Source of the DNA: Deltaproteobacteria bacterium HGW-Deltaproteobacteria-13
Lineage (GTDB): Bacteria; Desulfobacterota; Syntrophia; Syntrophales; Smithellaceae
DNA length: 64,000 bases
Direction of reading: 5' to 3'
Assembly: GCA_002840555.1 (NCBI GenBank)
Contig: PHBJ01000002.1
Span: 1-64,000 of the forward strand
The notes under the pieces are model-generated. The model was not told the DNA's origin. It was given only the letters and a program-made list of their open reading frames with translations, and searched no databases. Position numbers and translations under genes: made by a program. Below are positions 1-64,000 of this stretch, piece by piece; the first letter of the stretch is position 1, and every line of letters begins with the position of its first letter.

Positions 1-1
1 T

Positions 2-82
2 ATGGATAATCCGGCCTGTCACCAGCTCAAGTTCCTTGAGCCAAGGGTGGATTTCTTTAAGAAACATCCAAGTCAACTGTAG
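2..82 (+). other. possible C-terminal end of an upstream gene
   Basis: A frame open from the window edge reads 26 residues (…HQLKFLEPRVDFFKKHPSQL) and stops with TAG at 80-82. It could be the tail of a gene that starts outside the window. The family is not recognised, and so short a frame may be chance. It overlaps the chimeric gltX reading frame in another phase. Confidence 0.25.
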
Positions 83-1304
83 GCAGGCTAGCGTACCTTC
101 GAGCTTCTATGAAAAAAAAGCTACCTGCCACGTCATTTTCGCTTTTATTTTTGTGCTTGTATCTATTAACCTCTCGGGTTGTAAAAACGGTCCCGACAAA
201 AGCAAACTCGACGAAGAACGCAAGGCTTTGATCCTGAGCAAGCGCATGCCGCGCTATATGGGCAAATGCAGAAATCTGACGGCAGACGAGAGAAAAGAGA
301 GAGAAAATGAAGGCAGAAAACCTTCATTTCGCTTTAGGGTTCAGCCGCAAACCATTGTATTTGAAGATTTAATCCGTGGGGTGATAAGGTTTGAAGGAGA
401 GGCTATGGGCGATTTCATCATTGTCCGTTCCAATGGCATGCCCGCCTATAATTTCGCTGTTGTTATTGATGATCATCTGATGAATATCACTCATGTCATT
501 CGCGGTGAAGATCATCTTTCCAATACCGCTTTGCAGATTATGCTTTACCATGCTTTCGGATTTGAGCCGCCGGTCTTTGCGCATCATTCATTAATTCTGG
601 GGAAAGACCGCGCCAAACTCAGCAAGCGACACGGTTCGGTTTCTATCGGTGAGTTCCGCAAGCAGGGAATTTTACCGGAGGCTATGATTAATTACCTGGG
701 GCTTTTGGGAAGCTCTTTTACTGATGGAAGGGAAGTCCTGTCCCGTGAAGAAATGATTGCCGGTTTTATGTTAGAGCGTGCCTCCAAAAGCGGCGCGATA
801 TTTGATGAAGAAAAACTGCATTGGCTTAACGCCATTTATATCAGGAATTGTGAAACGGAAGATTTACTGAGGCGGCTTAAACCGTTTTTAGAAGGCGCAG
901 GTTTTAAAAACGGCATTACTGATTCAGAATGGTTCAGGCAAGTTATAGAACTTGTCAAGGATGAATTGACGACGCTTGCTGGCATTGAAAGTCACATCAG
1001 CATATTTTTTGATGATCAATATAAACTCACCGCTGAGGCCAAAGAAATACTGGAAAAAGATACCGCACGCAAGGTTGTGAGGTCCTTTGCGGAATACTTG
1101 GATACTCACGCTGCGGAGCCGCAAAATCTTTATTCTGCGGCAATGAAATACGTGAAGGAAAAAGCCGGTGTGAAAGGTAAGGAATTATTCATGCCCATTC
1201 GGGCGGCCATGACCGGGAAAATCCACGGACCGGAACTGGATAAAGTGTTTGCCGTTCTGGGTAAAGATGTTGCTTTGCGAAGACTTAAACCTTTTGTCGG
1301 TTGA
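36..1304 (+). pseudogene. gltX: gltX remnant: glutamyl-tRNA synthetase lacking its N-terminus, joined to a lipoprotein-signal-like leader
   Basis: From about residue 57 to the end (422) the frame is glutamyl-tRNA synthetase: the MPRYMGKCR segment, the GEDHLSNTALQ region, a KLSKRHGS (KMSKS-type) loop and the anticodon-binding half. The first ~110 residues of the family, including the HIGH-type ATP site, are absent, so the protein as read cannot be an active synthetase. In their place is a hydrophobic stretch ending in LSGC, a typical lipobox. That stretch has no nearby in-frame ATG. An ATG at 109 followed by eight A (112-119) lies one frame off, and one extra A would give a lysine-rich lipoprotein signal start. 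This suggests a recombination or assembly junction near 205-215 plus a homopolymer frameshift. An intact gltX must exist elsewhere if the join is real. It ends convergent to the glycosyltransferase at 1367. Confidence 0.75.
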
Positions 1305-1366
1305 TATTTCCTTTTTTTCTATTCATAAGTTGTAGCATTAAGAATACCGGCGAATGTCCGCTGTTT

Positions 1367-2461
1367 TTACAATTTATCAGGGGAAATGTATTGAGAGATT
1401 GCGGCGTCATGAATATGCCTTCGGATGACGTCCGGTGTAGCCTCGGTGAACAGCCTCACAGTCCAGGAGTCCCAGCAGGGGCGCAAATCCACGTGTGATC
1501 CTTCAGCAGAACAAATCGAATCGAGCAATTCAAAAAGCCTTGTCTTGTGCCGCTCAATTATTTGCAGTGTGCGACGCCTGATTTCATCGGGTGGAACCGG
1601 ACATTCAAGCATTTTTCTCACACCGTCGGCAACCTCTTCGGCGTTGTCACCGACAATTTGAACGTAATCCGGGTCAAAGAATTCATCACGGCCGCCGCGG
1701 CTTTTTGTGGAAACAATGGGCAGCCCGGCCAGCAGATACTGGATACTCGCCAGCATGGCGCCTTCCTCAGCGGAGAGGCAAAGGCCGACGCAGCATTGAT
1801 TGAGCGCGGTGTTGATCTCGGGAAAACTCATCCACCGGTAATCTGTCGTAAGCGGATCGTTGAACCAGTATGCCTGCGGGAGGATTTTTCTGATTGAACG
1901 GGTGTAAGATTCATCGTGATGATCGGGGGCTCGTGCCGTGATTAGTGCAAGATTTTTAATTTTGACTGCGAGGTGATGTCGTTTGAATGGACTTATTCTA
2001 GCGTCATACACCGCATCGAACCGTTTTTCAGAATCCGTCAAAATTCTAAAAATTGCCGGATTGACAAAAGCATTGTGACTCACCCAGGCGGTCTCCAGGC
2101 CGGCATCGATCAGCTTCCGGTATTCCTCTTTGCTGTTGGCCATGAATATCATCCGGTGATTGCGATAATGCCGAAGATGTCGCGCCTGCAGAAGCTTTAA
2201 TTGTTCAATTCGAGTGGAGATGTCATGGACCCAGGAAAGATGAATTAGCATGTAGACTGTCTGATGTTTGAATGTTCGGAGAACCGAAAGCAGTGCGGCG
2301 GCCCTGCTGTGTATAATCCAGTCAGTGACGTAGATAATGAGAGGATTCGATGAAAAGACTACACAATCGCCGCCATTCAAGTAAGGTTCTAACCATCCGA
2401 CAGGCAGCGATGTTGCCGCCCATGTTTTTAGTTTATTTTCCAATTTCAGACGTAGGAACAA
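1367..2461 (-). CDS. GT-B fold glycosyltransferase (family 1/4-like)
   Basis: The protein has 364 residues. The C-terminal half carries the donor-binding pattern of GT-B enzymes: LSAEEGAMLASIQYLLAGLPIVST followed by a glycine-rich turn (residues ~235-265). The middle has a short (D)ARISPFKRHHLA segment like the phosphate-binding loop of these enzymes. It probably transfers a nucleotide-activated sugar in surface polysaccharide or glycoconjugate synthesis at the cytoplasmic face; donor and acceptor cannot be read. The start appears to be TTG at 2461, with AAGGAT about 10 bases upstream. Its own sigma-70-type promoter lies at 2517-2544, so it may be transcribed apart from the seven-gene locus upstream. 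It is somewhat short for the family, and the N-terminal domain looks reduced. Confidence 0.75.
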   Translation of the reverse strand: MFLRLKLENKLKTWAATSLPVGWLEPYLNGGDCVVFSSNPLIIYVTDWIIHSRAAALLSVLRTFKHQTVYMLIHLSWVHDISTRIEQLKLLQARHLRHYRNHRMIFMANSKEEYRKLIDAGLETAWVSHNAFVNPAIFRILTDSEKRFDAVYDARISPFKRHHLAVKIKNLALITARAPDHHDESYTRSIRKILPQAYWFNDPLTTDYRWMSFPEINTALNQCCVGLCLSAEEGAMLASIQYLLAGLPIVSTKSRGGRDEFFDPDYVQIVGDNAEEVADGVRKMLECPVPPDEIRRRTLQIIERHKTRLFELLDSICSAEGSHVDLRPCWDSWTVRLFTEATPDVIRRHIHDAAISQYISPDKL

Positions 2462-2516
2462 GATTGGTCGATCCTTCTGCTGCCGTTTTTGATAGTGCCT
2501 ACTTTATGACGAATGG

Positions 2517-2544
2517 AGTATAGGAACAAGGTTCTACTTGTCAA
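2517..2544 (-). promoter_or_regulatory. sigma-70-type promoter for the GT-B glycosyltransferase
   Basis: On the minus strand TTGACA (2544-2539), a 16-base spacer and TATACT (2522-2517) form a near-consensus promoter. It sits in the 131-base gap and would start transcripts about 50 bases before the glycosyltransferase. Confidence 0.65.
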
Positions 2545-2592
2545 TGCGTATTTTACAAAAAATCAAACTTAAATGAATGCTTGCTGAATTAT

Positions 2593-3987
2593 TTATTTCT
2601 CTTTCTCTTCGTTAAAAGGTTTAAACAAAATCCAAGAATAATCTTTCCTGTTATCAAAAATATGCATCAAAGAGGCCATGCTAAAAAACGGCAGCAGCCA
2701 GATCATGCGGCTTCCGTATCGATTATGAGGTTCATTCAAAGTTCCGGTGACAAAAGCGCTGACCATGTAGGCGCATACGATCCATAGAATGAGAAGGAGG
2801 GGAACATATTGCCGGCGGCTTGATAAGATCAAAGAGATTACTGTCGTGATAAGAATGCTGAAACAAATGATCACGCGGTGAAGACGGTTGAAAGAATTCA
2901 ATGATAGTTTATTCAGGCTTTGCCGCGCATTCAAATAGGCATGAAAATCGTTCGGATAGTATTCTCTGATTTGGTCTGTCGGATACGGCGTGTCAATATA
3001 GGATGTTATTCCGTACCAGTTGTTGATCATGAGGATTTGCAGAAAAGAATTTTTCAAAGAATTCTTAAAAATCGGGAGAGGGTAGCGTTTAATCGTTTCT
3101 TTGACAATTTCGCTTCCTTCAACACGATAGCCGGTTATCCAGCCCACTTTGCGGAAGGGGCTTTCTTTGGACCAGAGAAATTTATCAGGCTGGGAAGGCA
3201 GTTCCCCGATATACCCGCAGAGTTTATATTTTTTCTCCGGACAGCTTTCTTGCAGGTAATCAACCGCAGGACCGTCGCAAATCAGCCTCGAAAGAAGAAA
3301 TGCATACCCTCCTCGAGACATGGTGAACTCACCATATAAACGGTAATTGTTGGCGATAACCAGCGTAAAGGCCAGAGTAATTGCGCAAAAAGAACTTAAT
3401 AAATGCGGTACAGGCATCCTTTCTTTATTTTTTATCAACATCCGGAAAAACCATGCCAGAAAAATAATCCCCGCTGCCAGAGGGATATGAGTTAGATGCA
3501 CGGTGGCGGATAATACGGTCAGCAGGAACAGATATATTTTTTCACCGGAACTCAGGCGATCGGTGCAGAAAATTAAAAGGTAAAGCGAAAGAATCATTAC
3601 CCCCGTGAATATATCCGGCATGATAAAGCCGGTGAACCAGGGCAGGTTTGTAAAGACACAAAGAAAAGTGATTACAATGAAATAGGCGATCAGAGATATT
3701 GTTTGAAATACAATCCTCATCACGAGTCGAAGGAGATGAGCGGTAATCAGGGATTGCAGAAAAACAACCGCCCAAAGTGACTTCAACCACAGAGAGGGAT
3801 AGATAAAAAGATTATAAAAAAAGCTGCGAATCAAATTATCCTGCAGCCCGATATAGCCGGCGGTATCGGGATAGACGAGGGGATAACCGTTATAAACAGC
3901 CGCTCCGGATAAAAGAAGGGCGGAGATAATAAGCGTGATCCACGTGATGAATTTATCCCATGTCATATTCGGCATCCCATCCTTCAT
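2593..3987 (-). CDS. polytopic membrane protein, GT-C glycosyltransferase-like
   Basis: The 464-residue protein has about ten hydrophobic segments. After the first segment comes NGYPLVYPDTAGYI (residues ~28-41), an acidic loop in the place where GT-C enzymes using lipid-phosphate sugars carry a catalytic aspartate. A soluble loop (~220-360) and further membrane helices follow. This fits membrane glycosyltransferases or hypothetical proteins found beside GT2 genes, but no family is certain. It starts 4 bases after the radical SAM gene ends, so the two are co-transcribed. It is the last gene of the PqqD/HprK locus. A flippase or polymerase-like role is an alternative. Confidence 0.6.
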   Translation of the reverse strand: MKDGMPNMTWDKFITWITLIISALLLSGAAVYNGYPLVYPDTAGYIGLQDNLIRSFFYNLFIYPSLWLKSLWAVVFLQSLITAHLLRLVMRIVFQTISLIAYFIVITFLCVFTNLPWFTGFIMPDIFTGVMILSLYLLIFCTDRLSSGEKIYLFLLTVLSATVHLTHIPLAAGIIFLAWFFRMLIKNKERMPVPHLLSSFCAITLAFTLVIANNYRLYGEFTMSRGGYAFLLSRLICDGPAVDYLQESCPEKKYKLCGYIGELPSQPDKFLWSKESPFRKVGWITGYRVEGSEIVKETIKRYPLPIFKNSLKNSFLQILMINNWYGITSYIDTPYPTDQIREYYPNDFHAYLNARQSLNKLSLNSFNRLHRVIICFSILITTVISLILSSRRQYVPLLLILWIVCAYMVSAFVTGTLNEPHNRYGSRMIWLLPFFSMASLMHIFDNRKDYSWILFKPFNEEKEK

Positions 3988-3991
3988 TTTA

Positions 3992-5068
3992 TTAATTGTT
4001 TAATGGAAGCAAATGCTTTTTTACATAACGGACTGCCCATTTGGCGGACCGATCCGCAAAATGACGAAATTGGTTATTTATCCCGGTATTAAAGCCTTCC
4101 ACGTCGCTGCATGCCCGCAGGCATCCAGGGCATTTTTTTTCCATGGCCGCTATGGCAAGCTCTCTGTGGATGTCATTTAGCCAGATTGAAGAAAGGCTCA
4201 TTTCGTTTACGTTGCCCATGTTTTTAGAGATGGCAAAACACGGATGAACATTGCCATTAATATCCACGACCAGCGTCTTCAAAGGAATATGACAGCCGCG
4301 GGGAGGGAAGGGATTTGTTCCTTCAACAAGATAAGAGGCTACGTGTTTCATTATGTTTTCCGTGTAAATGATCACGTGCTTTTGTCTGGCATATTTCAAA
4401 AGATCCTTTAATTTATTTGCGACTATTTTTTTTTCATCCGGTCTGAATTCAAATGCCGCATGATCGCAATCCGGCTGGGCTAAATCAAGACAGAAGGGCT
4501 GTATGGATATGACTTCGATTTTTAACTCGGAAGCCAGATCGACAATTTTTTGCAGATGATCGATGGTCGGGCGCATGATGATCGAGGCAATGCTCCTTTT
4601 TATTCCCATTCGCCCAAGTTCCCGGAGATTTGCCACTGCCCGGTCAAACACGCCATTGCCCCGTAATTCATCGTGGATGGATTTGGGGCCATCGACAGAA
4701 ACAATAATGACCAGACTTTTAATAGCCGCCAGTTTCTCGATCAATCCCGGACGATTTAACAAAAGGCCGTTGGAGACGACATAGATCTCACGAAATCCAA
4801 TTCGGTCCGCATAGGCAAGGATTTCCGGCATATCCTCCCGCATGAAGAGCTCTGTCCCGTAAGGATCAAAGCGCCTTGCTCCCAGTTCATAAGCCTCATC
4901 CAACAGGGATAGAATCTTTTCATAGGGAGGATCTTTTGCCTGAAGTTTCCAGAACCTGCACATTTTACAACGAAGATTGCATCGCGTTGTAAGTTGGATG
5001 GCAATGGAATCAGGAGAGCTCCCTGATAAAAGATCTCGTCTGTTGTTGCTCGCAGGCGATAACATCAT
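3992..5068 (-). CDS. radical SAM/SPASM domain protein
   Basis: The 358-residue protein carries the radical SAM [4Fe-4S] motif CNLRCKMC (Cys30, Cys34, Cys37). A TIM-barrel core follows, with VSNGLLL and VSVDGP strands. The C-terminal third has a SPASM-like cysteine set: CHIPLKTLVVDINGNVHPC, then CPGCLRAC, which usually binds auxiliary iron-sulfur clusters. Such enzymes often modify ribosomally made peptides or other macromolecules using 5'-deoxyadenosyl radicals. Here it stands in the PqqD/HprK/glycosyltransferase operon, 35 bases after a GT2 gene and 4 bases before a membrane protein. The PqqD-like protein upstream is a plausible substrate-presenting partner. The substrate is unknown. Confidence 0.85.
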   Translation of the reverse strand: MMLSPASNNRRDLLSGSSPDSIAIQLTTRCNLRCKMCRFWKLQAKDPPYEKILSLLDEAYELGARRFDPYGTELFMREDMPEILAYADRIGFREIYVVSNGLLLNRPGLIEKLAAIKSLVIIVSVDGPKSIHDELRGNGVFDRAVANLRELGRMGIKRSIASIIMRPTIDHLQKIVDLASELKIEVISIQPFCLDLAQPDCDHAAFEFRPDEKKIVANKLKDLLKYARQKHVIIYTENIMKHVASYLVEGTNPFPPRGCHIPLKTLVVDINGNVHPCFAISKNMGNVNEMSLSSIWLNDIHRELAIAAMEKKCPGCLRACSDVEGFNTGINNQFRHFADRSAKWAVRYVKKHLLPLNN

Positions 5069-5103
5069 GAATCCCCGGTTAAGAAAAAGAAGATTGTAAA
5101 AAA

Positions 5104-5790
5104 TTACGCCTTGGCACGACGGCGGTCCAAGGCCGCTTTTAAAGCGTGAACATAACCTGATCGCTGATCGCGCAGGTAAGTTCCCATATTCGTCACGTGA
5201 ATGCGCCGCTTCATCAAAACATCCGGCAGCATGATAGTCTTCAGATTCGATTCAGTGGCTCTGGCATGCCAGTCAATAAATTCGCCGATTCGCAATTCAT
5301 TCTTAAATAGTCCAACGCGCAAAAAAGATTTCTTCTTAATGAGCATCGTGCCGGCATGATGTCCGGGCATGATTTCAAAAGGAATATTAATCCTGTTTTT
5401 CTCCTCCGGGGTTAATTCCGGACTGTAAAACTGCCGGATATAACCAAAGGCTGCATCGAGGTGGGGATCGTTTTCAAATGCAGTCCACTGCCGCCTTATT
5501 TTTTCTTCCATCCAGAGATCGTCCGCATCGAGAAAGGCAAAATAATCGCCGTACGCGTTTGTAATCCCCAGATTACGGGCAGCTCCGGCGCCGGCGTTTG
5601 CCTGGTCAAAATAGCGGACCGAAGATCCGAAATGCTTTATGACCTTTGCCGTGTTGTCGATAGAGCCATCATTCACAACGACCACATCAAGTTTGAAGTC
5701 CGTCTGAGCCAGCACGCTTTCAATGGCTTCACCTAAATATTTTTCAGCATTGTACGCGGGGATAATGACAGTGATCAGGGAACCCTTCAT
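5104..5790 (-). CDS. family 2 glycosyltransferase (copy 3 of the locus)
   Basis: The 228-residue protein is a GT-A enzyme. The N-terminus reads ITVIIPAYNAEKYLGEAIES, then VVNDGS, and the metal-binding DADD motif lies near residue 100. ATG 5790 is chosen because AAGGAG lies 6 bases upstream; a longer frame to 5823 lacks this. It is closely related to the next gene upstream, sharing QFYSPEL/QFFSPEL in the same place and a basic C-terminus (LDRRRAKA), so the pair arose by tandem duplication. It likely transfers a sugar from a nucleotide donor. The acceptor is unknown and may be a lipid, glycan or the product of the peptide-type enzymes in the same operon. Confidence 0.85.
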   Translation of the reverse strand: MKGSLITVIIPAYNAEKYLGEAIESVLAQTDFKLDVVVVNDGSIDNTAKVIKHFGSSVRYFDQANAGAGAARNLGITNAYGDYFAFLDADDLWMEEKIRRQWTAFENDPHLDAAFGYIRQFYSPELTPEEKNRINIPFEIMPGHHAGTMLIKKKSFLRVGLFKNELRIGEFIDWHARATESNLKTIMLPDVLMKRRIHVTNMGTYLRDQRSGYVHALKAALDRRRAKA

Positions 5791-5834
5791 CCAAACTCCT
5801 TCGTTAATGCGTCTGACCCGCATTTGACAAATTA

Positions 5835-6515
5835 TTATTTTTTACGTTTTGCATCGAGATGCGCTTTTATAATTTTAACGCGATCATTAATGAAAGGCCT
5901 GCTGACGATGCCTTTATTATTTTTATGAAGCCTTCTCATGTAAGTTAGATCGGTTAACATGATGGTCTTCATATGAAGTTCCCGGGCCCGTAAAATCCAT
6001 GCAACTTCCTCACCGACCCGCCAGTTCTCATCAAAAAGCCCGACGCGAAAAAAAGCGTCGCGTTTGATCAGCATGGTGGCAGGCAGGCAGCCGGGCAACG
6101 CTTCCGGCGCGCAGAAAAACCGGCTTTTGAACTCCTCATCCAGTTCCGGACTGAAAAATTGCTTCACATGACCGAATACCGCCTCCAATTCAGCGTCGGC
6201 AAGGAATGCCTGAATTTGGATGTCCAATTTGTTACTCAACCATATGTCATCGGCATCAAGGAAAGAAAAAAAATCTCCGCGGGCTTCTTTAATCCCCTTG
6301 TTGCGCGCCGCGCCGGAACCGGCATTATCCTGAAAAAAGTAACGAAGAGAAGGAATGTATTCCTGAACGATTTGGGATGTCCGGTCGGTAGATCCGTCAT
6401 CGACAACAATAATATCAAGGGAGAAGCCTTTTTGAGAAAGGACGCTTTCTATGGCTTCGGCCAGATAGTGCTCTCCGTTAAAAACGGGTATAATGACGCT
6501 GATGATGGGTTTCAA
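5835..6515 (-). CDS. family 2 glycosyltransferase (copy 2 of the locus)
   Basis: The 226-residue protein has the GT-A layout: ISVIIPVFNGEHYLAEAIES at the start, VVDDGSTDRT, and FLDADDIW near residue 95. The N-terminus nearly matches the GT2 half of the HprK-like fusion upstream (SVIIPVFNGEH in both). The middle (QFFSPEL) matches the copy at 5104-5790. It follows the fusion gene by 8 bases, so translation is probably coupled. The short C-terminal half may bind a small or peptide-like acceptor, but this cannot be read from sequence. Confidence 0.85.
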   Translation of the reverse strand: MKPIISVIIPVFNGEHYLAEAIESVLSQKGFSLDIIVVDDGSTDRTSQIVQEYIPSLRYFFQDNAGSGAARNKGIKEARGDFFSFLDADDIWLSNKLDIQIQAFLADAELEAVFGHVKQFFSPELDEEFKSRFFCAPEALPGCLPATMLIKRDAFFRVGLFDENWRVGEEVAWILRARELHMKTIMLTDLTYMRRLHKNNKGIVSRPFINDRVKIIKAHLDAKRKK

Positions 6516-6523
6516 GGTTTATT

Positions 6524-8308
6524 CTATTCCCGCATTCGTCTTCGTTCGAGGGATTTCTTAAAAACTTTCATGACATTGAGTTCCAGCATGTTTCTTCCTT
6601 CCGTCATATTGCCGCCGTGCCTTCTGACATACAGGGATGTTTCTTCCAGTCGTTTTACAGGAAGACTCATTTCTGCGGCGCGGATAAACCAGTCCGAATC
6701 CTCACCGAATCGGAGCGCCGGATCGAAAAGACCCACTTTTTCGAACGCTGATTTGCGGTAGATAGCCGCTCCGATGTAATGAGGAAAAGATTCTTTCGGA
6801 TTGCCGACATATTCATAACGGCCGCTCGCTTTGTTAACCTCCATGAGTTGCGCGTATCCGCGGATAACCTCCATGTCAGGGTTTCTCAGCATTTCATCAA
6901 CCATAATATTCAGGTTATTCTCGGGCCATAGATCATCCGCATCCAAAAATACTATAAATTCTCCTGATGCGTCGCGAATGCCTTTATTGCGCGCGGCGGC
7001 AGGTCCGTTGTTGTCCTGGGTGAAATAGCGGATATCGGCGGGAAGATTCTTGATGGCCGCATCCGTGCCGTCTGTTGAACCGTCATTGATGATAATCATT
7101 TCCAGCGCCGGATATTTTTGCGACAAAACATTGTCGACGGCTTCTTGAATAAAATGTTCACCATTGAAAACAGGAATGATGACACTGACCAATGGCCTTT
7201 CGTCTTTCCGGCGGGAGTTCCAGGGATTAACATTTTGCAAAGGCACGTCGTTGTCCAGACCGGACAAAAAATCTGATATCGCTGCCGGAATGCCGGTAAA
7301 ATCCTTTCCCGCCTCGAGAATATAATGGGGAAGAGACGACACCAGTTTACTGATGTAAGCATGCGTGTGGAGACCGACGTACGGCAACTGAGACATGGTC
7401 GTAAATGACATCGCCCGCTGGATATCCCAGCGGGAAACCGGTTTAATGACTGATTCAGAATGGTCAGCAATTTGAGGCGTTAATATGGCCCGAAGAGGCA
7501 TTTCAATCTTTAATCTTTGACTGAGTTCAGGATTAAGAAAAAGAACCGCCTTTTCCTGGTCCAGTTTCTCCATGTTATTGATAAACCGGGACAGACCGGG
7601 GAAGTTAACCACATGATCGGCATTCAACTTTGCCGTACTGTACAGACTGACAACTTTTGGCGCCGGGTCCAGTTCGGTGATAACGTAGTCATCGGCGACA
7701 TAGAAAAGACCCGCCTGCAAACAGGATAGTGCCGCTGTTGATTTACCGACTCCGCCTTTCCCTGTGATCAGGACGGCTCCCTGCTCCGTGCCTACAGCGG
7801 CAGCGTGCAGCAGCTGGCAGCTGTTTTTCTCCATCCACCAGTGAAAGAGCGTTCTGAGCGGAGAGGCAAGAACCCAGTAGGGCAATGTCTCGGATGTCTG
7901 GACCCAGTAAATGCCTATGTTTTTCTCCAGGTCCGCAAGATTAACAGAGCATTCAATCCAGTGAAAAGCAGCTTTTATTCTCCGGCTGTTAAATCCCCAA
8001 ATGTCGCCGCGGTCGGTAAAGCAATCCTTGGTACAGGGAGGAGGAATCATTTCCACATGGGTAGAGTCACTGTCCCAGATACAAATTGTAAAATCCGGAA
8101 TTGAAGAATCCGGCAGGCGCAGATGCTCCAATGCACGGGTCAGATAGGGAACAAGCCGGTCTCCCGCGAATTTCAGACAAACCGTCGTAGGGCCTATCCG
8201 GTAATAATAATTGATTTCACCTGCGGTGTCTTTTGCCTGGATAAATTTGTCATAACTCTTCTTAAAGAAGACCTGCTGTTCGATTTCGCTTTTTTGCGGC
8301 TTGTACAT
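6524..8308 (-). CDS. HPr-kinase-like domain fused to a family 2 glycosyltransferase
   Basis: The protein has 594 residues from ATG 8308, with AAGGACC 8-9 bases upstream. Residues ~1-170 are a poorly conserved front part. A Walker A loop GKGGVGKS lies at 183-190 and the VADDYV strand at 204-209, the arrangement of HprK-type serine kinase/phosphorylase cores and their PqqD-associated relatives. From about 371 a complete GT2 domain follows: SVIIPVFNGEH, INDGSTDGT and DADD at 456-459. The C-terminus is basic (LERRRMRE), as in the two GT2 genes downstream. HprK-like proteins near PqqD proteins are known as possible peptide kinases. Fusion to a glycosyltransferase suggests that the two steps act on one substrate, which is inference. 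It is not ordinary carbon-catabolite HprK, because no HPr gene is nearby. Confidence 0.85.
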   Translation of the reverse strand: MYKPQKSEIEQQVFFKKSYDKFIQAKDTAGEINYYYRIGPTTVCLKFAGDRLVPYLTRALEHLRLPDSSIPDFTICIWDSDSTHVEMIPPPCTKDCFTDRGDIWGFNSRRIKAAFHWIECSVNLADLEKNIGIYWVQTSETLPYWVLASPLRTLFHWWMEKNSCQLLHAAAVGTEQGAVLITGKGGVGKSTAALSCLQAGLFYVADDYVITELDPAPKVVSLYSTAKLNADHVVNFPGLSRFINNMEKLDQEKAVLFLNPELSQRLKIEMPLRAILTPQIADHSESVIKPVSRWDIQRAMSFTTMSQLPYVGLHTHAYISKLVSSLPHYILEAGKDFTGIPAAISDFLSGLDNDVPLQNVNPWNSRRKDERPLVSVIIPVFNGEHFIQEAVDNVLSQKYPALEMIIINDGSTDGTDAAIKNLPADIRYFTQDNNGPAAARNKGIRDASGEFIVFLDADDLWPENNLNIMVDEMLRNPDMEVIRGYAQLMEVNKASGRYEYVGNPKESFPHYIGAAIYRKSAFEKVGLFDPALRFGEDSDWFIRAAEMSLPVKRLEETSLYVRRHGGNMTEGRNMLELNVMKVFKKSLERRRMRE

Positions 8309-8350
8309 CAAAATGGTCCTTTTTCATCAGCAATAAATTTTTCAAAGACA

Positions 8351-9508
8351 TCATCGGTGGCGCACTTGCAAAGGCTTTGCCACAAACATGTTAGCGGCGA
8401 TTCGTATCCCTTTGTATAAGAGATCACCTGAATGACGGGCATTTAATCTCCATTGCAAAGACCGGGAAAATGTAAAGACGGAAACAACTCCTCTTCCGGC
8501 GTTGAGCCTGCGAAACCGGCAAAGATGACAGCAGAACGCGGCATAGGGGCCGCTGTTTTCAGTTTCCCGGCTGCCGATCATAAAACGGTATTCAATCTTT
8601 TCCAGGTAGGATACCCGAAGATTGATGATGGTCATCATGACATCGGGTGGAATCGGGGCGCTAAACTTCTCTTGTAAATATTGCAGCCCTGTTTTCAAGC
8701 GCAGGCATAAGTGATGTTTCCGGGCCAGGCCAATTAATCGTTGCCAATCGATTTTAAAATCCGCCGAATTGATCAGTGTTAACGCGTCGGCGATCCAGCG
8801 GATCGGAGGGACCGGATTCCAGACAACGCCGTGAATAATTACATGAAATAACATATCCGTGGGATTGGGTGCTAAAGAATGAATGTTTGCCATCTTTACC
8901 GGCAGAGCGTTATCCCAGAAATCTTTTTCATACTCATCCCGGCAACCGTTAAACGGCCGCCAATGAAGATCGAATTCTTTTCCTTGGTGATTACTCAACT
9001 GAATGGCATGGCCGTAAGTTATGTCCTGTTCAGATAAAGGAACAGATGATGTCCATCCTGCCTTTTGTAGTAATTCGGTCGTGAGGCGAGCTTGTTTTAA
9101 GGGAACTAGGACATCGATGTCGGCCATAGGCCGGGCTCCGTTGTTCTTATAGTAAAGCAGTGATAAAGAAGCCCCTTTGAGAAGCATTGTTTTAATGCCT
9201 GCCTGTTGCAGAACATCGACAACTTTAGCCATCTCATGAAACAGGGTTTGATTTTTACTCCAAGCCTGGCGATAAATCCCCTTAAGTTTTCCCATGGCGG
9301 GATCACTCACGTCCTGCTTCTGCAGGTTGGTATAAAGCAGAGGGAGTAAACGGAAAGATCCCGGCTCAAGGTATCCCTCCCAGTCAGCCGAATCCTGCCA
9401 ATTTCTCCAGGCTGTAATCGACTCCTGGCCCGAAAGCAAAGCCGCTTTGAGAAGAAGTTCCTGATGGGGGGTTGCTAAGTCACAATATCCGGGATTAATC
9501 GTATTCAT
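8351..9508 (-). CDS. nucleotidyltransferase family protein (NTP_transf_5 type)
   Basis: The 385-residue protein contains KTMLLKGASLSLLYYKNNG and then ARPMADIDVLV (residues ~115-145). This is the pattern of nucleotidyltransferase-fold proteins in which the DxD pair (ADIDVLV) binds metal. A helical remainder follows, with HWRPFN and HLCLRLK segments. Proteins of this group recur beside PqqD-like and HprK-related genes; their substrate is unknown. It lies 27 bases after the PqqD-like gene and 42 bases before the HprK-GT2 gene, in the same operon. The upstream ribosome site is weak, so translation may be coupled to the PqqD-like gene. Confidence 0.8.
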   Translation of the reverse strand: MNTINPGYCDLATPHQELLLKAALLSGQESITAWRNWQDSADWEGYLEPGSFRLLPLLYTNLQKQDVSDPAMGKLKGIYRQAWSKNQTLFHEMAKVVDVLQQAGIKTMLLKGASLSLLYYKNNGARPMADIDVLVPLKQARLTTELLQKAGWTSSVPLSEQDITYGHAIQLSNHQGKEFDLHWRPFNGCRDEYEKDFWDNALPVKMANIHSLAPNPTDMLFHVIIHGVVWNPVPPIRWIADALTLINSADFKIDWQRLIGLARKHHLCLRLKTGLQYLQEKFSAPIPPDVMMTIINLRVSYLEKIEYRFMIGSRETENSGPYAAFCCHLCRFRRLNAGRGVVSVFTFSRSLQWRLNARHSGDLLYKGIRIAANMFVAKPLQVRHR

Positions 9509-9535
9509 AAAGTTTAAGAAATTGCCGCTGCCCGT

Positions 9536-9997
9536 TCATTCTGAAGGCTTGATTGATGGCCATCCTGTTGCATCCACTTCATGGATAGGGTCTAAAAGCA
9601 GCAAATCCTTCATGTCCGTATACTTACTCAAAACAGGAATATCAAAAGCAGCCTTGCTGGATTTTACCGTAATTTGATCCTTCCAGTTTTGCGGCAAAAG
9701 CGAATCGTCCGATTTACCCTCAACGGCAATGACCAAACCTTCCTGCTTGAGTTGTGTGATAAATGAGTTCACCGCGTTTTCCTCGTCTCCCGGCGAGCAT
9801 TCATAATTGTTGCGGATCAGCGGTAGAATCTCGCTTACGGGAACGCCTTTTTCGATATAGGTCCAGATATCAGCTCCGACATTAACGACACTATAATAAT
9901 TGCCCGAATCCAGATTTAAAATCACCGTTTCACCATCGATGTTTTCATGTACGATATTCGGTTCGTTAATTTTTAAGTAATCACCATTCCCCATCAT
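9536..9997 (-). CDS. PqqD-like (RRE fold) protein with a conserved-looking C-terminal tail
   Basis: The 153-residue protein begins with a PqqD-type domain (residues ~8-95). It shows the typical ETVILNLDSGNYYSVVNVGADIW core, in which a winged-helix fold binds leader peptides. A linker follows, then a tail (about 118-147) with KYTDMKDLLLLD, PIHEVD and GWP. Both ATGs (9997 and 9994) fit the GAGGTGG site upstream. It is the first gene of the locus, behind the promoter at 10130-10158. By family it should present a peptide or protein to the modifying enzymes of the operon. No separate precursor gene is visible nearby, so the tail itself could be the substrate; this is inference. Confidence 0.85.
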   Translation of the reverse strand: MMGNGDYLKINEPNIVHENIDGETVILNLDSGNYYSVVNVGADIWTYIEKGVPVSEILPLIRNNYECSPGDEENAVNSFITQLKQEGLVIAVEGKSDDSLLPQNWKDQITVKSSKAAFDIPVLSKYTDMKDLLLLDPIHEVDATGWPSIKPSE

Positions 9998-10030
9998 TGA
10001 GCCACCTCTAAGTCATTAATTTTATAAAAG

Positions 10031-10061
10031 ACTCCATACCGGCTATCGTGAGCTATGGAGT
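10031..10061 (-). promoter_or_regulatory. leader hairpin upstream of the PqqD-like gene (possible attenuator)
   Basis: ACTCCATA (10031-10038) pairs with TATGGAGT (10054-10061), giving an 8-bp stem and 15-base loop. On the minus strand it is followed by TCTTTT and lies about 34 bases before the first start codon, inside the ~125-base leader of the locus. It may be a weak terminator, an attenuator or a stabilising stem. Confidence 0.4.
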
Positions 10062-10129
10062 TTAATTTTATATCAAGATAAATCATGATTATCACGAAAC
10101 AATAATTTAATGGCAGTGCCAGCTCGGGA

Positions 10130-10158
10130 AATATAGGGAAGTTATGCCTGGATGTCAA
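10130..10158 (-). promoter_or_regulatory. sigma-70-type promoter of the PqqD/HprK/GT locus
   Basis: Minus strand TTGACA (10158-10153), a 17-base spacer and TATATT (10135-10130). Spacing and -35 are ideal. The expected start near 10122 gives a leader of about 125 bases before the PqqD-like gene. This supports one transcript for the seven genes down to 2593. Confidence 0.7.
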
Positions 10159-10214
10159 TTATTATTTCTCATGAATTTTGTGGTGTTATGTGCTGACGGC
10201 AGGCAATTTCCAGT

Positions 10215-10598
10215 TCATTTTATTCGTGTTTGCCTGGGATCGTTCTTCACGTATGCAATGATGTAAACAATGATATTTATAAAGATGACCATTGCACCGA
10301 GAACTTGTTGGATGGCGGATGTCAGGTTCTCAGGGTAGATGACCGGGATTAAGTATCGGAGTATAAAGTCTCCGCTATATGAACTGCCTCCCGCAAGATT
10401 GCGAAAATAATTTTCCAGCGGAGTTAAAGGACAAACCCAGGAAAAAATTTCCACGGCAGCCCCCCATATTGCCGACGGCAGGTGCACCAGCGCCATGCGA
10501 GGCCAACGGATTACCAGCAAACCGCCGCAGACAACAAACACAATAAATAAGAAATGTGCCCCGACAACGGCATCCGTAAGAATGTTGTACACCTTCAC
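10215..10598 (-). CDS. DUF2784 family membrane protein
   Basis: The 127-residue protein has four hydrophobic segments. Its motifs are GGLLVIRWPRMALVHLPSAIWG and CPLTPLENYFRNLAG, then a long loop with YLIPVIYPENL before the last helix. These match the DUF2784 family of small inner-membrane proteins with no assigned function. It follows the SMP-30-like gene by 36 bases on the same strand and may share its transcript. Confidence 0.85.
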   Translation of the reverse strand: MKVYNILTDAVVGAHFLFIVFVVCGGLLVIRWPRMALVHLPSAIWGAAVEIFSWVCPLTPLENYFRNLAGGSSYSGDFILRYLIPVIYPENLTSAIQQVLGAMVIFINIIVYIIAYVKNDPRQTRIK

Positions 10599-10634
10599 CC
10601 CAAAGCGTCAGTTAATGATCATTTTTAAAAATTA

Positions 10635-11738
10635 TCATTTAGCCAGCCAGCCTATTCCCCTGGCGTGCAGGCTCTGAATGTAGAGCCTGCCGGTGGTTTC
10701 CGTTACGCCAGTCGTTTCCGGATAAGTGCCGCTGGGGTCCTGCAAATCGGCAACCACCTTGCCGTCTTCCGTAAAAGCCATCACATGACCGTACGGTTTC
10801 GGAACCGGCCACATAAAACGGGGCAGGCGCATGATCAGTTTGCGCATAAAAGGCGTGGAAGTCAGAGTCATCTTATCAATCACAGGATTGCGCGGTTTAG
10901 CAAATCCCAGCCAGATTTTTCCATCGAGACCGCGCATCAGGTTGTCGGGATATCCAGGCAGGTTTTCAAGAAACACTACGGCTGACATGCTTGGATGAGA
11001 AATATCCAGATCTTTTAAGTTTACGGAAATCTTCCAGATACGATATTTGCCCGTTTCATTGACAAAAAGCCATGTCTCATCATTGCTCAGGGCTATCCCG
11101 TTGGCGAAACTGAATCCTTTTGCCACGATGCGGGTTATCCGGGTTGCCGGATCGTATTCTAAAATACGTCCGGTTGATCTCTGTTCCAGAATATCCAGTA
11201 TGCTCGCCTGGAATGTTCCTCCCCAATCTTTGGGCGCGAAACGCGTGGAAGCGTCACTAAAATATATTTTTCCGGATTTAGCCACGACCACCGCGTCGGC
11301 ATAGCGAATAGGATCACCGTTTACTTGATGGGTCAGGACGGTTATTCTTTTATCCGGGGTAACGGAAACAAGGCCGTTATCAACATCGGCGGCAATGATG
11401 TTTCCCTGAGCGTCAAAATCAAAGCCCAGAACACGGCCGCCGGTAATTGCGAATACTTCCTGCTGTGAGCCATCCTGGTTCATCCGCAATATTTTGCGGC
11501 TGGCGACCGTGGTGTAAAGCTTGCCGTCTTTACCGACGGCAATTTGCTCCGGTCCTTCTTCCGCTCCCAGAGAAATAATTTTAAGATCAGTGAGCTTCGT
11601 ATTTACAGCATGCGGCCCTGTGTATCCGGGAGATACAGGCGGAATCCATTGAACGGGTTTAATCGGCACCGGCCAGAGCGTTAAATAAGCAACCAGCAAT
11701 AATAGTATAAAAACAACTGCGCCAAAAACTTTTTTCAT
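10635..11738 (-). CDS. SMP-30/gluconolactonase/strictosidine synthase-like beta-propeller protein
   Basis: From ATG 11738 the protein has 367 residues; GGAGGGG lies 6 bases upstream, which favours this start over 11759. It begins with a signal-anchor (KKVFGAVVFILLLLVAYLTL), so the propeller is likely periplasmic. Repeated blade segments follow (GPEQIAVGKDGKLYT, GRVLGFDFDAQGNI, SFANGIALSNDETWLFVNE, DNLMRGLDGKIWLG). The NE in LFVNETGKYRIWK is typical of strictosidine-synthase-like/APMAP proteins. The reaction is probably hydrolysis of a lactone or ester, but the substrate is unknown. Confidence 0.8.
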   Translation of the reverse strand: MKKVFGAVVFILLLLVAYLTLWPVPIKPVQWIPPVSPGYTGPHAVNTKLTDLKIISLGAEEGPEQIAVGKDGKLYTTVASRKILRMNQDGSQQEVFAITGGRVLGFDFDAQGNIIAADVDNGLVSVTPDKRITVLTHQVNGDPIRYADAVVVAKSGKIYFSDASTRFAPKDWGGTFQASILDILEQRSTGRILEYDPATRITRIVAKGFSFANGIALSNDETWLFVNETGKYRIWKISVNLKDLDISHPSMSAVVFLENLPGYPDNLMRGLDGKIWLGFAKPRNPVIDKMTLTSTPFMRKLIMRLPRFMWPVPKPYGHVMAFTEDGKVVADLQDPSGTYPETTGVTETTGRLYIQSLHARGIGWLAK

Positions 11739-11788
11739 AAATACCCCTCCTGAAATCATGACAGGTGATTAAGAAAATCTTTCTGATC

Positions 11789-13360
11789 CTAAAGCGGTAT
11801 ATTGCTGTGCTTCTTTGACAGTCTTGTTTCTTTTTTATCTTTCAGCGATTCTAAGAGGGCAATGATTCTTTTTCTCGTATCACGCGGAGCGATGATTTCA
11901 TCGATGATGCCCATGGATGCCGCGAAATAGGGATTATTGAATTTATCTTCATAGGCGGCGACAAGTTCCGCTCTTTGGACTGCCGGATCATCAGCGGCTT
12001 TTATTTCATTGCGATAGATGATGTTGCAGGCGCCTTCCGCGCCCATGACGGCGATCTCGGCTGTCGGCCAGGCCATGACGTAATCCGCACCCAGTTGTTT
12101 ACTGCACATGCCGATATAAGCTCCGCCGTAGGCTTTGCGGGTGATGACGGTTATTTTCGGCACAGTCGCTTCCGAATAAGCGTGAAGAAGTTTGGCGCCG
12201 TGGCGGATGATGCCCGCCCATTCCTGATTCGTGCCCGGCATATAACCGGGAACATCCGTGAAAGTCACAAGAGGGATATTAAAAGCGTCGCAGAAGCGGA
12301 TAAAGCGGGAAGCTTTATCGGAAGCGTTGACATCCAGAACGCCCGCGGCAAAACGGGGATTATTGGCAATGACGCCCACCGGTTTTCCCAAGATGCGGAT
12401 AAATGCAACAATGATATTTTGAGCCCAGAGTTCCAGCAGTTCAAACATTTCGTTATGGTCGGCTACCGACTTAATGATCTTTTTCATGTCGTAGGCCCGG
12501 TTGCCTTTATCGGGAATCATCGCATCAAGTTCCGTGCAAATTCTTTCCGCGCCGTCTGTACATTCCAACAAGGGCAGGGCAGAGTGGCAGCTATCCGGCA
12601 GATAGGCAAGCAGTTGCTTGATTTTTTCTATACAGTCGGCATCGGTTTCGGCAACGACATGACAAACGCCGCTTTTCGCGGCATGCGCCAAAGCGCCGCC
12701 CAGGTCATCATGCGAAACTTCTTCCCCGATGACAGCCTTAATGACATCGGGACCGGTGATATACATATAGCTGCTGTTTTTAACCATAAAAACCCAGTCG
12801 GCAAGAGCAGGGGAATATACGGCGCCGCCGGCTGTCGGCCCCATAATGGCTGTGATCTGCGGAATATAACCGGAAGCGGTTGTGTTGCGGTAGAAAATTC
12901 CGCCATAGCCTTCCAGCGAGGGGACGCCCTCCTGAATGCGAGCGCCGCCCGAATCGTTGAGGGCGACAAAAGGTTTCTGCGCGGCAATAGCCATATCCAT
13001 CACTTTCCATATTTTCTTTGCGTGCATTTCACCGAGACTGCCGCCGGAACTGGTAAAATCCTGAGCCACTGCAAAAACAACACGTCCGTTTACCTTGCCG
13101 AATCCTGTGATAACACCATCCGCGGGTATTTCTTTTTTATCCAGACCGAAGAGGGTCGAACGATGCTGAACAAAAAGTTGAGCTTCCTGAAAAGTGTCTT
13201 TATCAAAAAACAAATCCAGTCTTTCACGCGCCGTAAGTTTATTGGCATCATGCTGTTTCTTGATTTGTTTTTCACCACCCATGGATTTTAAGGCCCGGCT
13301 GTTTTTATCAAAGGCGTTGATTTTTCCCTGCGTCGTATTTTTTTGTAAGTCGTTACTCAT
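11789..13360 (-). CDS. acyl-CoA carboxyltransferase (propionyl/methylmalonyl-CoA type beta subunit)
   Basis: From ATG 13360 (GGAG upstream) the protein has 523 residues, the usual length. Both crotonase-fold halves are present. The first has TARERLDLFFD, SSGGSLGEMHAKKI, NDSGGARIQEGV and GPTAGGAVYSPAL. The second has VGVIANNPRFAAGVLD, FTDVPGYMPG and ITRKAYGGAYIGMCSK. The subunit moves carboxylate between biotin and an acyl-CoA. In anaerobes it may serve propionyl/methylmalonyl-CoA or glutaconyl-CoA conversion. No biotin carrier, biotin carboxylase or Na+-pump subunit lies beside it, so the partners are elsewhere. BirA at 48314 would biotinylate them. Substrate choice is not resolved. Confidence 0.9.
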   Translation of the reverse strand: MSNDLQKNTTQGKINAFDKNSRALKSMGGEKQIKKQHDANKLTARERLDLFFDKDTFQEAQLFVQHRSTLFGLDKKEIPADGVITGFGKVNGRVVFAVAQDFTSSGGSLGEMHAKKIWKVMDMAIAAQKPFVALNDSGGARIQEGVPSLEGYGGIFYRNTTASGYIPQITAIMGPTAGGAVYSPALADWVFMVKNSSYMYITGPDVIKAVIGEEVSHDDLGGALAHAAKSGVCHVVAETDADCIEKIKQLLAYLPDSCHSALPLLECTDGAERICTELDAMIPDKGNRAYDMKKIIKSVADHNEMFELLELWAQNIIVAFIRILGKPVGVIANNPRFAAGVLDVNASDKASRFIRFCDAFNIPLVTFTDVPGYMPGTNQEWAGIIRHGAKLLHAYSEATVPKITVITRKAYGGAYIGMCSKQLGADYVMAWPTAEIAVMGAEGACNIIYRNEIKAADDPAVQRAELVAAYEDKFNNPYFAASMGIIDEIIAPRDTRKRIIALLESLKDKKETRLSKKHSNIPL

Positions 13361-13707
13361 AAATATTCTCCATCCCGTTGAATTAAACAAAACAAATTTG
13401 AAATTGATAATTACTAAGTGTTCAATGTTTAAAAGAAATATTTTTGATTCGGGGAAATACTAGCGTTTTTAATAAAAACTGGCAAGAAGAAATCATGAAA
13501 TTTGTAGATAAAATCATTGGAAAATAAAACAGGGTATGAAATTTCTGAAATGATAATCATTAAATGCCGTAGAATTCCGACTGAACATATGGTAGAACAT
13601 TCCACGTGAATGTCGAGCTATCCATTGGAGTCATATGTTTTTTATAAGGCTCCGGAAATCTATTTTCTGTTAATTATTATTCTGAATTAAAGAAAGGAGA
13701 TATTGCG
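13361..13707. other. intergenic region between divergent genes
   Basis: This AT-rich stretch of 347 bases lies between the carboxyltransferase (minus) and a membrane protein (plus). It holds the ribosome sites of both genes and a small hairpin (ACATTC 13597-13602 with GAATGT 13608-13613). No convincing promoter pair or small gene was found. Confidence 0.6.
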
Positions 13708-14337
13708 ATGAACTTGAACAATCCGGAAGCGACGGCGCAGGCATTAAACATTTTGAGAAGCGGTGCCACCTTTCAGTGGTATGTTATTCCTCTCCTGGTG
13801 ATTGTCCTTTACATCTATGCCAACGAATACGAAAAGGGCAATTTCCGTGTTATCGCCGGTGGGCTGGCGCTTTACATGGTCCACTGGTTTGTCGAAATCG
13901 TAAATGCCTTAATACAGCATTTTTCCGGCCATGCTCTGTGGACGGTGCCTTACGGAACCGCCTTTGAGATCATGGTGGGTGTCGGAATCGAAATCAGTCT
14001 GATGTTCTCTATCGCCGGAATAGTTGTTTGCAAGCTGATGCCGAAAGATCCCACGCTGAAAATCATGGGCATCAATAACCGCTTGTTCTTTTCAATCACC
14101 AATGCGGCTTTTGCCTCCATTCTGGAAATATTCCTGGTCAAGACACCGGCATTTGTCTGGGTCTACGGCTGGTGGGGCGCTTTTCCCGTTTTTGTAACGG
14201 TTTACATTCCCTTTTTCGCGGCCGCTTGTTACGTGCATGACTGGGAACCCCGGGCGCAAAAACTTTTCATCGGTTCTCTGTTTGCTGTTAACGCCATTGC
14301 TCTGATCGTGTTTGCAGGAATCCTCAAGTGGATATAA
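13708..14337 (+). CDS. polytopic membrane protein of unknown function
   Basis: The 209-residue protein has about six hydrophobic helices. They include FQWYVIPLLVIVLYIYANEYEKG near the start and a tryptophan-rich segment (VWVYGWWGAFPVFVTVYIPFF) near residue 150. I recognise no family. A good site (AAAGGAG, 8 bases from ATG) supports the start. The gene stands alone between a divergent carboxyltransferase and a convergent acetyltransferase. Confidence 0.75.
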   Translation: MNLNNPEATAQALNILRSGATFQWYVIPLLVIVLYIYANEYEKGNFRVIAGGLALYMVHWFVEIVNALIQHFSGHALWTVPYGTAFEIMVGVGIEISLMFSIAGIVVCKLMPKDPTLKIMGINNRLFFSITNAAFASILEIFLVKTPAFVWVYGWWGAFPVFVTVYIPFFAAACYVHDWEPRAQKLFIGSLFAVNAIALIVFAGILKWI

Positions 14338-14428
14338 AATAAAAGTGCACCTTAGAAATTTGTTCATGCGGCGATGGATGAAGTTAAAATAGAAACCTGC
14401 GATGGAGCGATAGATCCTCGTGCGTCTT

Positions 14429-14968
14429 TCAGACGAACACTTCAACCAGCGTGGAACCATTTCTATATGAATACTTCACCGTATAACCGAGTTCTCTGAG
14501 AGTATGCTTGATAATACTGTTTGTTGAATCAATGACGGACATGAAATGGGAAATTCCGTGTTCCTTGCCGATGGTAAATATTTTTTCCAGCAGGGATTTG
14601 CCCAAGCCGTTACGCTGCCAGTCATCACGGACAACAATAGCAAAGTCCGTAACATTATCTTTAGGATCATAACCGTAACGACACGAAGCAATAATGGAAT
14701 CTTTCTCATCTTCACATATCAAAGCGATCAGAGCAAAATTATTATTGTAATCGATGTGTGTTGATCGAAAAAGCAGATCTTCAGGAAGGGTATTCAGGGG
14801 CATCAAAAAACGCATATATTTGGAATCATCATCAAGCTTGTTGAATAAATCCACGATAAGATATTCATCCGTCGGCTTAATAGGCCTGATGAAGACCGTT
14901 CGTCCATTCTTAAGCGTCAGCCGGCTTTCATATTCCGCCGGATAATTTTCATTAAAAGCACGTGGCAT
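14429..14968 (-). CDS. GNAT family N-acetyltransferase
   Basis: The 179-residue protein starts at ATG 14968, where GGAG is 8 bases upstream. It begins with YESRLTLKNGRTVFIRPIKPTDEYLIVDLF and has the acetyl-CoA loop DDWQRNGLGKSLLEKIF (Q/RxxGxG/A type). This front part resembles the GNAT domain that, in bacterial protein acetyltransferases of the Pat type, is fused to an ADP-forming acyl-CoA synthetase-like domain. Here that enzyme is the divergent neighbour. A role in lysine acetylation, perhaps of acyl-CoA synthetases, is inferred from that arrangement. Confidence 0.8.
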   Translation of the reverse strand: MPRAFNENYPAEYESRLTLKNGRTVFIRPIKPTDEYLIVDLFNKLDDDSKYMRFLMPLNTLPEDLLFRSTHIDYNNNFALIALICEDEKDSIIASCRYGYDPKDNVTDFAIVVRDDWQRNGLGKSLLEKIFTIGKEHGISHFMSVIDSTNSIIKHTLRELGYTVKYSYRNGSTLVEVFV

Positions 14969-15038
14969 TTTCATCTCTCCAATGCGGCATTTTAACATAA
15001 ATATTTTCAAAATTATATCGGCTGAGGACTTATTTATA

Positions 15039-15080
15039 TGTCGGAACAAACCCAAATAACATGACGGAATTTGTCCGACA
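15039..15080. promoter_or_regulatory. inverted repeat, possible operator between the GNAT and acyl-CoA synthetase genes
   Basis: TGTCGGAACAAA (15039-15050) faces TTTGTCCGACA (15070-15080). The arms match apart from one inserted A, with a 19-base spacer. The repeat lies 28-70 bases upstream of the consensus promoter at 15108 and within the divergent region. A regulator dimer or an RNA stem are both possible. Confidence 0.5.
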
Positions 15081-15107
15081 AAGAATCAAATCGCGGCTAA
15101 GATTTCA

Positions 15108-15136
15108 TTGACATACCCTGGGGGTTTACCTATAAT
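15108..15136 (+). promoter_or_regulatory. full-consensus sigma-70 promoter of the acyl-CoA synthetase gene
   Basis: TTGACA (15108-15113), a 17-base spacer and TATAAT (15131-15136) match consensus exactly. The expected start near 15143 leaves a ~49-base leader with GGAGG before the GTG at 15192. Confidence 0.8.
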
Positions 15137-15191
15137 TTCCAGACCAGAATGCGAATTCCTGACAATCAATATTTTTATTCTGGAGGTTATC

Positions 15192-17294
15192 GTGAAGAAG
15201 CTGTTCTACCCTGAATCCATTGCCATCATCGGCTTGTCATCAAGACCCAACAATATCCCGCGCCTTGTTCTGGAAAACCTTATTCGTTGGGGTTATATAG
15301 GACGTATTTTCGGCATCAACCCGCGTTCCAACGACCTTCACGTGGACGGTATCAAGATGTATAAGGACGTCGGAGAATTGCCGGTGATCCCGGATCTTGT
15401 TTTTGTTCTGGTTCCCGCGCGCTTCATGCCCGACATCATCGATTCCTGCGGAAGGGCCGGTGTCAAATGGATGGCCATTCCCTCCGGAGGATTTAATGAG
15501 ACAGGAGAAGAAGGACGAAAACTCTCCGACCTGGTTTTGCAGAAAGCCAGACAATACGGCATCCGTTTTGTCGGGCCCAATGGGGTGACTGTCGCCAACA
15601 CGGCCAACGGGCTGTGTCTTCCCTTCGTTCCTTCATTCAGCCCGCCGAAAGGGGGGCTGTCGATTATCACCCAGAGCGGCGGTGTCGGCCTTATGCTGTG
15701 GAATCTCATGACCGATGAAAATGTCGGCATGGCTAAATTCGCCAGCATAGGCAACAAACTGGATTTGGATGAGGTCGACTTTCTGGAATATTTCGGCCGT
15801 GATCCGGAGACCAGAGTTATCGGTTTGTATCTGGAGAGCATCCCGCGGGGAGACCGTCTCATCGAGGCTGTATCCCGGATCGACAAGCCCGTCATTATCC
15901 TGAAATCGAACACGACGGACGCCGGCAAGAAGGCGGCCATGAGCCACACAGCGGCCATTTCGAATAACGAAGCGATTATTGACGCGGCTTTCGAACGGGC
16001 GGGCATTACCCGTATTTATAATTTCAACGATTTTATCTCTCTGGCCAAGGTCTTTGATCTGCCCCCCATGCGGGGGAAACGGATCATGATTATGTCTCCC
16101 GCCGGCGGATTCACGGTCATGATGGCGGATCTCTGTGAGGAGGCGGGCTTTGAGTTTGCCGATCCCGGCGCTGCTTTTTATGACGAACTCCAGAATTCCT
16201 CCAACGCCGGAGTCATTAATTTTTCCAATCCTCTCGATATGGGCGACATCTATGACGCCAAGGCCTATCCCAACATTTTCTACTCCGTCATGCACAACGA
16301 CAATGTCGACGGCGCTGTGTACGTCACGCAGTGGCCGGAAATGCCGCGGGGTGAAGACGTCTTTTACCAGATGTTCCATACGGACCTCTCCAAAGAAGTT
16401 ACGGGAACGATTCTTTCGTCGGGGAAACCATTGGGAATCTGCCTCTTCGGTCTTTCTTCGACCATTTCCCGGATCAAGCAGAATCTCGATATCCCCATTT
16501 TCAACAATGCGACTGAGATGATCCGCGCTTTTAAAAAGCAGTACGATTATTATGCCAAAAAAGCGGAAGGTTCACCCGTTTATACTTTGCCTGCGGGCAT
16601 TGACATGAAAGCTGCGAAGACCTGGGTTAAGGGCAACACAGGCGTCAAAGGCGAGGAAACGCTGGAACTGCTTCATCACTTCGGCATTGCTGTTGCCGAA
16701 TCCGTTATCGCCGGAGACACTGACGAGGCCGTAGCGGCAGCGGACCGTATCGGTTATCCGGTGGTAATGAAAATCGTCTCGCCGGATGCCATTCATAAAT
16801 CCGAGGCCGGCGGTGTCATAACGGATATTCAGAATGTTAATGACGTTCGCAGCGCTTTTAAAAACATCAGGAATAATCTTTATCGCTATAAAGCCGATGC
16901 CAAATTTGAAGGTGTGCGTGTCATGAAACAGGCGGGTGAAGGCTATGACATGTTCATCGGCGGGCAGTTTGACGCCTCATTCGGCCCGGTCGTATTTTTC
17001 GGTTATGGCGGCATTTACATCGAGGTCTTCCAGGATACAGCCAATGTCCTGTGTCCGGCGGGAACACGTGAAATTGAAGACAAAGTCCGAAAGTTGAAAT
17101 CGTTTAAAATCCTGCAGGGCGCCAGAGGAAAGGGCGCGAGTGACATTTCCGGCTATGTGGCAATGATCGAGCGGGTGACCCATCTTCTGCATCAATTCCC
17201 CGATATCAGGGAACTGGATATCAACCCCGTCCGTGTTCTTGCCGACGGATCCGGCGTTGTGGCTCTGGATGCCAGACTAAGAATCGAAGCCTGA
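15192..17294 (+). CDS. ADP-forming acetate/acyl-CoA synthetase (fused alpha-beta)
   Basis: The 700-residue protein starts at GTG 15192, 5 bases after GGAGG. The N-terminal CoA-binding domain (FYPESIAIIGLSSRPNNIPR) leads to the succinyl-CoA-ligase-like domains with ITQSGGVGLMLWNLM. The histidine loop MSHTAAISNNEAIIDAAFERAG holds the phosphohistidine expected for this family. The C-terminal ATP-grasp part has AADRIGYPVVMKIVSPDAIHKSEAGGV and FGPVVFFGYGGIYIEV. Such enzymes interconvert acyl-CoA + ADP + Pi with acid + CoA + ATP, and in fermenters usually make ATP. The acyl substrate cannot be read. Its strong promoter suggests high expression. Confidence 0.9.
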   Translation: MKKLFYPESIAIIGLSSRPNNIPRLVLENLIRWGYIGRIFGINPRSNDLHVDGIKMYKDVGELPVIPDLVFVLVPARFMPDIIDSCGRAGVKWMAIPSGGFNETGEEGRKLSDLVLQKARQYGIRFVGPNGVTVANTANGLCLPFVPSFSPPKGGLSIITQSGGVGLMLWNLMTDENVGMAKFASIGNKLDLDEVDFLEYFGRDPETRVIGLYLESIPRGDRLIEAVSRIDKPVIILKSNTTDAGKKAAMSHTAAISNNEAIIDAAFERAGITRIYNFNDFISLAKVFDLPPMRGKRIMIMSPAGGFTVMMADLCEEAGFEFADPGAAFYDELQNSSNAGVINFSNPLDMGDIYDAKAYPNIFYSVMHNDNVDGAVYVTQWPEMPRGEDVFYQMFHTDLSKEVTGTILSSGKPLGICLFGLSSTISRIKQNLDIPIFNNATEMIRAFKKQYDYYAKKAEGSPVYTLPAGIDMKAAKTWVKGNTGVKGEETLELLHHFGIAVAESVIAGDTDEAVAAADRIGYPVVMKIVSPDAIHKSEAGGVITDIQNVNDVRSAFKNIRNNLYRYKADAKFEGVRVMKQAGEGYDMFIGGQFDASFGPVVFFGYGGIYIEVFQDTANVLCPAGTREIEDKVRKLKSFKILQGARGKGASDISGYVAMIERVTHLLHQFPDIRELDINPVRVLADGSGVVALDARLRIEA

Positions 17295-17380
17295 AAGATT
17301 ATGGGTGTTTATTTTAAATCTCTTTTGGATCGGAGACATTTTGCGGTAACCCGAACCGTTTGATTCAGACGACCGCGAAC

Positions 17381-18595
17381 TCATTTTTCTTTTTTAACCA
17401 AGGTGGCAAAGGTTATTGTTTCCGCGCCGTGCTTGTTTCTAATTTTGTCCATCGCCTTGTCAATTTCTTTAATTTTATCTTTTTGAACATCGCCTTCCAT
17501 CTGATCAAAAAGCGACATCTGATTCAAAGAGCCGTCTTCATCAAATCCTGAGAGACTTATTCCGATCAACCTGACCGGATGGAACCTATTCCAGTTTTTT
17601 GTAAGCAGACTGCTGCCGGCCCGGTATATTTCCTTAGTGGTAAAGGTTGGAGGAATGGTTGTCTGCTTAGTGACAATTTGAAAATCAGAGTATTTCAGGG
17701 TGATGTGAACAAAACGGCCTTTTTTGCCATGACTTCTGGCGGTCATGCCGACATCATCGGCAAGCTCCATCAAAACTAACTTTGCTTTTTCCATATCGGA
17801 TATATCTTCCGGCAGTGTCGTTGATCGTCCGATGGACTTCATCTCGTCATCCGTATGGGCAAGAACAGGAGAATTGTCGATCCCCCATGCATGTTGATGC
17901 ATTTCATTCCCGCCTTTCCCGAAAGTTTTGACGATGCGGTTTAGATCAGATTCCGCCAGATCACGGATCGTTCTGATTCCCAGGCGATTGAGCTTTTCAG
18001 CCGTTTTAGCGCCAATGCCATACATTTCTTTCACCGGAAGCGGCCAGAGTTTTTGGGGAATATCCTGTTCCCACAGTTCCGTGATACCGAGAGGCTTTTT
18101 CATTTCCGCGGCCATTTTAGCCAGGAACTTGTTTGGGGCAATTCCAATGGAGCACCAAAGCCCAAGCCGGTCTTTGATTTCATTCATGATCCGTTTTGCG
18201 GCTGTGAGAGGATTGCCGAAAAGTCCTTCGCATCCCGTCATATCAAGCCATGCCTCATCAATGCTGTTTTGTTCCAGCACCGGAGTGTAGTTGGAAAGTA
18301 AGTCCATGACCTCTTCTGATTTTTGATGATAGAAATGATGATCCGGCGGCACCAGAATAAGTTTGGGGCAAAGTTTAAGAGCTTCATGAAGAACCATCGT
18401 CGTTTTGACTCCGCGTGATCTTGCTTCATAATTTGCGGCAAGAATGATGCCTGAACGCTTTTGAGGATCACCGGCAACAGCGGCAGGAATCCCGTTAAGA
18501 GCATGATTTCTTGTCATCTCACAGCTTATAAAAAAGGCATTCATATCGACCAGAAATATAACTTTTGCCGTGGCACACCTCTTTTCGTAAGACAT
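17381..18595 (-). CDS. dinB: DNA polymerase IV (Y-family translesion polymerase)
   Basis: The 404-residue protein has the Y-family palm motif VDMNAFFISCEM near the N-terminus. It also has SIDEAWLDMTG with the catalytic acidic pair, where most relatives read SIDEAFLD. SIGIAPNKFLAKMAAEMKKP and the thumb helix-hairpin-helix MYGIGAKTAEKLNRLGI follow. The little-finger domain comes after, and the C-terminus carries a QMSLFD-like clamp-binding motif (NQMSLFDQ). It copies damaged DNA in the cytoplasm. It follows the UPF0270 gene by 11 bases, so both are likely one operon. I saw no clear LexA box upstream. Confidence 0.93.
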   Translation of the reverse strand: MSYEKRCATAKVIFLVDMNAFFISCEMTRNHALNGIPAAVAGDPQKRSGIILAANYEARSRGVKTTMVLHEALKLCPKLILVPPDHHFYHQKSEEVMDLLSNYTPVLEQNSIDEAWLDMTGCEGLFGNPLTAAKRIMNEIKDRLGLWCSIGIAPNKFLAKMAAEMKKPLGITELWEQDIPQKLWPLPVKEMYGIGAKTAEKLNRLGIRTIRDLAESDLNRIVKTFGKGGNEMHQHAWGIDNSPVLAHTDDEMKSIGRSTTLPEDISDMEKAKLVLMELADDVGMTARSHGKKGRFVHITLKYSDFQIVTKQTTIPPTFTTKEIYRAGSSLLTKNWNRFHPVRLIGISLSGFDEDGSLNQMSLFDQMEGDVQKDKIKEIDKAMDKIRNKHGAETITFATLVKKEK

Positions 18596-18606
18596 TTAAT
18601 GGTTTA

Positions 18607-18858
18607 TCACCCGGAAATTGTATCAAGCTTTTTTAAAATAGGGTCATCCGCCAAGAATATATTGGTCGTTTCCGTCTCGTCATCGAAAACAAGAACGGCC
18701 GATCCGTTCTCAAGTTTATATTTTACCTGTTTGAATTTTGTCTCCAGAGAAGCCTCAATGGAGCCATAATCCGTCCCGCCTCTGGAGATAAATTCTTCTA
18801 TAACCCCTTTTAAGGCTTTGGAACTGAGTTTATTAATTGGAATGATTTGGATCGGCAT
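18607..18858 (-). CDS. UPF0270 (YheU-like) small protein
   Basis: The 83-residue protein contains the family signature ALKGVIEEFISRGGTDYGSIE, then KLENGSAVLVFDDETETTNIFL. Members are small cytoplasmic proteins of unknown function, found mainly in gammaproteobacteria. Its place 11 bases ahead of dinB suggests co-expression with translesion synthesis, though a functional link is not established. Confidence 0.8.
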   Translation of the reverse strand: MPIQIIPINKLSSKALKGVIEEFISRGGTDYGSIEASLETKFKQVKYKLENGSAVLVFDDETETTNIFLADDPILKKLDTISG

Positions 18859-19108
18859 TTAAATTTTCTCCACCTGCAAAATGAAAACTCATCAACATTA
18901 TAGGCAAATCATTTCATAAAATACAGTTTAAATACTCATTGTTTTCATTTAAAACGTTTTTATAAAAATTGCCCGCTTAATTTTTTTTGTTTTCCCTTTT
19001 TAATTTCATGGAATTGATATACGTTGGCAAATGAGTTTGAGAAAACCCTTGGCGTATAAGTCATAAGATCAAAATAAATATTTGCATTTCCTGTAAGGTG
19101 TAAAAGAT

Positions 19109-19531
19109 ATGCACGACCCTGATAAATCAGAAGTGGAAAACGATTGTAAAGAACTCTTAAAGGCGTTTAAAGGTGTTTTGTCGTGGCAATGGGACAGCCG
19201 CTTTGAAACGGTTCTGGCTGAGTTTCGAGCCGATAATAAAGACAGCATTCGCACAATTCTGGATCGATATCTGAGCAATGCATGGAACAGCTCGAATATC
19301 GGTACGGCGCCTGATATCGTTCAGAACATCGGCAATCGTCTCGGTAAACTCAGGGCGGGACAGCTGCTTCTTACCTCGGATCCGAACCGGGAAATCTTTA
19401 TTTATTGTGCCTGGTGGCCGTGGGGCAACGGCAAGGACATCTCAATACGCATCGCGCCATGCTATAAAAAATTATCAGATTCCGAGAAGGCCGATAAAAT
19501 CAAACAGTTCAGAAACTGGTTCGAAATTTAA
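19109..19531 (+). CDS. hypothetical protein
   Basis: The 140-residue soluble protein has no recognised family. It is rich in tryptophan and charged residues (LSWQWDSRFETVLAEF, YCAWWPWGNGKDISIRI). It has no signal peptide or membrane segment. The upstream ribosome site (GTAAGG) is moderate. It stands alone, convergent with the penicillin-binding protein gene 33 bases downstream. Its codon use is like its neighbours, which supports a real gene. Confidence 0.55.
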   Translation: MHDPDKSEVENDCKELLKAFKGVLSWQWDSRFETVLAEFRADNKDSIRTILDRYLSNAWNSSNIGTAPDIVQNIGNRLGKLRAGQLLLTSDPNREIFIYCAWWPWGNGKDISIRIAPCYKKLSDSEKADKIKQFRNWFEI

Positions 19532-19564
19532 AATATAGTAAAACCGGTCAGATCTTCCCATGGC

Positions 19565-21535
19565 TTAAGGCATAAGTAGAGATGGGGCGGGCGGTTCGAT
19601 AGCGACGCCTCCATGTTTTCCGCAGGGCTTTGTCGGCTGAGTGTTTTTTATGTAAAATTCTTTCCGTTTGATGGGGCAAAGAGGAGTCGCCAGTTCATTT
19701 GTCGTAGGATCGATCAGAACGGATACAACCGTATCCGGCATCAGGAAGTCGACAGAGGGTTTACCCGCGAGAGCTCCGCGCATGAAGCGTTCCCAAATAG
19801 GGGCGCAGATAGCCCCTCCCGTAAAGCCCGGCCCTCCGGGTCTGGGCTGATCATAGCCAACCCATACGCCAGCGATAATCTGCGGCGTATAGCCGATAAA
19901 CCAGGCATCCCGGTAATCATCCGTCGTGCCCGTTTTCCCGGCGGCCGGCCGTTTCAGTGCAAAACTTTTCAGCGTTTTGGCGGTGCCGTAGGTGAGGACG
20001 TCCTTCATCATCTGAGTTGTTACAAAAGCAGTGGCCGGGGAGAGAACCGAAACGGTGGACTGCGGCGTTTCCGTCCAGACCTGGCTATTGCGATTATAGA
20101 TGCGGAGAATAATTCTGGATTGGGACCGCAGGCCGCCGTTGGCCAGCGGAGTATAGACGGAGACGAGGTCGTGCAGCGTAACTTCCTCGGATCCCAGAGC
20201 CAGAGAAAGATCATTGGGGCTGCGCAGAGGCAATCCCATTTTAGCGGCAAAGTCGACAAAATAGGGGACGCCGATCGCGTCGAGGATTTTCACGGAGACG
20301 ATATTGTTGGAATGGGCCAGAGCCTGCCGCAGGCTCAAATTCCCGTATTGTTCTTTTTCATAGTTTTTGGGTGTCCATTTTTCATTGTTTCCGCGGTCGT
20401 AGGCCACGGGCGTATCATTTAAAATCGTGCCTGCGGTAAAACCTTTTTCCAGAGCAGCAGCATAGATCAGAGGTTTGATGGCCGAGCCCGGTTGCCGTTT
20501 GGCGAAGAAAGTCCGGTCATAGAAATTCTGAGCGACATCAATTCCGCCCACAGAGGCAAGGATGTCACCCGTATTCGGATCGAGGGCTATCAGGGCGCCC
20601 TGGAGCTGAGGGGAAATGCGCCGGACGCTCTCCCGCAGGGTATTCTCAGCCAGCCGCTGCATCGGCAAATCCATGGCCGTGATAACGTCCAGTCCGCCCT
20701 GCTCGACGATTTCCGGTCCGTAGAGCTCGATCAGTTTATAGCGTACATGGGCCAGATAAGACGGCGCTTCTCCTGTTTTCATTACGGTGCCGCGACGCGA
20801 CGAAAGCATTTTCTCCTTGCGGGCGCTGATCATTTTCAGATTCAACATTCGTTTCAGAATCAGGTTTTTGCGCTGGCCGACCCGTGCCGGGTCGCCTGAG
20901 GGATTGTAGCGGGCCGGGGCCTTGGGAGTGGCGGCCAGAAGAACGCATTCGATTTCGTTCAATTCCTGGGGGGCCTTGTCAAAATAGAGACGGGCGGCCT
21001 GGACAATGCCCCAGGCCCCATTACCGAAATAAACTTCATTGAAATACATCTCCAAAATCTGCTTCTTCGAATATTTTTGTTCATATTCCCTGGCCAGGAT
21101 TCCTTCCTTTACCTTTCTTTCGATAGTCTTCTCTCCGTGAAAATACCTGTTTTTGATGAGCTGTTGGGTGATGGTCGAACCGCCTTCGGCCATTCGCCCT
21201 TTGATCACATCCTTTACCATGGCCCGGGCGATCCCGCGTACATCGATTCCGCTATGTTCGTAGAAACGGGCATCCTCGATGGCGATGAGAGCTTTTTGCA
21301 GAAAAACCGGAATTTGGTCGATGCCTACCGAGTAACGTTTGGCGGGCAGAACCCGTCCCACGAACCGCCCCTGGCTGTCGAAGACCCGGATGGAACTGTA
21401 GCCCGCAGGCAATGGAGGATAAGTGACGATATTTTCCTGGGCAAAAGCGGTTGAGGTCAGGATTATAGCCAGCATAAGTCCGAAGACGGAGATCGTCCAC
21501 TGGCGTCTACAAAAAGAAAGTTCATGAGAAATCAA
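19565..21535 (-). CDS. class A penicillin-binding protein (PBP1A-like glycosyltransferase/transpeptidase)
   Basis: The 656-residue protein has an N-terminal signal-anchor. The family-51 glycosyltransferase domain follows, with IAIEDARFYEHSGIDVRGI, EGGSTITQQLIKN, RKVKEGILAREYEQKYSK and MYFNEVYFGNGAWGI. The transpeptidase domain has the active-site serine motif (PGSAIKP), SNN (HSNNIVSV) and KTGT (AGKTGTTDDYRDAW). It polymerises and cross-links peptidoglycan at the outer face of the inner membrane. It is shorter than large PBP1A proteins and near PBP1B/2A-type length. It is monocistronic and convergent with the gene at 19109. Confidence 0.93.
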   Translation of the reverse strand: MISHELSFCRRQWTISVFGLMLAIILTSTAFAQENIVTYPPLPAGYSSIRVFDSQGRFVGRVLPAKRYSVGIDQIPVFLQKALIAIEDARFYEHSGIDVRGIARAMVKDVIKGRMAEGGSTITQQLIKNRYFHGEKTIERKVKEGILAREYEQKYSKKQILEMYFNEVYFGNGAWGIVQAARLYFDKAPQELNEIECVLLAATPKAPARYNPSGDPARVGQRKNLILKRMLNLKMISARKEKMLSSRRGTVMKTGEAPSYLAHVRYKLIELYGPEIVEQGGLDVITAMDLPMQRLAENTLRESVRRISPQLQGALIALDPNTGDILASVGGIDVAQNFYDRTFFAKRQPGSAIKPLIYAAALEKGFTAGTILNDTPVAYDRGNNEKWTPKNYEKEQYGNLSLRQALAHSNNIVSVKILDAIGVPYFVDFAAKMGLPLRSPNDLSLALGSEEVTLHDLVSVYTPLANGGLRSQSRIILRIYNRNSQVWTETPQSTVSVLSPATAFVTTQMMKDVLTYGTAKTLKSFALKRPAAGKTGTTDDYRDAWFIGYTPQIIAGVWVGYDQPRPGGPGFTGGAICAPIWERFMRGALAGKPSVDFLMPDTVVSVLIDPTTNELATPLCPIKRKEFYIKNTQPTKPCGKHGGVAIEPPAPSLLMP

Positions 21536-21674
21536 AATTTTCTTCTACTCCTTTTTACTGTCTCCGGATGATGGATTGAATTAAAAATATACCCGATCTG
21601 CGCGCGTTATGCATCAAAACAGGCGGTCATGTCAAGTAGCGGATTATGTCATGATTTGCCGGGTCTTTCTGCAA

Positions 21675-22499
21675 TCATCGCCATGTAATAAGCGGCTCGT
21701 TGCGAAGGGGGATCCGGTGATAACTGTACTTGGGATATCCCACCATCACCGCTCCAAAGCATTTGTGGCCCGCGGGCAAATCCAATGCTTTGATCAAGGG
21801 TTCGTGCATACCGGCCGCTGCTGTGAAATAGCCGGCCCAGCAGGTTCCCAGACCTTTAGAATAGGCATAAAGTTCCAGATAGGTCAGCGCTATTGCGCAA
21901 TCCGTCGCGGTAAAAGGCAGATCGGCAGGGCAATGAACTATAATTAAATGCGGCGCTCCCCGCATAACGCGATCTTTACCATCAGCCCAGGCATCGACAA
22001 GCCGTTGCATACGCTTTGCTCTTTCCACGTCCGTCATAACGGGAAGGATCATTTTCGTGAAATCAACAACCATCCCAGCCAGTTTGCGGACATCTTCGGG
22101 ATTCTGAAAAACAGTCCATTGCACCTGTTGCGCGTTGCTGGCGGTGGGAGCATATCGCGCCGTATCGATTAACTCGGCCAGGAGTTTACGGGAGACGACT
22201 TTTCCTTTATACTCGCGGATGGAACGCCGTGCGCGAAGAAGCTGCTTCAATGCGTCAGCGTCGGGAAGAATGTTTTTTTGAATGGGCGGACAGGCGGACA
22301 GGGGCATTGTGGACAGCGTCAGCGCCCCATAAGGACACACCGCCGCGCAGTGTCCGCAGTTGATGCAGAATTCTTCGCCATCTTCAATCAGAGACGGGAA
22401 GGATTTCTTATCATCCTGGACAATGATCTTCGCCGGACATTCCGCAGCACAGATGCCGTCCCGTTTACATTTTATTTGATCAATATTAAAAAGCGACAT
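21675..22499 (-). CDS. nitroreductase family protein with N-terminal 4Fe-4S ferredoxin domain
   Basis: From ATG 22499 (AAGGAG 5-6 bases upstream) the protein has 274 residues. The first ~70 carry two iron-sulfur cysteine groups (CKRDGICAAECP and CINCGHCAAVCP). The rest is an FMN-binding nitroreductase fold: RRSIREYKGKVVSRKLL, ARYAPTASNAQQVQW, and a YLELYAYSKGLGTCWAGYF segment. Such ferredoxin-nitroreductase fusions are common in anaerobes and probably move electrons from ferredoxin to a flavin-bound acceptor. The substrate is unknown. It lies downstream of the cupin gene on the same strand. Confidence 0.88.
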   Translation of the reverse strand: MSLFNIDQIKCKRDGICAAECPAKIIVQDDKKSFPSLIEDGEEFCINCGHCAAVCPYGALTLSTMPLSACPPIQKNILPDADALKQLLRARRSIREYKGKVVSRKLLAELIDTARYAPTASNAQQVQWTVFQNPEDVRKLAGMVVDFTKMILPVMTDVERAKRMQRLVDAWADGKDRVMRGAPHLIIVHCPADLPFTATDCAIALTYLELYAYSKGLGTCWAGYFTAAAGMHEPLIKALDLPAGHKCFGAVMVGYPKYSYHRIPLRNEPLITWR

Positions 22500-22603
22500 A
22501 GGGTCTCCTTTTTTATTAAAAGTTTTAGACGTATCAGGCGCAAGGCGCCTGACAGGCCATTCATATAAATATTCCGGTAGTGCAAAAGAATGATCTCCTG
22601 TTC

Positions 22604-22927
22604 TCAAGGATCTTTATAATGAACAGCCAGCCAGATGGTGTTCTGCCCGGGATCTGTCCATTCCACACGATGTTTCCGGTGTCGATCAATATGCAGGTAA
22701 TCACCGGGATTCAAAACAAAGATGCCGTCTTGATCCCCAAAACGCAGGCCGGCGCTGCCTTTCAACACGATTACCCATTCGTTTTCCTCCTGATCATACC
22801 AGAAACCTTCCGGAGAACAATGACCATGGGAAACAATTCTTTCCACATGGAAATCATCTGTTTGAAGAAGCGTTTGAACTTGCTCGTCCTTTAAATTATC
22901 AGGAATATCGGTAAAGACATTTTTCAT
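22604..22927 (-). CDS. cupin-domain protein
   Basis: The 107-residue protein is a single cupin barrel: SHGHCSPEGFWYDQEENEWVIVLKG is the first metal motif and PGDYLHIDRHRKHRVEW the second. The histidine and glutamate positions for metal binding are partly kept. Enzyme or sugar-sensor roles are both possible. It precedes the nitroreductase gene on the same strand by about 100 bases. Confidence 0.8.
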   Translation of the reverse strand: MKNVFTDIPDNLKDEQVQTLLQTDDFHVERIVSHGHCSPEGFWYDQEENEWVIVLKGSAGLRFGDQDGIFVLNPGDYLHIDRHRKHRVEWTDPGQNTIWLAVHYKDP

Positions 22928-23109
22928 TTCATCACCGCCGTTTCTGTTTACATTTTCATGAAGATCAGTATGGTCCAGTCCTGAAAGAGAGTGTTTATAT
23001 TATATCCCGTTCATGCTATATTTCCATCACTAATAATTACTTTAAAAATAATAGACATGCAAACGGAACTTTTTTATATTTCACGCACAAGTAATCAAGG
23101 AGGGTAACT

Positions 23110-23307
23110 ATGCGTCATGGCGTCTGTAAAGTAATGGGAATGGTATTGTTGGCGGCAATGGCGATATTATGTCAGTCATGCACCGATGCGAAATGCAAAT
23201 TAGATCAAACAAAATGCACATTTAATTGTCCGTCGACCATTGGCATGAAACAAGCTTGCGAACAAAAATGTAATCTTTTATATGACATTTGCCGGAATCA
23301 AAAATAG
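23110..23307 (+). CDS. small cysteine-rich lipoprotein
   Basis: The 65-residue precursor has a signal peptide ending in a lipobox (LCQSC, Cys24). The mature part of about 42 residues holds eight cysteines including the lipidated one, spaced KC, KC, NC, AC, KC and IC. The seven others could bind metal or form disulfides in the envelope. I recognise no family. AAGGAGGG lies 6 bases before the ATG. The cyclase gene follows after 33 bases with a signal peptide of its own, so the two products likely work in the same compartment. Confidence 0.7.
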   Translation: MRHGVCKVMGMVLLAAMAILCQSCTDAKCKLDQTKCTFNCPSTIGMKQACEQKCNLLYDICRNQK

Positions 23308-23340
23308 CGCCCGCCGCAGGCACGAGGAGAATAAGCAATT

Positions 23341-24144
23341 ATGAAAATTAAAAAAATATTCTTCATGGCGGTATGGGTAACGGCAGTGGTTATGAGTGCA
23401 ATCCTGTCCGGACATGCTGCCGGAAATAAAGATAAGATTCTGGACATGACCTATGCTTATGATGAAAACACAATTTACTGGCCGAACGCCTCGTCCTTTA
23501 AATTAACCGTCGAATTCAGAGGGATGACAGAACGGGGCTACTGGTATGCCGCCAACTTTTATTCCGCCTCGGAACACGGTGGAACCCATGCCGACGCGCC
23601 GCTGCACTTTGCGGAAAACGGGCGCACGATGGACCAGATTCCTATTGAGGAGTGGATCGGCCCCGCGGTAAAGATCGACGTGACATCACAATGCGTCCGC
23701 AACCGGGATTACCTCCTTTCCGTTGATGATGTAAAAAAATGGGAGCAGAAGCATGGGCGGATTCCGGCCGGGGCCTGGGTGATTATGTACACAGGAATCG
23801 GCACGCGATTTTATCCGGATCGGAAACGTGTTCTGGGAACGGATAAGACAGGTCTGGCCGCGCTTTCTGAATTGAGTTTTCCGGCTTTTTCCCCGGAATC
23901 TGCGGAGTTCCTGACAAAGGAACGAAAAATCAAGGGGATCGCCATTGATACACCCAGCATCGATTACGGCAAATCACAGGATTTTCAGGTTCACCGCATC
24001 ATTTGCGGCGCCAATAAACTGGGGCTGGAGAATATCGCCAATTTGGACAAGCTTCCCGTCAAAGGAGCAATGCTCTATGTTATTCCCATGTTGATTAAAG
24101 GCGGAACGGGAGCCCCGGCCAGAGCATTCGCCATTCTTCCCTGA
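23341..24144 (+). CDS. secreted cyclase-family metal hydrolase (kynurenine-formamidase-like fold)
   Basis: The 267-residue protein begins with a signal peptide ending near GHAAG. It then shows the cyclase-family metal motif HGGTHADAPLHF (residues ~80-91). A second set of conserved segments follows: IPAGAWVIMYTG, ERKIKGIAIDTPSIDYG and HRIICGANKLGLENI. Members hydrolyse amides or esters with Zn2+ or Mn2+. Here the enzyme would act outside the inner membrane. It is not part of a tryptophan pathway, so formamidase activity is unproven. Confidence 0.85.
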   Translation: MKIKKIFFMAVWVTAVVMSAILSGHAAGNKDKILDMTYAYDENTIYWPNASSFKLTVEFRGMTERGYWYAANFYSASEHGGTHADAPLHFAENGRTMDQIPIEEWIGPAVKIDVTSQCVRNRDYLLSVDDVKKWEQKHGRIPAGAWVIMYTGIGTRFYPDRKRVLGTDKTGLAALSELSFPAFSPESAEFLTKERKIKGIAIDTPSIDYGKSQDFQVHRIICGANKLGLENIANLDKLPVKGAMLYVIPMLIKGGTGAPARAFAILP

Positions 24145-24609
24145 TGCCTTTTAAGGCGATTCATATCAGGACAGGAAAATCGCCTTTGCATTCATCAATA
24201 ATTCAGGAAGATAAGGAAACAAAACAGTAAATATTTAGAAATGCCGCTGCCTTACCATTCAATCCGGCCGGCCCGATAGAGACTTGAGGGTTAATGTCAC
24301 AAGCTTAAAATGTTTTAGGGGTTATGATTATATTTAGTTATAAACAAATAAGAAAAATGCCTGCCGAGAGTAATCTCCAACAGGCATTAGATTTAGGTGG
24401 AACCGTTAATGATTGTTTATTCAGCCACAAAAAGAGGTTGTTTGTCAAGCACAGATTTTGTTGAACTGATTTTTGCTATTTTTTCTATATTGCAATTCTT
24501 ATACTTTTGGTTCTTGACAAAATCCTCAATGACGTATAGCTTCTCTGAAATACAAAGGCTTGGAAAATAAAACCAAGTTCCTAAATCTTTGAAAGGAGGT
24601 TCACGGTTG
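24145..24609. other. 465-base intergenic region with two hairpins
   Basis: A stem AAGGCGAT/ATCGCCTT (24153-24160 with 24179-24186) just after the cyclase gene may end its transcript, though no T-run follows. A second stem ATGCCTG/CAGGCAT (24357-24363 with 24381-24387) is followed by TTTTTCTT on the minus strand, a terminator-like form with no clear minus-strand gene to serve. A weak TTGACA-N15-TATAGC pair (24514-24540) may drive the AP-repeat lipoprotein. No further gene is supported. Confidence 0.5.
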
Positions 24610-24804
24610 ATGAAAAAAATATTTGCTATTTTTGTTGCTATGCTATTTGTTGCTTCTTTATCCATTGCAGTCGTAGGCTGCAAAAAAGCTGAAGAGACTG
24701 CACCAGCTCCTACAGTTGAAGCACCCGCACCCGCAGCTACAGCAGTGCCCGCACCCGCGGCTACAGCAGTACCCGCACCTGCACCTGCACCTGCAGCCAA
24801 ATAA
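24610..24804 (+). CDS. small lipoprotein with an alanine-proline repeat tail
   Basis: The 64-residue precursor has a KKIF…FVASLSIAVVGC lipobox signal; a strong AAAGGAGG site precedes ATG 24610. The mature part is about 40 residues of repeated PAPAATAV and PAP units, including two nearly identical 24-base repeats. It resembles small alanine/proline-rich envelope lipoproteins that span the periplasm as extended rods. A perfect terminator follows at 24838. Confidence 0.75.
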   Translation: MKKIFAIFVAMLFVASLSIAVVGCKKAEETAPAPTVEAPAPAATAVPAPAATAVPAPAPAPAAK

Positions 24805-25118
24805 TTGCTTTAAAATAAAGCAGGAAAACAAATTAATCGGACATTCCTTTTATGAATGTCCGATTTTTTTATTATTGAACCACCCTGATTTTGTACCATT
24901 TGTATTTACATGTAATCGTTAAATTTATTGACAGCCGCATGCTGAAGTAACAAGCATCATGAATAATAGACTTTCCCCTGCAATTCCTGTTTCTCCATTT
25001 TGCCGTTTTATGATACATTATAATAGCAGTATTTGAAAAATTGCAGGATTCTAACTTATTATGCAATACAGGTTAAGCGTCAGGTCAAATTAAAAACAAA
25101 TGATTGCGGAGGTGCTTT
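24805..25118. other. 314-base intergenic region
   Basis: It contains the AP-lipoprotein terminator (24838-24870) and then AT-rich DNA leading to the YtxH gene. Isolated TTGACA and TATAAT boxes occur but not at promoter spacing, so no promoter is called. Confidence 0.5.
24838..24870 (+). terminator. rho-independent terminator of the AP-repeat lipoprotein gene
   Basis: CGGACATTC (24838-24846) pairs perfectly with GAATGTCCG (24854-24862) around a 7-base loop and is followed by a run of T (24864-24870). Confidence 0.9.
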
Positions 25119-25355
25119 ATGTCTGAGAACAATAGAGATTTATTGGCAGGTATTTTTATTGGTGGATTGATTGGTGTGGCTCTGGGACTTTTATTTGCGC
25201 CCAAGAGCGGTAAGGAAACGCGTGAGGATATTGCCCGCAACGCGGATGAACTTCTGGCCAAAGCAAAAGAAGGGTATGAAAAATCCGCAGAAAAGGTAAC
25301 CAAAACTTTAGGGGTAGAATCTTATCGGGATGGAAACAGTGAAGAAATAGTTTGA
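25119..25355 (+). CDS. YtxH domain-containing protein
   Basis: The 78-residue protein starts at ATG 25119 after GGAGG. It carries a single membrane segment LLAGIFIGGLIGVALGLLFAP followed directly by KSGKETRE, the YtxH signature. A charged helix (ELLAKAKEGYEKSAEKVTKTL) completes it. YtxH proteins are small, membrane-anchored and general-stress linked in several bacteria; the biochemical role is unknown. Confidence 0.85.
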   Translation: MSENNRDLLAGIFIGGLIGVALGLLFAPKSGKETREDIARNADELLAKAKEGYEKSAEKVTKTLGVESYRDGNSEEIV

Positions 25356-25404
25356 TGATCGGCAACCTTTATCTTTAAATAAAGAAACATGAACGCATTA
25401 CAAA

Positions 25405-25446
25405 AACCCCGTTGTCCCAAAAGAGAACGGGGGGGTTGTATTTTTA
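25405..25446 (+). terminator. rho-independent terminator after the YtxH gene
   Basis: AACCCCGTT (25405-25413) pairs with AACGGGG (from 25426) around a 12-base loop, followed by TTGTATTTTT. The next gene begins only about 10 bases beyond the tail. Confidence 0.7.
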
Positions 25447-25455
25447 GGAGCGGAT

Positions 25456-26058
25456 ATGAAAAACTGTCCTTATTGCGGCGAACAAATCCATTTCGAAGCA
25501 ATAAAATGTAAATTTTGCGGGGAATGGTTGGAAGAAAAAAAAGACAAACCACAGGGGAAAGAGGAAACTCTTTATGAAGCCTACCTGGGTGAAAAAAACA
25601 GCGTCTACTACCTTGTCAAATTTTCGGAATTTGACAGGCATCCTCATAAACTAAACATAAACTGGAACTGGGCGGCATTCTTTGGCGGCGGTATCTGGGC
25701 GCTTTATAGAAAAATGTATGGATGGTTCGTTGCTTTTTGGATGGTCTTTATCCTCCTTGCCGTAATCTTCTATCAATGCGGTTTGCCGTCGATGGGCTTC
25801 CTTGCGGAGTTAGTCATTTTTACGGCTTGTGCGATTTTTGCCAACTCACTTTATTATCGCAGTGTGAAGAAAGAAATTGCAGCGGCTCAGCTTTCAATCA
25901 CCGATAAATCCATGCTCTTGAAGTATCTATGGCACAAGGGGGGTGTTCACACATGGGTCATATGGGCTTGTTTGGGTATTTTGATTTTTAGTCTGTTGTT
26001 ACTCGCCGCCGTTCTGGCCGCCGGGATAATATTGGAAGAAATAAAAGAAATCCTGTGA
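25456..26058 (+). CDS. DUF2628 membrane protein with zinc ribbon
   Basis: The 200-residue protein opens with a short zinc ribbon (CPYCGEQIHFEAIKCKFCGEW; two CxxC pairs). The DUF2628 pattern NWNWAAFFGGGIWALYRKMYGWF follows, then three to four membrane helices. DUF2628 proteins are inner-membrane proteins of unknown function; the ribbon would lie in the cytoplasm. It is convergent with the response-regulator gene at 26164. Confidence 0.85.
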   Translation: MKNCPYCGEQIHFEAIKCKFCGEWLEEKKDKPQGKEETLYEAYLGEKNSVYYLVKFSEFDRHPHKLNINWNWAAFFGGGIWALYRKMYGWFVAFWMVFILLAVIFYQCGLPSMGFLAELVIFTACAIFANSLYYRSVKKEIAAAQLSITDKSMLLKYLWHKGGVHTWVIWACLGILIFSLLLLAAVLAAGIILEEIKEIL

Positions 26059-26163
26059 GTTCCTTCGGATCATAAGATTTCACCCTCCCTTATTCCGTCC
26101 GTTGAGGACGGGAAACAAAGAACGGAATGACAGCGGGAAATTGCCATGGTAATTGAATTGGGG

Positions 26164-26934
26164 TTACATCTGTTTGAAGAGATGTAAGTATTGACGGCTG
26201 ACCGTGAGGGAGTCTGGTCTGTTTTTAAGTTTAAGGATGCCGCGGCCGGTGAGAGAACGTCCGACATCTTCAATTCTGGACACATTGACAATCGTGCCGC
26301 GATGGATTTGCCAGAACCTTTGCGGATCAAGCTCCTGGCTTAATTCCTTGATACTTTTTTTGATCAGCGCTTCACCTTTCGCGGTGATCACTAAAGTATA
26401 TTTATCTTCGGCCTGAAAATAATCCACTTCCTCGACGGGGATCAGGCGGACACTGTCTTTGTGCTGCGTTTTAATCCATTGCAGAGACCGGTATCCTGTG
26501 CCTGCATTGCCCTGTAAATCGGCAAGAACCCTTGTAATTATTTCGGCAAGACCCGTCGGCGGTTCCGGGGATGATTGCAGATGTTTTTTCAGACGGTTTA
26601 TGGTTTGCAGTAATCGCTTTTTTGTTACGGGTTTTACCAGGTAATCCACCGCATCGCGTTCGAAAGCTTCGACGGCATATTGATCAAAAGCGGTGATAAA
26701 TACAATCCGGCAATTGCCGGCGATATTTTTGGCGACATCCAGACCGGATAGGCCCGGCATTTTAATATCCAGAAAAGCGATTTGCGGAGCAAAGGCTTCG
26801 ACCATCCGCAGCGCTTCCCTGCCGTTGACGGCTTCGCCGCAAATTTCCAGCTGCGACCAGGTTTCGGCAAGCATGGTTTTGAGATAAGTTCTCAATTCTT
26901 TTTCATCATCGGCAATAATGGCTTTATAAGTCAT
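26164..26934 (-). CDS. LytTR-family response regulator
   Basis: The 256-residue protein has an N-terminal receiver (IIADDEKELRTYL, phospho-acceptor Asp in FLDIKMPG near residue 57, and Lys in YLVKPV). The C-terminal LytTR DNA-binding domain (about 155-256) ends with WQIHRGTIVNVSRIEDV and LTVSRQYLHLFKQM. It pairs with the LytS-type kinase whose gene overlaps its start by 11 bases. The target genes are unknown; such pairs often control envelope or small-molecule transport genes. Confidence 0.93.
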   Translation of the reverse strand: MTYKAIIADDEKELRTYLKTMLAETWSQLEICGEAVNGREALRMVEAFAPQIAFLDIKMPGLSGLDVAKNIAGNCRIVFITAFDQYAVEAFERDAVDYLVKPVTKKRLLQTINRLKKHLQSSPEPPTGLAEIITRVLADLQGNAGTGYRSLQWIKTQHKDSVRLIPVEEVDYFQAEDKYTLVITAKGEALIKKSIKELSQELDPQRFWQIHRGTIVNVSRIEDVGRSLTGRGILKLKNRPDSLTVSRQYLHLFKQM

Positions 26935-28003
26935 TGATCGGCACCTCTATGATCGCCCGGACTCCGTGAGGTTTGTTTTCTTCCAGGATTAATCGTCCTC
27001 TTTCTCCGAACAGCAGAGCAAGGCGTTGCCGCACATTAGCAATACCCACACCGGGTTTGTCGAAATCAGAAAATCCCAGGCCCGTATCCGCAACTTCTAT
27101 TTTTAAAAGATTATTTTCCCGGGTTGCCTTAATAACGATTTCACCGCCTTCCACCTTTGGTTCCAGACCATGCGTGATGCCATTTTCGACCAGAGGCTGT
27201 AGGAGCATCGGCGGAAAGGAATGTTGCCAAATATTATCCGGAACGTCAATCCTATAATTCAAACGATCGTCCATTCTCGTTTTTTGAATATTGAGGTAAG
27301 CTTCGATGATTGACATTTCCTGAGACAGGGTGGTTTTTTCCGGCAAGGTTCGGGATAACGAGGTGCGCAGATATTTAGTCAGATCCAGAAGCATTGATTT
27401 GCCCTTGTCCGGCTTTGTATCAATCAGGCTCAAAATATTGGAAAGGGTATTGAACAAAAAATGCGGTTCAATCTGTGCCTGAAGCATTTTGAGATGAGCT
27501 GCAATAGATTCTTTTTCCAGAGTCATGCGCTTGATTTTTTCCTGTTCAATCATTTCGTTGCGATATCTCAATCTGATTTTTGTTGTTAAAAAATAAAGGA
27601 TGACAGAGCTAACGATCATGCCGGCAATAACAGCCTGTGGACCCAGATTATTCGTTCGCCAGTCCAGAGCGATATTAAAGAAATACTGCAGGATCATAAA
27701 GCTCATCTGAAGGCCGATGAACATCGATAAACAAATATCGATACCGGTAATCAGCAAAAATAATTTCCATGTATGCGGCTTGAAGATCCATAACGAAAAA
27801 AATATTGATGAAGAAACGGTAATGCCTAATGAATGCGCCATGACAAAATTGGGCAGAAAGGCTTTAACGGGGCCAGATACGGTAACCGCAAGGGCAAGCA
27901 GGGTATTGATAACGGCAATAACGATACCATCGATCAGAATTTTTTTATAATTTAACAAATATTTAAAAATAAATTCAGTTTCGTATTGTTCTTCCATCAT
28001 CAT
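26924..28003 (-). CDS. LytS/YehU-type sensor histidine kinase
   Basis: The 359-residue protein has four hydrophobic segments in its first ~160 residues. The phospho-acceptor region IEPHFLFNTLSNIL lies near residue 200. The ATPase has PPMLLQPLVENGITHGLEP (N box) and VADTGLGFSD plus GVGIANVRQRL (G boxes). No cytoplasmic PAS or GAF domain is seen, so the membrane part likely senses the signal. It is translationally coupled to the LytTR regulator downstream. Confidence 0.92.
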   Translation of the reverse strand: MMMEEQYETEFIFKYLLNYKKILIDGIVIAVINTLLALAVTVSGPVKAFLPNFVMAHSLGITVSSSIFFSLWIFKPHTWKLFLLITGIDICLSMFIGLQMSFMILQYFFNIALDWRTNNLGPQAVIAGMIVSSVILYFLTTKIRLRYRNEMIEQEKIKRMTLEKESIAAHLKMLQAQIEPHFLFNTLSNILSLIDTKPDKGKSMLLDLTKYLRTSLSRTLPEKTTLSQEMSIIEAYLNIQKTRMDDRLNYRIDVPDNIWQHSFPPMLLQPLVENGITHGLEPKVEGGEIVIKATRENNLLKIEVADTGLGFSDFDKPGVGIANVRQRLALLFGERGRLILEENKPHGVRAIIEVPINDL

Positions 28004-28157
28004 CCTATCTCTTCAACAGGGTTCAAAGACCTGCGTGCATTCATATTTGCCGGATAGCGGATTGATTTATCTTTTCCGCATGAACGGTGCCGTCAAAATC
28101 AGGCCGCCGGCCTCGATGTGGCCGCGTTGGGTATTACCGTATCATAAAAAGTCATGA

Positions 28158-28409
28158 TTAACTTAATGAAAATTTTGGACTCAGATATTCAATAGAACTT
28201 TTCAATGTCGCCAGTTTCAGGTAATCTTCGGTAGGAACTTCAATTTTATATCTTTTCTTTAATTCCATGACAATATCCAGAAAATCCATGGAATCCAAAT
28301 CAAGCTGCTCTCTTAATCTTATATGATCATTAAGATTCGAAACATCTTCATCGACGGCTATATCGGAGATGATATCAATAATGATTTGCCTTACGGTCTG
28401 ATAATCCAT
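28158..28409 (-). CDS. acyl carrier protein
   Basis: The 83-residue protein has the phosphopantetheine site in LDLDSMDFLDIVMELKKRY (Ser near residue 40). It has the acidic helices expected of type II carrier proteins. It does not lie beside fatty-acid synthase genes, so it may serve a specialised acyl transfer, for example in lipid or polyketide-like synthesis. A GGGAGG site precedes ATG 28409. Confidence 0.88.
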   Translation of the reverse strand: MDYQTVRQIIIDIISDIAVDEDVSNLNDHIRLREQLDLDSMDFLDIVMELKKRYKIEVPTEDYLKLATLKSSIEYLSPKFSLS

Positions 28410-28899
28410 GTCGCTGCCTCCCGGTGAAATATTTATTCTCTCTGAATTTTCGATTGATAAAATATTGGTTCTTCATGGATGAGTACGTCCATTATATCCT
28501 GTCATGCAGCAACTCACGTCCGGTTGAAAGCCGGCACCGGCAAACGCATCTATCGCACTTTTTGAGGCTAAGGATGCCGGTTGATGCAGGCATATTCCAA
28601 TGAAGGGAGCAGGCTGATCATCAGCCCACTCCCTTCATTGGAGATAACCAGAAGATGAATTTTAGTGATTATTCACATAAACCTTAAATATGTAAACATT
28701 CCGGCGACGAAGTGTAGGACAAGGTGATGAAAAGGTAATAATCAAGAGTGAAGTGTCTACAATTTACAGCGCCGAACTATCATTTTGATTTGGAAATGAT
28801 ATATTCCGTCAGAAAAATCTATGGTAATTTATTTTTATTCGTATAAATGATCAAAGAGTTTAAGTTTATCAAAAAGATATTCAGGAGAAATAAATAAAA
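28410..28899. other. 490-base intergenic region with a long hairpin
   Basis: The region separates divergent genes (acyl carrier protein, minus; DUF2889, plus). Its centre holds a 45-base hairpin (28597-28641, listed separately) and short GC-rich stems around 28520-28590. No coding frame with a good ribosome site was found. Confidence 0.55.
28597..28641. repeat. 45-base perfect hairpin, REP-like or small RNA element
   Basis: The arms CCAATGAAGGGAG (28597-28609) and CTCCCTTCATTGG (28629-28641) pair over 13 bp. The loop contains a second palindrome, GGCTGATCATCAGCC (28612-28626). No T-run follows on either strand, so it is not a simple terminator. It may be a repetitive extragenic palindrome or part of a small RNA. 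Confidence 0.6.
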
Positions 28900-29442
28900 A
28901 TGCAATCCATTTGGAAATCAAAAGGGAAAAAATTACACGCGCGAAATATCGAAGTCACGACCTACGATTATGATGGAGAAAGAATAATTGTGGAAGGATT
29001 CCTGAAAGATGATCGTTTTCAGGAATCCCATCTGGTAACCGGGGAAAAGTTTCCGCCCGGCGTCATTCATCACATGTCCATCCGTCTGCTGGTCAATTGT
29101 TCTAATCTCGTGATTGAGGATATTGATATGGAACTGATATCCGTTCCACGGGAGGTGTGCCAGGAAACCCGCGAGTGTCTTGCCCCCATCAAGGGATTAA
29201 CGATTACCAGGGGCTTTACGTCAAAAGTGAAAAAAATAGCCGGCGGTATCAACGGCTGTACCCACCTGGTGGAACTCCTGCTGTCCATGGCTCCGGCTGC
29301 CATCCAGGGATTTGCCGCACACCAGTCATTAAAGCCGTCAGGGCTCGATAAAGATCATGCAAAAATGATGGCAAAATATCTTGTTAACACATGCCATGCG
29401 TGGCGTGAGGATGGACCGTTTGCTCATTTGTTTGAAAAATGA
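28900..29442 (+). CDS. DUF2889 family protein
   Basis: The 180-residue protein shows the family path: an early charged strand (RNIEVTTYDYDGERIIVEGFLKDDRF), GVIHHMSIRLLVN, a cysteine-containing loop (CQETRECLAPIKGLTI) and GGINGCTHLVELLLSM. DUF2889 proteins are cytoplasmic, of unknown function, and frequent in proteobacteria that degrade aromatic or fatty acids. AGGAG is found upstream. It lies ahead of the phasin gene. Confidence 0.85.
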   Translation: MQSIWKSKGKKLHARNIEVTTYDYDGERIIVEGFLKDDRFQESHLVTGEKFPPGVIHHMSIRLLVNCSNLVIEDIDMELISVPREVCQETRECLAPIKGLTITRGFTSKVKKIAGGINGCTHLVELLLSMAPAAIQGFAAHQSLKPSGLDKDHAKMMAKYLVNTCHAWREDGPFAHLFEK

Positions 29443-29534
29443 TCCGTATGAAATGATAAGATATGGAACGTCGAGACTAAAAATGTTTGACGTGAAATCA
29501 AAGAAGCAACTGTGGATCTGGCGGATAAAAATAA

Positions 29535-29563
29535 TTGACTTACAAACGGCACTTCCCTATAAT
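29535..29563 (+). promoter_or_regulatory. sigma-70-type promoter of the phasin gene
   Basis: TTGACT (29535-29540), a 17-base spacer and TATAAT (29558-29563). The start near 29570 gives a leader of about 97 bases ending in AAGGAGG before the phasin ATG. Confidence 0.7.
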
Positions 29564-29666
29564 TTAACGTGCAGGAAATCTCTTATCAAAAAAAGATTTT
29601 GTGAAGTATCAGCGTATCTATTTCTAGAGAACAGAAACATTCATCACCATAAATAAGGAGGTTATT

Positions 29667-29966
29667 ATGCCATTTGAATTGTTGAAAAAAGTAATGTTGA
29701 CAGGAATCGGTCTGGCGCTGAAAAGCCAGTCGGAAATGGAATCCATGGCCAAAGAGATGGCTAAAACAGCCAGACTGGGCGAAGCGGAAGGCAAAAAGTT
29801 TGTTGCTGATATTACGAAACAATATGACAAAGCCAAAAAAGATATGGAAACAAAAATCCGCAAGGGGATCGCAGACTACATGTCCGAGGCCGATATCGCC
29901 AGCAAAAAAGAACTGAATGCTTTGAAGCAGGAAATCGCCAAGCTGAAAAAAGCTCGCAAGAAATAG
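29667..29966 (+). CDS. phasin-like / granule-associated coiled-coil protein
   Basis: The 99-residue, almost wholly helical protein has alternating charged and hydrophobic residues. A hydrophobic start (LLKKVMLTGIGLAL) and a long coiled coil ending in KKELNALKQEIAKLKKARKK match polyhydroxyalkanoate granule-associated/phasin-type proteins. It may coat storage granules or act as a stress or scaffold protein. No polymer synthase gene is in the window. The UbiB-like gene follows 64 bases later. Confidence 0.75.
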   Translation: MPFELLKKVMLTGIGLALKSQSEMESMAKEMAKTARLGEAEGKKFVADITKQYDKAKKDMETKIRKGIADYMSEADIASKKELNALKQEIAKLKKARKK

Positions 29967-30030
29967 TGCCTGTAATGTAATTTCCGGCCGGACAGGACAG
30001 GCCATGATATGAAAACAGGGATGTCAGTGA

Positions 30031-31728
30031 ATGTTAAGCATCAGAAAAATAGGTGTTCTCGGCCGGACTTACCGGAATTTTAACCGCTATCGCCAGATTC
30101 TGACCATTCTTTTCAGATATGGTTTTGATGATGTTGTGGAAAGGCTGAAGATCGATCAGTACATTGAGATCGGTCTTCAGATGATCTCGCGACACAAGCG
30201 GGAAAATGTGGAAAAATTGAGCCGGGCTGAACGCTTGAGGCTCCTTTTTGAAGAATTGGGTCCGACATTCATTAAGTTCGCCCAGATCCTTTCCACACGA
30301 CCGGATATTGTTCCCGCGGATATTATCCGGGAATTTGAAAAACTTCAGGATGAAGTCCCGCCCTTTTCCTACGCCGAAGCAAAAGAAATTATTGAGGCTG
30401 AACTGGGCGGCGGCATAGACGCTTTCTTTTCTTCCTTCGACGAAATTCCTCTCGCCTCCGCATCCATCGCTCAGGTTCATAAAGCAGTGCTCGAAGACGG
30501 CGAAGTGGTTGCTGTTAAAGTCCAGAGACCCGGAATCAAAAAACTGATAGAAGTGGATCTGGAGATCATGCTCCATCTGGCTATGTTGATGGAGAAGAAT
30601 ATTGAAGAGATTGCTTTTCAAAAGCCGACCAGGGTTATTGAAGAATTTGCCCGAACCCTTGAGCGCGAGCTTGATTTCAGTACGGAAGCGGCGAGCATGG
30701 AGAGGGTTTCCGCCCAGTTTCTGAATGACAGAACCATTTATATTCCCAAAGTATATTCTGATTTTTCACGGATGCGTGTTCTGACCATGGAATATGTGGA
30801 TGGCATCAAAGTCTCGGAAATCGAAAAACTCGAAGCCGCCGGATTGAACCTGAAAACGATTACGGCCCGCGGAGCCGATTTTGTCATGAAGCAGGTATTT
30901 GAATTCGGGTTCTTTCATGCCGACCCTCATCCGGGCAATGTGTTTGTACTCCCGGATAACGTCATCTGTCCGATAGATTTCGGCATGACCGGTTCGGTGG
31001 ATAAACGGCTGAAGATTCTTTTTGTCGATATCCTGGTGTCCCTGGCTAAAAAAGATTCGGAGAAGTGCGCGCGCCTGCTTCTGGACCTGGGGGAATATGA
31101 CGAAGAGCCGGATATCAGAGTATTTGAAAAAGAGATTGATGATTTCATGGGAAAGCATCTTTATAAAGCTCTGAAGGACATCGATTTGGGGAGTTTACTT
31201 CGGGATTTAATGTATGTCGCCACAAACAACAGAATCAGGGTACCTCCGGTTATATTTTTAATGATTAAAGCTTTTGCTGCCATGGAGGGAATCGCCCGCA
31301 GCCTTGACCCTGAATTTGATATGATCGCTCACGCTGAACCTTTTGCGAAACGGGCAAAACTCGCCCAATATGCGCCCGCTAAAATTGCGGAGGATCTTTT
31401 TGTAACCCTTTCCGATTCGCTAGATGTATTGCAGGCTCTTCCCCGAGAAATCCTTCAGGTCACCCGGCTCATTCGCCAGAATAAATTGACCATCAACATG
31501 GAAACAAGGGCGCTCGATGCCTTTCTGCGGAACCATGACCAGGTGAGTAACCGCCTGTCTTTTTCCATCGTCATTGCGGCCCTGATCATCGGCTCCGCTC
31601 TTCTTCTTGCCTTTGCCACGCCGCCGCTGTTCTACGGGATTTCCTTTGTGGGGATGCTGGGATTCGTTGTGGCTGCGGTTTTAGGCATCTGGCTGCTTAT
31701 CGCCATTCTGAAAAAAGGGATGCTCTGA
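30031..31728 (+). CDS. UbiB/ABC1-family atypical kinase
   Basis: The 565-residue protein has the family-specific KAAR-like motif region (GPTFIKFAQILSTRPDIVP). An alanine-rich nucleotide loop (PLASASIAQVHKAVL) replaces the usual glycine loop, followed by VAVKVQRPGI. The catalytic segment HADPHPGNVFVLPD and metal motif IDFGMTG come next, and two C-terminal membrane helices end it. Family members support quinone synthesis or lipid handling through ATPase activity. Whether this one serves menaquinone or ubiquinone cannot be read. Confidence 0.92.
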   Translation: MLSIRKIGVLGRTYRNFNRYRQILTILFRYGFDDVVERLKIDQYIEIGLQMISRHKRENVEKLSRAERLRLLFEELGPTFIKFAQILSTRPDIVPADIIREFEKLQDEVPPFSYAEAKEIIEAELGGGIDAFFSSFDEIPLASASIAQVHKAVLEDGEVVAVKVQRPGIKKLIEVDLEIMLHLAMLMEKNIEEIAFQKPTRVIEEFARTLERELDFSTEAASMERVSAQFLNDRTIYIPKVYSDFSRMRVLTMEYVDGIKVSEIEKLEAAGLNLKTITARGADFVMKQVFEFGFFHADPHPGNVFVLPDNVICPIDFGMTGSVDKRLKILFVDILVSLAKKDSEKCARLLLDLGEYDEEPDIRVFEKEIDDFMGKHLYKALKDIDLGSLLRDLMYVATNNRIRVPPVIFLMIKAFAAMEGIARSLDPEFDMIAHAEPFAKRAKLAQYAPAKIAEDLFVTLSDSLDVLQALPREILQVTRLIRQNKLTINMETRALDAFLRNHDQVSNRLSFSIVIAALIIGSALLLAFATPPLFYGISFVGMLGFVVAAVLGIWLLIAILKKGML

Positions 31729-31844
31729 ACGGATCCATTTTTATTATCCATCGCCCGGAAACCTGCCGGATTCGATTGATTCTACTCATTCATGTTATGA
31801 AAGACCGTCTTCAATATCTTTAACAAACACTGTTGAGAGGAAAT

Positions 31845-34430
31845 ATGGCGCTTACTGAAGAACAAGCCAAACTGATCAAAGGGTTGTCTACGGCGGAAGC
31901 TGCGGAAAAACTCAGGCAGGAAGGTTATAATGAGCTTCCATCCTCCAGAAAACGAAACATGCTGGTCATTGCCCTTGAGGTGGTGAAAGAGCCCATGTTC
32001 CTGCTGCTCGCGGCGTGCGGCAGCATGTATCTTTTCCTTGGAGAGCCCCAAGATGCCCTCATGCTGCTGGGCTTTGTCGTCATCATGATGGGAATCACCA
32101 TCTATCAGGAGGGCAAGACAGAGAAGGCCCTCGACGCTCTGCGCGATCTCTCCAGCCCGCGCGCCCTGGTCATCCGTGACGGAGAGCGCAAACGCATCTC
32201 CGGCCGCGAGGTTGTGTGCGGAGATATGGTATGCCTTTCCGAGGGAGACCGCATTCCCGCCGATGGCGTTGTGGTCTGGTCGCGCAATCTTACCGTTGAC
32301 GAATCGCTGCTGACGGGGGAATCGATCTCCGTGAGAAAAACAGCGGCGGATGATGCAGCCCTGCCGATGGGCAAGCCGGGAGGCGATGATCTTCCCTATC
32401 TCTATTCCGGAACCATGCTGGTGCAGGGGCAGGGTATAGCACAGGTCAGGGCCATAGGCACACAGACCGAGATCGGCAGGATCGGCAAGGCGCTGCAAAA
32501 TGTGGTTCAGGAGGATACCCTCCTCCAGAAAGAGACGGAACGTATCGTCAAGGCGATCTTCTTGATCGCGCTTGTGCTCTTCGGTCTCGTCATCGTCATA
32601 TACGGGCTGACACGCGGGGATTGGATGGCCGGTATACTGACCGGCATCACTTTAGCGATGGCCATGCTGCCGGAAGAATTTCCTGTTGTGTTGACTATCT
32701 TCCTGGCTCTGGGGGCGTGGAGGATATCGCTCAAACAGGTTTTGACCCGCAAGATGGCGGCCGTGGAGACGCTGGGCGCAACGACGGTGCTCTGTACCGA
32801 CAAGACCGGAACCCTGACGCAAAATCTTATGACAATTCGTATGCTGTCTGTCGACGGTGAGATCCATGCTGTGAACGATAAAGCGCCGGTTCCCTTGCCG
32901 GAGCCGTTTCACGAACTGATAGAATTCGGCATCCTGGCAAGCAAGAAAGATCCCTTCGATCCAATGGAAAAGGCCTTGCTGAAACTGGGGACGGATAAGC
33001 TGGCACGGACGGAGCACCTTCATGCCAACTGGACGCTGGTGCATGAATATTCGCTGTCACAGGAACTCCTGGCCCTGTCGCATGTCTGGAAATCCCCCGA
33101 CGGGAAAGATTTCGTCATCTCGGCCAAAGGCGCCCCGGAGGCTGTTATCGACTTGTGCCATCTGGACGATCGCCGTCGTGCCGGACTGATGGACAAGATC
33201 CAACAAATGGCCGGGGAAGGGTTGCGGGTGCTGGGAGTGGCCAAGGCTTACTTTCGGGAAGAAACGCCGCTGCCGTCCATTCAACATGATTTCACTTTTC
33301 ATTTTATCGGCCTCATCGGCCTGGAGGACCCCATCCGTCCGGCGGTGCCGGATGCCATTAAAATGTGCTACACGGCCGGCATCAAGGTTGTGATGATTAC
33401 GGGCGACTATCCGCTTACGGCCCAGACCATCGCCCGGCGTATCGGGCTGAAAAACCCGGAAAAGGTCATGACCGGCGAAGAACTGGAACAAATGGATTCA
33501 CAGACCCTCCGGCAGCGAATCAGGGAGGTCAATGTCTTTGCGCGAGTCGTACCGGAGCAAAAGCTCATCCTGGTAAACGCTTTCAAGGATAATGGCGAAA
33601 TCGTGGCCATGACCGGCGATGGTGTAAACGATGCCCCGGCCCTGAAGTCTGCCCATATCGGCATCGCCATGGGTGAACGCGGCACGGATGTCGCCCGCGA
33701 GGCATCCGATCTGGTGCTGCTCAATGACGATTTTACTTCCATCGTGATCGCGGTCAGATTGGGACGCAAGATATTTGATAATTTGAAAAAAGCCATGGCC
33801 TATATTGTCAGCGTGCATATCCCTATCGCCGGGATGTCACTGCTTCCCGTCCTATTGGGCTGGAAAGAGATGGTACTCCTGCCTATTCATATCGTCTTTC
33901 TGGAACTCATTATCGACCCTTCCTGTTCGGTCGTCTTTGAGGCGGAGCCCGAAGAATCCGGGATTATGAAGCGTCATCCCCGCGATCCCCGGGAACGCCT
34001 GTTCGGAAAACGCACGTTGATCATCAGTGCGGCACAGGGAGTTGTGGCTCTCATTATCGTGGCCGTTGTATACAGGACGGCGCTGTATCTGGGGCAAGCC
34101 ATGGATGAGGCGCGGGCTATCTCTTTTGTCACGTTGATCATTTCCAATTTGTGTCTGATTCTCACCAACCGAAGCTGGTCACGCAATATTATGGAATCTT
34201 TCAAGGCGCCTAATCCGGCATTGGTCTGGGTACTTGGCGGGGCAGGTCTTTTCCTGCTACTCGTGATATTTTTGCCTTTCCTGCAGAAAATATTCCATTT
34301 TGCCCCGATGCATATCGTAGATTTCTTCATCGCCATCATCGCCGGAGTCGTGAGTATCCTCTGGTTTGAAGTTTTAAAAATGATCTCCCGCAAGAGTCAT
34401 ATTGATCTTCTTGAAGAGAAAGAATCATAA
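31845..34430 (+). CDS. P-type cation-translocating ATPase (Ca2+/PMR1-like)
   Basis: The 861-residue protein starts at ATG 31845 after GAGAGG. It has a short cation-ATPase N-terminal domain, then the actuator motif LTGES. The membrane ion site MLPEEFPVVLTIFL, the phosphorylated aspartate in CTDKTGTLTQN and the hinge MTGDGVNDAPALK follow. The C-terminal membrane domain has IVSVHIPIAGMSLLPVLLGW. This is the P2 type found for Ca2+ and related ions, but Mn2+ or other substrates are possible. It is followed by a clear terminator and is not in an obvious operon. Confidence 0.9.
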   Translation: MALTEEQAKLIKGLSTAEAAEKLRQEGYNELPSSRKRNMLVIALEVVKEPMFLLLAACGSMYLFLGEPQDALMLLGFVVIMMGITIYQEGKTEKALDALRDLSSPRALVIRDGERKRISGREVVCGDMVCLSEGDRIPADGVVVWSRNLTVDESLLTGESISVRKTAADDAALPMGKPGGDDLPYLYSGTMLVQGQGIAQVRAIGTQTEIGRIGKALQNVVQEDTLLQKETERIVKAIFLIALVLFGLVIVIYGLTRGDWMAGILTGITLAMAMLPEEFPVVLTIFLALGAWRISLKQVLTRKMAAVETLGATTVLCTDKTGTLTQNLMTIRMLSVDGEIHAVNDKAPVPLPEPFHELIEFGILASKKDPFDPMEKALLKLGTDKLARTEHLHANWTLVHEYSLSQELLALSHVWKSPDGKDFVISAKGAPEAVIDLCHLDDRRRAGLMDKIQQMAGEGLRVLGVAKAYFREETPLPSIQHDFTFHFIGLIGLEDPIRPAVPDAIKMCYTAGIKVVMITGDYPLTAQTIARRIGLKNPEKVMTGEELEQMDSQTLRQRIREVNVFARVVPEQKLILVNAFKDNGEIVAMTGDGVNDAPALKSAHIGIAMGERGTDVAREASDLVLLNDDFTSIVIAVRLGRKIFDNLKKAMAYIVSVHIPIAGMSLLPVLLGWKEMVLLPIHIVFLELIIDPSCSVVFEAEPEESGIMKRHPRDPRERLFGKRTLIISAAQGVVALIIVAVVYRTALYLGQAMDEARAISFVTLIISNLCLILTNRSWSRNIMESFKAPNPALVWVLGGAGLFLLLVIFLPFLQKIFHFAPMHIVDFFIAIIAGVVSILWFEVLKMISRKSHIDLLEEKES

Positions 34431-34503
34431 TGAAGAGACGCCAAAGATGACTGAACCACGCAGCCTCATGGAATCATATTAGAGGCTTCCGGCAATTGGC
34501 ATC

Positions 34504-34536
34504 AAAAGGCCTCTGTCATATATTGGGGGCCTTTTT
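34504..34536 (+). terminator. rho-independent terminator of the P-type ATPase gene
   Basis: AAAAGGCC (34504-34511) pairs perfectly with GGCCTTTT (34528-34535) around a 16-base loop, with the T-run partly in the arm. Confidence 0.8.
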
Positions 34537-34664
34537 ATTCTTTCATGGAGGTTGATCATTGTTGAGGCCGTAAAATAAAAGTCCTATGCGGACTTGATAA
34601 TATTTACTTGTATCATCCGGTTAAACAGTTTAAAAGAAATGATTTCTTTGGCGGGATAAATTAA

Positions 34665-35261
34665 ATGCATTCTCTATTGCCGTACATAGCTCAATATAGT
34701 TATTGGGGAATATTTTTCTCGCTGGGACTTGGCATTTTAGGCCTTCCCATTCCGGACGAAACCCTGATGGTCTTTGCCGGCTTCCAGATATTTCAAGGTC
34801 ATCTGAATTATCCACTGGCCGTTGTCATCGCATTTCTGGGAACCTCATGCGGCATTACATCCGGTTATTTTATCGGAAGGCTCTCCGACAAATTCCTGCT
34901 TAAGAAATATTCCGATAAGCTGCATATCAATCCGGAGCATTTTGAAAACGCGGAACAATTTTATAGAAATTATGGGAAATCAGCGCTGTTAATCGGTTAT
35001 TTTATTCCTGGCGTGAGACATTTGACGGCAATATTCGCCGGGATTTCCCGTATGCCTTATCGAACATTTGCCGTTTACGCCTATACGGGAGGATTCTTCT
35101 GGACTATTTTATTCATCAACTTAGGTTATTTCCTGGGAGACGGCTGGCATCGATTTGATCATTATTCAAACAGATTTATTATCCCTCTTGCGGCCGTTGC
35201 GCTGGTGGTCACGATTGTAGTAATGTATTTAAAACAAAATAAAAAGAATAATCAACACTGA
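34665..35261 (+). CDS. DedA family membrane protein
   Basis: The 198-residue protein has the VTT/DedA pattern: SYWGIFFSLGLGILGLPIPDETLMV near the start, FLGTSCGITSGYFIGR, the GYFIPGVRHLTAIFAGISRMP motif with conserved Arg, and a helix pair at the C-terminus. DedA proteins are inner-membrane transporters or scramblase-like proteins needed for envelope homeostasis, including undecaprenyl-phosphate recycling. It lies 21 bases before truA. Confidence 0.9.
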   Translation: MHSLLPYIAQYSYWGIFFSLGLGILGLPIPDETLMVFAGFQIFQGHLNYPLAVVIAFLGTSCGITSGYFIGRLSDKFLLKKYSDKLHINPEHFENAEQFYRNYGKSALLIGYFIPGVRHLTAIFAGISRMPYRTFAVYAYTGGFFWTILFINLGYFLGDGWHRFDHYSNRFIIPLAAVALVVTIVVMYLKQNKKNNQH

Positions 35262-35282
35262 AAAAAAATTTCGGAAATCATT

Positions 35283-36020
35283 ATGCGTAATTTAAAAATG
35301 ATAGTGGAATATGACGGTACGGCTTATTGCGGCTGGCAAAGGCAGGAAAACGGATTGAGTATCCAGCAGGTGCTGGAAGAAGCCATTTTGCTGATTACAA
35401 ATCAAAAAGTTGCCGTTATCGGTTCCGGCAGAACAGACGCCGGAGTCCATGCATTAAATCAGGTTGCCCATTTCAAAAGCAACAGCACCTTGCCCATGAA
35501 TAATATATTCCGGGGGATGAACAGTGTATTGCCGCCGGACATTGTCGTTAAGAAGATGGAAGAAGTTCCGGACGAGTTTCACGCCCAGCATGATGTTAAA
35601 AGCAAAATTTATTTTTATAAAATATGCAATCAGCCTTTAAGTCCGGCGTTGGGAAGAAATTACTTCTGGCATATCCGTTTTTCTCTCGATCTGGCGAAAA
35701 TGAGAAAAGCGGCGAAATATTTAATCGGCACGCATGATTTTTCCTGTTTTTGCGCTACCGGAACTCATGTTAAAGACCGGGTTCGGACGATTATGGATAT
35801 CCGAATTAAAACAGGCGATGATGGCATGATAGAAATTACAGTGGAATCCCGGGGTTTTTTGAAATATATGGTGCGCAACATTATCGGAACACTTGTTGAC
35901 GTCGGCAGGGGTAAACGAAAGCCTGAAGAAATGAAGGTAATTATTGAATCCAGAAACAGAAAAATAGCGGGAGTTACCGCGCCGGCCTGCGGTTTGTTTT
36001 TGAAGGAGGTTAAATACTGA
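35283..36020 (+). CDS. truA: tRNA pseudouridine synthase A
   Basis: The 245-residue protein has the catalytic Asp loop SGRTDAGVHALNQ (Asp near residue 52). It also has YDGTAYCGWQRQ, the conserved ESRGFLKYMVRNIIGTLVDVGRG segment and the C-terminal APACGLFL. It modifies uridines 38-40 of the tRNA anticodon arm. The rfbD gene starts 3 bases after its stop, with the ribosome site inside truA, so the two are coupled. Confidence 0.96.
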   Translation: MRNLKMIVEYDGTAYCGWQRQENGLSIQQVLEEAILLITNQKVAVIGSGRTDAGVHALNQVAHFKSNSTLPMNNIFRGMNSVLPPDIVVKKMEEVPDEFHAQHDVKSKIYFYKICNQPLSPALGRNYFWHIRFSLDLAKMRKAAKYLIGTHDFSCFCATGTHVKDRVRTIMDIRIKTGDDGMIEITVESRGFLKYMVRNIIGTLVDVGRGKRKPEEMKVIIESRNRKIAGVTAPACGLFLKEVKY

Positions 36021-36022
36021 AA

Positions 36023-36919
36023 GTGAAAATATTATTGTTGGGACATAAAGGAATGCTGGGGAGCGATCTGTTATTAAAACTTTCCGCGGATCACGACGTT
36101 GTCGGGATGGATAAAGAAGAAATTGATATTGTTTCCGCCAAAGAGTGCCGGGAAGCGATTACAGAGACCAGGCCGGATGTTGTGATCAATGCCGCCGCTT
36201 ATACCAACGTTGACGGGTGCGAAAAAGCCAGAGAAGAATGCTTTGCCGTGAATGCGGAAGCGGTAAAAAATATTGCCGGCGCCTGCCGGAATAATAAAAT
36301 CAGAATAATCCATTTCAGCACGGATTATGTTTTTGACGGTACGGCAGCAGAGCCTTACAGGGAAGATCATCCATGCCATCCGATTAATGTTTACGGCGAA
36401 TCAAAATTGGCCGGCGAGCTTTATTTGCAATCGATGTCGGAGAACTATCTTCTTATCCGCACATCCTGGTTATATGGAGCAAAGGGTAAAAACTTTGTCG
36501 GAGCCATTCTGGAAAAGGCAAAGGCGAAAAACTATATCCGGGATACGATGGAGAAAACAAATGCAAAAACTGAAGCAGCGTCGACGTTGTCCGTGGTTGA
36601 TGACCAAGTCGGGTCGCCTACGTATACGAAAGATTTAGCGGCTGCGGCAGCTTTGCTTATCCATAAGAACGCTCAGGGAATTATTCACATCACCAACAGG
36701 GGCAGTTGCAGCTGGCATCAGTTCGCCGTGAAGATTTTACAGGAAACCGGCTTCGATGATATCGAAGTTCTTCCGATTAAATCCGATCAACTTGAAAGAC
36801 CGGCTGCGCGTCCGGCTTACAGTGTTTTAAACATGCAGAAATTTATTCAAACGACGGGAAAAATGATGCAGCCGTGGCAACTGGCACTGAAGGATTATCT
36901 GGAACGCTGCAAGTTATAA
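36023..36919 (+). CDS. rfbD: dTDP-4-dehydrorhamnose reductase
   Basis: The 298-residue protein starts at GTG 36023 with GGAGGT (36005-36010) upstream. The Rossmann start LLLGHKGMLGSDLLLKL is modified from GxxGxxG. The family pieces are VINAAAYTNVDGCEKAREE, STDYVFDG and the catalytic YGESKLAGE (YxxxK). The last step of dTDP-L-rhamnose synthesis would feed O-antigen or other surface sugars. No rfbA, rfbB or rfbC lies nearby. Confidence 0.9.
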   Translation: MKILLLGHKGMLGSDLLLKLSADHDVVGMDKEEIDIVSAKECREAITETRPDVVINAAAYTNVDGCEKAREECFAVNAEAVKNIAGACRNNKIRIIHFSTDYVFDGTAAEPYREDHPCHPINVYGESKLAGELYLQSMSENYLLIRTSWLYGAKGKNFVGAILEKAKAKNYIRDTMEKTNAKTEAASTLSVVDDQVGSPTYTKDLAAAAALLIHKNAQGIIHITNRGSCSWHQFAVKILQETGFDDIEVLPIKSDQLERPAARPAYSVLNMQKFIQTTGKMMQPWQLALKDYLERCKL

Positions 36920-36968
36920 AATTTATATCATCAATGATAAGGCTTTTTAAATCCAGGAGTTCATAATA

Positions 36969-38006
36969 TTGACGGAAGCAGAAAAACCGAATCCGGTCTC
37001 TTTTGAGGAAGACCTTCCGGAAATATACATGCCTCACCTGCAGTTATTTGTCCGCTACATGCTGGTAACCATAACGGCGGTATATTTAAATTACAGCCCC
37101 GTTCCTCCGCTTATTTTGACCTTACCCAAGGTCAATCTCATCATTGCCGGCTATTATGTGTTCTATCTCTTTTGGTGGCTGTATTACAAGAAGCGTGGCG
37201 CGAATATTTTCATGATTCGGCTGGGCGCATGGGTGGACACCCTGGCCGCGACTCTCGCATTGATGAGTGATCCCTATATCATCCCCCCCATGATGGGGTT
37301 GCTGCTGATTGCCTCTGTCGGGAACGGAATCCAGCATGGCTTTCGCATTTTTATTGAATGTATGGCCGGATCCTTCATACTCACCATTGTAGCGTTTGTC
37401 TATCGCTTCATGATTATCGGGGGCCGGCCTCCATACAATCTTTATTTTTATATATTTCTGATTGCTTTTGCCGTATTTTATTCATATCTGCTTGTGCGGC
37501 GTCTGGAACAGATGAGGATGGAGGCCGTTTGCGCCAGTGAGCACGACAGCCTGACAGGAATTCTAAACAGGCGGGCGTTTTTAACCTCCGCAAAATATTT
37601 GCTGCTGCTCAACGAACGGACCAATATTCCCCTTGTATTTATATTCGCCGATTTGGACAATTTCAAAGCGGTCAACGATCAGTTTGGTCATGACATGGGA
37701 GATAAGACCCTGCAATATTTTTCACAAATAGCTGAATCGAAACTACGTAAAAACGACATCATCGCGAGATACGGCGGTGATGAATTCGTCATGATTCTCA
37801 CAGACACTTCTCTCGATAATGCGGAGTCGGTTCTGCACAGGATTCGGAGTGAGTTTGGGGAATGGGCGCAAAAAAACGGATTGCCGGTCGGCGTCAGTTT
37901 TGGAATAGGAACAACACGGAAAGGGGTAAATGATCTTGGTGATGTCCTGCGCACGGTGGATGCCGCTTTATACGATGCAAAGCGTAAGACAGGGCGTCTC
38001 AGATAA
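36969..38006 (+). CDS. membrane-bound diguanylate cyclase
   Basis: The 345-residue protein starts at TTG 36969 with AGGAG upstream. Five to six membrane helices fill about residues 20-180, followed by a GGDEF domain. The active loop IARYGGDEFVMIL is intact, and RKND lies five residues before it, the inhibitory I-site. It likely makes cyclic di-GMP and is product-inhibited. No EAL domain or second signalling gene is nearby. Confidence 0.92.
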   Translation: MTEAEKPNPVSFEEDLPEIYMPHLQLFVRYMLVTITAVYLNYSPVPPLILTLPKVNLIIAGYYVFYLFWWLYYKKRGANIFMIRLGAWVDTLAATLALMSDPYIIPPMMGLLLIASVGNGIQHGFRIFIECMAGSFILTIVAFVYRFMIIGGRPPYNLYFYIFLIAFAVFYSYLLVRRLEQMRMEAVCASEHDSLTGILNRRAFLTSAKYLLLLNERTNIPLVFIFADLDNFKAVNDQFGHDMGDKTLQYFSQIAESKLRKNDIIARYGGDEFVMILTDTSLDNAESVLHRIRSEFGEWAQKNGLPVGVSFGIGTTRKGVNDLGDVLRTVDAALYDAKRKTGRLR

Positions 38007-38160
38007 ATAATATTTTCAAAACCGGCAGGGAATCCCTCTCCCGGTATTTTATATATGCAAAAGTTTATTCAAATGGCTGGAAAAACTATGCGATCATGAT
38101 TTCAAGGCCGGCAGTTGAAAAGCGTGATTTTACGGAGTGTCTATTCGAAAGGAGAATTAT

Positions 38161-38331
38161 ATGCTGAAAATATTAGGAGCGGTCATTAATTTAGGTATAG
38201 TAACATATTTAGGATTTCAGGCAAAATCATGTTTTAGTCCGGAACAAATAGCAAACCTCAATGTTGAGCAAAATCCAATGGTTCTCTCATTCATTGCCGT
38301 TGTCGCTTTTTTTATAGCCGTTAATAACTAG
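38161..38331 (+). CDS. small membrane protein of unknown function
   Basis: The 56-residue protein starts at ATG 38161 after AAAGGAGA. It has two hydrophobic stretches (LKILGAVINLGIVTYLGF and VLSFIAVVAFFIAV) around a short polar loop with one cysteine. I recognise no family. Confidence 0.55.
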   Translation: MLKILGAVINLGIVTYLGFQAKSCFSPEQIANLNVEQNPMVLSFIAVVAFFIAVNN

Positions 38332-38404
38332 TCCTTATACCTATTGGCAAGGCAGGGCGTTTTGGTCCATAAAATTAATTTAGTTTACGTCCGGCGATTT
38401 GCGG

Positions 38405-38965
38405 TCACGAATCTTTTAATTCAAATTTGTAATAAATATCGTTATTACCCAGTGAGAATCCTCTGACCCGGTGCTCAACAACTTTTTTGCCGAAAATAAT
38501 AAGAGCCTGCCTTACGTAACCCATAACAAGGAACTCGAAGTAAATGTGTTTGGTCGGAAGTCCGGCGATGGTGATATGAATAGTGTTGTTCTCAAATCGT
38601 GCGGTAAAAGTACCTCCATCAAAATAAGTCGACCAGAGTTTGGGCATACCCGCCTCCACAAACTGCTTGATATCTTTTGTCAAAAGATAAGAGTGGTAGG
38701 GGCCTCCCTGCGACAGGGCGAATTCGGCGGATTTTTCTCCAAGCTTCCAGTAGTGGGTATTATCGTTGCTAAAGAATTCCTTGAGCACATCATCGAGAAA
38801 CAAGATGAATTTATCCAAGGGGATGAGACTGACGCTCATGATCATCTGGCTGAAATATTTGTCCTTCGCCGTTAGCTTCGTGATAAAGGAATTCCAGCGC
38901 TCCTCTCCGAAAGCTTTGATAATTGTATCTTTTCGTGTCAGGTAAGCAGTGCCTTTTACGTTCAT
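38405..38965 (-). CDS. tandem paralogue 1 (unknown family, possibly DUF2378/heme-NO-binding-like)
   Basis: The 186-residue protein shares its full length with the next two genes, about half identical at this distance. Common marks are NVKGTAYLT near the start, FGEERWNSF, MSVSLIPLDKFILFLDD, a central SYLLTKDIKQFV and WSTYFDGGTFTARFENN. The start (MKG followed by FGEERW) resembles DUF2378-type proteins of deltaproteobacteria or the heme-NO-binding fold, but the match is weak. It is the most diverged copy and last on the strand. Confidence 0.65.
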   Translation of the reverse strand: MNVKGTAYLTRKDTIIKAFGEERWNSFITKLTAKDKYFSQMIMSVSLIPLDKFILFLDDVLKEFFSNDNTHYWKLGEKSAEFALSQGGPYHSYLLTKDIKQFVEAGMPKLWSTYFDGGTFTARFENNTIHITIAGLPTKHIYFEFLVMGYVRQALIIFGKKVVEHRVRGFSLGNNDIYYKFELKDS

Positions 38966-39022
38966 ATCAAAACCTCCTCAGATATTATGTGGGTTCAATA
39001 ATATGTCAACTATATTCTGCGG

Positions 39023-39583
39023 TCAAGAGTCTTTGATTTCAAACTGGAAATAAATATCATCATCGCCTGCTGCCATACTCCTGATCCGTTTCGCAACAGT
39101 TTTCTTTCCGAAAATTTTGAGAGCTTTCTGAAAGTAACCCATAATGAGGTACTCGAAATAATTATGTTTAAATTGAAGCCCGGCGATTTTAATATGAGCG
39201 ATGTTATTTTCAAACTTTGCGGTGACGATACCACCATCAAAATAGGTCGACCAGAATTTGGGCATGACCGATTCGACGAACTGCTTTAAATCCTTTATGA
39301 GCAGATAAGATTTATAAGGGCCATCCGGCGAAAGAGCAAATTGAGCGGCCGCCTTACCGAACGTTAAATAATGCTTGCTGTCGTTATTGAAAAATTCCCT
39401 AATCAATTCGTCAAGAAAAAGGATGAATTTATCGACTGGAATGGGTGTAACGGACATGATGATATTGCTGAAAAATTTGTCCTTTGCCGCCAGTCCGGCA
39501 ACAAAGGAATTCCAGCGTTCCTCACCGAAAACGGCGATGATAGTGGTCTTCCCTGTAAGATAAACAGTGCCTTTTACGTTCAT
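39023..39583 (-). CDS. tandem paralogue 2
   Basis: The 186-residue protein has the same outline as its neighbours: NVKGTVYLTGKTTII, FGEERWNSF, TPIPVDKFILFLDELIREF, FWSTYFDGGIVTAKFENN and the end AAGDDDIYFQFEIKDS. It is much closer to copy 3 than to copy 1. Over the last ~100 bases (39041-39141) it is nearly identical to copy 3, with only two mismatches. Function is unknown. Confidence 0.65.
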   Translation of the reverse strand: MNVKGTVYLTGKTTIIAVFGEERWNSFVAGLAAKDKFFSNIIMSVTPIPVDKFILFLDELIREFFNNDSKHYLTFGKAAAQFALSPDGPYKSYLLIKDLKQFVESVMPKFWSTYFDGGIVTAKFENNIAHIKIAGLQFKHNYFEYLIMGYFQKALKIFGKKTVAKRIRSMAAGDDDIYFQFEIKDS

Positions 39584-39642
39584 ACTGAAACCTCCTGAGA
39601 GTGCCTGTGTGGATATAATAGGATGTTAAATATATTTTATGG

Positions 39643-40203
39643 TCAGGATTCTTTTATTTCAAACTGGTAATAAATATCATCATCGCCCGCTGCCATACTC
39701 CTGATCCGTTTCGCAACAGTTTTCTTTCCGAAAATTTTGAGAGCTTTCTGAAAGTAACCCATGATGAGGTGCTCAAAATAATTATGTTTGAATTTAAGTC
39801 CGGTGATTTTGAGATGAGCAACGTTGTTCTCGAACTTTGTGACAACGGTCCCTTCATCAAAATAGGTCGACCAGAATTTGGGCATGACCGATTCAATGAA
39901 CTGTTTTGTATCCTTGGTGAGCAGATAAGATTTGTATATGCCGTCCGGCGACAGGGCATATTGCGCGGCGACCTTCCCGAAAGTCACATACTGCATCATA
40001 TCATTATTGAAAAATTCCTTAACAAGCTCGTCAAGAAAAAAAATAAATTTATCCAACGGAACGGGTGTAACGGACATAATCATGTTGTTGAAAAATTTGT
40101 CCTTCGCTCCCAGTTTGGCAATAAATACATTCCATGGTTCTTCGCCGAAAACTTTAATAATCGTGGTTTTTCCTGTAAGATAAATGATGCCTTTTACGTT
40201 CAT
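39643..40203 (-). CDS. tandem paralogue 3 (first in transcription)
   Basis: The 186-residue protein starts at ATG 40203, supported by AAGGAG; the longer frame to 40275 is not favoured. It shares NVKGIIYLTGKTTIIKVFGEEPWNVF, PVPLDKFIFFLDELVKEFF and the C-terminal KTVAKRIRSMAAGDDDIY with copy 2. The three genes share orientation and nearly equal gaps of 57 and 59 bases. They are likely one transcript or the product of recent tandem duplication. Confidence 0.65.
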   Translation of the reverse strand: MNVKGIIYLTGKTTIIKVFGEEPWNVFIAKLGAKDKFFNNMIMSVTPVPLDKFIFFLDELVKEFFNNDMMQYVTFGKVAAQYALSPDGIYKSYLLTKDTKQFIESVMPKFWSTYFDEGTVVTKFENNVAHLKITGLKFKHNYFEHLIMGYFQKALKIFGKKTVAKRIRSMAAGDDDIYYQFEIKES

Positions 40204-40553
40204 ATTGTTCTCCTTGGCATGGATATGTGGATAGAATATTGTGTAAAAGATATCCTGTGATACATGAATATGCAAGGATAAAATTTATTTTATTGGAACG
40301 GGGAAAAGTGGGTCACCGGCAGCAAATTGAAAAAATCAAACATATAAAGATATTTATAAATGAGAATGATCCTGATCATTCCCAGCAGCAGCCGGCAGGC
40401 TTAAGATGCCTTTATTCGTCAAAAATGCAGATATTAATTCTTATTGCATCTTGTAAGATGTTTTGTTAGTTTCAGCCACAAAACTGATAGAATCTGATAA
40501 TTTCTTAAATCCATCAGATAAGACAATGGAGTCCCGCTGAGGAGAAATAAAGG
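40204..40553. other. 350-base intergenic region upstream of mutL
   Basis: This is AT-rich DNA between the divergent paralogue cluster and mutL. GAGGAGAAATAAAGG (ending at 40553) is the mutL ribosome site. No promoter of good spacing and no small gene were found. Confidence 0.5.
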
Positions 40554-42383
40554 TTGTCAAAACGTATTGTCATATTGTCCGAAGAAATAGCCAATAAAAT
40601 TGCCGCCGGTGAAGTCGTGGAAAGGCCCGCTTCTATTGTTAAGGAGCTGGTGGAAAATTCCATTGATGCCGGAGCTACCGATATCACAGTGGAATTGGAA
40701 AAGGGCGGCTGTCAGTCCATCAAGGTGGTGGATAACGGTTCGGGAATAGAACACGAAGATGTGGCGCTTGTTTTTGAAAGACATGCCACAAGTAAGATTC
40801 ATCATTTTGAGGATATTTACAGTGTGGCTTCATTTGGCTTCCGCGGCGAAGCAATGCCGAGTATCGCTTCCGTGGCGCATGTGGAGCTGTTAACGAGACG
40901 GAAAGACGATTTAGAAGGAACAAAAGCAATCCTGGAAGCAGGCACTGTCAAGGAAATCGCTCCTGCCGGTTGTCCTGACGGCACCCAGATATCGGTCACA
41001 AAAATATTTGCTAAAGTTCCCGCCCGGAGGAAGTTTTTAAAAACAGAAGCTACGGAGCAGGGTTTGTGTCTGGATGCGATCACTCGCCTGGCACTGGCTC
41101 ATCCCGAGATTCGTTTTAAAGTATTAGTCAACGGCAAGGAATCTTTTACGGCTCCAGAGGCCCCGGATGCGTCCAAACGAATTTCCATGGTTATGGGCGA
41201 TGATTTTTCCGCTCATTGCATTTCCGTAAACACACAAAAAGAAAATGTAAGTTTGATGGGATTTATATCGCGGCCGGAATTTACAAAATCAAATTCCAAA
41301 AGCATCTATTTGTTTGTCAATAAACGTTTTGTGCGCGATAACAGTATAACGCATGCCGTATTATCGGCGTACAGGCAGGTGATTGAGCCGAGGCGCTACC
41401 CGGCGGCCGTGTTGTTCCTTGACCTGCCGCCCGAAGATGTTGATGTTAATGTTCATCCCGCCAAAATGGAAGTCCGCTTCAAGGATTCCCGCGCCATTTA
41501 TGAACTGGTATCCAGATCGATTGCGGAAAATCTTGCCGGCGCCGAAATTTCGAAAAGCAATTTCATTTATCGTTTGGCGCCTAAAGCAGCGCCCAAGGTC
41601 GATTTAGTATCACGCCGGAAAGACAGGAAGGATTCTGCTTCGAGCTTCACGCCTTCGCAAGACCGGGTGACTCCCAGGCCTTTCGGTTTATTCTCCAGAC
41701 AAAATTTACAGCAGGCAATCAGCGAGGATCTGTTGACGCGCCCGGTCGCGGAAAAATCAATCGATAGCTATGAAAGTGATCATACTCCGGCAAAAGAAAA
41801 TATAACCTTTGCCGATCTGGAATACCGGGGACAATTTGCCAATACCTATCTTATCTTCGCGGGGGATAAGGGCCTGGTTTTAATAGATCAGCATGCCGCT
41901 CATGAACGGATCATTCTGGAGAAGTTAAAAAAGTCAACACCCCGGCAGGTTTTCAGCCAGTCGCTTCTTATCCTGGAAATTGTTAACTTAACGCCGGGAC
42001 AAATTGCATTGTTTTCCGAATACATTGATTTTTTGCGGGAAATTGGTCTGGAGATTGAAATTTTCGGCAAGGATGCGATTGTTGTTAAGGCGATTCCGGC
42101 AACCTTGTCGGAAATTAAAATCAGCGAAATGATTTCCGATATTGCCGATCAGTTAAGCGAACAAAATCAGATGCCTTCTTTCGAGGAAAAGAAAAATAAA
42201 ATACTGGCTTCCCTGGCATGCCGCGCGGCAATCAAAGCCAATAATGAGTTGTCTCCCGAGGAAATTGCCGCTTTGTGCCGCGATCTGGAAGAAACGCCTT
42301 TTAATCTTACCTGCCCTCACGGACGTCCCATCACGATCAGTTTTTCCTTAAGCGAAATCGAAAGAATGTTTAAAAGGAAGTAG
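40554..42383 (+). CDS. mutL: DNA mismatch repair protein MutL
   Basis: The 609-residue protein starts at TTG 40554. The N-terminal GHKL ATPase has ENSIDAGATDITVEL, DNGSGIE and FGFRGEAMPSI. The C-terminal dimer domain has the endonuclease metal motif DQHAAHERIILE and ACRAAIKANNELS plus CPHGRP. It is therefore a nicking MutL, unlike the E. coli form. It acts with MutS in mismatch repair; mutS is not in the window. It is followed 11 bases later by miaA, a common pairing. Confidence 0.97.
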   Translation: MSKRIVILSEEIANKIAAGEVVERPASIVKELVENSIDAGATDITVELEKGGCQSIKVVDNGSGIEHEDVALVFERHATSKIHHFEDIYSVASFGFRGEAMPSIASVAHVELLTRRKDDLEGTKAILEAGTVKEIAPAGCPDGTQISVTKIFAKVPARRKFLKTEATEQGLCLDAITRLALAHPEIRFKVLVNGKESFTAPEAPDASKRISMVMGDDFSAHCISVNTQKENVSLMGFISRPEFTKSNSKSIYLFVNKRFVRDNSITHAVLSAYRQVIEPRRYPAAVLFLDLPPEDVDVNVHPAKMEVRFKDSRAIYELVSRSIAENLAGAEISKSNFIYRLAPKAAPKVDLVSRRKDRKDSASSFTPSQDRVTPRPFGLFSRQNLQQAISEDLLTRPVAEKSIDSYESDHTPAKENITFADLEYRGQFANTYLIFAGDKGLVLIDQHAAHERIILEKLKKSTPRQVFSQSLLILEIVNLTPGQIALFSEYIDFLREIGLEIEIFGKDAIVVKAIPATLSEIKISEMISDIADQLSEQNQMPSFEEKKNKILASLACRAAIKANNELSPEEIAALCRDLEETPFNLTCPHGRPITISFSLSEIERMFKRK

Positions 42384-42394
42384 AAAAAAATAAG

Positions 42395-43327
42395 ATGGGA
42401 AAGTTGCCGCTGGTAATAATCAATTCTCCTACCGCTACGGGCAAAACCGAATTAGCCGTAAATCTGGCATTGGAATTTGGCGGCGAAATCATCAGCGCTG
42501 ATTCCCTTCAGGTTTACCGCTACCTGGATATCGGCACGGCAAAACCAACCCTGGAAGAAAGAAGAGGTATTCAGCATCATTTGATAGATGTTGTTAATCC
42601 GGATGAAGAATTTAATGCCTCAATCTTTACTCAACAGGCGCGGGCTCTCATTTCCGGTTTGGCAAGGGCCCGGAAACCCATCTTGATTGCCGGCGGGACA
42701 GGACTCTATATCCGGGCGCTTCTCCACGGAATGATTCATACACCGGCCGTCGATGAAAAGATCAGAAATTATTATCGCCAGATGCGTGACAGCCACGGGA
42801 AAAAATATATTTATGATTTATTGCGGGAAAGAGACAAAGATGCCGCAGATCAAATTAACCCCAACGACTCCGTAAGGGTCATTCGGGCGCTGGAAGTTTT
42901 AGAGCAAACCGGAGAATCCATTACCGTAAAACAAAAAAAGCATTCCTTTGCCGATTGTCCTTTCAAAACTTATAAAATCGGTCTTCAGCTTGACCGCAAA
43001 GAATTGAAGCAGAGAATTATACAGCGTACGGAAAGAATGATTTCCGGAGGATTGTTGGATGAAGTGAAAGGCCTTTTAGCCCGTGGTTACAGTGAAAATC
43101 TAAAACCGCTGCAATCCCTGGGATATAAACAAATGATAGGTTTTTTACGCAATGAATACCCCTGGGAAAGTTCTGTCAATTTAATCAAGCGCGACACCTG
43201 GCAATATGCCAAGCGGCAGTTGACCTGGTTTACCGCCGATAAGGAAATCAATTGGTTTGGTTACGATTCAATGGGCGTGATCAGGAAAAATGTCGAAATA
43301 TTTTGGAAAGAAAACGATTTATTATAA
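42395..43327 (+). CDS. miaA: tRNA dimethylallyltransferase
   Basis: The 310-residue protein has the P-loop NSPTATGKTELAV, then SADSLQVYRYLDIGTAKP, the catalytic-region IQHHLIDVVNPDEEF and the tRNA-side GGTGLYIRALLHG. The thymine-like insertion LDRKELKQRIIQR and the C-terminal KRDTWQYAKRQLTWF follow. It adds dimethylallyl to A37 of tRNAs reading UNN codons. It forms an operon with mutL. Confidence 0.96.
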   Translation: MGKLPLVIINSPTATGKTELAVNLALEFGGEIISADSLQVYRYLDIGTAKPTLEERRGIQHHLIDVVNPDEEFNASIFTQQARALISGLARARKPILIAGGTGLYIRALLHGMIHTPAVDEKIRNYYRQMRDSHGKKYIYDLLRERDKDAADQINPNDSVRVIRALEVLEQTGESITVKQKKHSFADCPFKTYKIGLQLDRKELKQRIIQRTERMISGGLLDEVKGLLARGYSENLKPLQSLGYKQMIGFLRNEYPWESSVNLIKRDTWQYAKRQLTWFTADKEINWFGYDSMGVIRKNVEIFWKENDLL

Positions 43328-43350
43328 GGCCGCAGAGCATGCAATATTGC

Positions 43351-43377
43351 TTGACTTAAACAGGTTCTAAATATAAT
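43351..43377 (+). promoter_or_regulatory. possible promoter of the TPR-SLH lipoprotein gene
   Basis: TTGACT (43351-43356) and TATAAT (43372-43377) with a 15-base spacer, shorter than usual. The position, 34 bases before the gene, is suitable. Confidence 0.35.
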
Positions 43378-43410
43378 TATACCCTGTAGTTTCGGGAAGA
43401 AATAATTATT

Positions 43411-44658
43411 ATGAAACGTGAAAAAATCAGAACATTAATTTTTCCATTTATAATTTGTACGGCCTTATTGTCTGTCATCTCCTGCGCACCGAAGACAAGA
43501 GTGGCCATCAATCAGCTGGATACCCCCGGACATCATACTTTTACAGGCTTAAAACTGCTTGATCAGGAGAAGTATTCCGACGCAAAAAGAGAATTTGAAA
43601 TGGCCACGCAGCTTGATGCCGGGTATTCGAAGGCGTATACCGGCATGGCCCTGGTCAATATTTACACTGTTAAATTAAACACGGCGTGGGATAATCTGGC
43701 GCTGGGTTTAAAAAACGCACAGACCGATGATGAAAAACTTTTTGTTCATGTAACCAAAATTCGTTACCACACCTTGAATAACTCAGATCAGAAATGGCTG
43801 GAATCGGCAAAAAATCAATTTGATGAGGCGGTTAAAATTGATTCCAAACATGCGCCTGCTTATTATTTTATGGGTTTGGCATATAAGGAAGCGCTGGACT
43901 TTGATCAAGCCGGTCAGATGTTCACTAAAGTGATGCAGTTGAAAACCGATCATATGGCTGATGCCGACGCGCAATTAAAGTTCCTGCAGAAAGTCCAACT
44001 GGCGAAACCCCAGACAGTTGCCGGTAAAAAGATCGCTCTTGCTGAGAGCCTGACCAGAGCGGATGCGGCGGCGTTATTTATGGACGAATTAAAAATAAAA
44101 GATCTTTATAATAAACAGGCGCCGAAAGCTCCGGACACCCCGGCAAAAGTGACGGAAAAAGCTCCCGCAGAATTAAAAGATGTTGAAAAAGTTACGGCAG
44201 AGACAAAGGGAACGGAGAAGGCTCAAACAGAGGCGTCTGTGCCTGCACCCGCTGCGCCGGTTAAATTAATGGCAAAAGATATAGCGGACCATCCTTATAA
44301 AAAGTACATTGAAGGAGTACTGGAAGCAGGTGTACGCGGTTTGGAAAATGATCCGAATGGTAATTTCAATCCAGGCGAAGTCCTGTCCCGCGGTGAATAT
44401 GCCATCATGCTGGAGGATGTATTGATTAAACTGACAGGCGAGAAGGATTTAGCCGCCAGATATGTTAATTCAAAATCATTATTTCCCGACGTGCCCGCGG
44501 ATATGCCTTATTTCAATGCGATCATTGCCGTGACTTCACGGGGAATTATGGAGGCAAGAAATACTAAAACCGGAGAATTCGCGCCGCTGAAACCCTTGTC
44601 CGGCGTGGAAGCTCTTTTGATTATTCGTAAGCTCAAGGACAAGTTGAAAGTTAATTGA
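43411..44658 (+). CDS. TPR lipoprotein with C-terminal SLH domain
   Basis: The 415-residue precursor has a lipoprotein signal (LLSVISC). TPR helices (residues ~40-190) include GHHTFTGLKLLDQEKYSDAKREFEMA and AYYFMGLAYKEALDFDQAGQMF. A low-complexity spacer rich in K, E, P and A follows (~225-285). The SLH domain begins at about DHPYKKYIEGVLEAGVRGLEN and has NFNPGEVLSRGEYAIML. SLH domains bind cell-wall or outer-membrane polymers. In Gram-negatives such lipoproteins often bridge layers of the envelope. Confidence 0.85.
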   Translation: MKREKIRTLIFPFIICTALLSVISCAPKTRVAINQLDTPGHHTFTGLKLLDQEKYSDAKREFEMATQLDAGYSKAYTGMALVNIYTVKLNTAWDNLALGLKNAQTDDEKLFVHVTKIRYHTLNNSDQKWLESAKNQFDEAVKIDSKHAPAYYFMGLAYKEALDFDQAGQMFTKVMQLKTDHMADADAQLKFLQKVQLAKPQTVAGKKIALAESLTRADAAALFMDELKIKDLYNKQAPKAPDTPAKVTEKAPAELKDVEKVTAETKGTEKAQTEASVPAPAAPVKLMAKDIADHPYKKYIEGVLEAGVRGLENDPNGNFNPGEVLSRGEYAIMLEDVLIKLTGEKDLAARYVNSKSLFPDVPADMPYFNAIIAVTSRGIMEARNTKTGEFAPLKPLSGVEALLIIRKLKDKLKVN

Positions 44659-44690
44659 TTAAGTGCTTAAAATATAAAATAAATATTAAT

Positions 44691-44711
44691 AGGGCGTAAG
44701 CCCTTTTTGTT
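44691..44711 (+). terminator. rho-independent terminator after the TPR-SLH gene
   Basis: AGGGC (44691-44695) and GCCCT (44700-44704) form a tight stem with a GTAA tetraloop followed by TTTTGTTT. Confidence 0.75.
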
Positions 44712-44778
44712 TACTGAACTTGATATGTATACATTGAATCATATCTATGAAGATTAAAAAATCAGGGAGTAGAATTTC

Positions 44779-47436
44779 ATGGCAAAAAGAGAATTGGGCA
44801 AGGCGTTTGAACCGGCCGATGCCGAAAAAAGATTATACGATTACTGGTTAAAAAATCATTTCTTTCACGCTCAGGACGAAAGTGAAGCTGAGGCTTTTTC
44901 TATTGTTATACCGCCTCCCAATGTAACCGGAATGCTGCATATGGGACATGCCTTGAATAATACGTTACAGGATATCATTATCCGCTTCAAAAGGATGCAG
45001 GGTTATAACACGCTGTGGATGCCGGGTATGGATCATGCCGGAATTGCGACGCAAAACGTGGTTGAACAACAGTTGATGAAAGAAGGAATATCGCGCCATG
45101 ATCTGGGACGCGAAAAATTTATCGCCCGCGTCTGGGAATGGAAGGAAAAATACGGCGGCGTCATTATCAATCAGTTGAAAAGGCTCGGCTGTTCCTGCGA
45201 CTGGGAACGGGAACGTTTCACGATGGATGAAGGATTATCCCACGCCGTGCGTGAAGTCTTTGTCCGCTTATACAATGAAGGAATGATCTACCAGGGCGAC
45301 TACATTGTCAACTGGTGTCCCCGCTGTCACACCGCCATTTCCGACCTGGAAGTGGAATTCAAGCAGGATCAAAGCTTCCTCTGGAATATACGTTATCCGT
45401 TTGCCGACGGCGAAGGGGAAATCGTCGTGGCGACAACCAGACCGGAAACGATGCTGGGCGATACGGCGGTGGCGGTTCATCCCGACGATAAAAGATACAA
45501 GGATAAGATCGGCAAATATGTCATTTTGCCTTTGATGAATAAGAAAATCCCGATCATTGCCGATGAATATGTAACGATGGATTTCGGCTCCGGAGCCGTA
45601 AAAATAACCCCCGCTTCCGATCCGAACGACTTTGCCATGGCTCAGCGGCACAATCTGGAAATCATTATCGTCATCGACGGAAAAGGATTCATCAACGAAA
45701 AGGGCGGTGTTTACAAAGGACAGGATCGCTACGAGGCCCGTAAAAACGTCATTGCCGATCTGGAAAAGGGCAACTATATGGTTGGCACTGAACCCTACGC
45801 ACACAATGTCGGCCAGTGTTATCGCTGCAAAACGGATATTGAACCGATGGTTTCCAAGCAGTGGTTTGTCAAAATAAAACCGCTGGCCAAACAGGCGATT
45901 GCGGCAGTGGTCAAGGATAAAACAAAGATTATTCCCAAAACGTGGGAAGCAACTTATTTTGACTGGATGAACAATATTCGTGACTGGTGTATTTCCCGGC
46001 AGCTGTGGTGGGGGCATCGCATTCCCGTCTGGTATTGCGACGGCTGCGGTAAAATCATTGTCGCCACGGTGGATCCGGACAAGTGTCCCGAATGCGGCGG
46101 CGTATCTTTACGGCAGGACGAAGACGTTCTGGATACATGGTTTAGTTCCGCGCTCTGGCCTTTTTCCACCCTGGGCTGGCCCGATCAAACCAAGGCTCTA
46201 AAAACTTTCTACCCGACGTCACTGCTGATTACCGGTTTCGATATTCTTTTCTTCTGGGTGGCCCGCATGATGATGATGGGCATTTACGTGATGAAAGATG
46301 TTCCCTTTCAACATGTTTATCTGCATGCGCTTGTGCGGGATGAAAAAGGCGAAAAAATGAGCAAATCCAAAGGCAACAGTATTGATCCCCTCCTGATGAT
46401 TGATCAATACGGCACGGATGCTTTTCGTTTTACGTTGTCCGCCTATACCGCGCAGGGGCGCGACGTGCGTCTTTCTCCGGAACGAATTGAAGGTTATAAA
46501 TTCTTTGTCAATAAAATATGGAACGCGTCAAAATTGACGTTTGCCAATCTGGAAGACTTTGACGAATCAGCGCCTGTCAGTGTTCCCGATTCACTGCCGG
46601 ATAAATGGATCAAGACAAAATTAAATAAAGCCATTGAAGATATCACCCTGGGTTTGAATGAATACCGTTTCAATGATGCCTCAGCCGCTGTTTACCGCTT
46701 CATCTGGCATGAATTATGTGACTGGTATCTGGAATTAAGCAAACCGGCTTTCTACGGTAAAGCAAGCCCGGAAGAAAAACAGGCCGCCCAGCGGACGTTG
46801 CGTGAAGTTTATGAGATTATGTTGCAGCTTTTACATCCTTTCATGCCCTTCCTGTCGGAAGAGCTTTGGCAGACCCTGAAAGGCAGTGACGAACATTCGA
46901 TCATGGTCAGCAAATTTCCCGTTGTCAAAACGCAATGGGAAGACAAGGCGGCGGAAAGCGAGATGGAGATGATCATGGAGGTCATTACGTCGATTCGCAA
47001 TATCCGCGGTGAAATGCGGATTGCGCCGTCGCAAAAGTTAAAGGTTTTAATTTCCGCCGCGGACGAACTCAATAAACAAACCATTGAAAAGAATAATAGT
47101 TACATTATTAATCTCGCCAATCTCGAATCGTTGACGGTCGAAATGAATATGATTGAGCCCAAAGGTGTGGCGACAGCGGTAACCGGTGCTACAAAAATAT
47201 TCGTTCCATTGGCGGGCGCTGTGGATATTTCCGGGGAAAAAACAAGACTGGAAAAAGAGTTGGGCAAGGTGTCCAAAGATTTGGAGCAATGTTCGAAAAA
47301 ACTGGCCAACCGTGATTTCTGTGCAAAAGCCGCACCGGAAATTATTCAGAAGGAACAGGAAAAGTTAAAGGACTTCCAGAAAAAATTTAATACACTGGAA
47401 GGCGCGCTGAAGAAATTAAAAGGACTTTCCGTTTGA
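44779..47436 (+). CDS. valS: valyl-tRNA synthetase
   Basis: The 885-residue protein is full length. The class I motifs are PPPNVTGMLHMGHALNN (HIGH) and EKMSKSKGNSIDP (KMSKS). The editing domain has TTRPETMLGDTAVAVHP. A zinc-site-like CDGCGKI/CPECGG pair is present, and a C-terminal coiled coil (from ~820) ends in KLKDFQKKFNTLEGALKKL. It charges tRNA-Val. Its stop overlaps the nadC start (TGATG), so the genes are translationally coupled. Confidence 0.98.
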   Translation: MAKRELGKAFEPADAEKRLYDYWLKNHFFHAQDESEAEAFSIVIPPPNVTGMLHMGHALNNTLQDIIIRFKRMQGYNTLWMPGMDHAGIATQNVVEQQLMKEGISRHDLGREKFIARVWEWKEKYGGVIINQLKRLGCSCDWERERFTMDEGLSHAVREVFVRLYNEGMIYQGDYIVNWCPRCHTAISDLEVEFKQDQSFLWNIRYPFADGEGEIVVATTRPETMLGDTAVAVHPDDKRYKDKIGKYVILPLMNKKIPIIADEYVTMDFGSGAVKITPASDPNDFAMAQRHNLEIIIVIDGKGFINEKGGVYKGQDRYEARKNVIADLEKGNYMVGTEPYAHNVGQCYRCKTDIEPMVSKQWFVKIKPLAKQAIAAVVKDKTKIIPKTWEATYFDWMNNIRDWCISRQLWWGHRIPVWYCDGCGKIIVATVDPDKCPECGGVSLRQDEDVLDTWFSSALWPFSTLGWPDQTKALKTFYPTSLLITGFDILFFWVARMMMMGIYVMKDVPFQHVYLHALVRDEKGEKMSKSKGNSIDPLLMIDQYGTDAFRFTLSAYTAQGRDVRLSPERIEGYKFFVNKIWNASKLTFANLEDFDESAPVSVPDSLPDKWIKTKLNKAIEDITLGLNEYRFNDASAAVYRFIWHELCDWYLELSKPAFYGKASPEEKQAAQRTLREVYEIMLQLLHPFMPFLSEELWQTLKGSDEHSIMVSKFPVVKTQWEDKAAESEMEMIMEVITSIRNIRGEMRIAPSQKLKVLISAADELNKQTIEKNNSYIINLANLESLTVEMNMIEPKGVATAVTGATKIFVPLAGAVDISGEKTRLEKELGKVSKDLEQCSKKLANRDFCAKAAPEIIQKEQEKLKDFQKKFNTLEGALKKLKGLSV

Positions 47437-48269
47437 TGGAAAAGCGAATCATTAAAATTATCAAAGATGCTCTGTCTGAAGATATCGGCACAGGCGATAT
47501 TACAACACTTGCTACGGTCAGCGGCAGGAAGAAGGGAAGGGCCGTGGCTGTTGCCAAAGATGATTTTATCATAGCCGGAATAGATGTCTTTGCTCAGACA
47601 TTCCGGGTTCTTGACAAGACCATCAAAGTTAAACAATTGATGAATGACGGATGCCGCACGAAAAAGGGAGCTGTAATTGCCGAAGTTTCGGGAAGTCTGG
47701 CAAACATTTTAAAAGCCGAACGCGTGTCGCTGAATCTGTTTCAACGCATGTCCGGTATTGCCACGCTGACCGCGAAATACGTGGACGCTGTGCGCGGCAC
47801 CCGGGCAAGAATTCTCGATACGCGTAAGACCATGCCCGGCCTGCGGATTCTGGACAAGATGGCCGTGCGCATCGGCGGCGGCTGTAATCATCGCATCGGT
47901 TTATATGATGGCGTGATCATTAAAGATAATCATATCGAAGCCGCGGGCGGCATCACGGCCGCCGTGCATGCGCAAAGAATGCATCTTCATCGCAACATGA
48001 AGATTGAAGTCGAAACAAAAAATCTGAAGGAAGTCAAAGAAGCTCTGCGTTGCGGCGTGGATATTATCATGCTGGACAATATGAGTGTTCCGGCAATGAA
48101 AAAAGCTGTTGATTTTGTAGCCGGACGCGCGACGATTGAGGCCTCCGGAAATGTCAGCCTGCAAAATGTGGGCTCGATAGCCGCAATTGGAGTGGATTTT
48201 ATTTCCGTGGGAGAACTTACTCATTCCGTCCGCGCCGCCGACATTTCTCTAAAAATCAGAGCTTGTTAA
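47436..48269 (+). CDS. nadC: nicotinate-nucleotide pyrophosphorylase (quinolinate phosphoribosyltransferase)
   Basis: The 277-residue protein starts at ATG 47436 inside the valS stop. Motifs are SEDIGTGDITT, the substrate loop ILDTRKTMPGLRILDKMAVRIGGGCNHRIGLYDGVIIKDNH, and EVETKNLKEVKEAL. It makes nicotinate mononucleotide from quinolinate in NAD synthesis. It belongs to the valS-nadC-birA-coaX-coaE run of cofactor genes. Confidence 0.97.
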   Translation: MEKRIIKIIKDALSEDIGTGDITTLATVSGRKKGRAVAVAKDDFIIAGIDVFAQTFRVLDKTIKVKQLMNDGCRTKKGAVIAEVSGSLANILKAERVSLNLFQRMSGIATLTAKYVDAVRGTRARILDTRKTMPGLRILDKMAVRIGGGCNHRIGLYDGVIIKDNHIEAAGGITAAVHAQRMHLHRNMKIEVETKNLKEVKEALRCGVDIIMLDNMSVPAMKKAVDFVAGRATIEASGNVSLQNVGSIAAIGVDFISVGELTHSVRAADISLKIRAC

Positions 48270-48313
48270 TCATTGAAGTTATCAACAACGCTTTTCCCGC
48301 CTTACAAAACGTT

Positions 48314-49105
48314 ATGAACTTAAATGAAAAATCCTTAAAACAGGCTCTTTCCGGAAAATACTTCGGTCACAAGCTTTATTATTTTACTGAAACAGGATCA
48401 ACGAATGACGATGCTTTTTCTTCAGGTAATGAAGGTGCGCCGGAGGGAACAATTGTTATTGCCGACAGGCAAAATCAGGGAAAGGGGCGCATGCAGAGAT
48501 TATGGCATTCGCCCTCAGGCAGTAACATTTACACCTCTATCATTCTAAGGCCGCAAATACAATTATCCAAATCGTCGCAGATTCCAATATTAGCTGGTGT
48601 GGCAGTTGCCGAAACACTAAACAGTTACTGCCCGGACAAAGTGTGGCTCAAGTGGCCCAATGATGTTCTGATTGATGGGAAAAAGGTCTGCGGCATTCTG
48701 GCGCAGATGAAAATATCGACAGATGAAATTGATTTTATAGTGATGGGAATCGGTATAAATGTGAATCTAAACCATGAGCAATTTCCACAGGATATTCGCG
48801 ATATTGCAACGTCATTGTCCATTGAAACAGGCCGCGAGGTTTCACGGTTGGAATTGATAATTAGTCTCTATGAAAATCTGGAAAAATGGTATAAACACCT
48901 ACTGCAAAACGGATTCGGCCCGATCAGAGAAAAATGGCTGAAAATGACGCCTATGATCGGACAAACGGTACAGGTTATTTTTAAGGATGAAAAGATAGCA
49001 GGGAAGGCGACAGGCCTTGACGAGGATGGTTCCCTGATTCTTTTAACAACGGAAAATAAAGAAATTAAAGTCTCCGCGGGAGATGCGACAATATTAAAGA
49101 GGTGA
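48314..49105 (+). CDS. birA: biotin--[acetyl-CoA-carboxylase] ligase
   Basis: From ATG 48314 the protein has 263 residues. The GSTNDDAF loop, the biotin-adenylate loop ([31 protein letters not shown]) and [17 protein letters not shown] are all present. No helix-turn-helix precedes them, so this is the monofunctional ligase, not the E. coli-type repressor. No good ribosome site is seen. A TTG at 48263, inside nadC, is an alternative start. It attaches biotin to carboxylase carrier proteins, partners of the enzyme at 11789. Confidence 0.93.
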
Positions 49106-49112
49106 TAAAAAT

Positions 49113-49889
49113 ATGCTTTTAGTTATTGATGTTGGCAACACCAATACGGTGCTCGGACTCTTTGATGAGGAACATTTGCTGCACGATTGGCGCATTCGAA
49201 CGGAGATTGACCATACCGTTGATGAATACGGTGTGCTCATTTATAATTTATATCAGTCCAGCCGGATGAAAGCCGCAGAGATAAAAGCAATCACGGCGAT
49301 TATTATTTCCTGCGTCGTGCCGCCGATGCTCAATATTCTGGAACCGCTCTGTATCAAGTATTTTAACGTAAAACCGTTGATTGTCGGCCCCGGCATAAAG
49401 ACGGGGATGCCCATATTTTATGATAATCCGAAAGAAGTCGGCGCCGATAGAATTGTCAATGCTGTCGCGGCTTATGATAAGTTCCAAAAGGAATCCATTG
49501 TCGTTGATTTCGGCACAGCGACCACATTTGATTATGTTTCCCCCAAAGGCGAATACATGGGCGGTTGTATCGCCCCGGGTATTGTGATTTCCATCGAAGC
49601 GCTGTTTGAAAGAGCTTCCAAATTGCCGCGAGTCGAATTCAGCAAACCCAAAACGGTCATCACGAAAGATACGGTCAGCGCCATGCAGGCGGGGATTATG
49701 TTCGGTTATGCGGGGCTGGTGGATGGCATCGTCAACCGGATGAAAATGGAAGTAAAAACCAATCCGCTTGTGGTGGCCACCGGAGGGTTGGCGCGGGTTA
49801 TAGCGCCGGAGACAAAAACGATTGACAAGATCGAAGAGATGCTGACGCTGGATGGTTTGCGCATTATTTATAACCTCAATAAGAAATAA
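49113..49889 (+). CDS. coaX: type III pantothenate kinase
   Basis: The 258-residue protein has the actin-like ATPase pieces of Coa[17 protein letters not shown] at the start, [12 protein letters not shown] in the middle, and [36 protein letters not shown] closes it. It makes the first step of coenzyme A synthesis. It is not feedback-inhibited by CoA in studied members. It begins 7 bases after birA. Confidence 0.97.
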
Positions 49890-49892
49890 ATT

Positions 49893-50510
49893 ATGTTGAA
49901 TGTGGGATTGACAGGCGGTATTGCCTGCGGAAAATCAACCGTGGCGAAGATGTTTGTGGCCAGGGGAGCGCACCTGATTGATTTCGACAGGCTCGCTCAC
50001 GAAGCTCAGGAGCCGGGAAAGCCGGCGTGGCAGCAAATTCTTGATTTTTTCGGGAAGGAAATTCTCCTGCAGGATGGAAAAATAGATCGTATTAAACTGG
50101 GGAATATCGTTTTTGCCGATAAAAAAAAATTAAATAAGCTCAATAAAATTGTTCATCCCCTTGTTTATCGGGAGTGGCATGCCCGTCTTGAAAAGATCGA
50201 AAAAAAAGAAAATCGCGCCATTGTCCTTTCCGATGTTCCTCTTTTATTCGAAGGAAAAATGCAGCATCTTTTTGATCTATCCATGCTGGTTCTCATTGCG
50301 CCGGAAGAACAGATCCGCCGTTTGATTAAGCGCAATGGGGTGAGCAGGGAAGAAGCGGAAAAAAGATTGAAAAGCCAGATGCCGATTCGCGAAAAAATTG
50401 TGCTGGCTGATATCGTTATTGATAATGAGGGCAATATTTCTGAAACTGAAAAAAAAGTGAGGCAAATATGGCGCGAACTGTTGCAGCGTGAAAAACAAAA
50501 AAATAAATGA
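49893..50510 (+). CDS. coaE: dephospho-CoA kinase
   Basis: The 205-residue protein has the P-loop GLTGGIACGKSTVAKMF. The family-specific DFDRLAHEAQ and KLNKIVHPLVYREW segments and the LID-like RNGVSREEAEKRLKSQMP follow. It catalyses the last step of CoA synthesis. It follows coaX by 3 bases, so the first and last enzymes of the pathway are co-expressed. Confidence 0.96.
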   Translation: MLNVGLTGGIACGKSTVAKMFVARGAHLIDFDRLAHEAQEPGKPAWQQILDFFGKEILLQDGKIDRIKLGNIVFADKKKLNKLNKIVHPLVYREWHARLEKIEKKENRAIVLSDVPLLFEGKMQHLFDLSMLVLIAPEEQIRRLIKRNGVSREEAEKRLKSQMPIREKIVLADIVIDNEGNISETEKKVRQIWRELLQREKQKNK

Positions 50511-50557
50511 AAATAATTTAAAATATGTGATTGAAACAAAAAACACGGAGGAAGGAA

Positions 50558-51172
50558 ATGATTGAAAAGAACGTAAAAACAGATTTCAGCGCAAAGGTAT
50601 CCGAACCGGTAATCGGATCGGGAACGTTTGTGCATCCGCTGGCGGCGGTTATCGGCAATGTTATTCTGGGAAACAACGTCATGGTGGCGCCGACGGCTTG
50701 CGTGCGCGGTGATGAAGGCCAGCCGCTTTTCATAGGCGATGAAACCAATGTTCAGGACGGCGTGGTCATTCACGCGCTGGAAACCGAACTGGACGGCAAA
50801 CCGGTGGAGAAAAATCTCATGGAAGTCAACGGCAAAAAATACGCCGTGTATGTGGGCAATCGTGTTTCCCTGGCGCATCAGGTTCAAATTCACGGACCGG
50901 CTGTTGTCATGGATGAAACGTTTGTCGGCATGAAAGTGCTCGTGTTTAAATCCTTTGTCGGAAAGAATTGTGTCATCGAACCCGGCGTGATTTTAATGGG
51001 CGTGAAGGTTGCCGACGGCCGCTATGTACCTGTCGGATCGGTTGTCAAAACACAGGCCGAAGCGGATGCCTTGCCGGTGATCACACCCGATTATCCGTTG
51101 AAAGATATGAATAAGGGTGTCTTGCACGTAAACAAGGCGTTGGCGAAGGGATATCTGGCCGCGGCCAAGTAA
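50558..51172 (+). CDS. gamma-class carbonic anhydrase (Cam-like)
   Basis: The 204-residue protein starts at ATG 50558 after GGAGGAAGG. It is a left-handed beta-helix with hexapeptide repeats. The zinc histidines are in VIHALE, SLAHQVQIHGP (two His). It has the long acidic loop (ETELDGKPVEKNLMEVNGKKY) and YAVYVGNRVSLAHQ, as in the Methanosarcina Cam subclass, not the shorter CamH. No export signal is visible, so it would work in the cytoplasm, perhaps balancing CO2/bicarbonate for carboxylases. Confidence 0.9.
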   Translation: MIEKNVKTDFSAKVSEPVIGSGTFVHPLAAVIGNVILGNNVMVAPTACVRGDEGQPLFIGDETNVQDGVVIHALETELDGKPVEKNLMEVNGKKYAVYVGNRVSLAHQVQIHGPAVVMDETFVGMKVLVFKSFVGKNCVIEPGVILMGVKVADGRYVPVGSVVKTQAEADALPVITPDYPLKDMNKGVLHVNKALAKGYLAAAK

Positions 51173-51192
51173 TGAGATTACGGGAATAGGGG

Positions 51193-51232
51193 AAACAGCC
51201 GGTGTGTTTCTTAGATAAAGCCGGCTGTTTTG
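51193..51232 (+). terminator. rho-independent terminator after the carbonic anhydrase gene
   Basis: AAACAGCCGG (51193-51202) pairs perfectly with CCGGCTGTTT (51221-51230) around an 18-base loop. The tail is short, since the next gene starts about 10 bases later. Confidence 0.75.
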
Positions 51233-51241
51233 CAATTAGAG

Positions 51242-51961
51242 ATGTTAGTAAAAAGCAAAATATCCGCTGATCATGAAAACCGTTGTCTTTCCTGCGGCAC
51301 GACGAAAAATATCAAAAACCGCCGCTATTGCTCTGTAAAATGCCGCCAGCATCTGAGGCAAAAGCTCAATATGAGGAGCGGCCTGCTGCAGGCTTTAAAT
51401 ACACGTTACGCGACTTTTTATTTTTCCGACACGACGATTGTCCTGGATATTGTTCCTCATGGGATCAAAGAAATATTCCGTTACGAAACTAAGCGGAGAG
51501 CGGGAAATAACCCGGCCGCGGATTTCAGTATGATGACCAATCATCTGGGGGAGGCCTGGTGGGCGGAGTCTAAACGCACAAATAGAAAATATCTGGCCTC
51601 GCAGCATGTATTGAGGCTGGCAACACGCTATGCTATTTCCGAAGGATCACAGCGTCCCAGATTCATAAGGATTCCCACAGTAAAGATGGAATCTTTGAAT
51701 TATCTGGCAATCAAAAAGTCTGATCTTCACTCCCAAGAGCTGGGCAAAATCATAAAAAACGCTTACCGGCAACAGGTAAAAATTCATCATCCCGATCTGG
51801 GCGGGCAGGCGGCAACTTTCAGAAAAATTCATGACGCTTACAAAGAACTTTTGCGCTGGGCGGACAATCCGGTATTTGTCCGCCGCCGCGGTTTCCCCGA
51901 TAAATGGTATTACAATGCGGAAAGTGAAAAATGGGTACAGCCTACGCCGGTTCGTGAATAA
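51242..51961 (+). CDS. J-domain protein with N-terminal zinc-ribbon-like motif
   Basis: From ATG 51242 the protein has 239 residues. It has a Cys4 knuckle near the start (CLSCGTT…RRYCSVKCRQHLRQK, spacing CxxC, 11, CxxxC). A middle part follows that matches no family. A J-domain-like helix pair sits near the end with HPD in VKIHHPDLGGQAATFRKIHDAYKELL. J-domains usually stimulate DnaK; a C-terminal position with a zinc knuckle is unusual. No dnaK or grpE lies nearby. Confidence 0.75.
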   Translation: MLVKSKISADHENRCLSCGTTKNIKNRRYCSVKCRQHLRQKLNMRSGLLQALNTRYATFYFSDTTIVLDIVPHGIKEIFRYETKRRAGNNPAADFSMMTNHLGEAWWAESKRTNRKYLASQHVLRLATRYAISEGSQRPRFIRIPTVKMESLNYLAIKKSDLHSQELGKIIKNAYRQQVKIHHPDLGGQAATFRKIHDAYKELLRWADNPVFVRRRGFPDKWYYNAESEKWVQPTPVRE

Positions 51962-51972
51962 TTTATAAATAA

Positions 51973-52557
51973 TTATCGATGGTAAGCTTTTAAATCTTCC
52001 GGCGTATTGAGGTTATGAAAAAGATTTCCGTCTTCATTGAAAGGTTTAATTTTTTCTTCGGTAATGCTCAGGACGCGCACTTCTTTGTAAAAATCACGAA
52101 TCTTAAGCTTATCCGCCTCGATCATTCTTTTAATGTATAAAAGACATCTGGAGGAATAAATGGCATGCAGGGCCTGGAATCCTTCGGGAAGCTCGGGAAC
52201 GACAACGTCGTACCTGTCTGACTGCTCAATCAGATAAAGTATGAAATCTTTGCTCAGATAGGGCATGTCGCAGGCACTGACAAAAGCGTGAGAATAATTA
52301 GCATAAAACAGGCCGGTATAGATGCCTCCCAAAGGGCCTTTGCCTTTATAGATATCCGTGACAATTACGGCGCCGTCAAATTCAAGGTAGGCAAGAGGAT
52401 CGTTTGTAACGATGATAATTTCGTTGAAGATCTGACGATATATTTCAAGCGTTTTGTCAATCAGGCGGATCCCGCCGACTTCCAGAAATGCCTTATTGAC
52501 GCCCATGCGGGAATTCTTGCCGCCGGCTAAAATAATTCCAGTGATATCCTTTTTCAT
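51973..52557 (-). CDS. mobA: molybdenum cofactor guanylyltransferase
   Basis: The 194-residue protein starts at ATG 52557 (TTG 52563 is an alternative). It has IILAGGKNSRMGVNKAF, the nucleotide loop typical of MobA, then DIYKGKGPLGGIYTGL and VSACDMPYLSKDFI. It makes the guanine-dinucleotide form of the molybdenum or tungsten cofactor. It follows the giant activase by 18 bases on the same strand. Confidence 0.92.
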   Translation of the reverse strand: MKKDITGIILAGGKNSRMGVNKAFLEVGGIRLIDKTLEIYRQIFNEIIIVTNDPLAYLEFDGAVIVTDIYKGKGPLGGIYTGLFYANYSHAFVSACDMPYLSKDFILYLIEQSDRYDVVVPELPEGFQALHAIYSSRCLLYIKRMIEADKLKIRDFYKEVRVLSITEEKIKPFNEDGNLFHNLNTPEDLKAYHR

Positions 52558-52575
52558 ATTCAAACGATAACATCC

Positions 52576-55500
52576 CTATTTTTCAGAAATTGCGTTTACA
52601 CTCTCATTGTCTCTGAACCGGTGCACATTGAGCATAAATATTTCCAGCTTATTTATAACATTGGGAGGTAAAAGGTTTCCATCAATTTCAACCGAGATGA
52701 TGGGATATTTTCTCTCTCTGGCCCATGGCGTCAAAACGCCCTCGATCACCCGTCCGATCAGACAGGCAAAAGGAGAAATGTTAACGATGCCTGAATATCC
52801 ATTCGTCATTGCGGTAGCGGCAACTCCGCTCGATATGCTGATTTCGGAATAAAGCTCCTGGCTCACAAAATGTTCTTCGGTATTCTTCATGATCTCCTTC
52901 ATGTCATGAGGAGAATCGGGAATCAGTCCTGTGGACGCCAGTATCTGGCGAATATTTTTTTCAACATTGTGCTTATACGCGTGTTCAATGTTCCATTTTA
53001 TGAGATCCATAAACTCTTTGGCGGAGGGGCGACGATACCAGGGGAGCAAACTTAACTTTTTTTTGAGTTCATTAAGACGGACAAAATCGCAATAATAAAC
53101 CCATTCGGAAACACCTGAAACCTTCCCGATAATTCCGCGACGGCTGAAATTCCGGATCAGCTCGTCCACGGCAAAATCGTCACGCCTCACGTAAATCTCT
53201 CCGACAATCAATATCTTAGGGTATTTATCTATATTGTTCTTTAAAGGTATTTTAGTGATATCGCGGGATACTTCCCTTAAAACAGGAAGTATTTTGGTAA
53301 CATTTTGTTCGGCGGCATTGATCATTATTTGCCAGATTTTATCATAATCCATCATGGCTTTTGCCGGATCGACTGCGCAGGTTTTTAGCGATGTTTCTAT
53401 GTCTTTCATATAATCGCCGATGATAAATGCCCACCAGATGTATTTGGAAAAATCCGTTCCCAGCTCATTGTAAGAATTATCAGAATCCAGCGTAAAGATG
53501 ACCACGTTTTCCATGCGTAAATCTCTGAAGAGGTTCTCAAAGAAGACGAAATACTGGCCCGTGCGGCAGGGACCCGTCGTTGTCGGGACAAACAGGATGT
53601 AGATTTCATCCTTGCGGTATTTCCCGGATGATAAATATTTGAGCGCGCTGCCCAGAACAAGGTGCGAGGGTAGGCATTCTTTGCCGGAAGCGTGATTGCG
53701 CGCCATTTGCAGTGTGTAGATGTCCGGCACAGGCATGGTCTCCGCGTTGATGCCGAAACCGCGTATCGTCGCCCCAACCAACTCGGACGATAATTTGCCC
53801 ATATTGGATAAGAGCAATTTCACGCGGGAGTTGTTTTTTATCGGTATCTTTGCTCCGGTGACGTCATTTTTAATATGGATTTCTTCACCCGGATTATTGA
53901 TGAACCGCAACCCATTATCGTATCTCTCTTCATGGATACCGGCAAGCTTGGAGCGGTAACCTTCGATGATGTCGAGAAACGCTTCAATGCGGGTATCCAC
54001 TCCGGCGTCCGCTGTGTGGGAATCCAATTCCAGAATTAGAAAAGGCTTGATGCCCATCGTCCACTTCAGATAGTGCAGCAGGAAGGAATCCGGCGCACAG
54101 GAAAAATTGGATATGTAGGTAACAAAGATGTTGTCTTCATTTTTTAAAAGCTTGGCGGCTTTCATGTCCTGCTGACCATAATACCAGTACATATTGGGAT
54201 AAATGGCCTGATCTTCAAACGGAAGAATATCAAAAGGGATGACCGAATAACCGCGGGATGTATATTTCTTGGGGATGTCCATGTTCGCATCCGTTGTGAA
54301 AGAGTTGTAGGGCCTCCCCAGAATCGCTATCACCGGACGTTTGGCCTGACGCGCCTCAGCTAAAGCCTGCTTTCCCAACTCGGAAAATCTGGCAAAGCAC
54401 TCCATTTGTTTTTCGTAGGCGAGGCTAAAGGATTCTTTTGCCTGTAGTTCGCTAAAGCCCAGCTTGACGGCAATCTCAATGAATGGTTCTGCGGCCTTGT
54501 CCGTTCCATACATAAAGCTGACGACCGGCGCTAAATATTTTTCATCGGGAATCTCCGGGAAGGCTTTTTTAATGTAGTAGGGAAGACTCTGCGTGATGGG
54601 GCAGAAGTTAGCCGGAGCATTTTTTTCGTAGCTTTCCATATCCCGGAAATGCGGGAGGAAAATGAAATCTGTTTTCCGGTTTAAGATATCCTGAACCGCT
54701 CCGTGCGCGATTTCCGCCGGGAAGCAGTAATTACTTTCCACGCGCGCCGTTCCCTCGTGTGAAATTTCCCCGGAGACAAATGTTTCCACGCCTAAGTTAT
54801 GGAAGAACCAGGAATATAGAGGCCAGAGTGTATAGACAGAAAAACACCTGGGAATCCCGACAACGCAATCTTTTTTTCTAATGAAATCTTCAGGGTTGGG
54901 GGCGCATTCCTTAAAAAGAATATCGTTGCGTCTCTCAATATAATCAAAAACTTCATTTTCGTTAAAGACTTTTTTCTTACGGATGTTGGCGTATTTGTTA
55001 CAACGGCCGCCGAACATGTATTTGTTGCCGTTGACATTGAGAATCCGGATTGGACAAAAATTATCGCAGGCTTTGCACTGAAATTCTTTTTCGTAGACGA
55101 TTTCAGTGGTCAGAATTTCTTCAATGCTGTAATGGCCTTTCGTCAGAAATCCTTCTTCCAGCTTTTGCCTGGCCAGAATGCCGACGCCGAAACACCCCAT
55201 CAGTTCCGGATCGGGCGGTACCAGGATTTCCTTGTCCAGAAGCATGGCAAAGGCCAGAGGGATGGCTTTGTTTTTGGCAACGCCTCCCTGCAGAACAATA
55301 TTTTTCCCTAAGGTCCGGTTGCCGACAACCCGATTGAGATAATTGGAGACAATGGAAGTAACAATGCCGGCCGTGATGTCCTCACGCGACGCGCCCTGCT
55401 GTATGGCTTTGCGGACGTCAGAATTGATAAAAGCGGAACAATGTTCACCGAATTTCAACGGCTCGTTTGCTTCAAGAGCAATATCGCCGATCTGGGCGGC

Positions 55501-56844
55501 ATCGGGAATATTCAAATCACCCTGAGCGGATTCTTCCAGAAACGAACCGGTTCCCGCCGAACAGGCTTCGTTCATGGCGTAATCGATCGGGACTTTATTT
55601 TTGAGGAAGACATACTTGGCGTCTTGTCCGCCGATTTCGAATATCGTATCAATGTTTTCTTTGTAAAAAGTGGTGCCGACGGCATGAGCGATGATTTCAT
55701 TATACACGGCCGGCGTTTCTAAAAATACGCCGAGAAGTTCCCGGGATGATCCGGTCGTAGCGGCAAGCGTAATACGGATTCCGCCGGCGCCGGTATCTTC
55801 TTTGATTTGTTTTTGCATTTCAACAAAACAATTTTTCAGCGCCTTCACCGGATCGCCATGGGTACGCCCGTAAAAGGATGCCGTAATTTCGTTTGTTTCT
55901 ATATCAATTAAGCAGGCCTTGGTTGTGGTTGAGCCGCCGTCAACGCCAAGAATATATTCTTTTCCCGCTGTAACTTTTGCCTTTTTTGACGGCAGATAAG
56001 TTACTTTTCCCTGTGCCGTCTTCAGGCTTTTAAATCTTTTGAATTCAATCCTGTTTGGTTTGAACAAGTCTTCCAAGGAAGGCAACAGGCTTCCCGAATT
56101 TTGGGCCAGGAGCGCCGCTCCATAGGCTTCAAAATAAGTAGCCTGCCCGGGCAATATGAATTTATTTTCCGGCATCCGTTCCTGAAGGAAGCGAAGGAGG
56201 TGTTGATTTTGTGTAACGCCGCCGACCAGGAGCACATTCTTGTTTATGATTTTCGCTTTTTTGATAAAGTCAATAACCTTGGTAGCCATCACATCGCTCA
56301 AGGACAGGACAATGTCGCCCCGTGTGGCTTCCCCTTTATTTAATCGGTGGGTGCAGTCGCTTTTCATGAATACGGAACAGCGCGATGAAAGTTTCAACGC
56401 CCGGCTTTGTTCCGGAATGGCGTTGATGGCGTCGAGATTCATATTCATTCGGGCAAGCTGCTGCTTGAAGAATTCACCGGTGCCCGATGCGCATTTGTTT
56501 CCTGAAAAGCTGGTGATGATCTTTTGATTTTCATCGATGGTATAGACAACAAGATCTTCACCGCCCAGTGAAACCAAGGCATCAACCTTGTCATTCAGAT
56601 TTCGGAGCGCCTCTTCCATACAGAGCGGTTCAATGACGCTGTTGATGTTTAAAAGATGTCTGCCTTCAGTTCCCGTGGCCAGAGCTTTAATGTTTGGCGG
56701 TAGATCATGAGACAATAAGATGTTTTTCAGTGTGTGAAGAAAGTCGCCCTCATGAGGTTCTACCTTGTTCCATACAATATTATTTCCCTCAAGCAGGATG
56801 ACTTTAACACTGGAGGCGCCAATATTAATTCCTAAACTATACAT
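52576..56844 (-). CDS. 2-hydroxyacyl-CoA dehydratase/benzoyl-CoA reductase-type activase (large fused form)
   Basis: From ATG 56844 the protein has 1422 residues. There are two BadF/BcrAD-like ATPase domains: ~1-265 (GINIGASSVKV, Cys118 in CASGTGEFF, Cys156) and ~297-560 (GVDGGSTTTKA, GGQDAKYVFL, Cys428 and Cys469). A cysteine-rich linker (CKACDNFC, 590-597; Cys615) follows. A DUF2229-type part comes next (from ~660, GIPRCFSVYTLWPLY). The C-terminal third resembles the HgdB/BcrB-like dehydratase family (GRPYNSF, GPCRTGQY). Such fused activases move low-potential electrons with ATP and are common in fermenters and syntrophs. The partner enzyme is unknown. Confidence 0.9.
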   Translation of the reverse strand: MYSLGINIGASSVKVILLEGNNIVWNKVEPHEGDFLHTLKNILLSHDLPPNIKALATGTEGRHLLNINSVIEPLCMEEALRNLNDKVDALVSLGGEDLVVYTIDENQKIITSFSGNKCASGTGEFFKQQLARMNMNLDAINAIPEQSRALKLSSRCSVFMKSDCTHRLNKGEATRGDIVLSLSDVMATKVIDFIKKAKIINKNVLLVGGVTQNQHLLRFLQERMPENKFILPGQATYFEAYGAALLAQNSGSLLPSLEDLFKPNRIEFKRFKSLKTAQGKVTYLPSKKAKVTAGKEYILGVDGGSTTTKACLIDIETNEITASFYGRTHGDPVKALKNCFVEMQKQIKEDTGAGGIRITLAATTGSSRELLGVFLETPAVYNEIIAHAVGTTFYKENIDTIFEIGGQDAKYVFLKNKVPIDYAMNEACSAGTGSFLEESAQGDLNIPDAAQIGDIALEANEPLKFGEHCSAFINSDVRKAIQQGASREDITAGIVTSIVSNYLNRVVGNRTLGKNIVLQGGVAKNKAIPLAFAMLLDKEILVPPDPELMGCFGVGILARQKLEEGFLTKGHYSIEEILTTEIVYEKEFQCKACDNFCPIRILNVNGNKYMFGGRCNKYANIRKKKVFNENEVFDYIERRNDILFKECAPNPEDFIRKKDCVVGIPRCFSVYTLWPLYSWFFHNLGVETFVSGEISHEGTARVESNYCFPAEIAHGAVQDILNRKTDFIFLPHFRDMESYEKNAPANFCPITQSLPYYIKKAFPEIPDEKYLAPVVSFMYGTDKAAEPFIEIAVKLGFSELQAKESFSLAYEKQMECFARFSELGKQALAEARQAKRPVIAILGRPYNSFTTDANMDIPKKYTSRGYSVIPFDILPFEDQAIYPNMYWYYGQQDMKAAKLLKNEDNIFVTYISNFSCAPDSFLLHYLKWTMGIKPFLILELDSHTADAGVDTRIEAFLDIIEGYRSKLAGIHEERYDNGLRFINNPGEEIHIKNDVTGAKIPIKNNSRVKLLLSNMGKLSSELVGATIRGFGINAETMPVPDIYTLQMARNHASGKECLPSHLVLGSALKYLSSGKYRKDEIYILFVPTTTGPCRTGQYFVFFENLFRDLRMENVVIFTLDSDNSYNELGTDFSKYIWWAFIIGDYMKDIETSLKTCAVDPAKAMMDYDKIWQIMINAAEQNVTKILPVLREVSRDITKIPLKNNIDKYPKILIVGEIYVRRDDFAVDELIRNFSRRGIIGKVSGVSEWVYYCDFVRLNELKKKLSLLPWYRRPSAKEFMDLIKWNIEHAYKHNVEKNIRQILASTGLIPDSPHDMKEIMKNTEEHFVSQELYSEISISSGVAATAMTNGYSGIVNISPFACLIGRVIEGVLTPWARERKYPIISVEIDGNLLPPNVINKLEIFMLNVHRFRDNESVNAISEK

Positions 56845-56984
56845 AAGAAATACCAAAATGCTTGAATAATTAAATTAAGTTCCCGATCTTGTATCAAAAA
56901 TGCCACAAAAGAATTAAACAAACAATCCTTTTATTCCGGCTTCATGATGGAAATTAAAAAAATAAATTAAGAATATTTAGAATT

Positions 56985-57031
56985 AAAAAGCAACGGGAAT
57001 TCTTAATGTTACTTTTAAGATTCCCCGTTGC
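56985..57031 (-). terminator. strong terminator of the atpB operon
   Basis: GCAACGGGAATTCTTAA and TTAAGATTCCCCGTTGC (56990-57031) form a long stem with one bulged or mismatched base. On the minus strand it is followed by TTTTT (56989-56985). It ends the atpB transcript and insulates the activase gene. Confidence 0.85.
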
Positions 57032-57081
57032 GATTTTATTTGGTCAGCATTACAAATACTGCTTATAAAAGCAGTTGAATA

Positions 57082-57735
57082 TTAATGGCCTTCGGAAATG
57101 GCTCCCGCAATATACATCATGGCCAAAAGCATAAAAACAAGCGTCTGAACCAATGATGTAAAAATCATCAGTATGAAAACGGGAATGGGAACAAGGTAAG
57201 GAACCAGGAAAAGAACAACCAGCAAAACAATGTCTTCACCTTTGATATTGCCGAATAACCGGAAAGTAAGGGAAAGAGGCCGTGATATATGGCTGATCAC
57301 TTCAATAGGCAGCATCAGAGGTGTTAACCAGCCCACCGGACCCATAAACTGTTTGAAGTATTTAAATCCATGATTCATAACGCCAACCACATGTGTTGAC
57401 AGGAAAACAATAATGGCCATGGCCGCATTCGTATTGATATTTGCCGTAGGAGATTCAAAACCGGGTACGAGACCAATAAGATTGGATACGAGAATAAATA
57501 ATCCTATGGTTGCAATCAGAGGGAAATATTTTCTGCCTTCATGTCCCATGGTTTCATTGACCAGAGAGTCAAAACCACCCAGAATCACTTCCATCACATT
57601 TTGGGCTTTTCCCGGATAAATTGCCAGGCGTCTCGTGGCCATAAATGAAAACAGGACCAAAATCAGACCTACAACTAATGCGTACGTACTCTGCTCAGGT
57701 ATATAATGATTTTCTAAAAAAAGTAACGTTTCCAT
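57082..57735 (-). CDS. atpB: F0F1 ATP synthase subunit a
   Basis: The 217-residue protein has five to six helices. The essential Arg lies in [18 protein letters not shown], and the C-terminal helix is [17 protein letters not shown]. Subunit a forms the proton or sodium half-channels. The usual next gene, atpE (subunit c), is not downstream: only 225 bases with a terminator separate it from the activase. The operon is therefore truncated here and the rest of the synthase lies elsewhere. Confidence 0.95.
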
Positions 57736-57742
57736 ATTCTAT

Positions 57743-58138
57743 CTACATAACCTCCTTAAGAAAGTTTTTTTTTGTAATATTTGTAAAAATATTTAAAATG
57801 ATATTGATGATAACGATCGAAAGTCCGATAAGCAAACCGATAACATCCACGGTCTTATAAGCAATCAGGAAAAATAAAATAACGCCTGTTAATCCCAGGC
57901 GCAGAAAATATTTTCCTACAATTTGTCCTTTTACATTCCCCGTATTTTTTGCGAAAACACTGCGTAAGTTTCGATCCATCCAATAGAAGTTAATAATGCT
58001 GATGAAACCACCCAGAAGTATGCCCAGGGCAAATTTGAAAGGAGCAAAAATCAATGCGGGAATGAAAATAACGGTAAGAATAATCCAGTTGGCTAATTCA
58101 ATTCTTTTTTGTAGCGGGTCTTTGACGATGAGGTTCAC
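57743..58138 (-). CDS. ATP synthase subunit I-like membrane protein
   Basis: The 131-residue protein starts at GTG 58138. It has four helices, with a first part LANWIILTVIFIPALIFAPFKFALGILLGGFISIINFYWMDR. It matches AtpI-like proteins that precede atpB and help assemble the c-ring. It overlaps the upstream accessory gene by 41 bases and lies 7 bases before atpB. Confidence 0.75.
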   Translation of the reverse strand: MNLIVKDPLQKRIELANWIILTVIFIPALIFAPFKFALGILLGGFISIINFYWMDRNLRSVFAKNTGNVKGQIVGKYFLRLGLTGVILFFLIAYKTVDVIGLLIGLSIVIINIILNIFTNITKKNFLKEVM

Positions 58139-58382
58139 TTTTTAAACTCTTTATTATTTCTTCTTCATCAGTAAAGTTTTCTTTAATTAATTTGTAAAGG
58201 TTGCGAAATCCTGCCGCAATACCTATTATTAAAAAAATTACAGTAAAAACATGGCCGGAGTCGAACTTTTTATCTAAATAAACTCCTATTAAAAGACAGC
58301 CAAAAACTGCCAGAATCATGGCAATGCCTATGCTGCTGGCCAGGGCCATTTGCATGGCGTACTTTCTGGTTTCTTTATCCAT
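58098..58382 (-). CDS. AtpZ/AtpI-type ATP synthase accessory protein
   Basis: The 94-residue protein has two helices (ALASSIGIAMILAVFGCLLIGVYLD and VFTVIFLIIGIAAGFRNLY) joined by KKFDSGH, the AtpZ-like two-helix pattern. These genes stand at the head of atp operons in many bacteria and are linked to Mg2+/Ca2+ handling or c-ring assembly. Confidence 0.75.
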   Translation of the reverse strand: MDKETRKYAMQMALASSIGIAMILAVFGCLLIGVYLDKKFDSGHVFTVIFLIIGIAAGFRNLYKLIKENFTDEEEIIKSLKSEPHRQRPATKKN

Positions 58383-58442
58383 TTTCCGGAAAAGTCCTTA
58401 ACATTAAATGACGTACAAAGTCAAGAAAAACATGACCGGCGT

Positions 58443-59387
58443 TCATTTTTTTAATAAATGGCGATTTTCCCTGTACCAGTCAATGGTTTTTACAAGGCCT
58501 GTCGTAATATTTGTACGGGCGGCAAATCCAAATTCTTTCAACGCTTTAGAAGTGTCGAGCATCCGTTTGGGCTGGCCGTCGGGCTTGGATTCATCCCAAA
58601 CAATTTGTCCCGAAAATCCGGTTAATTTTGCGATGAGTTTTGTAAGTTCTTTGATGGATATTTCCGAGCCTGTGCCGATATTAACAGGATCACTTTTGTT
58701 ATAGGATAAAGAGGCCAGATAAATAGCTTCGGCTGCGTCTTCCACATAAAAAAATTCCCGGGTAGCCGATCCCGTGCCCCACACTTCCAGTGTCTTCGAA
58801 TGGCTGTCAATGGCATCAAAACATTTTTTGATTAAGGCCGGAATGACATGAGATGACCGCGGATCAAAATTATCTCCCGGACCATAAAGATTTACCGGGA
58901 GCAGAAAAATCGAATTAAAACCATATTGTTGCCTGTAAGCCTGCGATTGTACCAGCATCATTTTCTTGGCAAGTCCGTAAGGGGCGTTGGTTTCTTCGGG
59001 ATAGCCGTTCCAGATATCCTCTTCCTTGAAGGGAACAGGAGTGAATTTTGGATACGCGCAGATTGTGCCGAGCGCGACAAATTTTTCGATATTCCGGAGA
59101 TATGCTTCGTGAAGCAATTGTGTGCCCATGATCAAATTATCATAAAAAAGTTCAGCCGGTTTTTCCTGATTAAAACCGATACCGCCAACCTTTGCCGCCA
59201 GATGGATGACAACATCCGGCTTTGTTTCTTCATACATTCGGCGGATATCGGCAAGTTCCGTTAAATTATATTCAGGACGATCGGCAATTTGAATATGACG
59301 ACACCCGCAATCGGTTAGTTTTCTAAGAAGATGGCCTCCGAGAAATCCTTTGCCGCCGGTAACTGTTATCCGTTTATCTTTTAACAC
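58443..59387 (-). CDS. fcl: GDP-L-fucose synthase
   Basis: The 314-residue protein has the Rossmann loop [15 protein letters not shown], a HLAAKVGGI strand and the catalytic [13 protein letters not shown] (YxxxK). [18 protein letters not shown] binds substrate. With Gmd just upstream it makes GDP-L-fucose from GDP-mannose. It lies 21 bases after gmd. Confidence 0.94.
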
Positions 59388-59408
59388 GGTATTATCCTCA
59401 TGAAAATT

Positions 59409-60440
59409 TTAAGAAAGACGTTCACTGTTGAGACATGAAAAACCTGCATCCACGAGAGTTTTTTCTTTTTGAGCCAGCTGCATATCCGCCTCAACCATCA
59501 TGTCAACCAGCTTGTCAAAGGTGACTTTGGGCTGCCAGTTCAGAATTTTTTTCGCTTTGGATGCGTCGCCGAGCAGAACATCAACTTCAGTCGGGCGGAA
59601 ATAGCGGGGATCAATAGAAACATATTGATTATAATCCAAGTCGAGTTTACTGAATACTTTTTGGGCAAACTCTCTTACGGAATGCGTTTCGCCGGTGGCA
59701 ATTACAAAATCGTCAGGCTTATCCTGCTGAAGCATCAGCCACATGGCTTCCACAAAATCTCCGGCAAATCCCCAGTCTCTTTTCGCGTCCAGATTGCCCA
59801 GATAAAGTTTATTTTTTAATCCTAATTTGATTTGTGCGGCGGCCCGGGTTATTTTTCGCGTAACGAAAGTTTCTCCACGCCGTGGAGATTCATGGTTGAA
59901 TAAAATGCCGTTCGTGGCGAAAATACCATAGGCATCGCGATAATTCCGGACGATATAATAGGCATACACTTTGGCGGCGGCATAAGGACTGCGAGGCTCA
60001 AACATTGTCTTTTCATTCTGCGGCGGCGGCGCCGCGCCGAACATTTCACTGGAGGAGGCCTGGTAGAATTTAGTTTTGATTCCTGTTTTACGGATTGCCT
60101 CCAGAATTCTCAAGGTTCCCAGACCTGTAATGTCTCCGGTGTATTCGGGCATATCAAAGCTGACGCGCACATGACTTTGCGCGCCGAGATGATAAATTTC
60201 ATCGGGATTGACGGAGTGCAGTAAATCCATAAGTTGTCCGGAAACATTTAAATCGCCGAAATGCAAAAATAATTTTGCGTCCTGTTCATGAACATCACGA
60301 TACAGATGATCAATCCGATCCGTGTTAAAAGTGCTCGAGCGGCGAATGAGGCCATGCACCTCATAGCCTTTATTTAAAAGAAGCTCCGCAAGATAGGAGC
60401 CGTCTTGTCCGGTAATACCTGTAATGAAAGCTTTTTTCAT
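59409..60440 (-). CDS. gmd: GDP-mannose 4,6-dehydratase
   Basis: The 343-residue protein starts at ATG 60440 after GGGAGA. It has [30 protein letters not shown], the catalytic [14 protein letters not shown] (YxxxK) and the [16 protein letters not shown] motif unique to this family. It gives GDP-4-keto-6-deoxymannose, the input for fcl and other deoxysugars. The promoter at 60495-60523 lies between it and the hemL remnant. Confidence 0.96.
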
Positions 60441-60494
60441 TGAATCATTCTCCCATTTGAATTGACGGATCATTGTGATTAACAATTGCGGGCA

Positions 60495-60523
60495 ACATTA
60501 CCGTAATGAAGGGCGGTTGTCAA
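60495..60523 (-). promoter_or_regulatory. promoter of gmd-fcl
   Basis: Minus-strand TTGACA (60523-60518), a 17-base spacer and TAATGT (60500-60495). It lies about 55 bases before ATG 60440, just after the end of the hemL remnant. Confidence 0.6.
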
Positions 60524-60534
60524 TCAGAGTGATG

Positions 60535-60660
60535 TTATAAAGTATTTAATGCCGCCGCGCAGGCTTCAAGAGTAAAAGAAATATCAGCATTCGTATGGGC
60601 AAAAGAAATAAAGACGGACTCAAATTGTGAAGGCGCCAGCCAGACTCCTTGCTCTAAGCA
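60535..60660 (-). pseudogene. 3' remnant of a second hemL copy
   Basis: About 40 codons match the C-terminus of HemL and end in a proper stop (TAA, 60537-60535). The core [16 protein letters not shown]…AHTNADI is identical in protein to the intact gene. From 60581 to 60649 the DNA matches 62703-62771 with only four differences. The last ~15 residues differ ([15 protein letters not shown] against IDQTIDACSKTLKNL), so this tail comes from another allele. Upstream of about 60660 the match ends abruptly. Confidence 0.85.
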
Positions 60661-60763
60661 GACGAATACTATCCAACGTTGACCTTTTCTGTTCTGGTTC
60701 CGTTTTTATTTAGTTCGCATTTGTTATTTCGATTTATGCGCGCCAATTATGCTAAAACCTAAA

Positions 60764-61495
60764 TCAAGGGCAGAGTCTCTTGTTTTGAGCAAATTTCAAT
60801 AAGTCGCAGGCTCCTAATTCGCACCCTTTTTGCGCATCACGGCAACCGAACTTGTTATTGCTCTGTGTAAAATAAGCAATAGCCCTGTTGATATAGGTTT
60901 CGGAAAACTCTGGGTTCAAGTGTATCGCCTTATTGAAGTCCTCGATGGCGCTTTTATACTGCTCGAGTTTTAAGTAAGCAAGTCCTCTGTTGTAGTAGGA
61001 ATCGTGGTCATCCCGTTTCAGGCGGATAGCATTGTTGAAGTTCTCAATAGCCAGTTTATATTGGCCAATATCTTTTCCATAAGTAAGCCCTCTGTTATAA
61101 TAGGCTTGGGCATAATCCGGTTTTAAGCGGATGGCATTGTTGAAGTCTTCAATTGCGCGTTGATATTGACTAAGTTCGCAATAAGCAATCGCCCTATTGT
61201 AGTAGGCCATGGCATAATCCGGTTTTAGGCGGATGGCCTCGTTGCAGTCATCGATGGCACGTTGATATTGACTTAGTGAATGGTAAGCGGCGCATCTTTT
61301 GACATAGGCCGAAACATTATCCGGCTACAGATTAATGACTTTGTCCAGATATTCAATAGCTTTTTGTGGGTCGGTATATTTTACTCCATCCCATAATGCA
61401 CCTGCCTTATTATACCAATCCACCGCCGTTTCGCTCATTGCGGGAGAACATAGAAATAATAAAATAAGAAAGATGGAAAAAATAATTTTGCACAT
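60764..61495 (-). pseudogene. TPR-repeat exported protein interrupted by an amber codon
   Basis: An open frame from ATG 61495 would encode 243 residues: a signal peptide (CKIIFSIFLILLFLCSPAMS) and then five or so TPR units. The repeated pattern is AYYNRG/AxAY…A I EDFN(N/K)AIRLKPD. A TAG at 61327-61325 (codon 57) interrupts it where the repeat context expects Gln (NLQPDN; CAG to TAG). The longest intact part (60764-61210, ATG 61210) keeps four repeats but no signal. It may be a decayed gene or a suppressible stop. Confidence 0.75.
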
Positions 61496-61578
61496 AAAAC
61501 CCCCTGTTTACATATTTTTATTGCGAAAAGAAATAAATGGAACCATTCTTCACTTAGTACTATCTCATAACACGGATA

Positions 61579-62547
61579 TTAGTCTCCGAGTCTACTAGGA
61601 CTTGGATTGTTGGCCAATTCTCTTCTTGCCTCAAGTGAGTATGTGAAGTAGTCATTTTCTTTCAAGATCCACCAATCCTTAAGACCTGAGATGGCAGTAT
61701 CCAATTCGTTTTCTATATTGGCAAAGCGTTTTTCCTGTTTCTTTATTGTAATAAATGAGTCCCAAAGTGCTGATGCGTCATCTGAAAAATTAAATGGTCG
61801 GTCGCAAATCCATTTCTCTTCTATTGGCATTTTCAGAAAATCCCAGTCCACATTGTTAGTTACAAGCAAGGCTAGGCGATGCTTCGTGCAGGTTGAAAGT
61901 TGCTTTGCGGCCTCAAAAATCTTGAATAATATGAAATTGTATCCGTCGTAAAGATTCCCCCATCCGCCCACAGCTCTGCCAGATTCTAGACTATTTTCGA
62001 TTTCGATATACCTGTAGTCCTGCATCCCTATGTATTTCACCTCAATTGCATAAGAGACTTGTTCCGGAGAAGTCGCCTCAATATCGAACTTGCCACCTAA
62101 TGCCTCAAGGTTATTGATTGTCCAACCGTTATCTGCAAGCCAGGAAGCAATCATAATCTCGATGAGTTTTCCTTTAAATATTCTTGCTTCTTGGTGTCGC
62201 TTTAATTTTTCGTTTGCAAATATCCATTTTTCAACAAGATCCGTCCTATAATGACTCTTAAGGTTTCTTGCCGGCGCTGATCCGTTAAGAAGGTAACGAT
62301 GAATAGGAAGTGTCATCCGCTTGAGAAAGCCGTTCCTAAATGCTCCTAGGACAATGGACTCGTGGTTGATTGGTCTGGAAGTAGTCGAGATTACCCTTCG
62401 GAAGTTTTCCCATATGGTATCAGGTACTATAATATCCCTCAGAACTGGACATGTCCCTCGTAAGTATGCAAATTCTTCCAAGAGGTCATTCTTGTCTGAA
62501 ACATTGAATGACTGGCACAAACATTGAGTACATTCCACAGTTAACAT
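61579..62547 (-). CDS. hypothetical protein with a PD-(D/E)XK-nuclease-like core
   Basis: The 322-residue protein matches no family I know. Residues ~125-175 read as a nuclease fold: helix FKGKLIEIMIASWLADNG, then GGKFDIEAT and AIEVKYIG. The D…EVK spacing is that of PD-(D/E)XK enzymes such as restriction or repair nucleases. The N-terminus has three cysteines (CTQCLC). It lies in the island bounded by the hemL remnant and could be a defence gene without its methylase. An inactive DNA-binding relative is also possible. Confidence 0.55.
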   Translation of the reverse strand: MLTVECTQCLCQSFNVSDKNDLLEEFAYLRGTCPVLRDIIVPDTIWENFRRVISTTSRPINHESIVLGAFRNGFLKRMTLPIHRYLLNGSAPARNLKSHYRTDLVEKWIFANEKLKRHQEARIFKGKLIEIMIASWLADNGWTINNLEALGGKFDIEATSPEQVSYAIEVKYIGMQDYRYIEIENSLESGRAVGGWGNLYDGYNFILFKIFEAAKQLSTCTKHRLALLVTNNVDWDFLKMPIEEKWICDRPFNFSDDASALWDSFITIKKQEKRFANIENELDTAISGLKDWWILKENDYFTYSLEARRELANNPSPSRLGD

Positions 62548-62656
62548 ACCTAATACATATTTCAGAAAAAATAGAATTATTAATTTAATTTATCTTTGAA
62601 CGAAATAGATTTACCTAAAATAATAATTGTCAATAAATTCTTTTTAAATGTGCCGG

Positions 62657-63940
62657 TCACAGATTTTTCAATGTTTTTGAGCAGGCATCAATTGTCTGAT
62701 CGATATCGGCATTCGTATGGGCGAAAGAAATAAAAACGGACTCAAATTGTGAAGGCGCCAGCCAGACGCCTTTTTTCAACATCGCCTGGAAGAAGCGGGC
62801 AAAAAGAGCCGTATCTGATTTTTTTGCAGTTTTTAAATCATAAACGGGGCCTTGTTGAAAAAATATCGTGAACATGGAACCACAGCGGTTGATACAAACA
62901 GGGATACCTTTTTCAGAAAATAATTTTTCCATTTCGCTGCAAAGACGTTCAGTTTTTTTGTCCAATAGAGCGAATGAATTTATTTTTGATTTAATGATAT
63001 TGAGTGTCGTTAATCCCGCGCTCATCGCCAGGGGGTTACCGGAGAGCGTCCCCGCCTGATAAATATCTCCCGCGGGGGCAAGTTTTTCCATGATTTCTTT
63101 TTTACCGCCAATGGCTCCCACGGGCATTCCTCCACCTATTATTTTGCCTAAACAGGTTAAATCAGGTTTGATTCCGATTAAATTCTGATAGCCGCCGAAG
63201 GTAAAACGAAATCCGGTAATCACTTCGTCAAAGATTAACAGGATGCCGTTTTTAGCCGTGAGTTCTCTGAGCTTTTCCAGAAATCCCTTCTGCGGCGGAA
63301 CAACCCCCATATTACCCGCTACCGGTTCAACGATAATAGCCGCCAGGTTTGAGCCATGCGTATCGATTGCTTTTTCCAGGGCGCTAATATCGTTATACGG
63401 TAAACTCAGCGTTAGCCGGGCAAGCTCTTTCGGAACTCCCGGGGAATCAGGGATCCCCAGTGTTGCGACGCCTGATCCGGCTTTGATTAATAGTGAATCG
63501 GAATGTCCATGGTAACAGCCGTCAAATTTGGCGATCATATTTCTTCCGGTAAAACCGCGCGCCAGGCGAATGGCCGTCATGGTTGCTTCAGTGCCGGAGG
63601 ATGTCAATCGTACAAGTTGTATGGATGGAATGGCCTCCGTTATTAATTTTGCCATTTGTGTTTCGGCTTGCGTCGGCGCGCCGAAACTGGTTCCTTTTTT
63701 AGCGGTATTGCAAATCGCCGCGGTTACTTTCGCCGGAGCGTGTCCCAGAATCATGGGGCCCCACGAGAGAACGTAATCAATATATTCTTTACCGGAAACA
63801 TCGTAAATTTTGCTGCCTTGAGCACGGTCCACAAAGACGGGGTTGCCGCCGACCGCCCTCCAGGCGCGAACGGGAGAGTTGACACCGCCGGAAATAACAC
63901 GGCGCGCTTTGATAAAACAATCTGAACGGGTTTTATTCAT
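62657..63940 (-). CDS. hemL: glutamate-1-semialdehyde 2,1-aminomutase
   Basis: The 427-residue protein is full length. It has ISGGVNSPVRAWRAV, DEVITGFRF, the PLP lysine region LTCLGKIIGGGMPVGAIGG, and QAGTLSGNPLAMSAG. It makes 5-aminolevulinate for heme and corrinoid synthesis through the C5 pathway. Its start overlaps the end of an upstream frame (ATGA). Its 3' end is intact, unlike the remnant at 60535. Confidence 0.97.
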   Translation of the reverse strand: MNKTRSDCFIKARRVISGGVNSPVRAWRAVGGNPVFVDRAQGSKIYDVSGKEYIDYVLSWGPMILGHAPAKVTAAICNTAKKGTSFGAPTQAETQMAKLITEAIPSIQLVRLTSSGTEATMTAIRLARGFTGRNMIAKFDGCYHGHSDSLLIKAGSGVATLGIPDSPGVPKELARLTLSLPYNDISALEKAIDTHGSNLAAIIVEPVAGNMGVVPPQKGFLEKLRELTAKNGILLIFDEVITGFRFTFGGYQNLIGIKPDLTCLGKIIGGGMPVGAIGGKKEIMEKLAPAGDIYQAGTLSGNPLAMSAGLTTLNIIKSKINSFALLDKKTERLCSEMEKLFSEKGIPVCINRCGSMFTIFFQQGPVYDLKTAKKSDTALFARFFQAMLKKGVWLAPSQFESVFISFAHTNADIDQTIDACSKTLKNL

Positions 63941-64000
63941 TTGAAATACTCCGGTGATGCTTTTTTATATTCTTGAACACTTTCCAATATCAGGTAATCA
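63937..64000 (-). CDS. C-terminal end of an upstream gene
   Basis: A frame open at the window edge reads …DYLILESVQEYKKASPEYFK and stops with TGA (63939-63937), overlapping the hemL ATG by one base. The family cannot be recognised from 20 residues. The overlap suggests an operon with hemL. Confidence 0.5.
   Translation of the reverse strand, partial: DYLILESVQEYKKASPEYFK

Follow-up and report, generated by a model that had tools for sequence, protein, structure and literature searches.

A conserved C-terminal peptide on a widespread PqqD-like protein encoded with HprK-like kinases and glycosyltransferases: a candidate RRE-precursor fusion

Results and Discussion

Structure and organization of the operon

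The window analyzed in this work is a stretch of 64,000 nucleotides (positions 1 to 64,000 of contig PHBJ01000002.1) of Deltaproteobacteria bacterium HGW-Deltaproteobacteria-13. Seven minus-strand ORFs (9997-9536, 9508-8351, 8311-6524, 6515-5835, 5823-5104, 5068-3992, and 3987-2593), separated by 27, 39, 8, 11, 35, and 4 bases, respectively, form an operon. The first-pass annotation had proposed these seven genes, and the operon is real; the measured gaps span 4-39 bases and not the 4-44 given there. The near-consensus promoter that had been placed ahead of the operon was also recovered, as a sigma-70-type TTGACA-17-TATATT site (10130-10158, minus strand) with 11/12 consensus matches. Promoter-like sites in total show no excess (17 vs. 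a shuffle mean of 20.1); sites with at least 11/12 matches are rare in simulated sequence: 30 first-order simulations averaged 0.17, against two in 13 kb here.

The first gene codes for a PqqD-like protein of 153 aa (9536-9997; Pfam PqqD, 7.3e-11; NCBIfam PqqD models matched below their cut-offs only), composed of an RRE, a linker, and a conserved C-terminal peptide. It is followed by the genes for an NTP_transf_5 nucleotidyltransferase of 385 aa (8351-9508; PF14907, 6.7e-41), a 595-aa fusion of an HprK-like kinase with a GT2 domain (6524-8311; GT2, 4.6e-35; Hpr_kinase_C, 5.8e-6, which falls short of the Pfam cut-off), two short GT2 glycosyltransferases of 226 aa (5835-6515; PF00535, 2e-33) and 239 aa (5104-5823; PF00535, 8.9e-34), a radical SAM/SPASM enzyme (3992-5068; PF04055, 1.7e-15; PF13186, 9.2e-10), and a 464-aa protein (2593-3987) judged by eye to be a membrane protein; all lie on the minus strand. 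Pfam thus bears out the six families initially named; the GT-C-like label given to the membrane protein was not confirmed, since neither Pfam nor NCBIfam gave a match to this sequence at E 0.1. A reading as a defence system was rejected: in PADLOC, the radical SAM protein alone gave matches, which were weak and viperin-like.

The PqqD-like protein and its C-terminal peptide

A lasso B1-type RRE domain occupies residues 7-93 (9719-9979, minus strand); the A1 profile matches TbiB1 at 1.9e-17. The modeled fold matches the TbiB1-leader complex 5v1v (Z 12.6, rmsd 2.5, 88 aligned) and 6jx3 (Z 10.3, rmsd 2.0, 85 aligned), the nearest solved folds being lasso RREs solved with a bound leader. Judged by sequence and predicted fold, the protein is an RRE of the PqqD/lasso B1 type. 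After a variable linker (residues 94-117; 9647-9718, minus strand), delimited by column entropy, comes a conserved peptide of the form [FYW]xxPxL..[YF].DM.[DE]LLLLDPIH[DE]V...GWP; the mean column entropy falls from 3.40 bits (residues 94-116) to 1.72 (118-134) and 0.84 (135-147), the last value being mostly fixed by the search pattern. In its first half, the peptide is similar to the [Y/W]xxP leader motif bound by lasso-type RREs. On the basis of the aromatic-xx-P-x-hydrophobic pattern, we propose residues 118-130 (FDIPVLSKYTDMK; 9608-9646, minus strand) as a putative in-cis leader, and residues 131-153 (DLLLLDPIHEVDATGWPSIKPSE; 9539-9607, minus strand), which carry the end motif found in at least 115 scan loci, as a putative core.

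The AF2 models point in the same direction. The leader block is predicted with pLDDT values of 92 (residues 111-120) and 88 (121-130), with a strand at 123-126, and the core blocks (131-150) with values of 57 and 62. This pattern of an ordered leader segment and a core that is not ordered holds in models of two relatives, which rest on overlapping alignments (the window protein plus 82 of the 115 listed scan proteins, 126-170 aa; 49 rows) and in which pLDDT speaks for order and not for groove contact.

Distribution and variants of the peptide

A DNA scan for the end motif retrieved at least 115 loci. In all 115 matches listed, the motif lies inside an ORF, and all these ORFs fall into one similarity group of 116 PqqD-like proteins. 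A recognizable RRE is present in 111 of them; three (L058, L094, and L135) are truncated where their stretch ends, and the remaining one (L130) lacks an RRE, as well as any kinase, GT2, or NTP_transf_5 gene in its 3.5 kb. Being a single exception in a MAG-type record set, L130 leaves the odds of the different readings unchanged. Columns free of the search pattern are also conserved among the matches listed: the aromatic residue at -30 (107/115), P at -27 (100/115), Y/F at -22 (112/115), D at -20 (112/115), and M at -19 (96/115), the ten columns preceding position -30 being unconserved. A universal hydroxyl in the core appears unlikely from these sequences, because 24 of the 115 listed cores have no S, T, or Y.

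Searches with the RRE only, over 395, 244, 251, 299, 247, and 247 genomes, gave a similar picture. Of the 179 proteins read in the best-scoring loci, 48 have a longer extension and 131 stop at most 22 residues past the RRE; at least eight of the 48 were already known as tailed (the window protein, its C20 paralogue, G008, and five search centres). Once an unrelated long extension (L316) had been set aside, and with L245 giving no readable RRE, there were 47 distinct related long extensions from these best-scoring loci: 43 carry DPIH, three DPPxPG, and one (L354) has no DP; the strict aromatic-xx-P-x-hydrophobic pattern is present in 26 of the 47. Tailed RRE proteins span many phyla, and the gene set is widespread. 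Viral contigs yielded no match to the motif pattern used on them, which was stricter and also missed the tailed loci L004, L039, L044, and L045.

Conservation of the surrounding genes

The exact seven-gene order was found in one other genome (L038), belonging to the same genus, and three further same-genus loci (L034, L035, and L036) share part of it. Within 10 kb on either strand, and using profiles built from the same loci, HprK-like kinase and GT2 genes each occur in 43 and NTP_transf_5 genes in 34 of the 44 larger loci, L219 being the locus without HprK and GT2. These counts refer to all ORFs; a simple gene caller gave 35, 41, and 27 of 44 for HprK, GT2, and NTP_transf_5, respectively, an underestimate, as this caller favors long antisense ORFs when the genome is GC-rich. 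In the 115 listed scan loci (up to 8 kb), HprK was found in 89, GT2 in 88, and NTP_transf_5 in 54; 12 of the 26 without HprK have less than 1 kb of downstream sequence. Residue motifs for NTP_transf_5 (3/31) and GT2 (54/79) were set aside, the motifs being poorly designed or the ORFs partial. FkbM and sulfotransferase-like genes, as well as many GT2 and GT1/GT4 genes, were also observed near the loci.

The radical SAM enzyme (9 of 44 larger loci, within 10 kb) and the membrane protein (2 of 44), previously counted as core members, look accessory; other radical SAM proteins occur in the relatives L034 and L037, and homologues of the membrane protein in L034, L036, and L038. The PQQ and mycofactocin systems also combine a PqqD-like RRE with a conserved peptide, and the mycofactocin one uses a radical SAM enzyme and a GT2 in addition. 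In contrast to them, a radical SAM gene lies near no more than 9 of the 44 larger loci here, the peptide would be fused to the RRE, and a kinase and NTP_transf_5 are added. An MsbA-like ABC exporter lies within 10 kb in 14 of the 44 larger loci; none was found in the window operon, and the C39 peptidase domain was absent from the four exporters scanned.

In 3-kb loci, GT2 genes accompany 13 of 27 tailed RREs vs. 1 of 61 tail-less ones, in keeping with the initial description of a glycosyltransferase-heavy PqqD/HprK system of peptide type, and HprK-like kinases lie near 23 of the 61 tail-less RREs. These data bear on the idea that the genes belong to an ordinary polysaccharide or glycolipid operon, in which the precursor handled by the RRE, the kinase, and the nucleotidyltransferase comes from a gene at another place in the genome. 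The glycosyltransferase, FkbM, and sulfotransferase-like genes nearby would fit it, as would the location of linear polyphosphorylated peptide (LPP) clusters in capsular polysaccharide loci described in PMC13381572. However, the tail is found on RRE proteins of many phyla and marks the GT2-associated RREs, and we regard this scenario as quite improbable.

The HprK-like kinases

Among 35 aligned kinases, H169, K190, and D208 are kept in all and D207 in 33, so that the His-Lys-Asp-Asp set of lasso kinases appears to be retained, the equivalence to the residues in PMC9266682 being a mapping of this analysis. The phylogenetic tree comprises 64 of 104 kinases, sequences below 200 aa having been dropped (39/48 near tail-less RREs and 1/43 of class I). 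In this tree, the kinases group by tail class. The three kinases paired with DPPxPG tails, although from different phyla, cluster together with support (100/97), so that one tail variant goes with one kinase group across three phyla; class I kinases do not cluster as a unit (3 changes). Kinases of tailed RREs separate from those of tail-less RREs with weak support (88/37), this division being recovered in 86% of the bootstrap trees.

Search for a separate precursor and for lasso genes

None of the eight small ORFs listed at 9900-10300 carries a YxxPxVL leader. The 2532 small ORFs (25-110 aa) near the 44 larger and the 115 listed scan loci gave no recurring candidate among the 25 largest groups, and a separate precursor was rejected on this ground; the 25 widest groups look like antisense reads of GT2 and PqqD genes, GT2 pieces, repeats, and unrelated ORFs (up to three members of each inspected), and the grouping may miss small ORFs under longer spurious ones in GC-rich genomes. 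Same-strand YxxP ORFs in 3-kb loci occur near 5/27 tailed RREs, 7/23 tail-less RREs with HprK, and 7/39 others (L316 included), vs. 3/27, 11/23, and 9/39 in the antisense control. The YxxP search does not separate tailed from tail-less loci and the contrast in separate precursors is weak, only individual lasso-like ORFs, such as those of the tail-less, HprK-bearing loci L298, L299, L301, and L311, being informative. The absence of a visible precursor, claimed in the first-pass annotation, was probably a wrong impression: considering sequence and models together, the conserved C-terminal peptide is the best precursor candidate, and the "missing" peptide gene may have been present all along inside the RRE protein.

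A degenerate or split lasso peptide cluster might be invoked on account of the B1-type RRE and of the kinase residues. Of 37 genomes, 19 have homologues of the lasso B2 protease (PF13471; above the cut-off in 17), but none of these adjoins a tailed pqqD gene, on which ground this reading was rejected; the nearest, in G103, lies about 4 kb away with another PqqD match beside it. No macrolactam (asparagine synthase-like) cyclase was found among the ten window proteins scanned. A degenerate or split lasso cluster is highly improbable, and the earlier view of a lasso-related system that is not a lasso one, suggested also by the kinase residues, is supported. An SpI-like leader peptidase was found neither among the window proteins scanned nor among the 25 families shown for 46 neighbors, and no conserved protease was noticed around the loci.

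A possible RRE fused to its own substrate

We suggest that the PqqD-like protein carries its own precursor peptide in cis, joined to the RRE, and that this peptide receives phosphate and sugars; we assign to this a probability of roughly 0.55. The idea is supported by the end motif, the conservation of the free columns, and the HprK/GT2/NTP_transf_5 neighborhood; by the prevalence of DPIH among the long extensions retrieved with the RRE only, the grouping of the DPPxPG kinases, and the action of related kinases on precursors in LPP and paeninodin systems (PMC13381572 and PMC9266682); by the predicted order of the leader and the leader-bound lasso RREs as nearest folds; and by the separate YxxP ORFs of some tail-less RREs with HprK. 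We infer the following route, including its order of steps. The groove that accommodates a separate leader in lasso and LPP systems would here be filled by the leader segment ([FYW]xxPxL..[YF].DM) of the RRE's own tail, and the RRE would present the end ([DE]LLLLDPIH[DE]V...GWP, or variants) to the operon enzymes; the kinase would phosphorylate this end, NTP_transf_5 might modify the phosphate or add a first sugar, the short GT2s would build a glycan differing in composition between organisms, and the MsbA-like exporter or membrane proteins might carry the product out, radical SAM enzymes being optional extras.

Several points count against a fused substrate: conservation at the end of the main class far exceeds what we would expect of a RiPP core, 24 of the 115 listed cores lack S, T, and Y although known kinase relatives phosphorylate Ser, the strict leader pattern is found in only 26 of 47 extensions, L130 has no RRE, no conserved protease was noticed around the loci, 14 of 44 of which have the exporter, and a docking peptide would look alike. 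Indeed, the tail might be a docking or auto-inhibitory peptide that fills the RRE until the true substrate (a peptide, a protein, or a lipid-linked glycan) displaces it, or that recruits the kinase and the GT2s to a scaffold, without being modified itself. The very high conservation of the end, the hydroxyl-less cores, and the limited frequency of the strict YxxP-like pattern (26/47) agree with this, and the grouping of kinases by tail class would follow from direct contact of either sort. On the other hand, HprK-like kinases near 23/61 tail-less RREs imply that such kinases can do without this tail for docking, the 25 largest small-ORF groups near the loci showed no further recurrent candidate for a substrate, and known relatives of the kinase modify the precursor. 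Such a docking role seems to us possible, if rather unlikely.

A further version of the fused-substrate idea, which we find doubtful, is that of a "peptide carrier protein" for glycans. In many phyla, the RRE would permanently keep a single small ribosomal peptide in cis as a primer and the kinase would activate a non-Ser acceptor, perhaps the Asp of the D-P pair common to the DPIH and DPPxPG classes, or His, on which NTP_transf_5 and the GT2s would build an organism-specific glycan. If true, glycans or glycopeptides would be made on a ribosomal peptide tethered to a protein, through an unusual link of the phospho-acyl or phosphohistidine type.

Comparison with known systems

A substrate fused to its own biosynthetic protein has a precedent in borosins, in which the ribosomal substrate is covalently linked to the methyltransferase that modifies it; here, the partner would be a recognition domain instead. 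Searches of the open-access literature (PubMed Central) yielded no account of the motif or of an RRE joined to its precursor in this way, and the gene set is apparently undescribed so far.

The nearest known system is that of the LPPs (Popov et al. 2026, PMC13381572). The window operon groups an RRE, an HprK-like kinase, and an NTP transferase as LPP clusters do; both systems have a discrete-type RRE and an uncharacterised NTP transferase. The loci also share with LPP clusters the [Y/W]xxPx-hydrophobic leader motif, the lack of a macrolactam cyclase (here among the ten window proteins scanned), glycosyltransferase-rich surroundings, and, in part of them, the MsbA-like exporter. As described there, LPP precursors are encoded by separate genes, have variable C-termini, are phosphorylated on Ser and cleaved by an SpI-like peptidase, and occur mostly in Bacillota, whereas in the present loci the peptide and the RRE form one protein with a conserved end, GT2 belongs to the module, and many phyla are involved. 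According to the same source, NTP transferases are typical of paeninodin-type phosphorylated lasso clusters. With the latter, as presented in PMC9266682, the system shares the B1-type RRE and the kinase with the His-Lys-Asp-Asp set, differing in that no B2 protease lies beside the tailed RRE, no separate precursor was seen, and no universal core Ser exists.

RiPP mining seeks a separate precursor gene near the RRE, so that tailed clusters seem to have no precursor; they can be found through the tail motif, and the tail represents a defined candidate substrate for the poorly understood HprK-like kinases and NTP_transf_5 enzymes.

A last observation concerns the second promoter-like site with at least 11/12 matches (2544-2517), which precedes a GT1-like glycosyltransferase gene (1367-2461, minus strand; weak GT1 match of 7.3e-5, below the cut-off). 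Its product has a 68%-identical homologue encoded by the next gene upstream of pqqD in the same-genus locus L035, and it is possible that this gene is a further member of the operon with its own promoter-like site.

Organization of the operon

The analysis revealed that the operon belongs to a widespread variant of kinase/NTP-transferase RiPP-like systems, whose marks are a candidate precursor fused to the RiPP recognition element (RRE) and the presence of glycosyltransferases in the core of the gene set. The first-pass annotation had proposed a seven-gene operon placed after a near-consensus promoter, and this was borne out: the minus strand carries seven genes between 9997 and 2593, with gaps of 4-39 bases, and their products are, in order, PqqD, NTP_transf_5, HprK-like plus GT2, GT2, GT2 and radical SAM/SPASM proteins and a membrane protein without family match. 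A GT1-like gene (1367-2461), which has its own promoter-like site, may be a further member. The operon had also been read as heavy in glycosyltransferases, and this part stands; the reported absence of a precursor probably does not, since a conserved C-terminal peptide (hereafter, the tail), fused to the RRE, represents a candidate one.

The tail of the PqqD-like protein

The PqqD-like protein of the window is 153 residues long, versus about 82 to 125 in most of the tail-less RRE proteins examined, and its alignment with 13 distinct relatives revealed that the tail, preceded by a variable linker, is its best conserved stretch. The solved folds closest to the RRE part are lasso RREs with a bound leader (TbiB1, 5v1v: Z 12.6, rmsd 2.5, 88 residues; 6jx3: Z 10.3, rmsd 2.0, 85 residues). 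In the AlphaFold model of the window protein the tail begins with an ordered part that includes a short strand (block pLDDT 88-92), with values of 70-78 for the linker and 57-62 for the tail end; the model of a cyanobacterial relative, the input alignment of which overlaps with the former, has the same ordered first part and short strand (pLDDT 95), a linker at 61-85 and a tail end at 63-64. This predicted pattern matches the one expected of a leader that is bound in cis.

The search, at the DNA level, for the pattern DP[IV]H[DE][VI]...GWP in a collection of 84,980 species genomes yielded at least 115 stretches, 80 of them listed by name. The motif lay inside an ORF at all the 80 loci listed by name and at 115 of 115 loci among the matches listed, and all these 115 ORFs clustered by similarity into a single group, which comprises 116 PqqD-like proteins. 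Among the same matches, the RRE profile recognised the domain in 111 of the 115 ORFs; three of the others are cut by the stretch end and one, at locus L130 (1701-1952, minus strand, 83 aa), is the only one lacking an RRE without being so cut. Kinase, GT2 and NTP_transf_5 genes are also absent from the 3.5 kb of L130, which might represent a tail existing on its own, a copy in decay or an assembly error. According to record titles, many of which refer to MAGs, the hosts among the matches listed include Alpha-, Beta-, Gamma- and Deltaproteobacteria, Bacteroidetes, Chloroflexi, Acidobacteria, Verrucomicrobia, Planctomycetes groups, Actinobacteria groups, Cyanobacteria, Gemmatimonadaceae, Bacillota and others; Xanthobacter tagetidis and Novosphingobium sediminis are two examples that are environmental and culturable.

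Nine tail columns are fixed by the search pattern, and conservation was therefore judged in the remaining ones. Among the matches listed (n = 115), these columns hold an aromatic residue at -30 (107), P at -27 (100), Y/F at -22 (112), D at -20 (112) and M at -19 (96), the columns preceding -30 being unconserved. The mean column entropy is 2.45 bits for the RRE, 3.40 for the linker, 1.72 for residues 118-134 and 0.84 for residues 135-147, the last value being mostly fixed by the pattern itself. At L221 (9585-11987), and also at L081, a single open frame comprises a kinase match and two RRE stretches that flank the tail peptide.

Searches based on the RRE only

Less biased searches used the RRE of the window (one search) or a 41-row RRE alignment (the rest) against the phylum of the window and those of five other genomes (395, 244, 251, 299, 247 and 247 genomes); the proteins were taken from the best-scoring matches, and 179 of 180 loci were readable. 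In this best-scoring set the protein ended within 22 residues of the RRE in 131 of the 179 and extended for more than 25 residues in 48; the set leans to close kin, because the queries derive from proteins selected by the motif, and no fewer than eight of the 48 long extensions were already known. Once an unrelated one was set aside, 47 distinct extensions remained among these best-scoring matches: DPIH occurs in 43 and GW in 43, DPPxPG replaces DPIH in three (L232, L291 and L353), and one (L354) has neither; the strict aromatic-xx-P-x-hydrophobic pattern is found in 26. Two further tail subtypes are HDDL, without aromatic-xx-P, and GW[TS]PEK, which occurs in the cyanobacterial phylum, in genomes of small size, where the neighbouring kinase has its own RRE-like stretch. 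At L410, L411 and L412 an HprK-like protein of about 500 aa with such an internal stretch adjoins a tailed RRE whose tail, of the GW[TS]PEK...SIGYTKEET type, is longer. Kinase and GT2 genes accompany variant tails in eight of eight regions, and NTP_transf_5 in seven of the eight.

The genes surrounding tailed RREs

The larger context was analyzed at 44 loci, i.e., 34 regions from 30 genomes picked from the 80 scan loci listed by name, eight regions from the genus or family of the window, one Crinalium plasmid and the window itself, with five genomes contributing two loci each. Within 10 kb, HprK was found at 43, GT2 at 43, NTP_transf_5 at 34, an ABC exporter at 14 and radical SAM at nine of the 44. 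In 3-kb loci, with relatedness uncorrected, GT2 accompanies 13 of 27 tailed versus 1 of 61 tail-less RREs (Fisher P = 2e-7), and HprK 20 of 27 versus 23 of 61 (P = 0.002). According to a scan of 46 of the 68 unlabelled ones, the other operon neighbours comprise GT1/GT4 enzymes as well as sulfotransferase-like and FkbM proteins. The operon of some relatives holds or adjoins a different radical SAM protein, of the CNxxCxDCNHASP type (L034:4727-5692, L037:1635-2615). The genome of the window harbors a second tailed PqqD, about 35% identical (G000:C20:46111-46527), accompanied by a row of HprK-like, GT2 and NTP_transf_5 genes and by a family-less 277-aa protein.

Members of the lasso B2 protease family (PF13471) occur in 19 of 37 genomes (17 above the cut-off), and in none of the 37 compared do they adjoin a tailed pqqD. 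In five of these genomes (G000, the genome of the window, G001, G103, G105 and G108) a PqqD match is located within 4 kb of the protease, and this match covers the RRE part only. The locus in G000 (C15:32485-36690), which spans about 4 kb and includes a tail-less PqqD as well as a protease homologue, is perhaps a separate lasso-like one.

Kinase, tail and proposed mechanism

The kinase of the window and its relatives keep His, Lys, Asp and Asp, fitting the described set. The kinase tree shows grouping by tail class: one group (100/97) is formed by the three DPPxPG kinases, which stem from three phyla, and the kinases of the other two variant classes belong to close relatives. This grouping speaks for a direct interaction of the kinase with the tail, the latter being either substrate or dock.

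The simplest model is that the PqqD-like protein combines an RRE and its own precursor in one chain. The RRE would clamp its own tail in cis, the tail would be phosphorylated, and glycosylation would follow with NTP_transf_5 and the GT2s. According to the available parts of PMC13381572, PMC12710340 and PMC9266682, the leader recognised by RREs of this type contains [Y/W]xxP, and an HprK-like kinase phosphorylates the precursor in the systems for linear polyphosphorylated peptides (LPP, the nearest known) and paeninodin. Because deletion of the NTP transferase had no detectable effect in the LPP study, as far as the available part reports (PMC13381572), we can only infer a role for NTP_transf_5 here. 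Differently from a simple copy of the LPP system, 24 of the 115 cores among the matches listed lack Ser, Thr and Tyr altogether; thus, either Asp or His may act as the acceptor, or the role of the tail may be confined to docking.

As far as the literature searched goes, this variant is undescribed. The available part of the RRE-Finder work mentions RRE-glycosyltransferase fusions, and no RRE-precursor fusion is described in the available parts of PMC7470986, PMC12710340, PMC13381572 and PMC9266682.

Other features of the window

The window lies at the beginning of its contig (G000:C25). At the contig end, a plus-strand gltX-like ORF (36-1304), recognised by eye, is devoid of the usual N-terminal part and starts instead with unrelated, lipoprotein-like residues, an oddity probably caused at the contig edge by a rearrangement or by the joining of sequences during assembly; a same-genus relative has a 478-aa ORF of gltX-like kind at the corresponding place (L038:18282-19718). 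Three tandem look-alike ORFs of 186, 186 and 210 aa (MNVKG..YLTGKTTI...) are located on the minus strand at 38405-40275.
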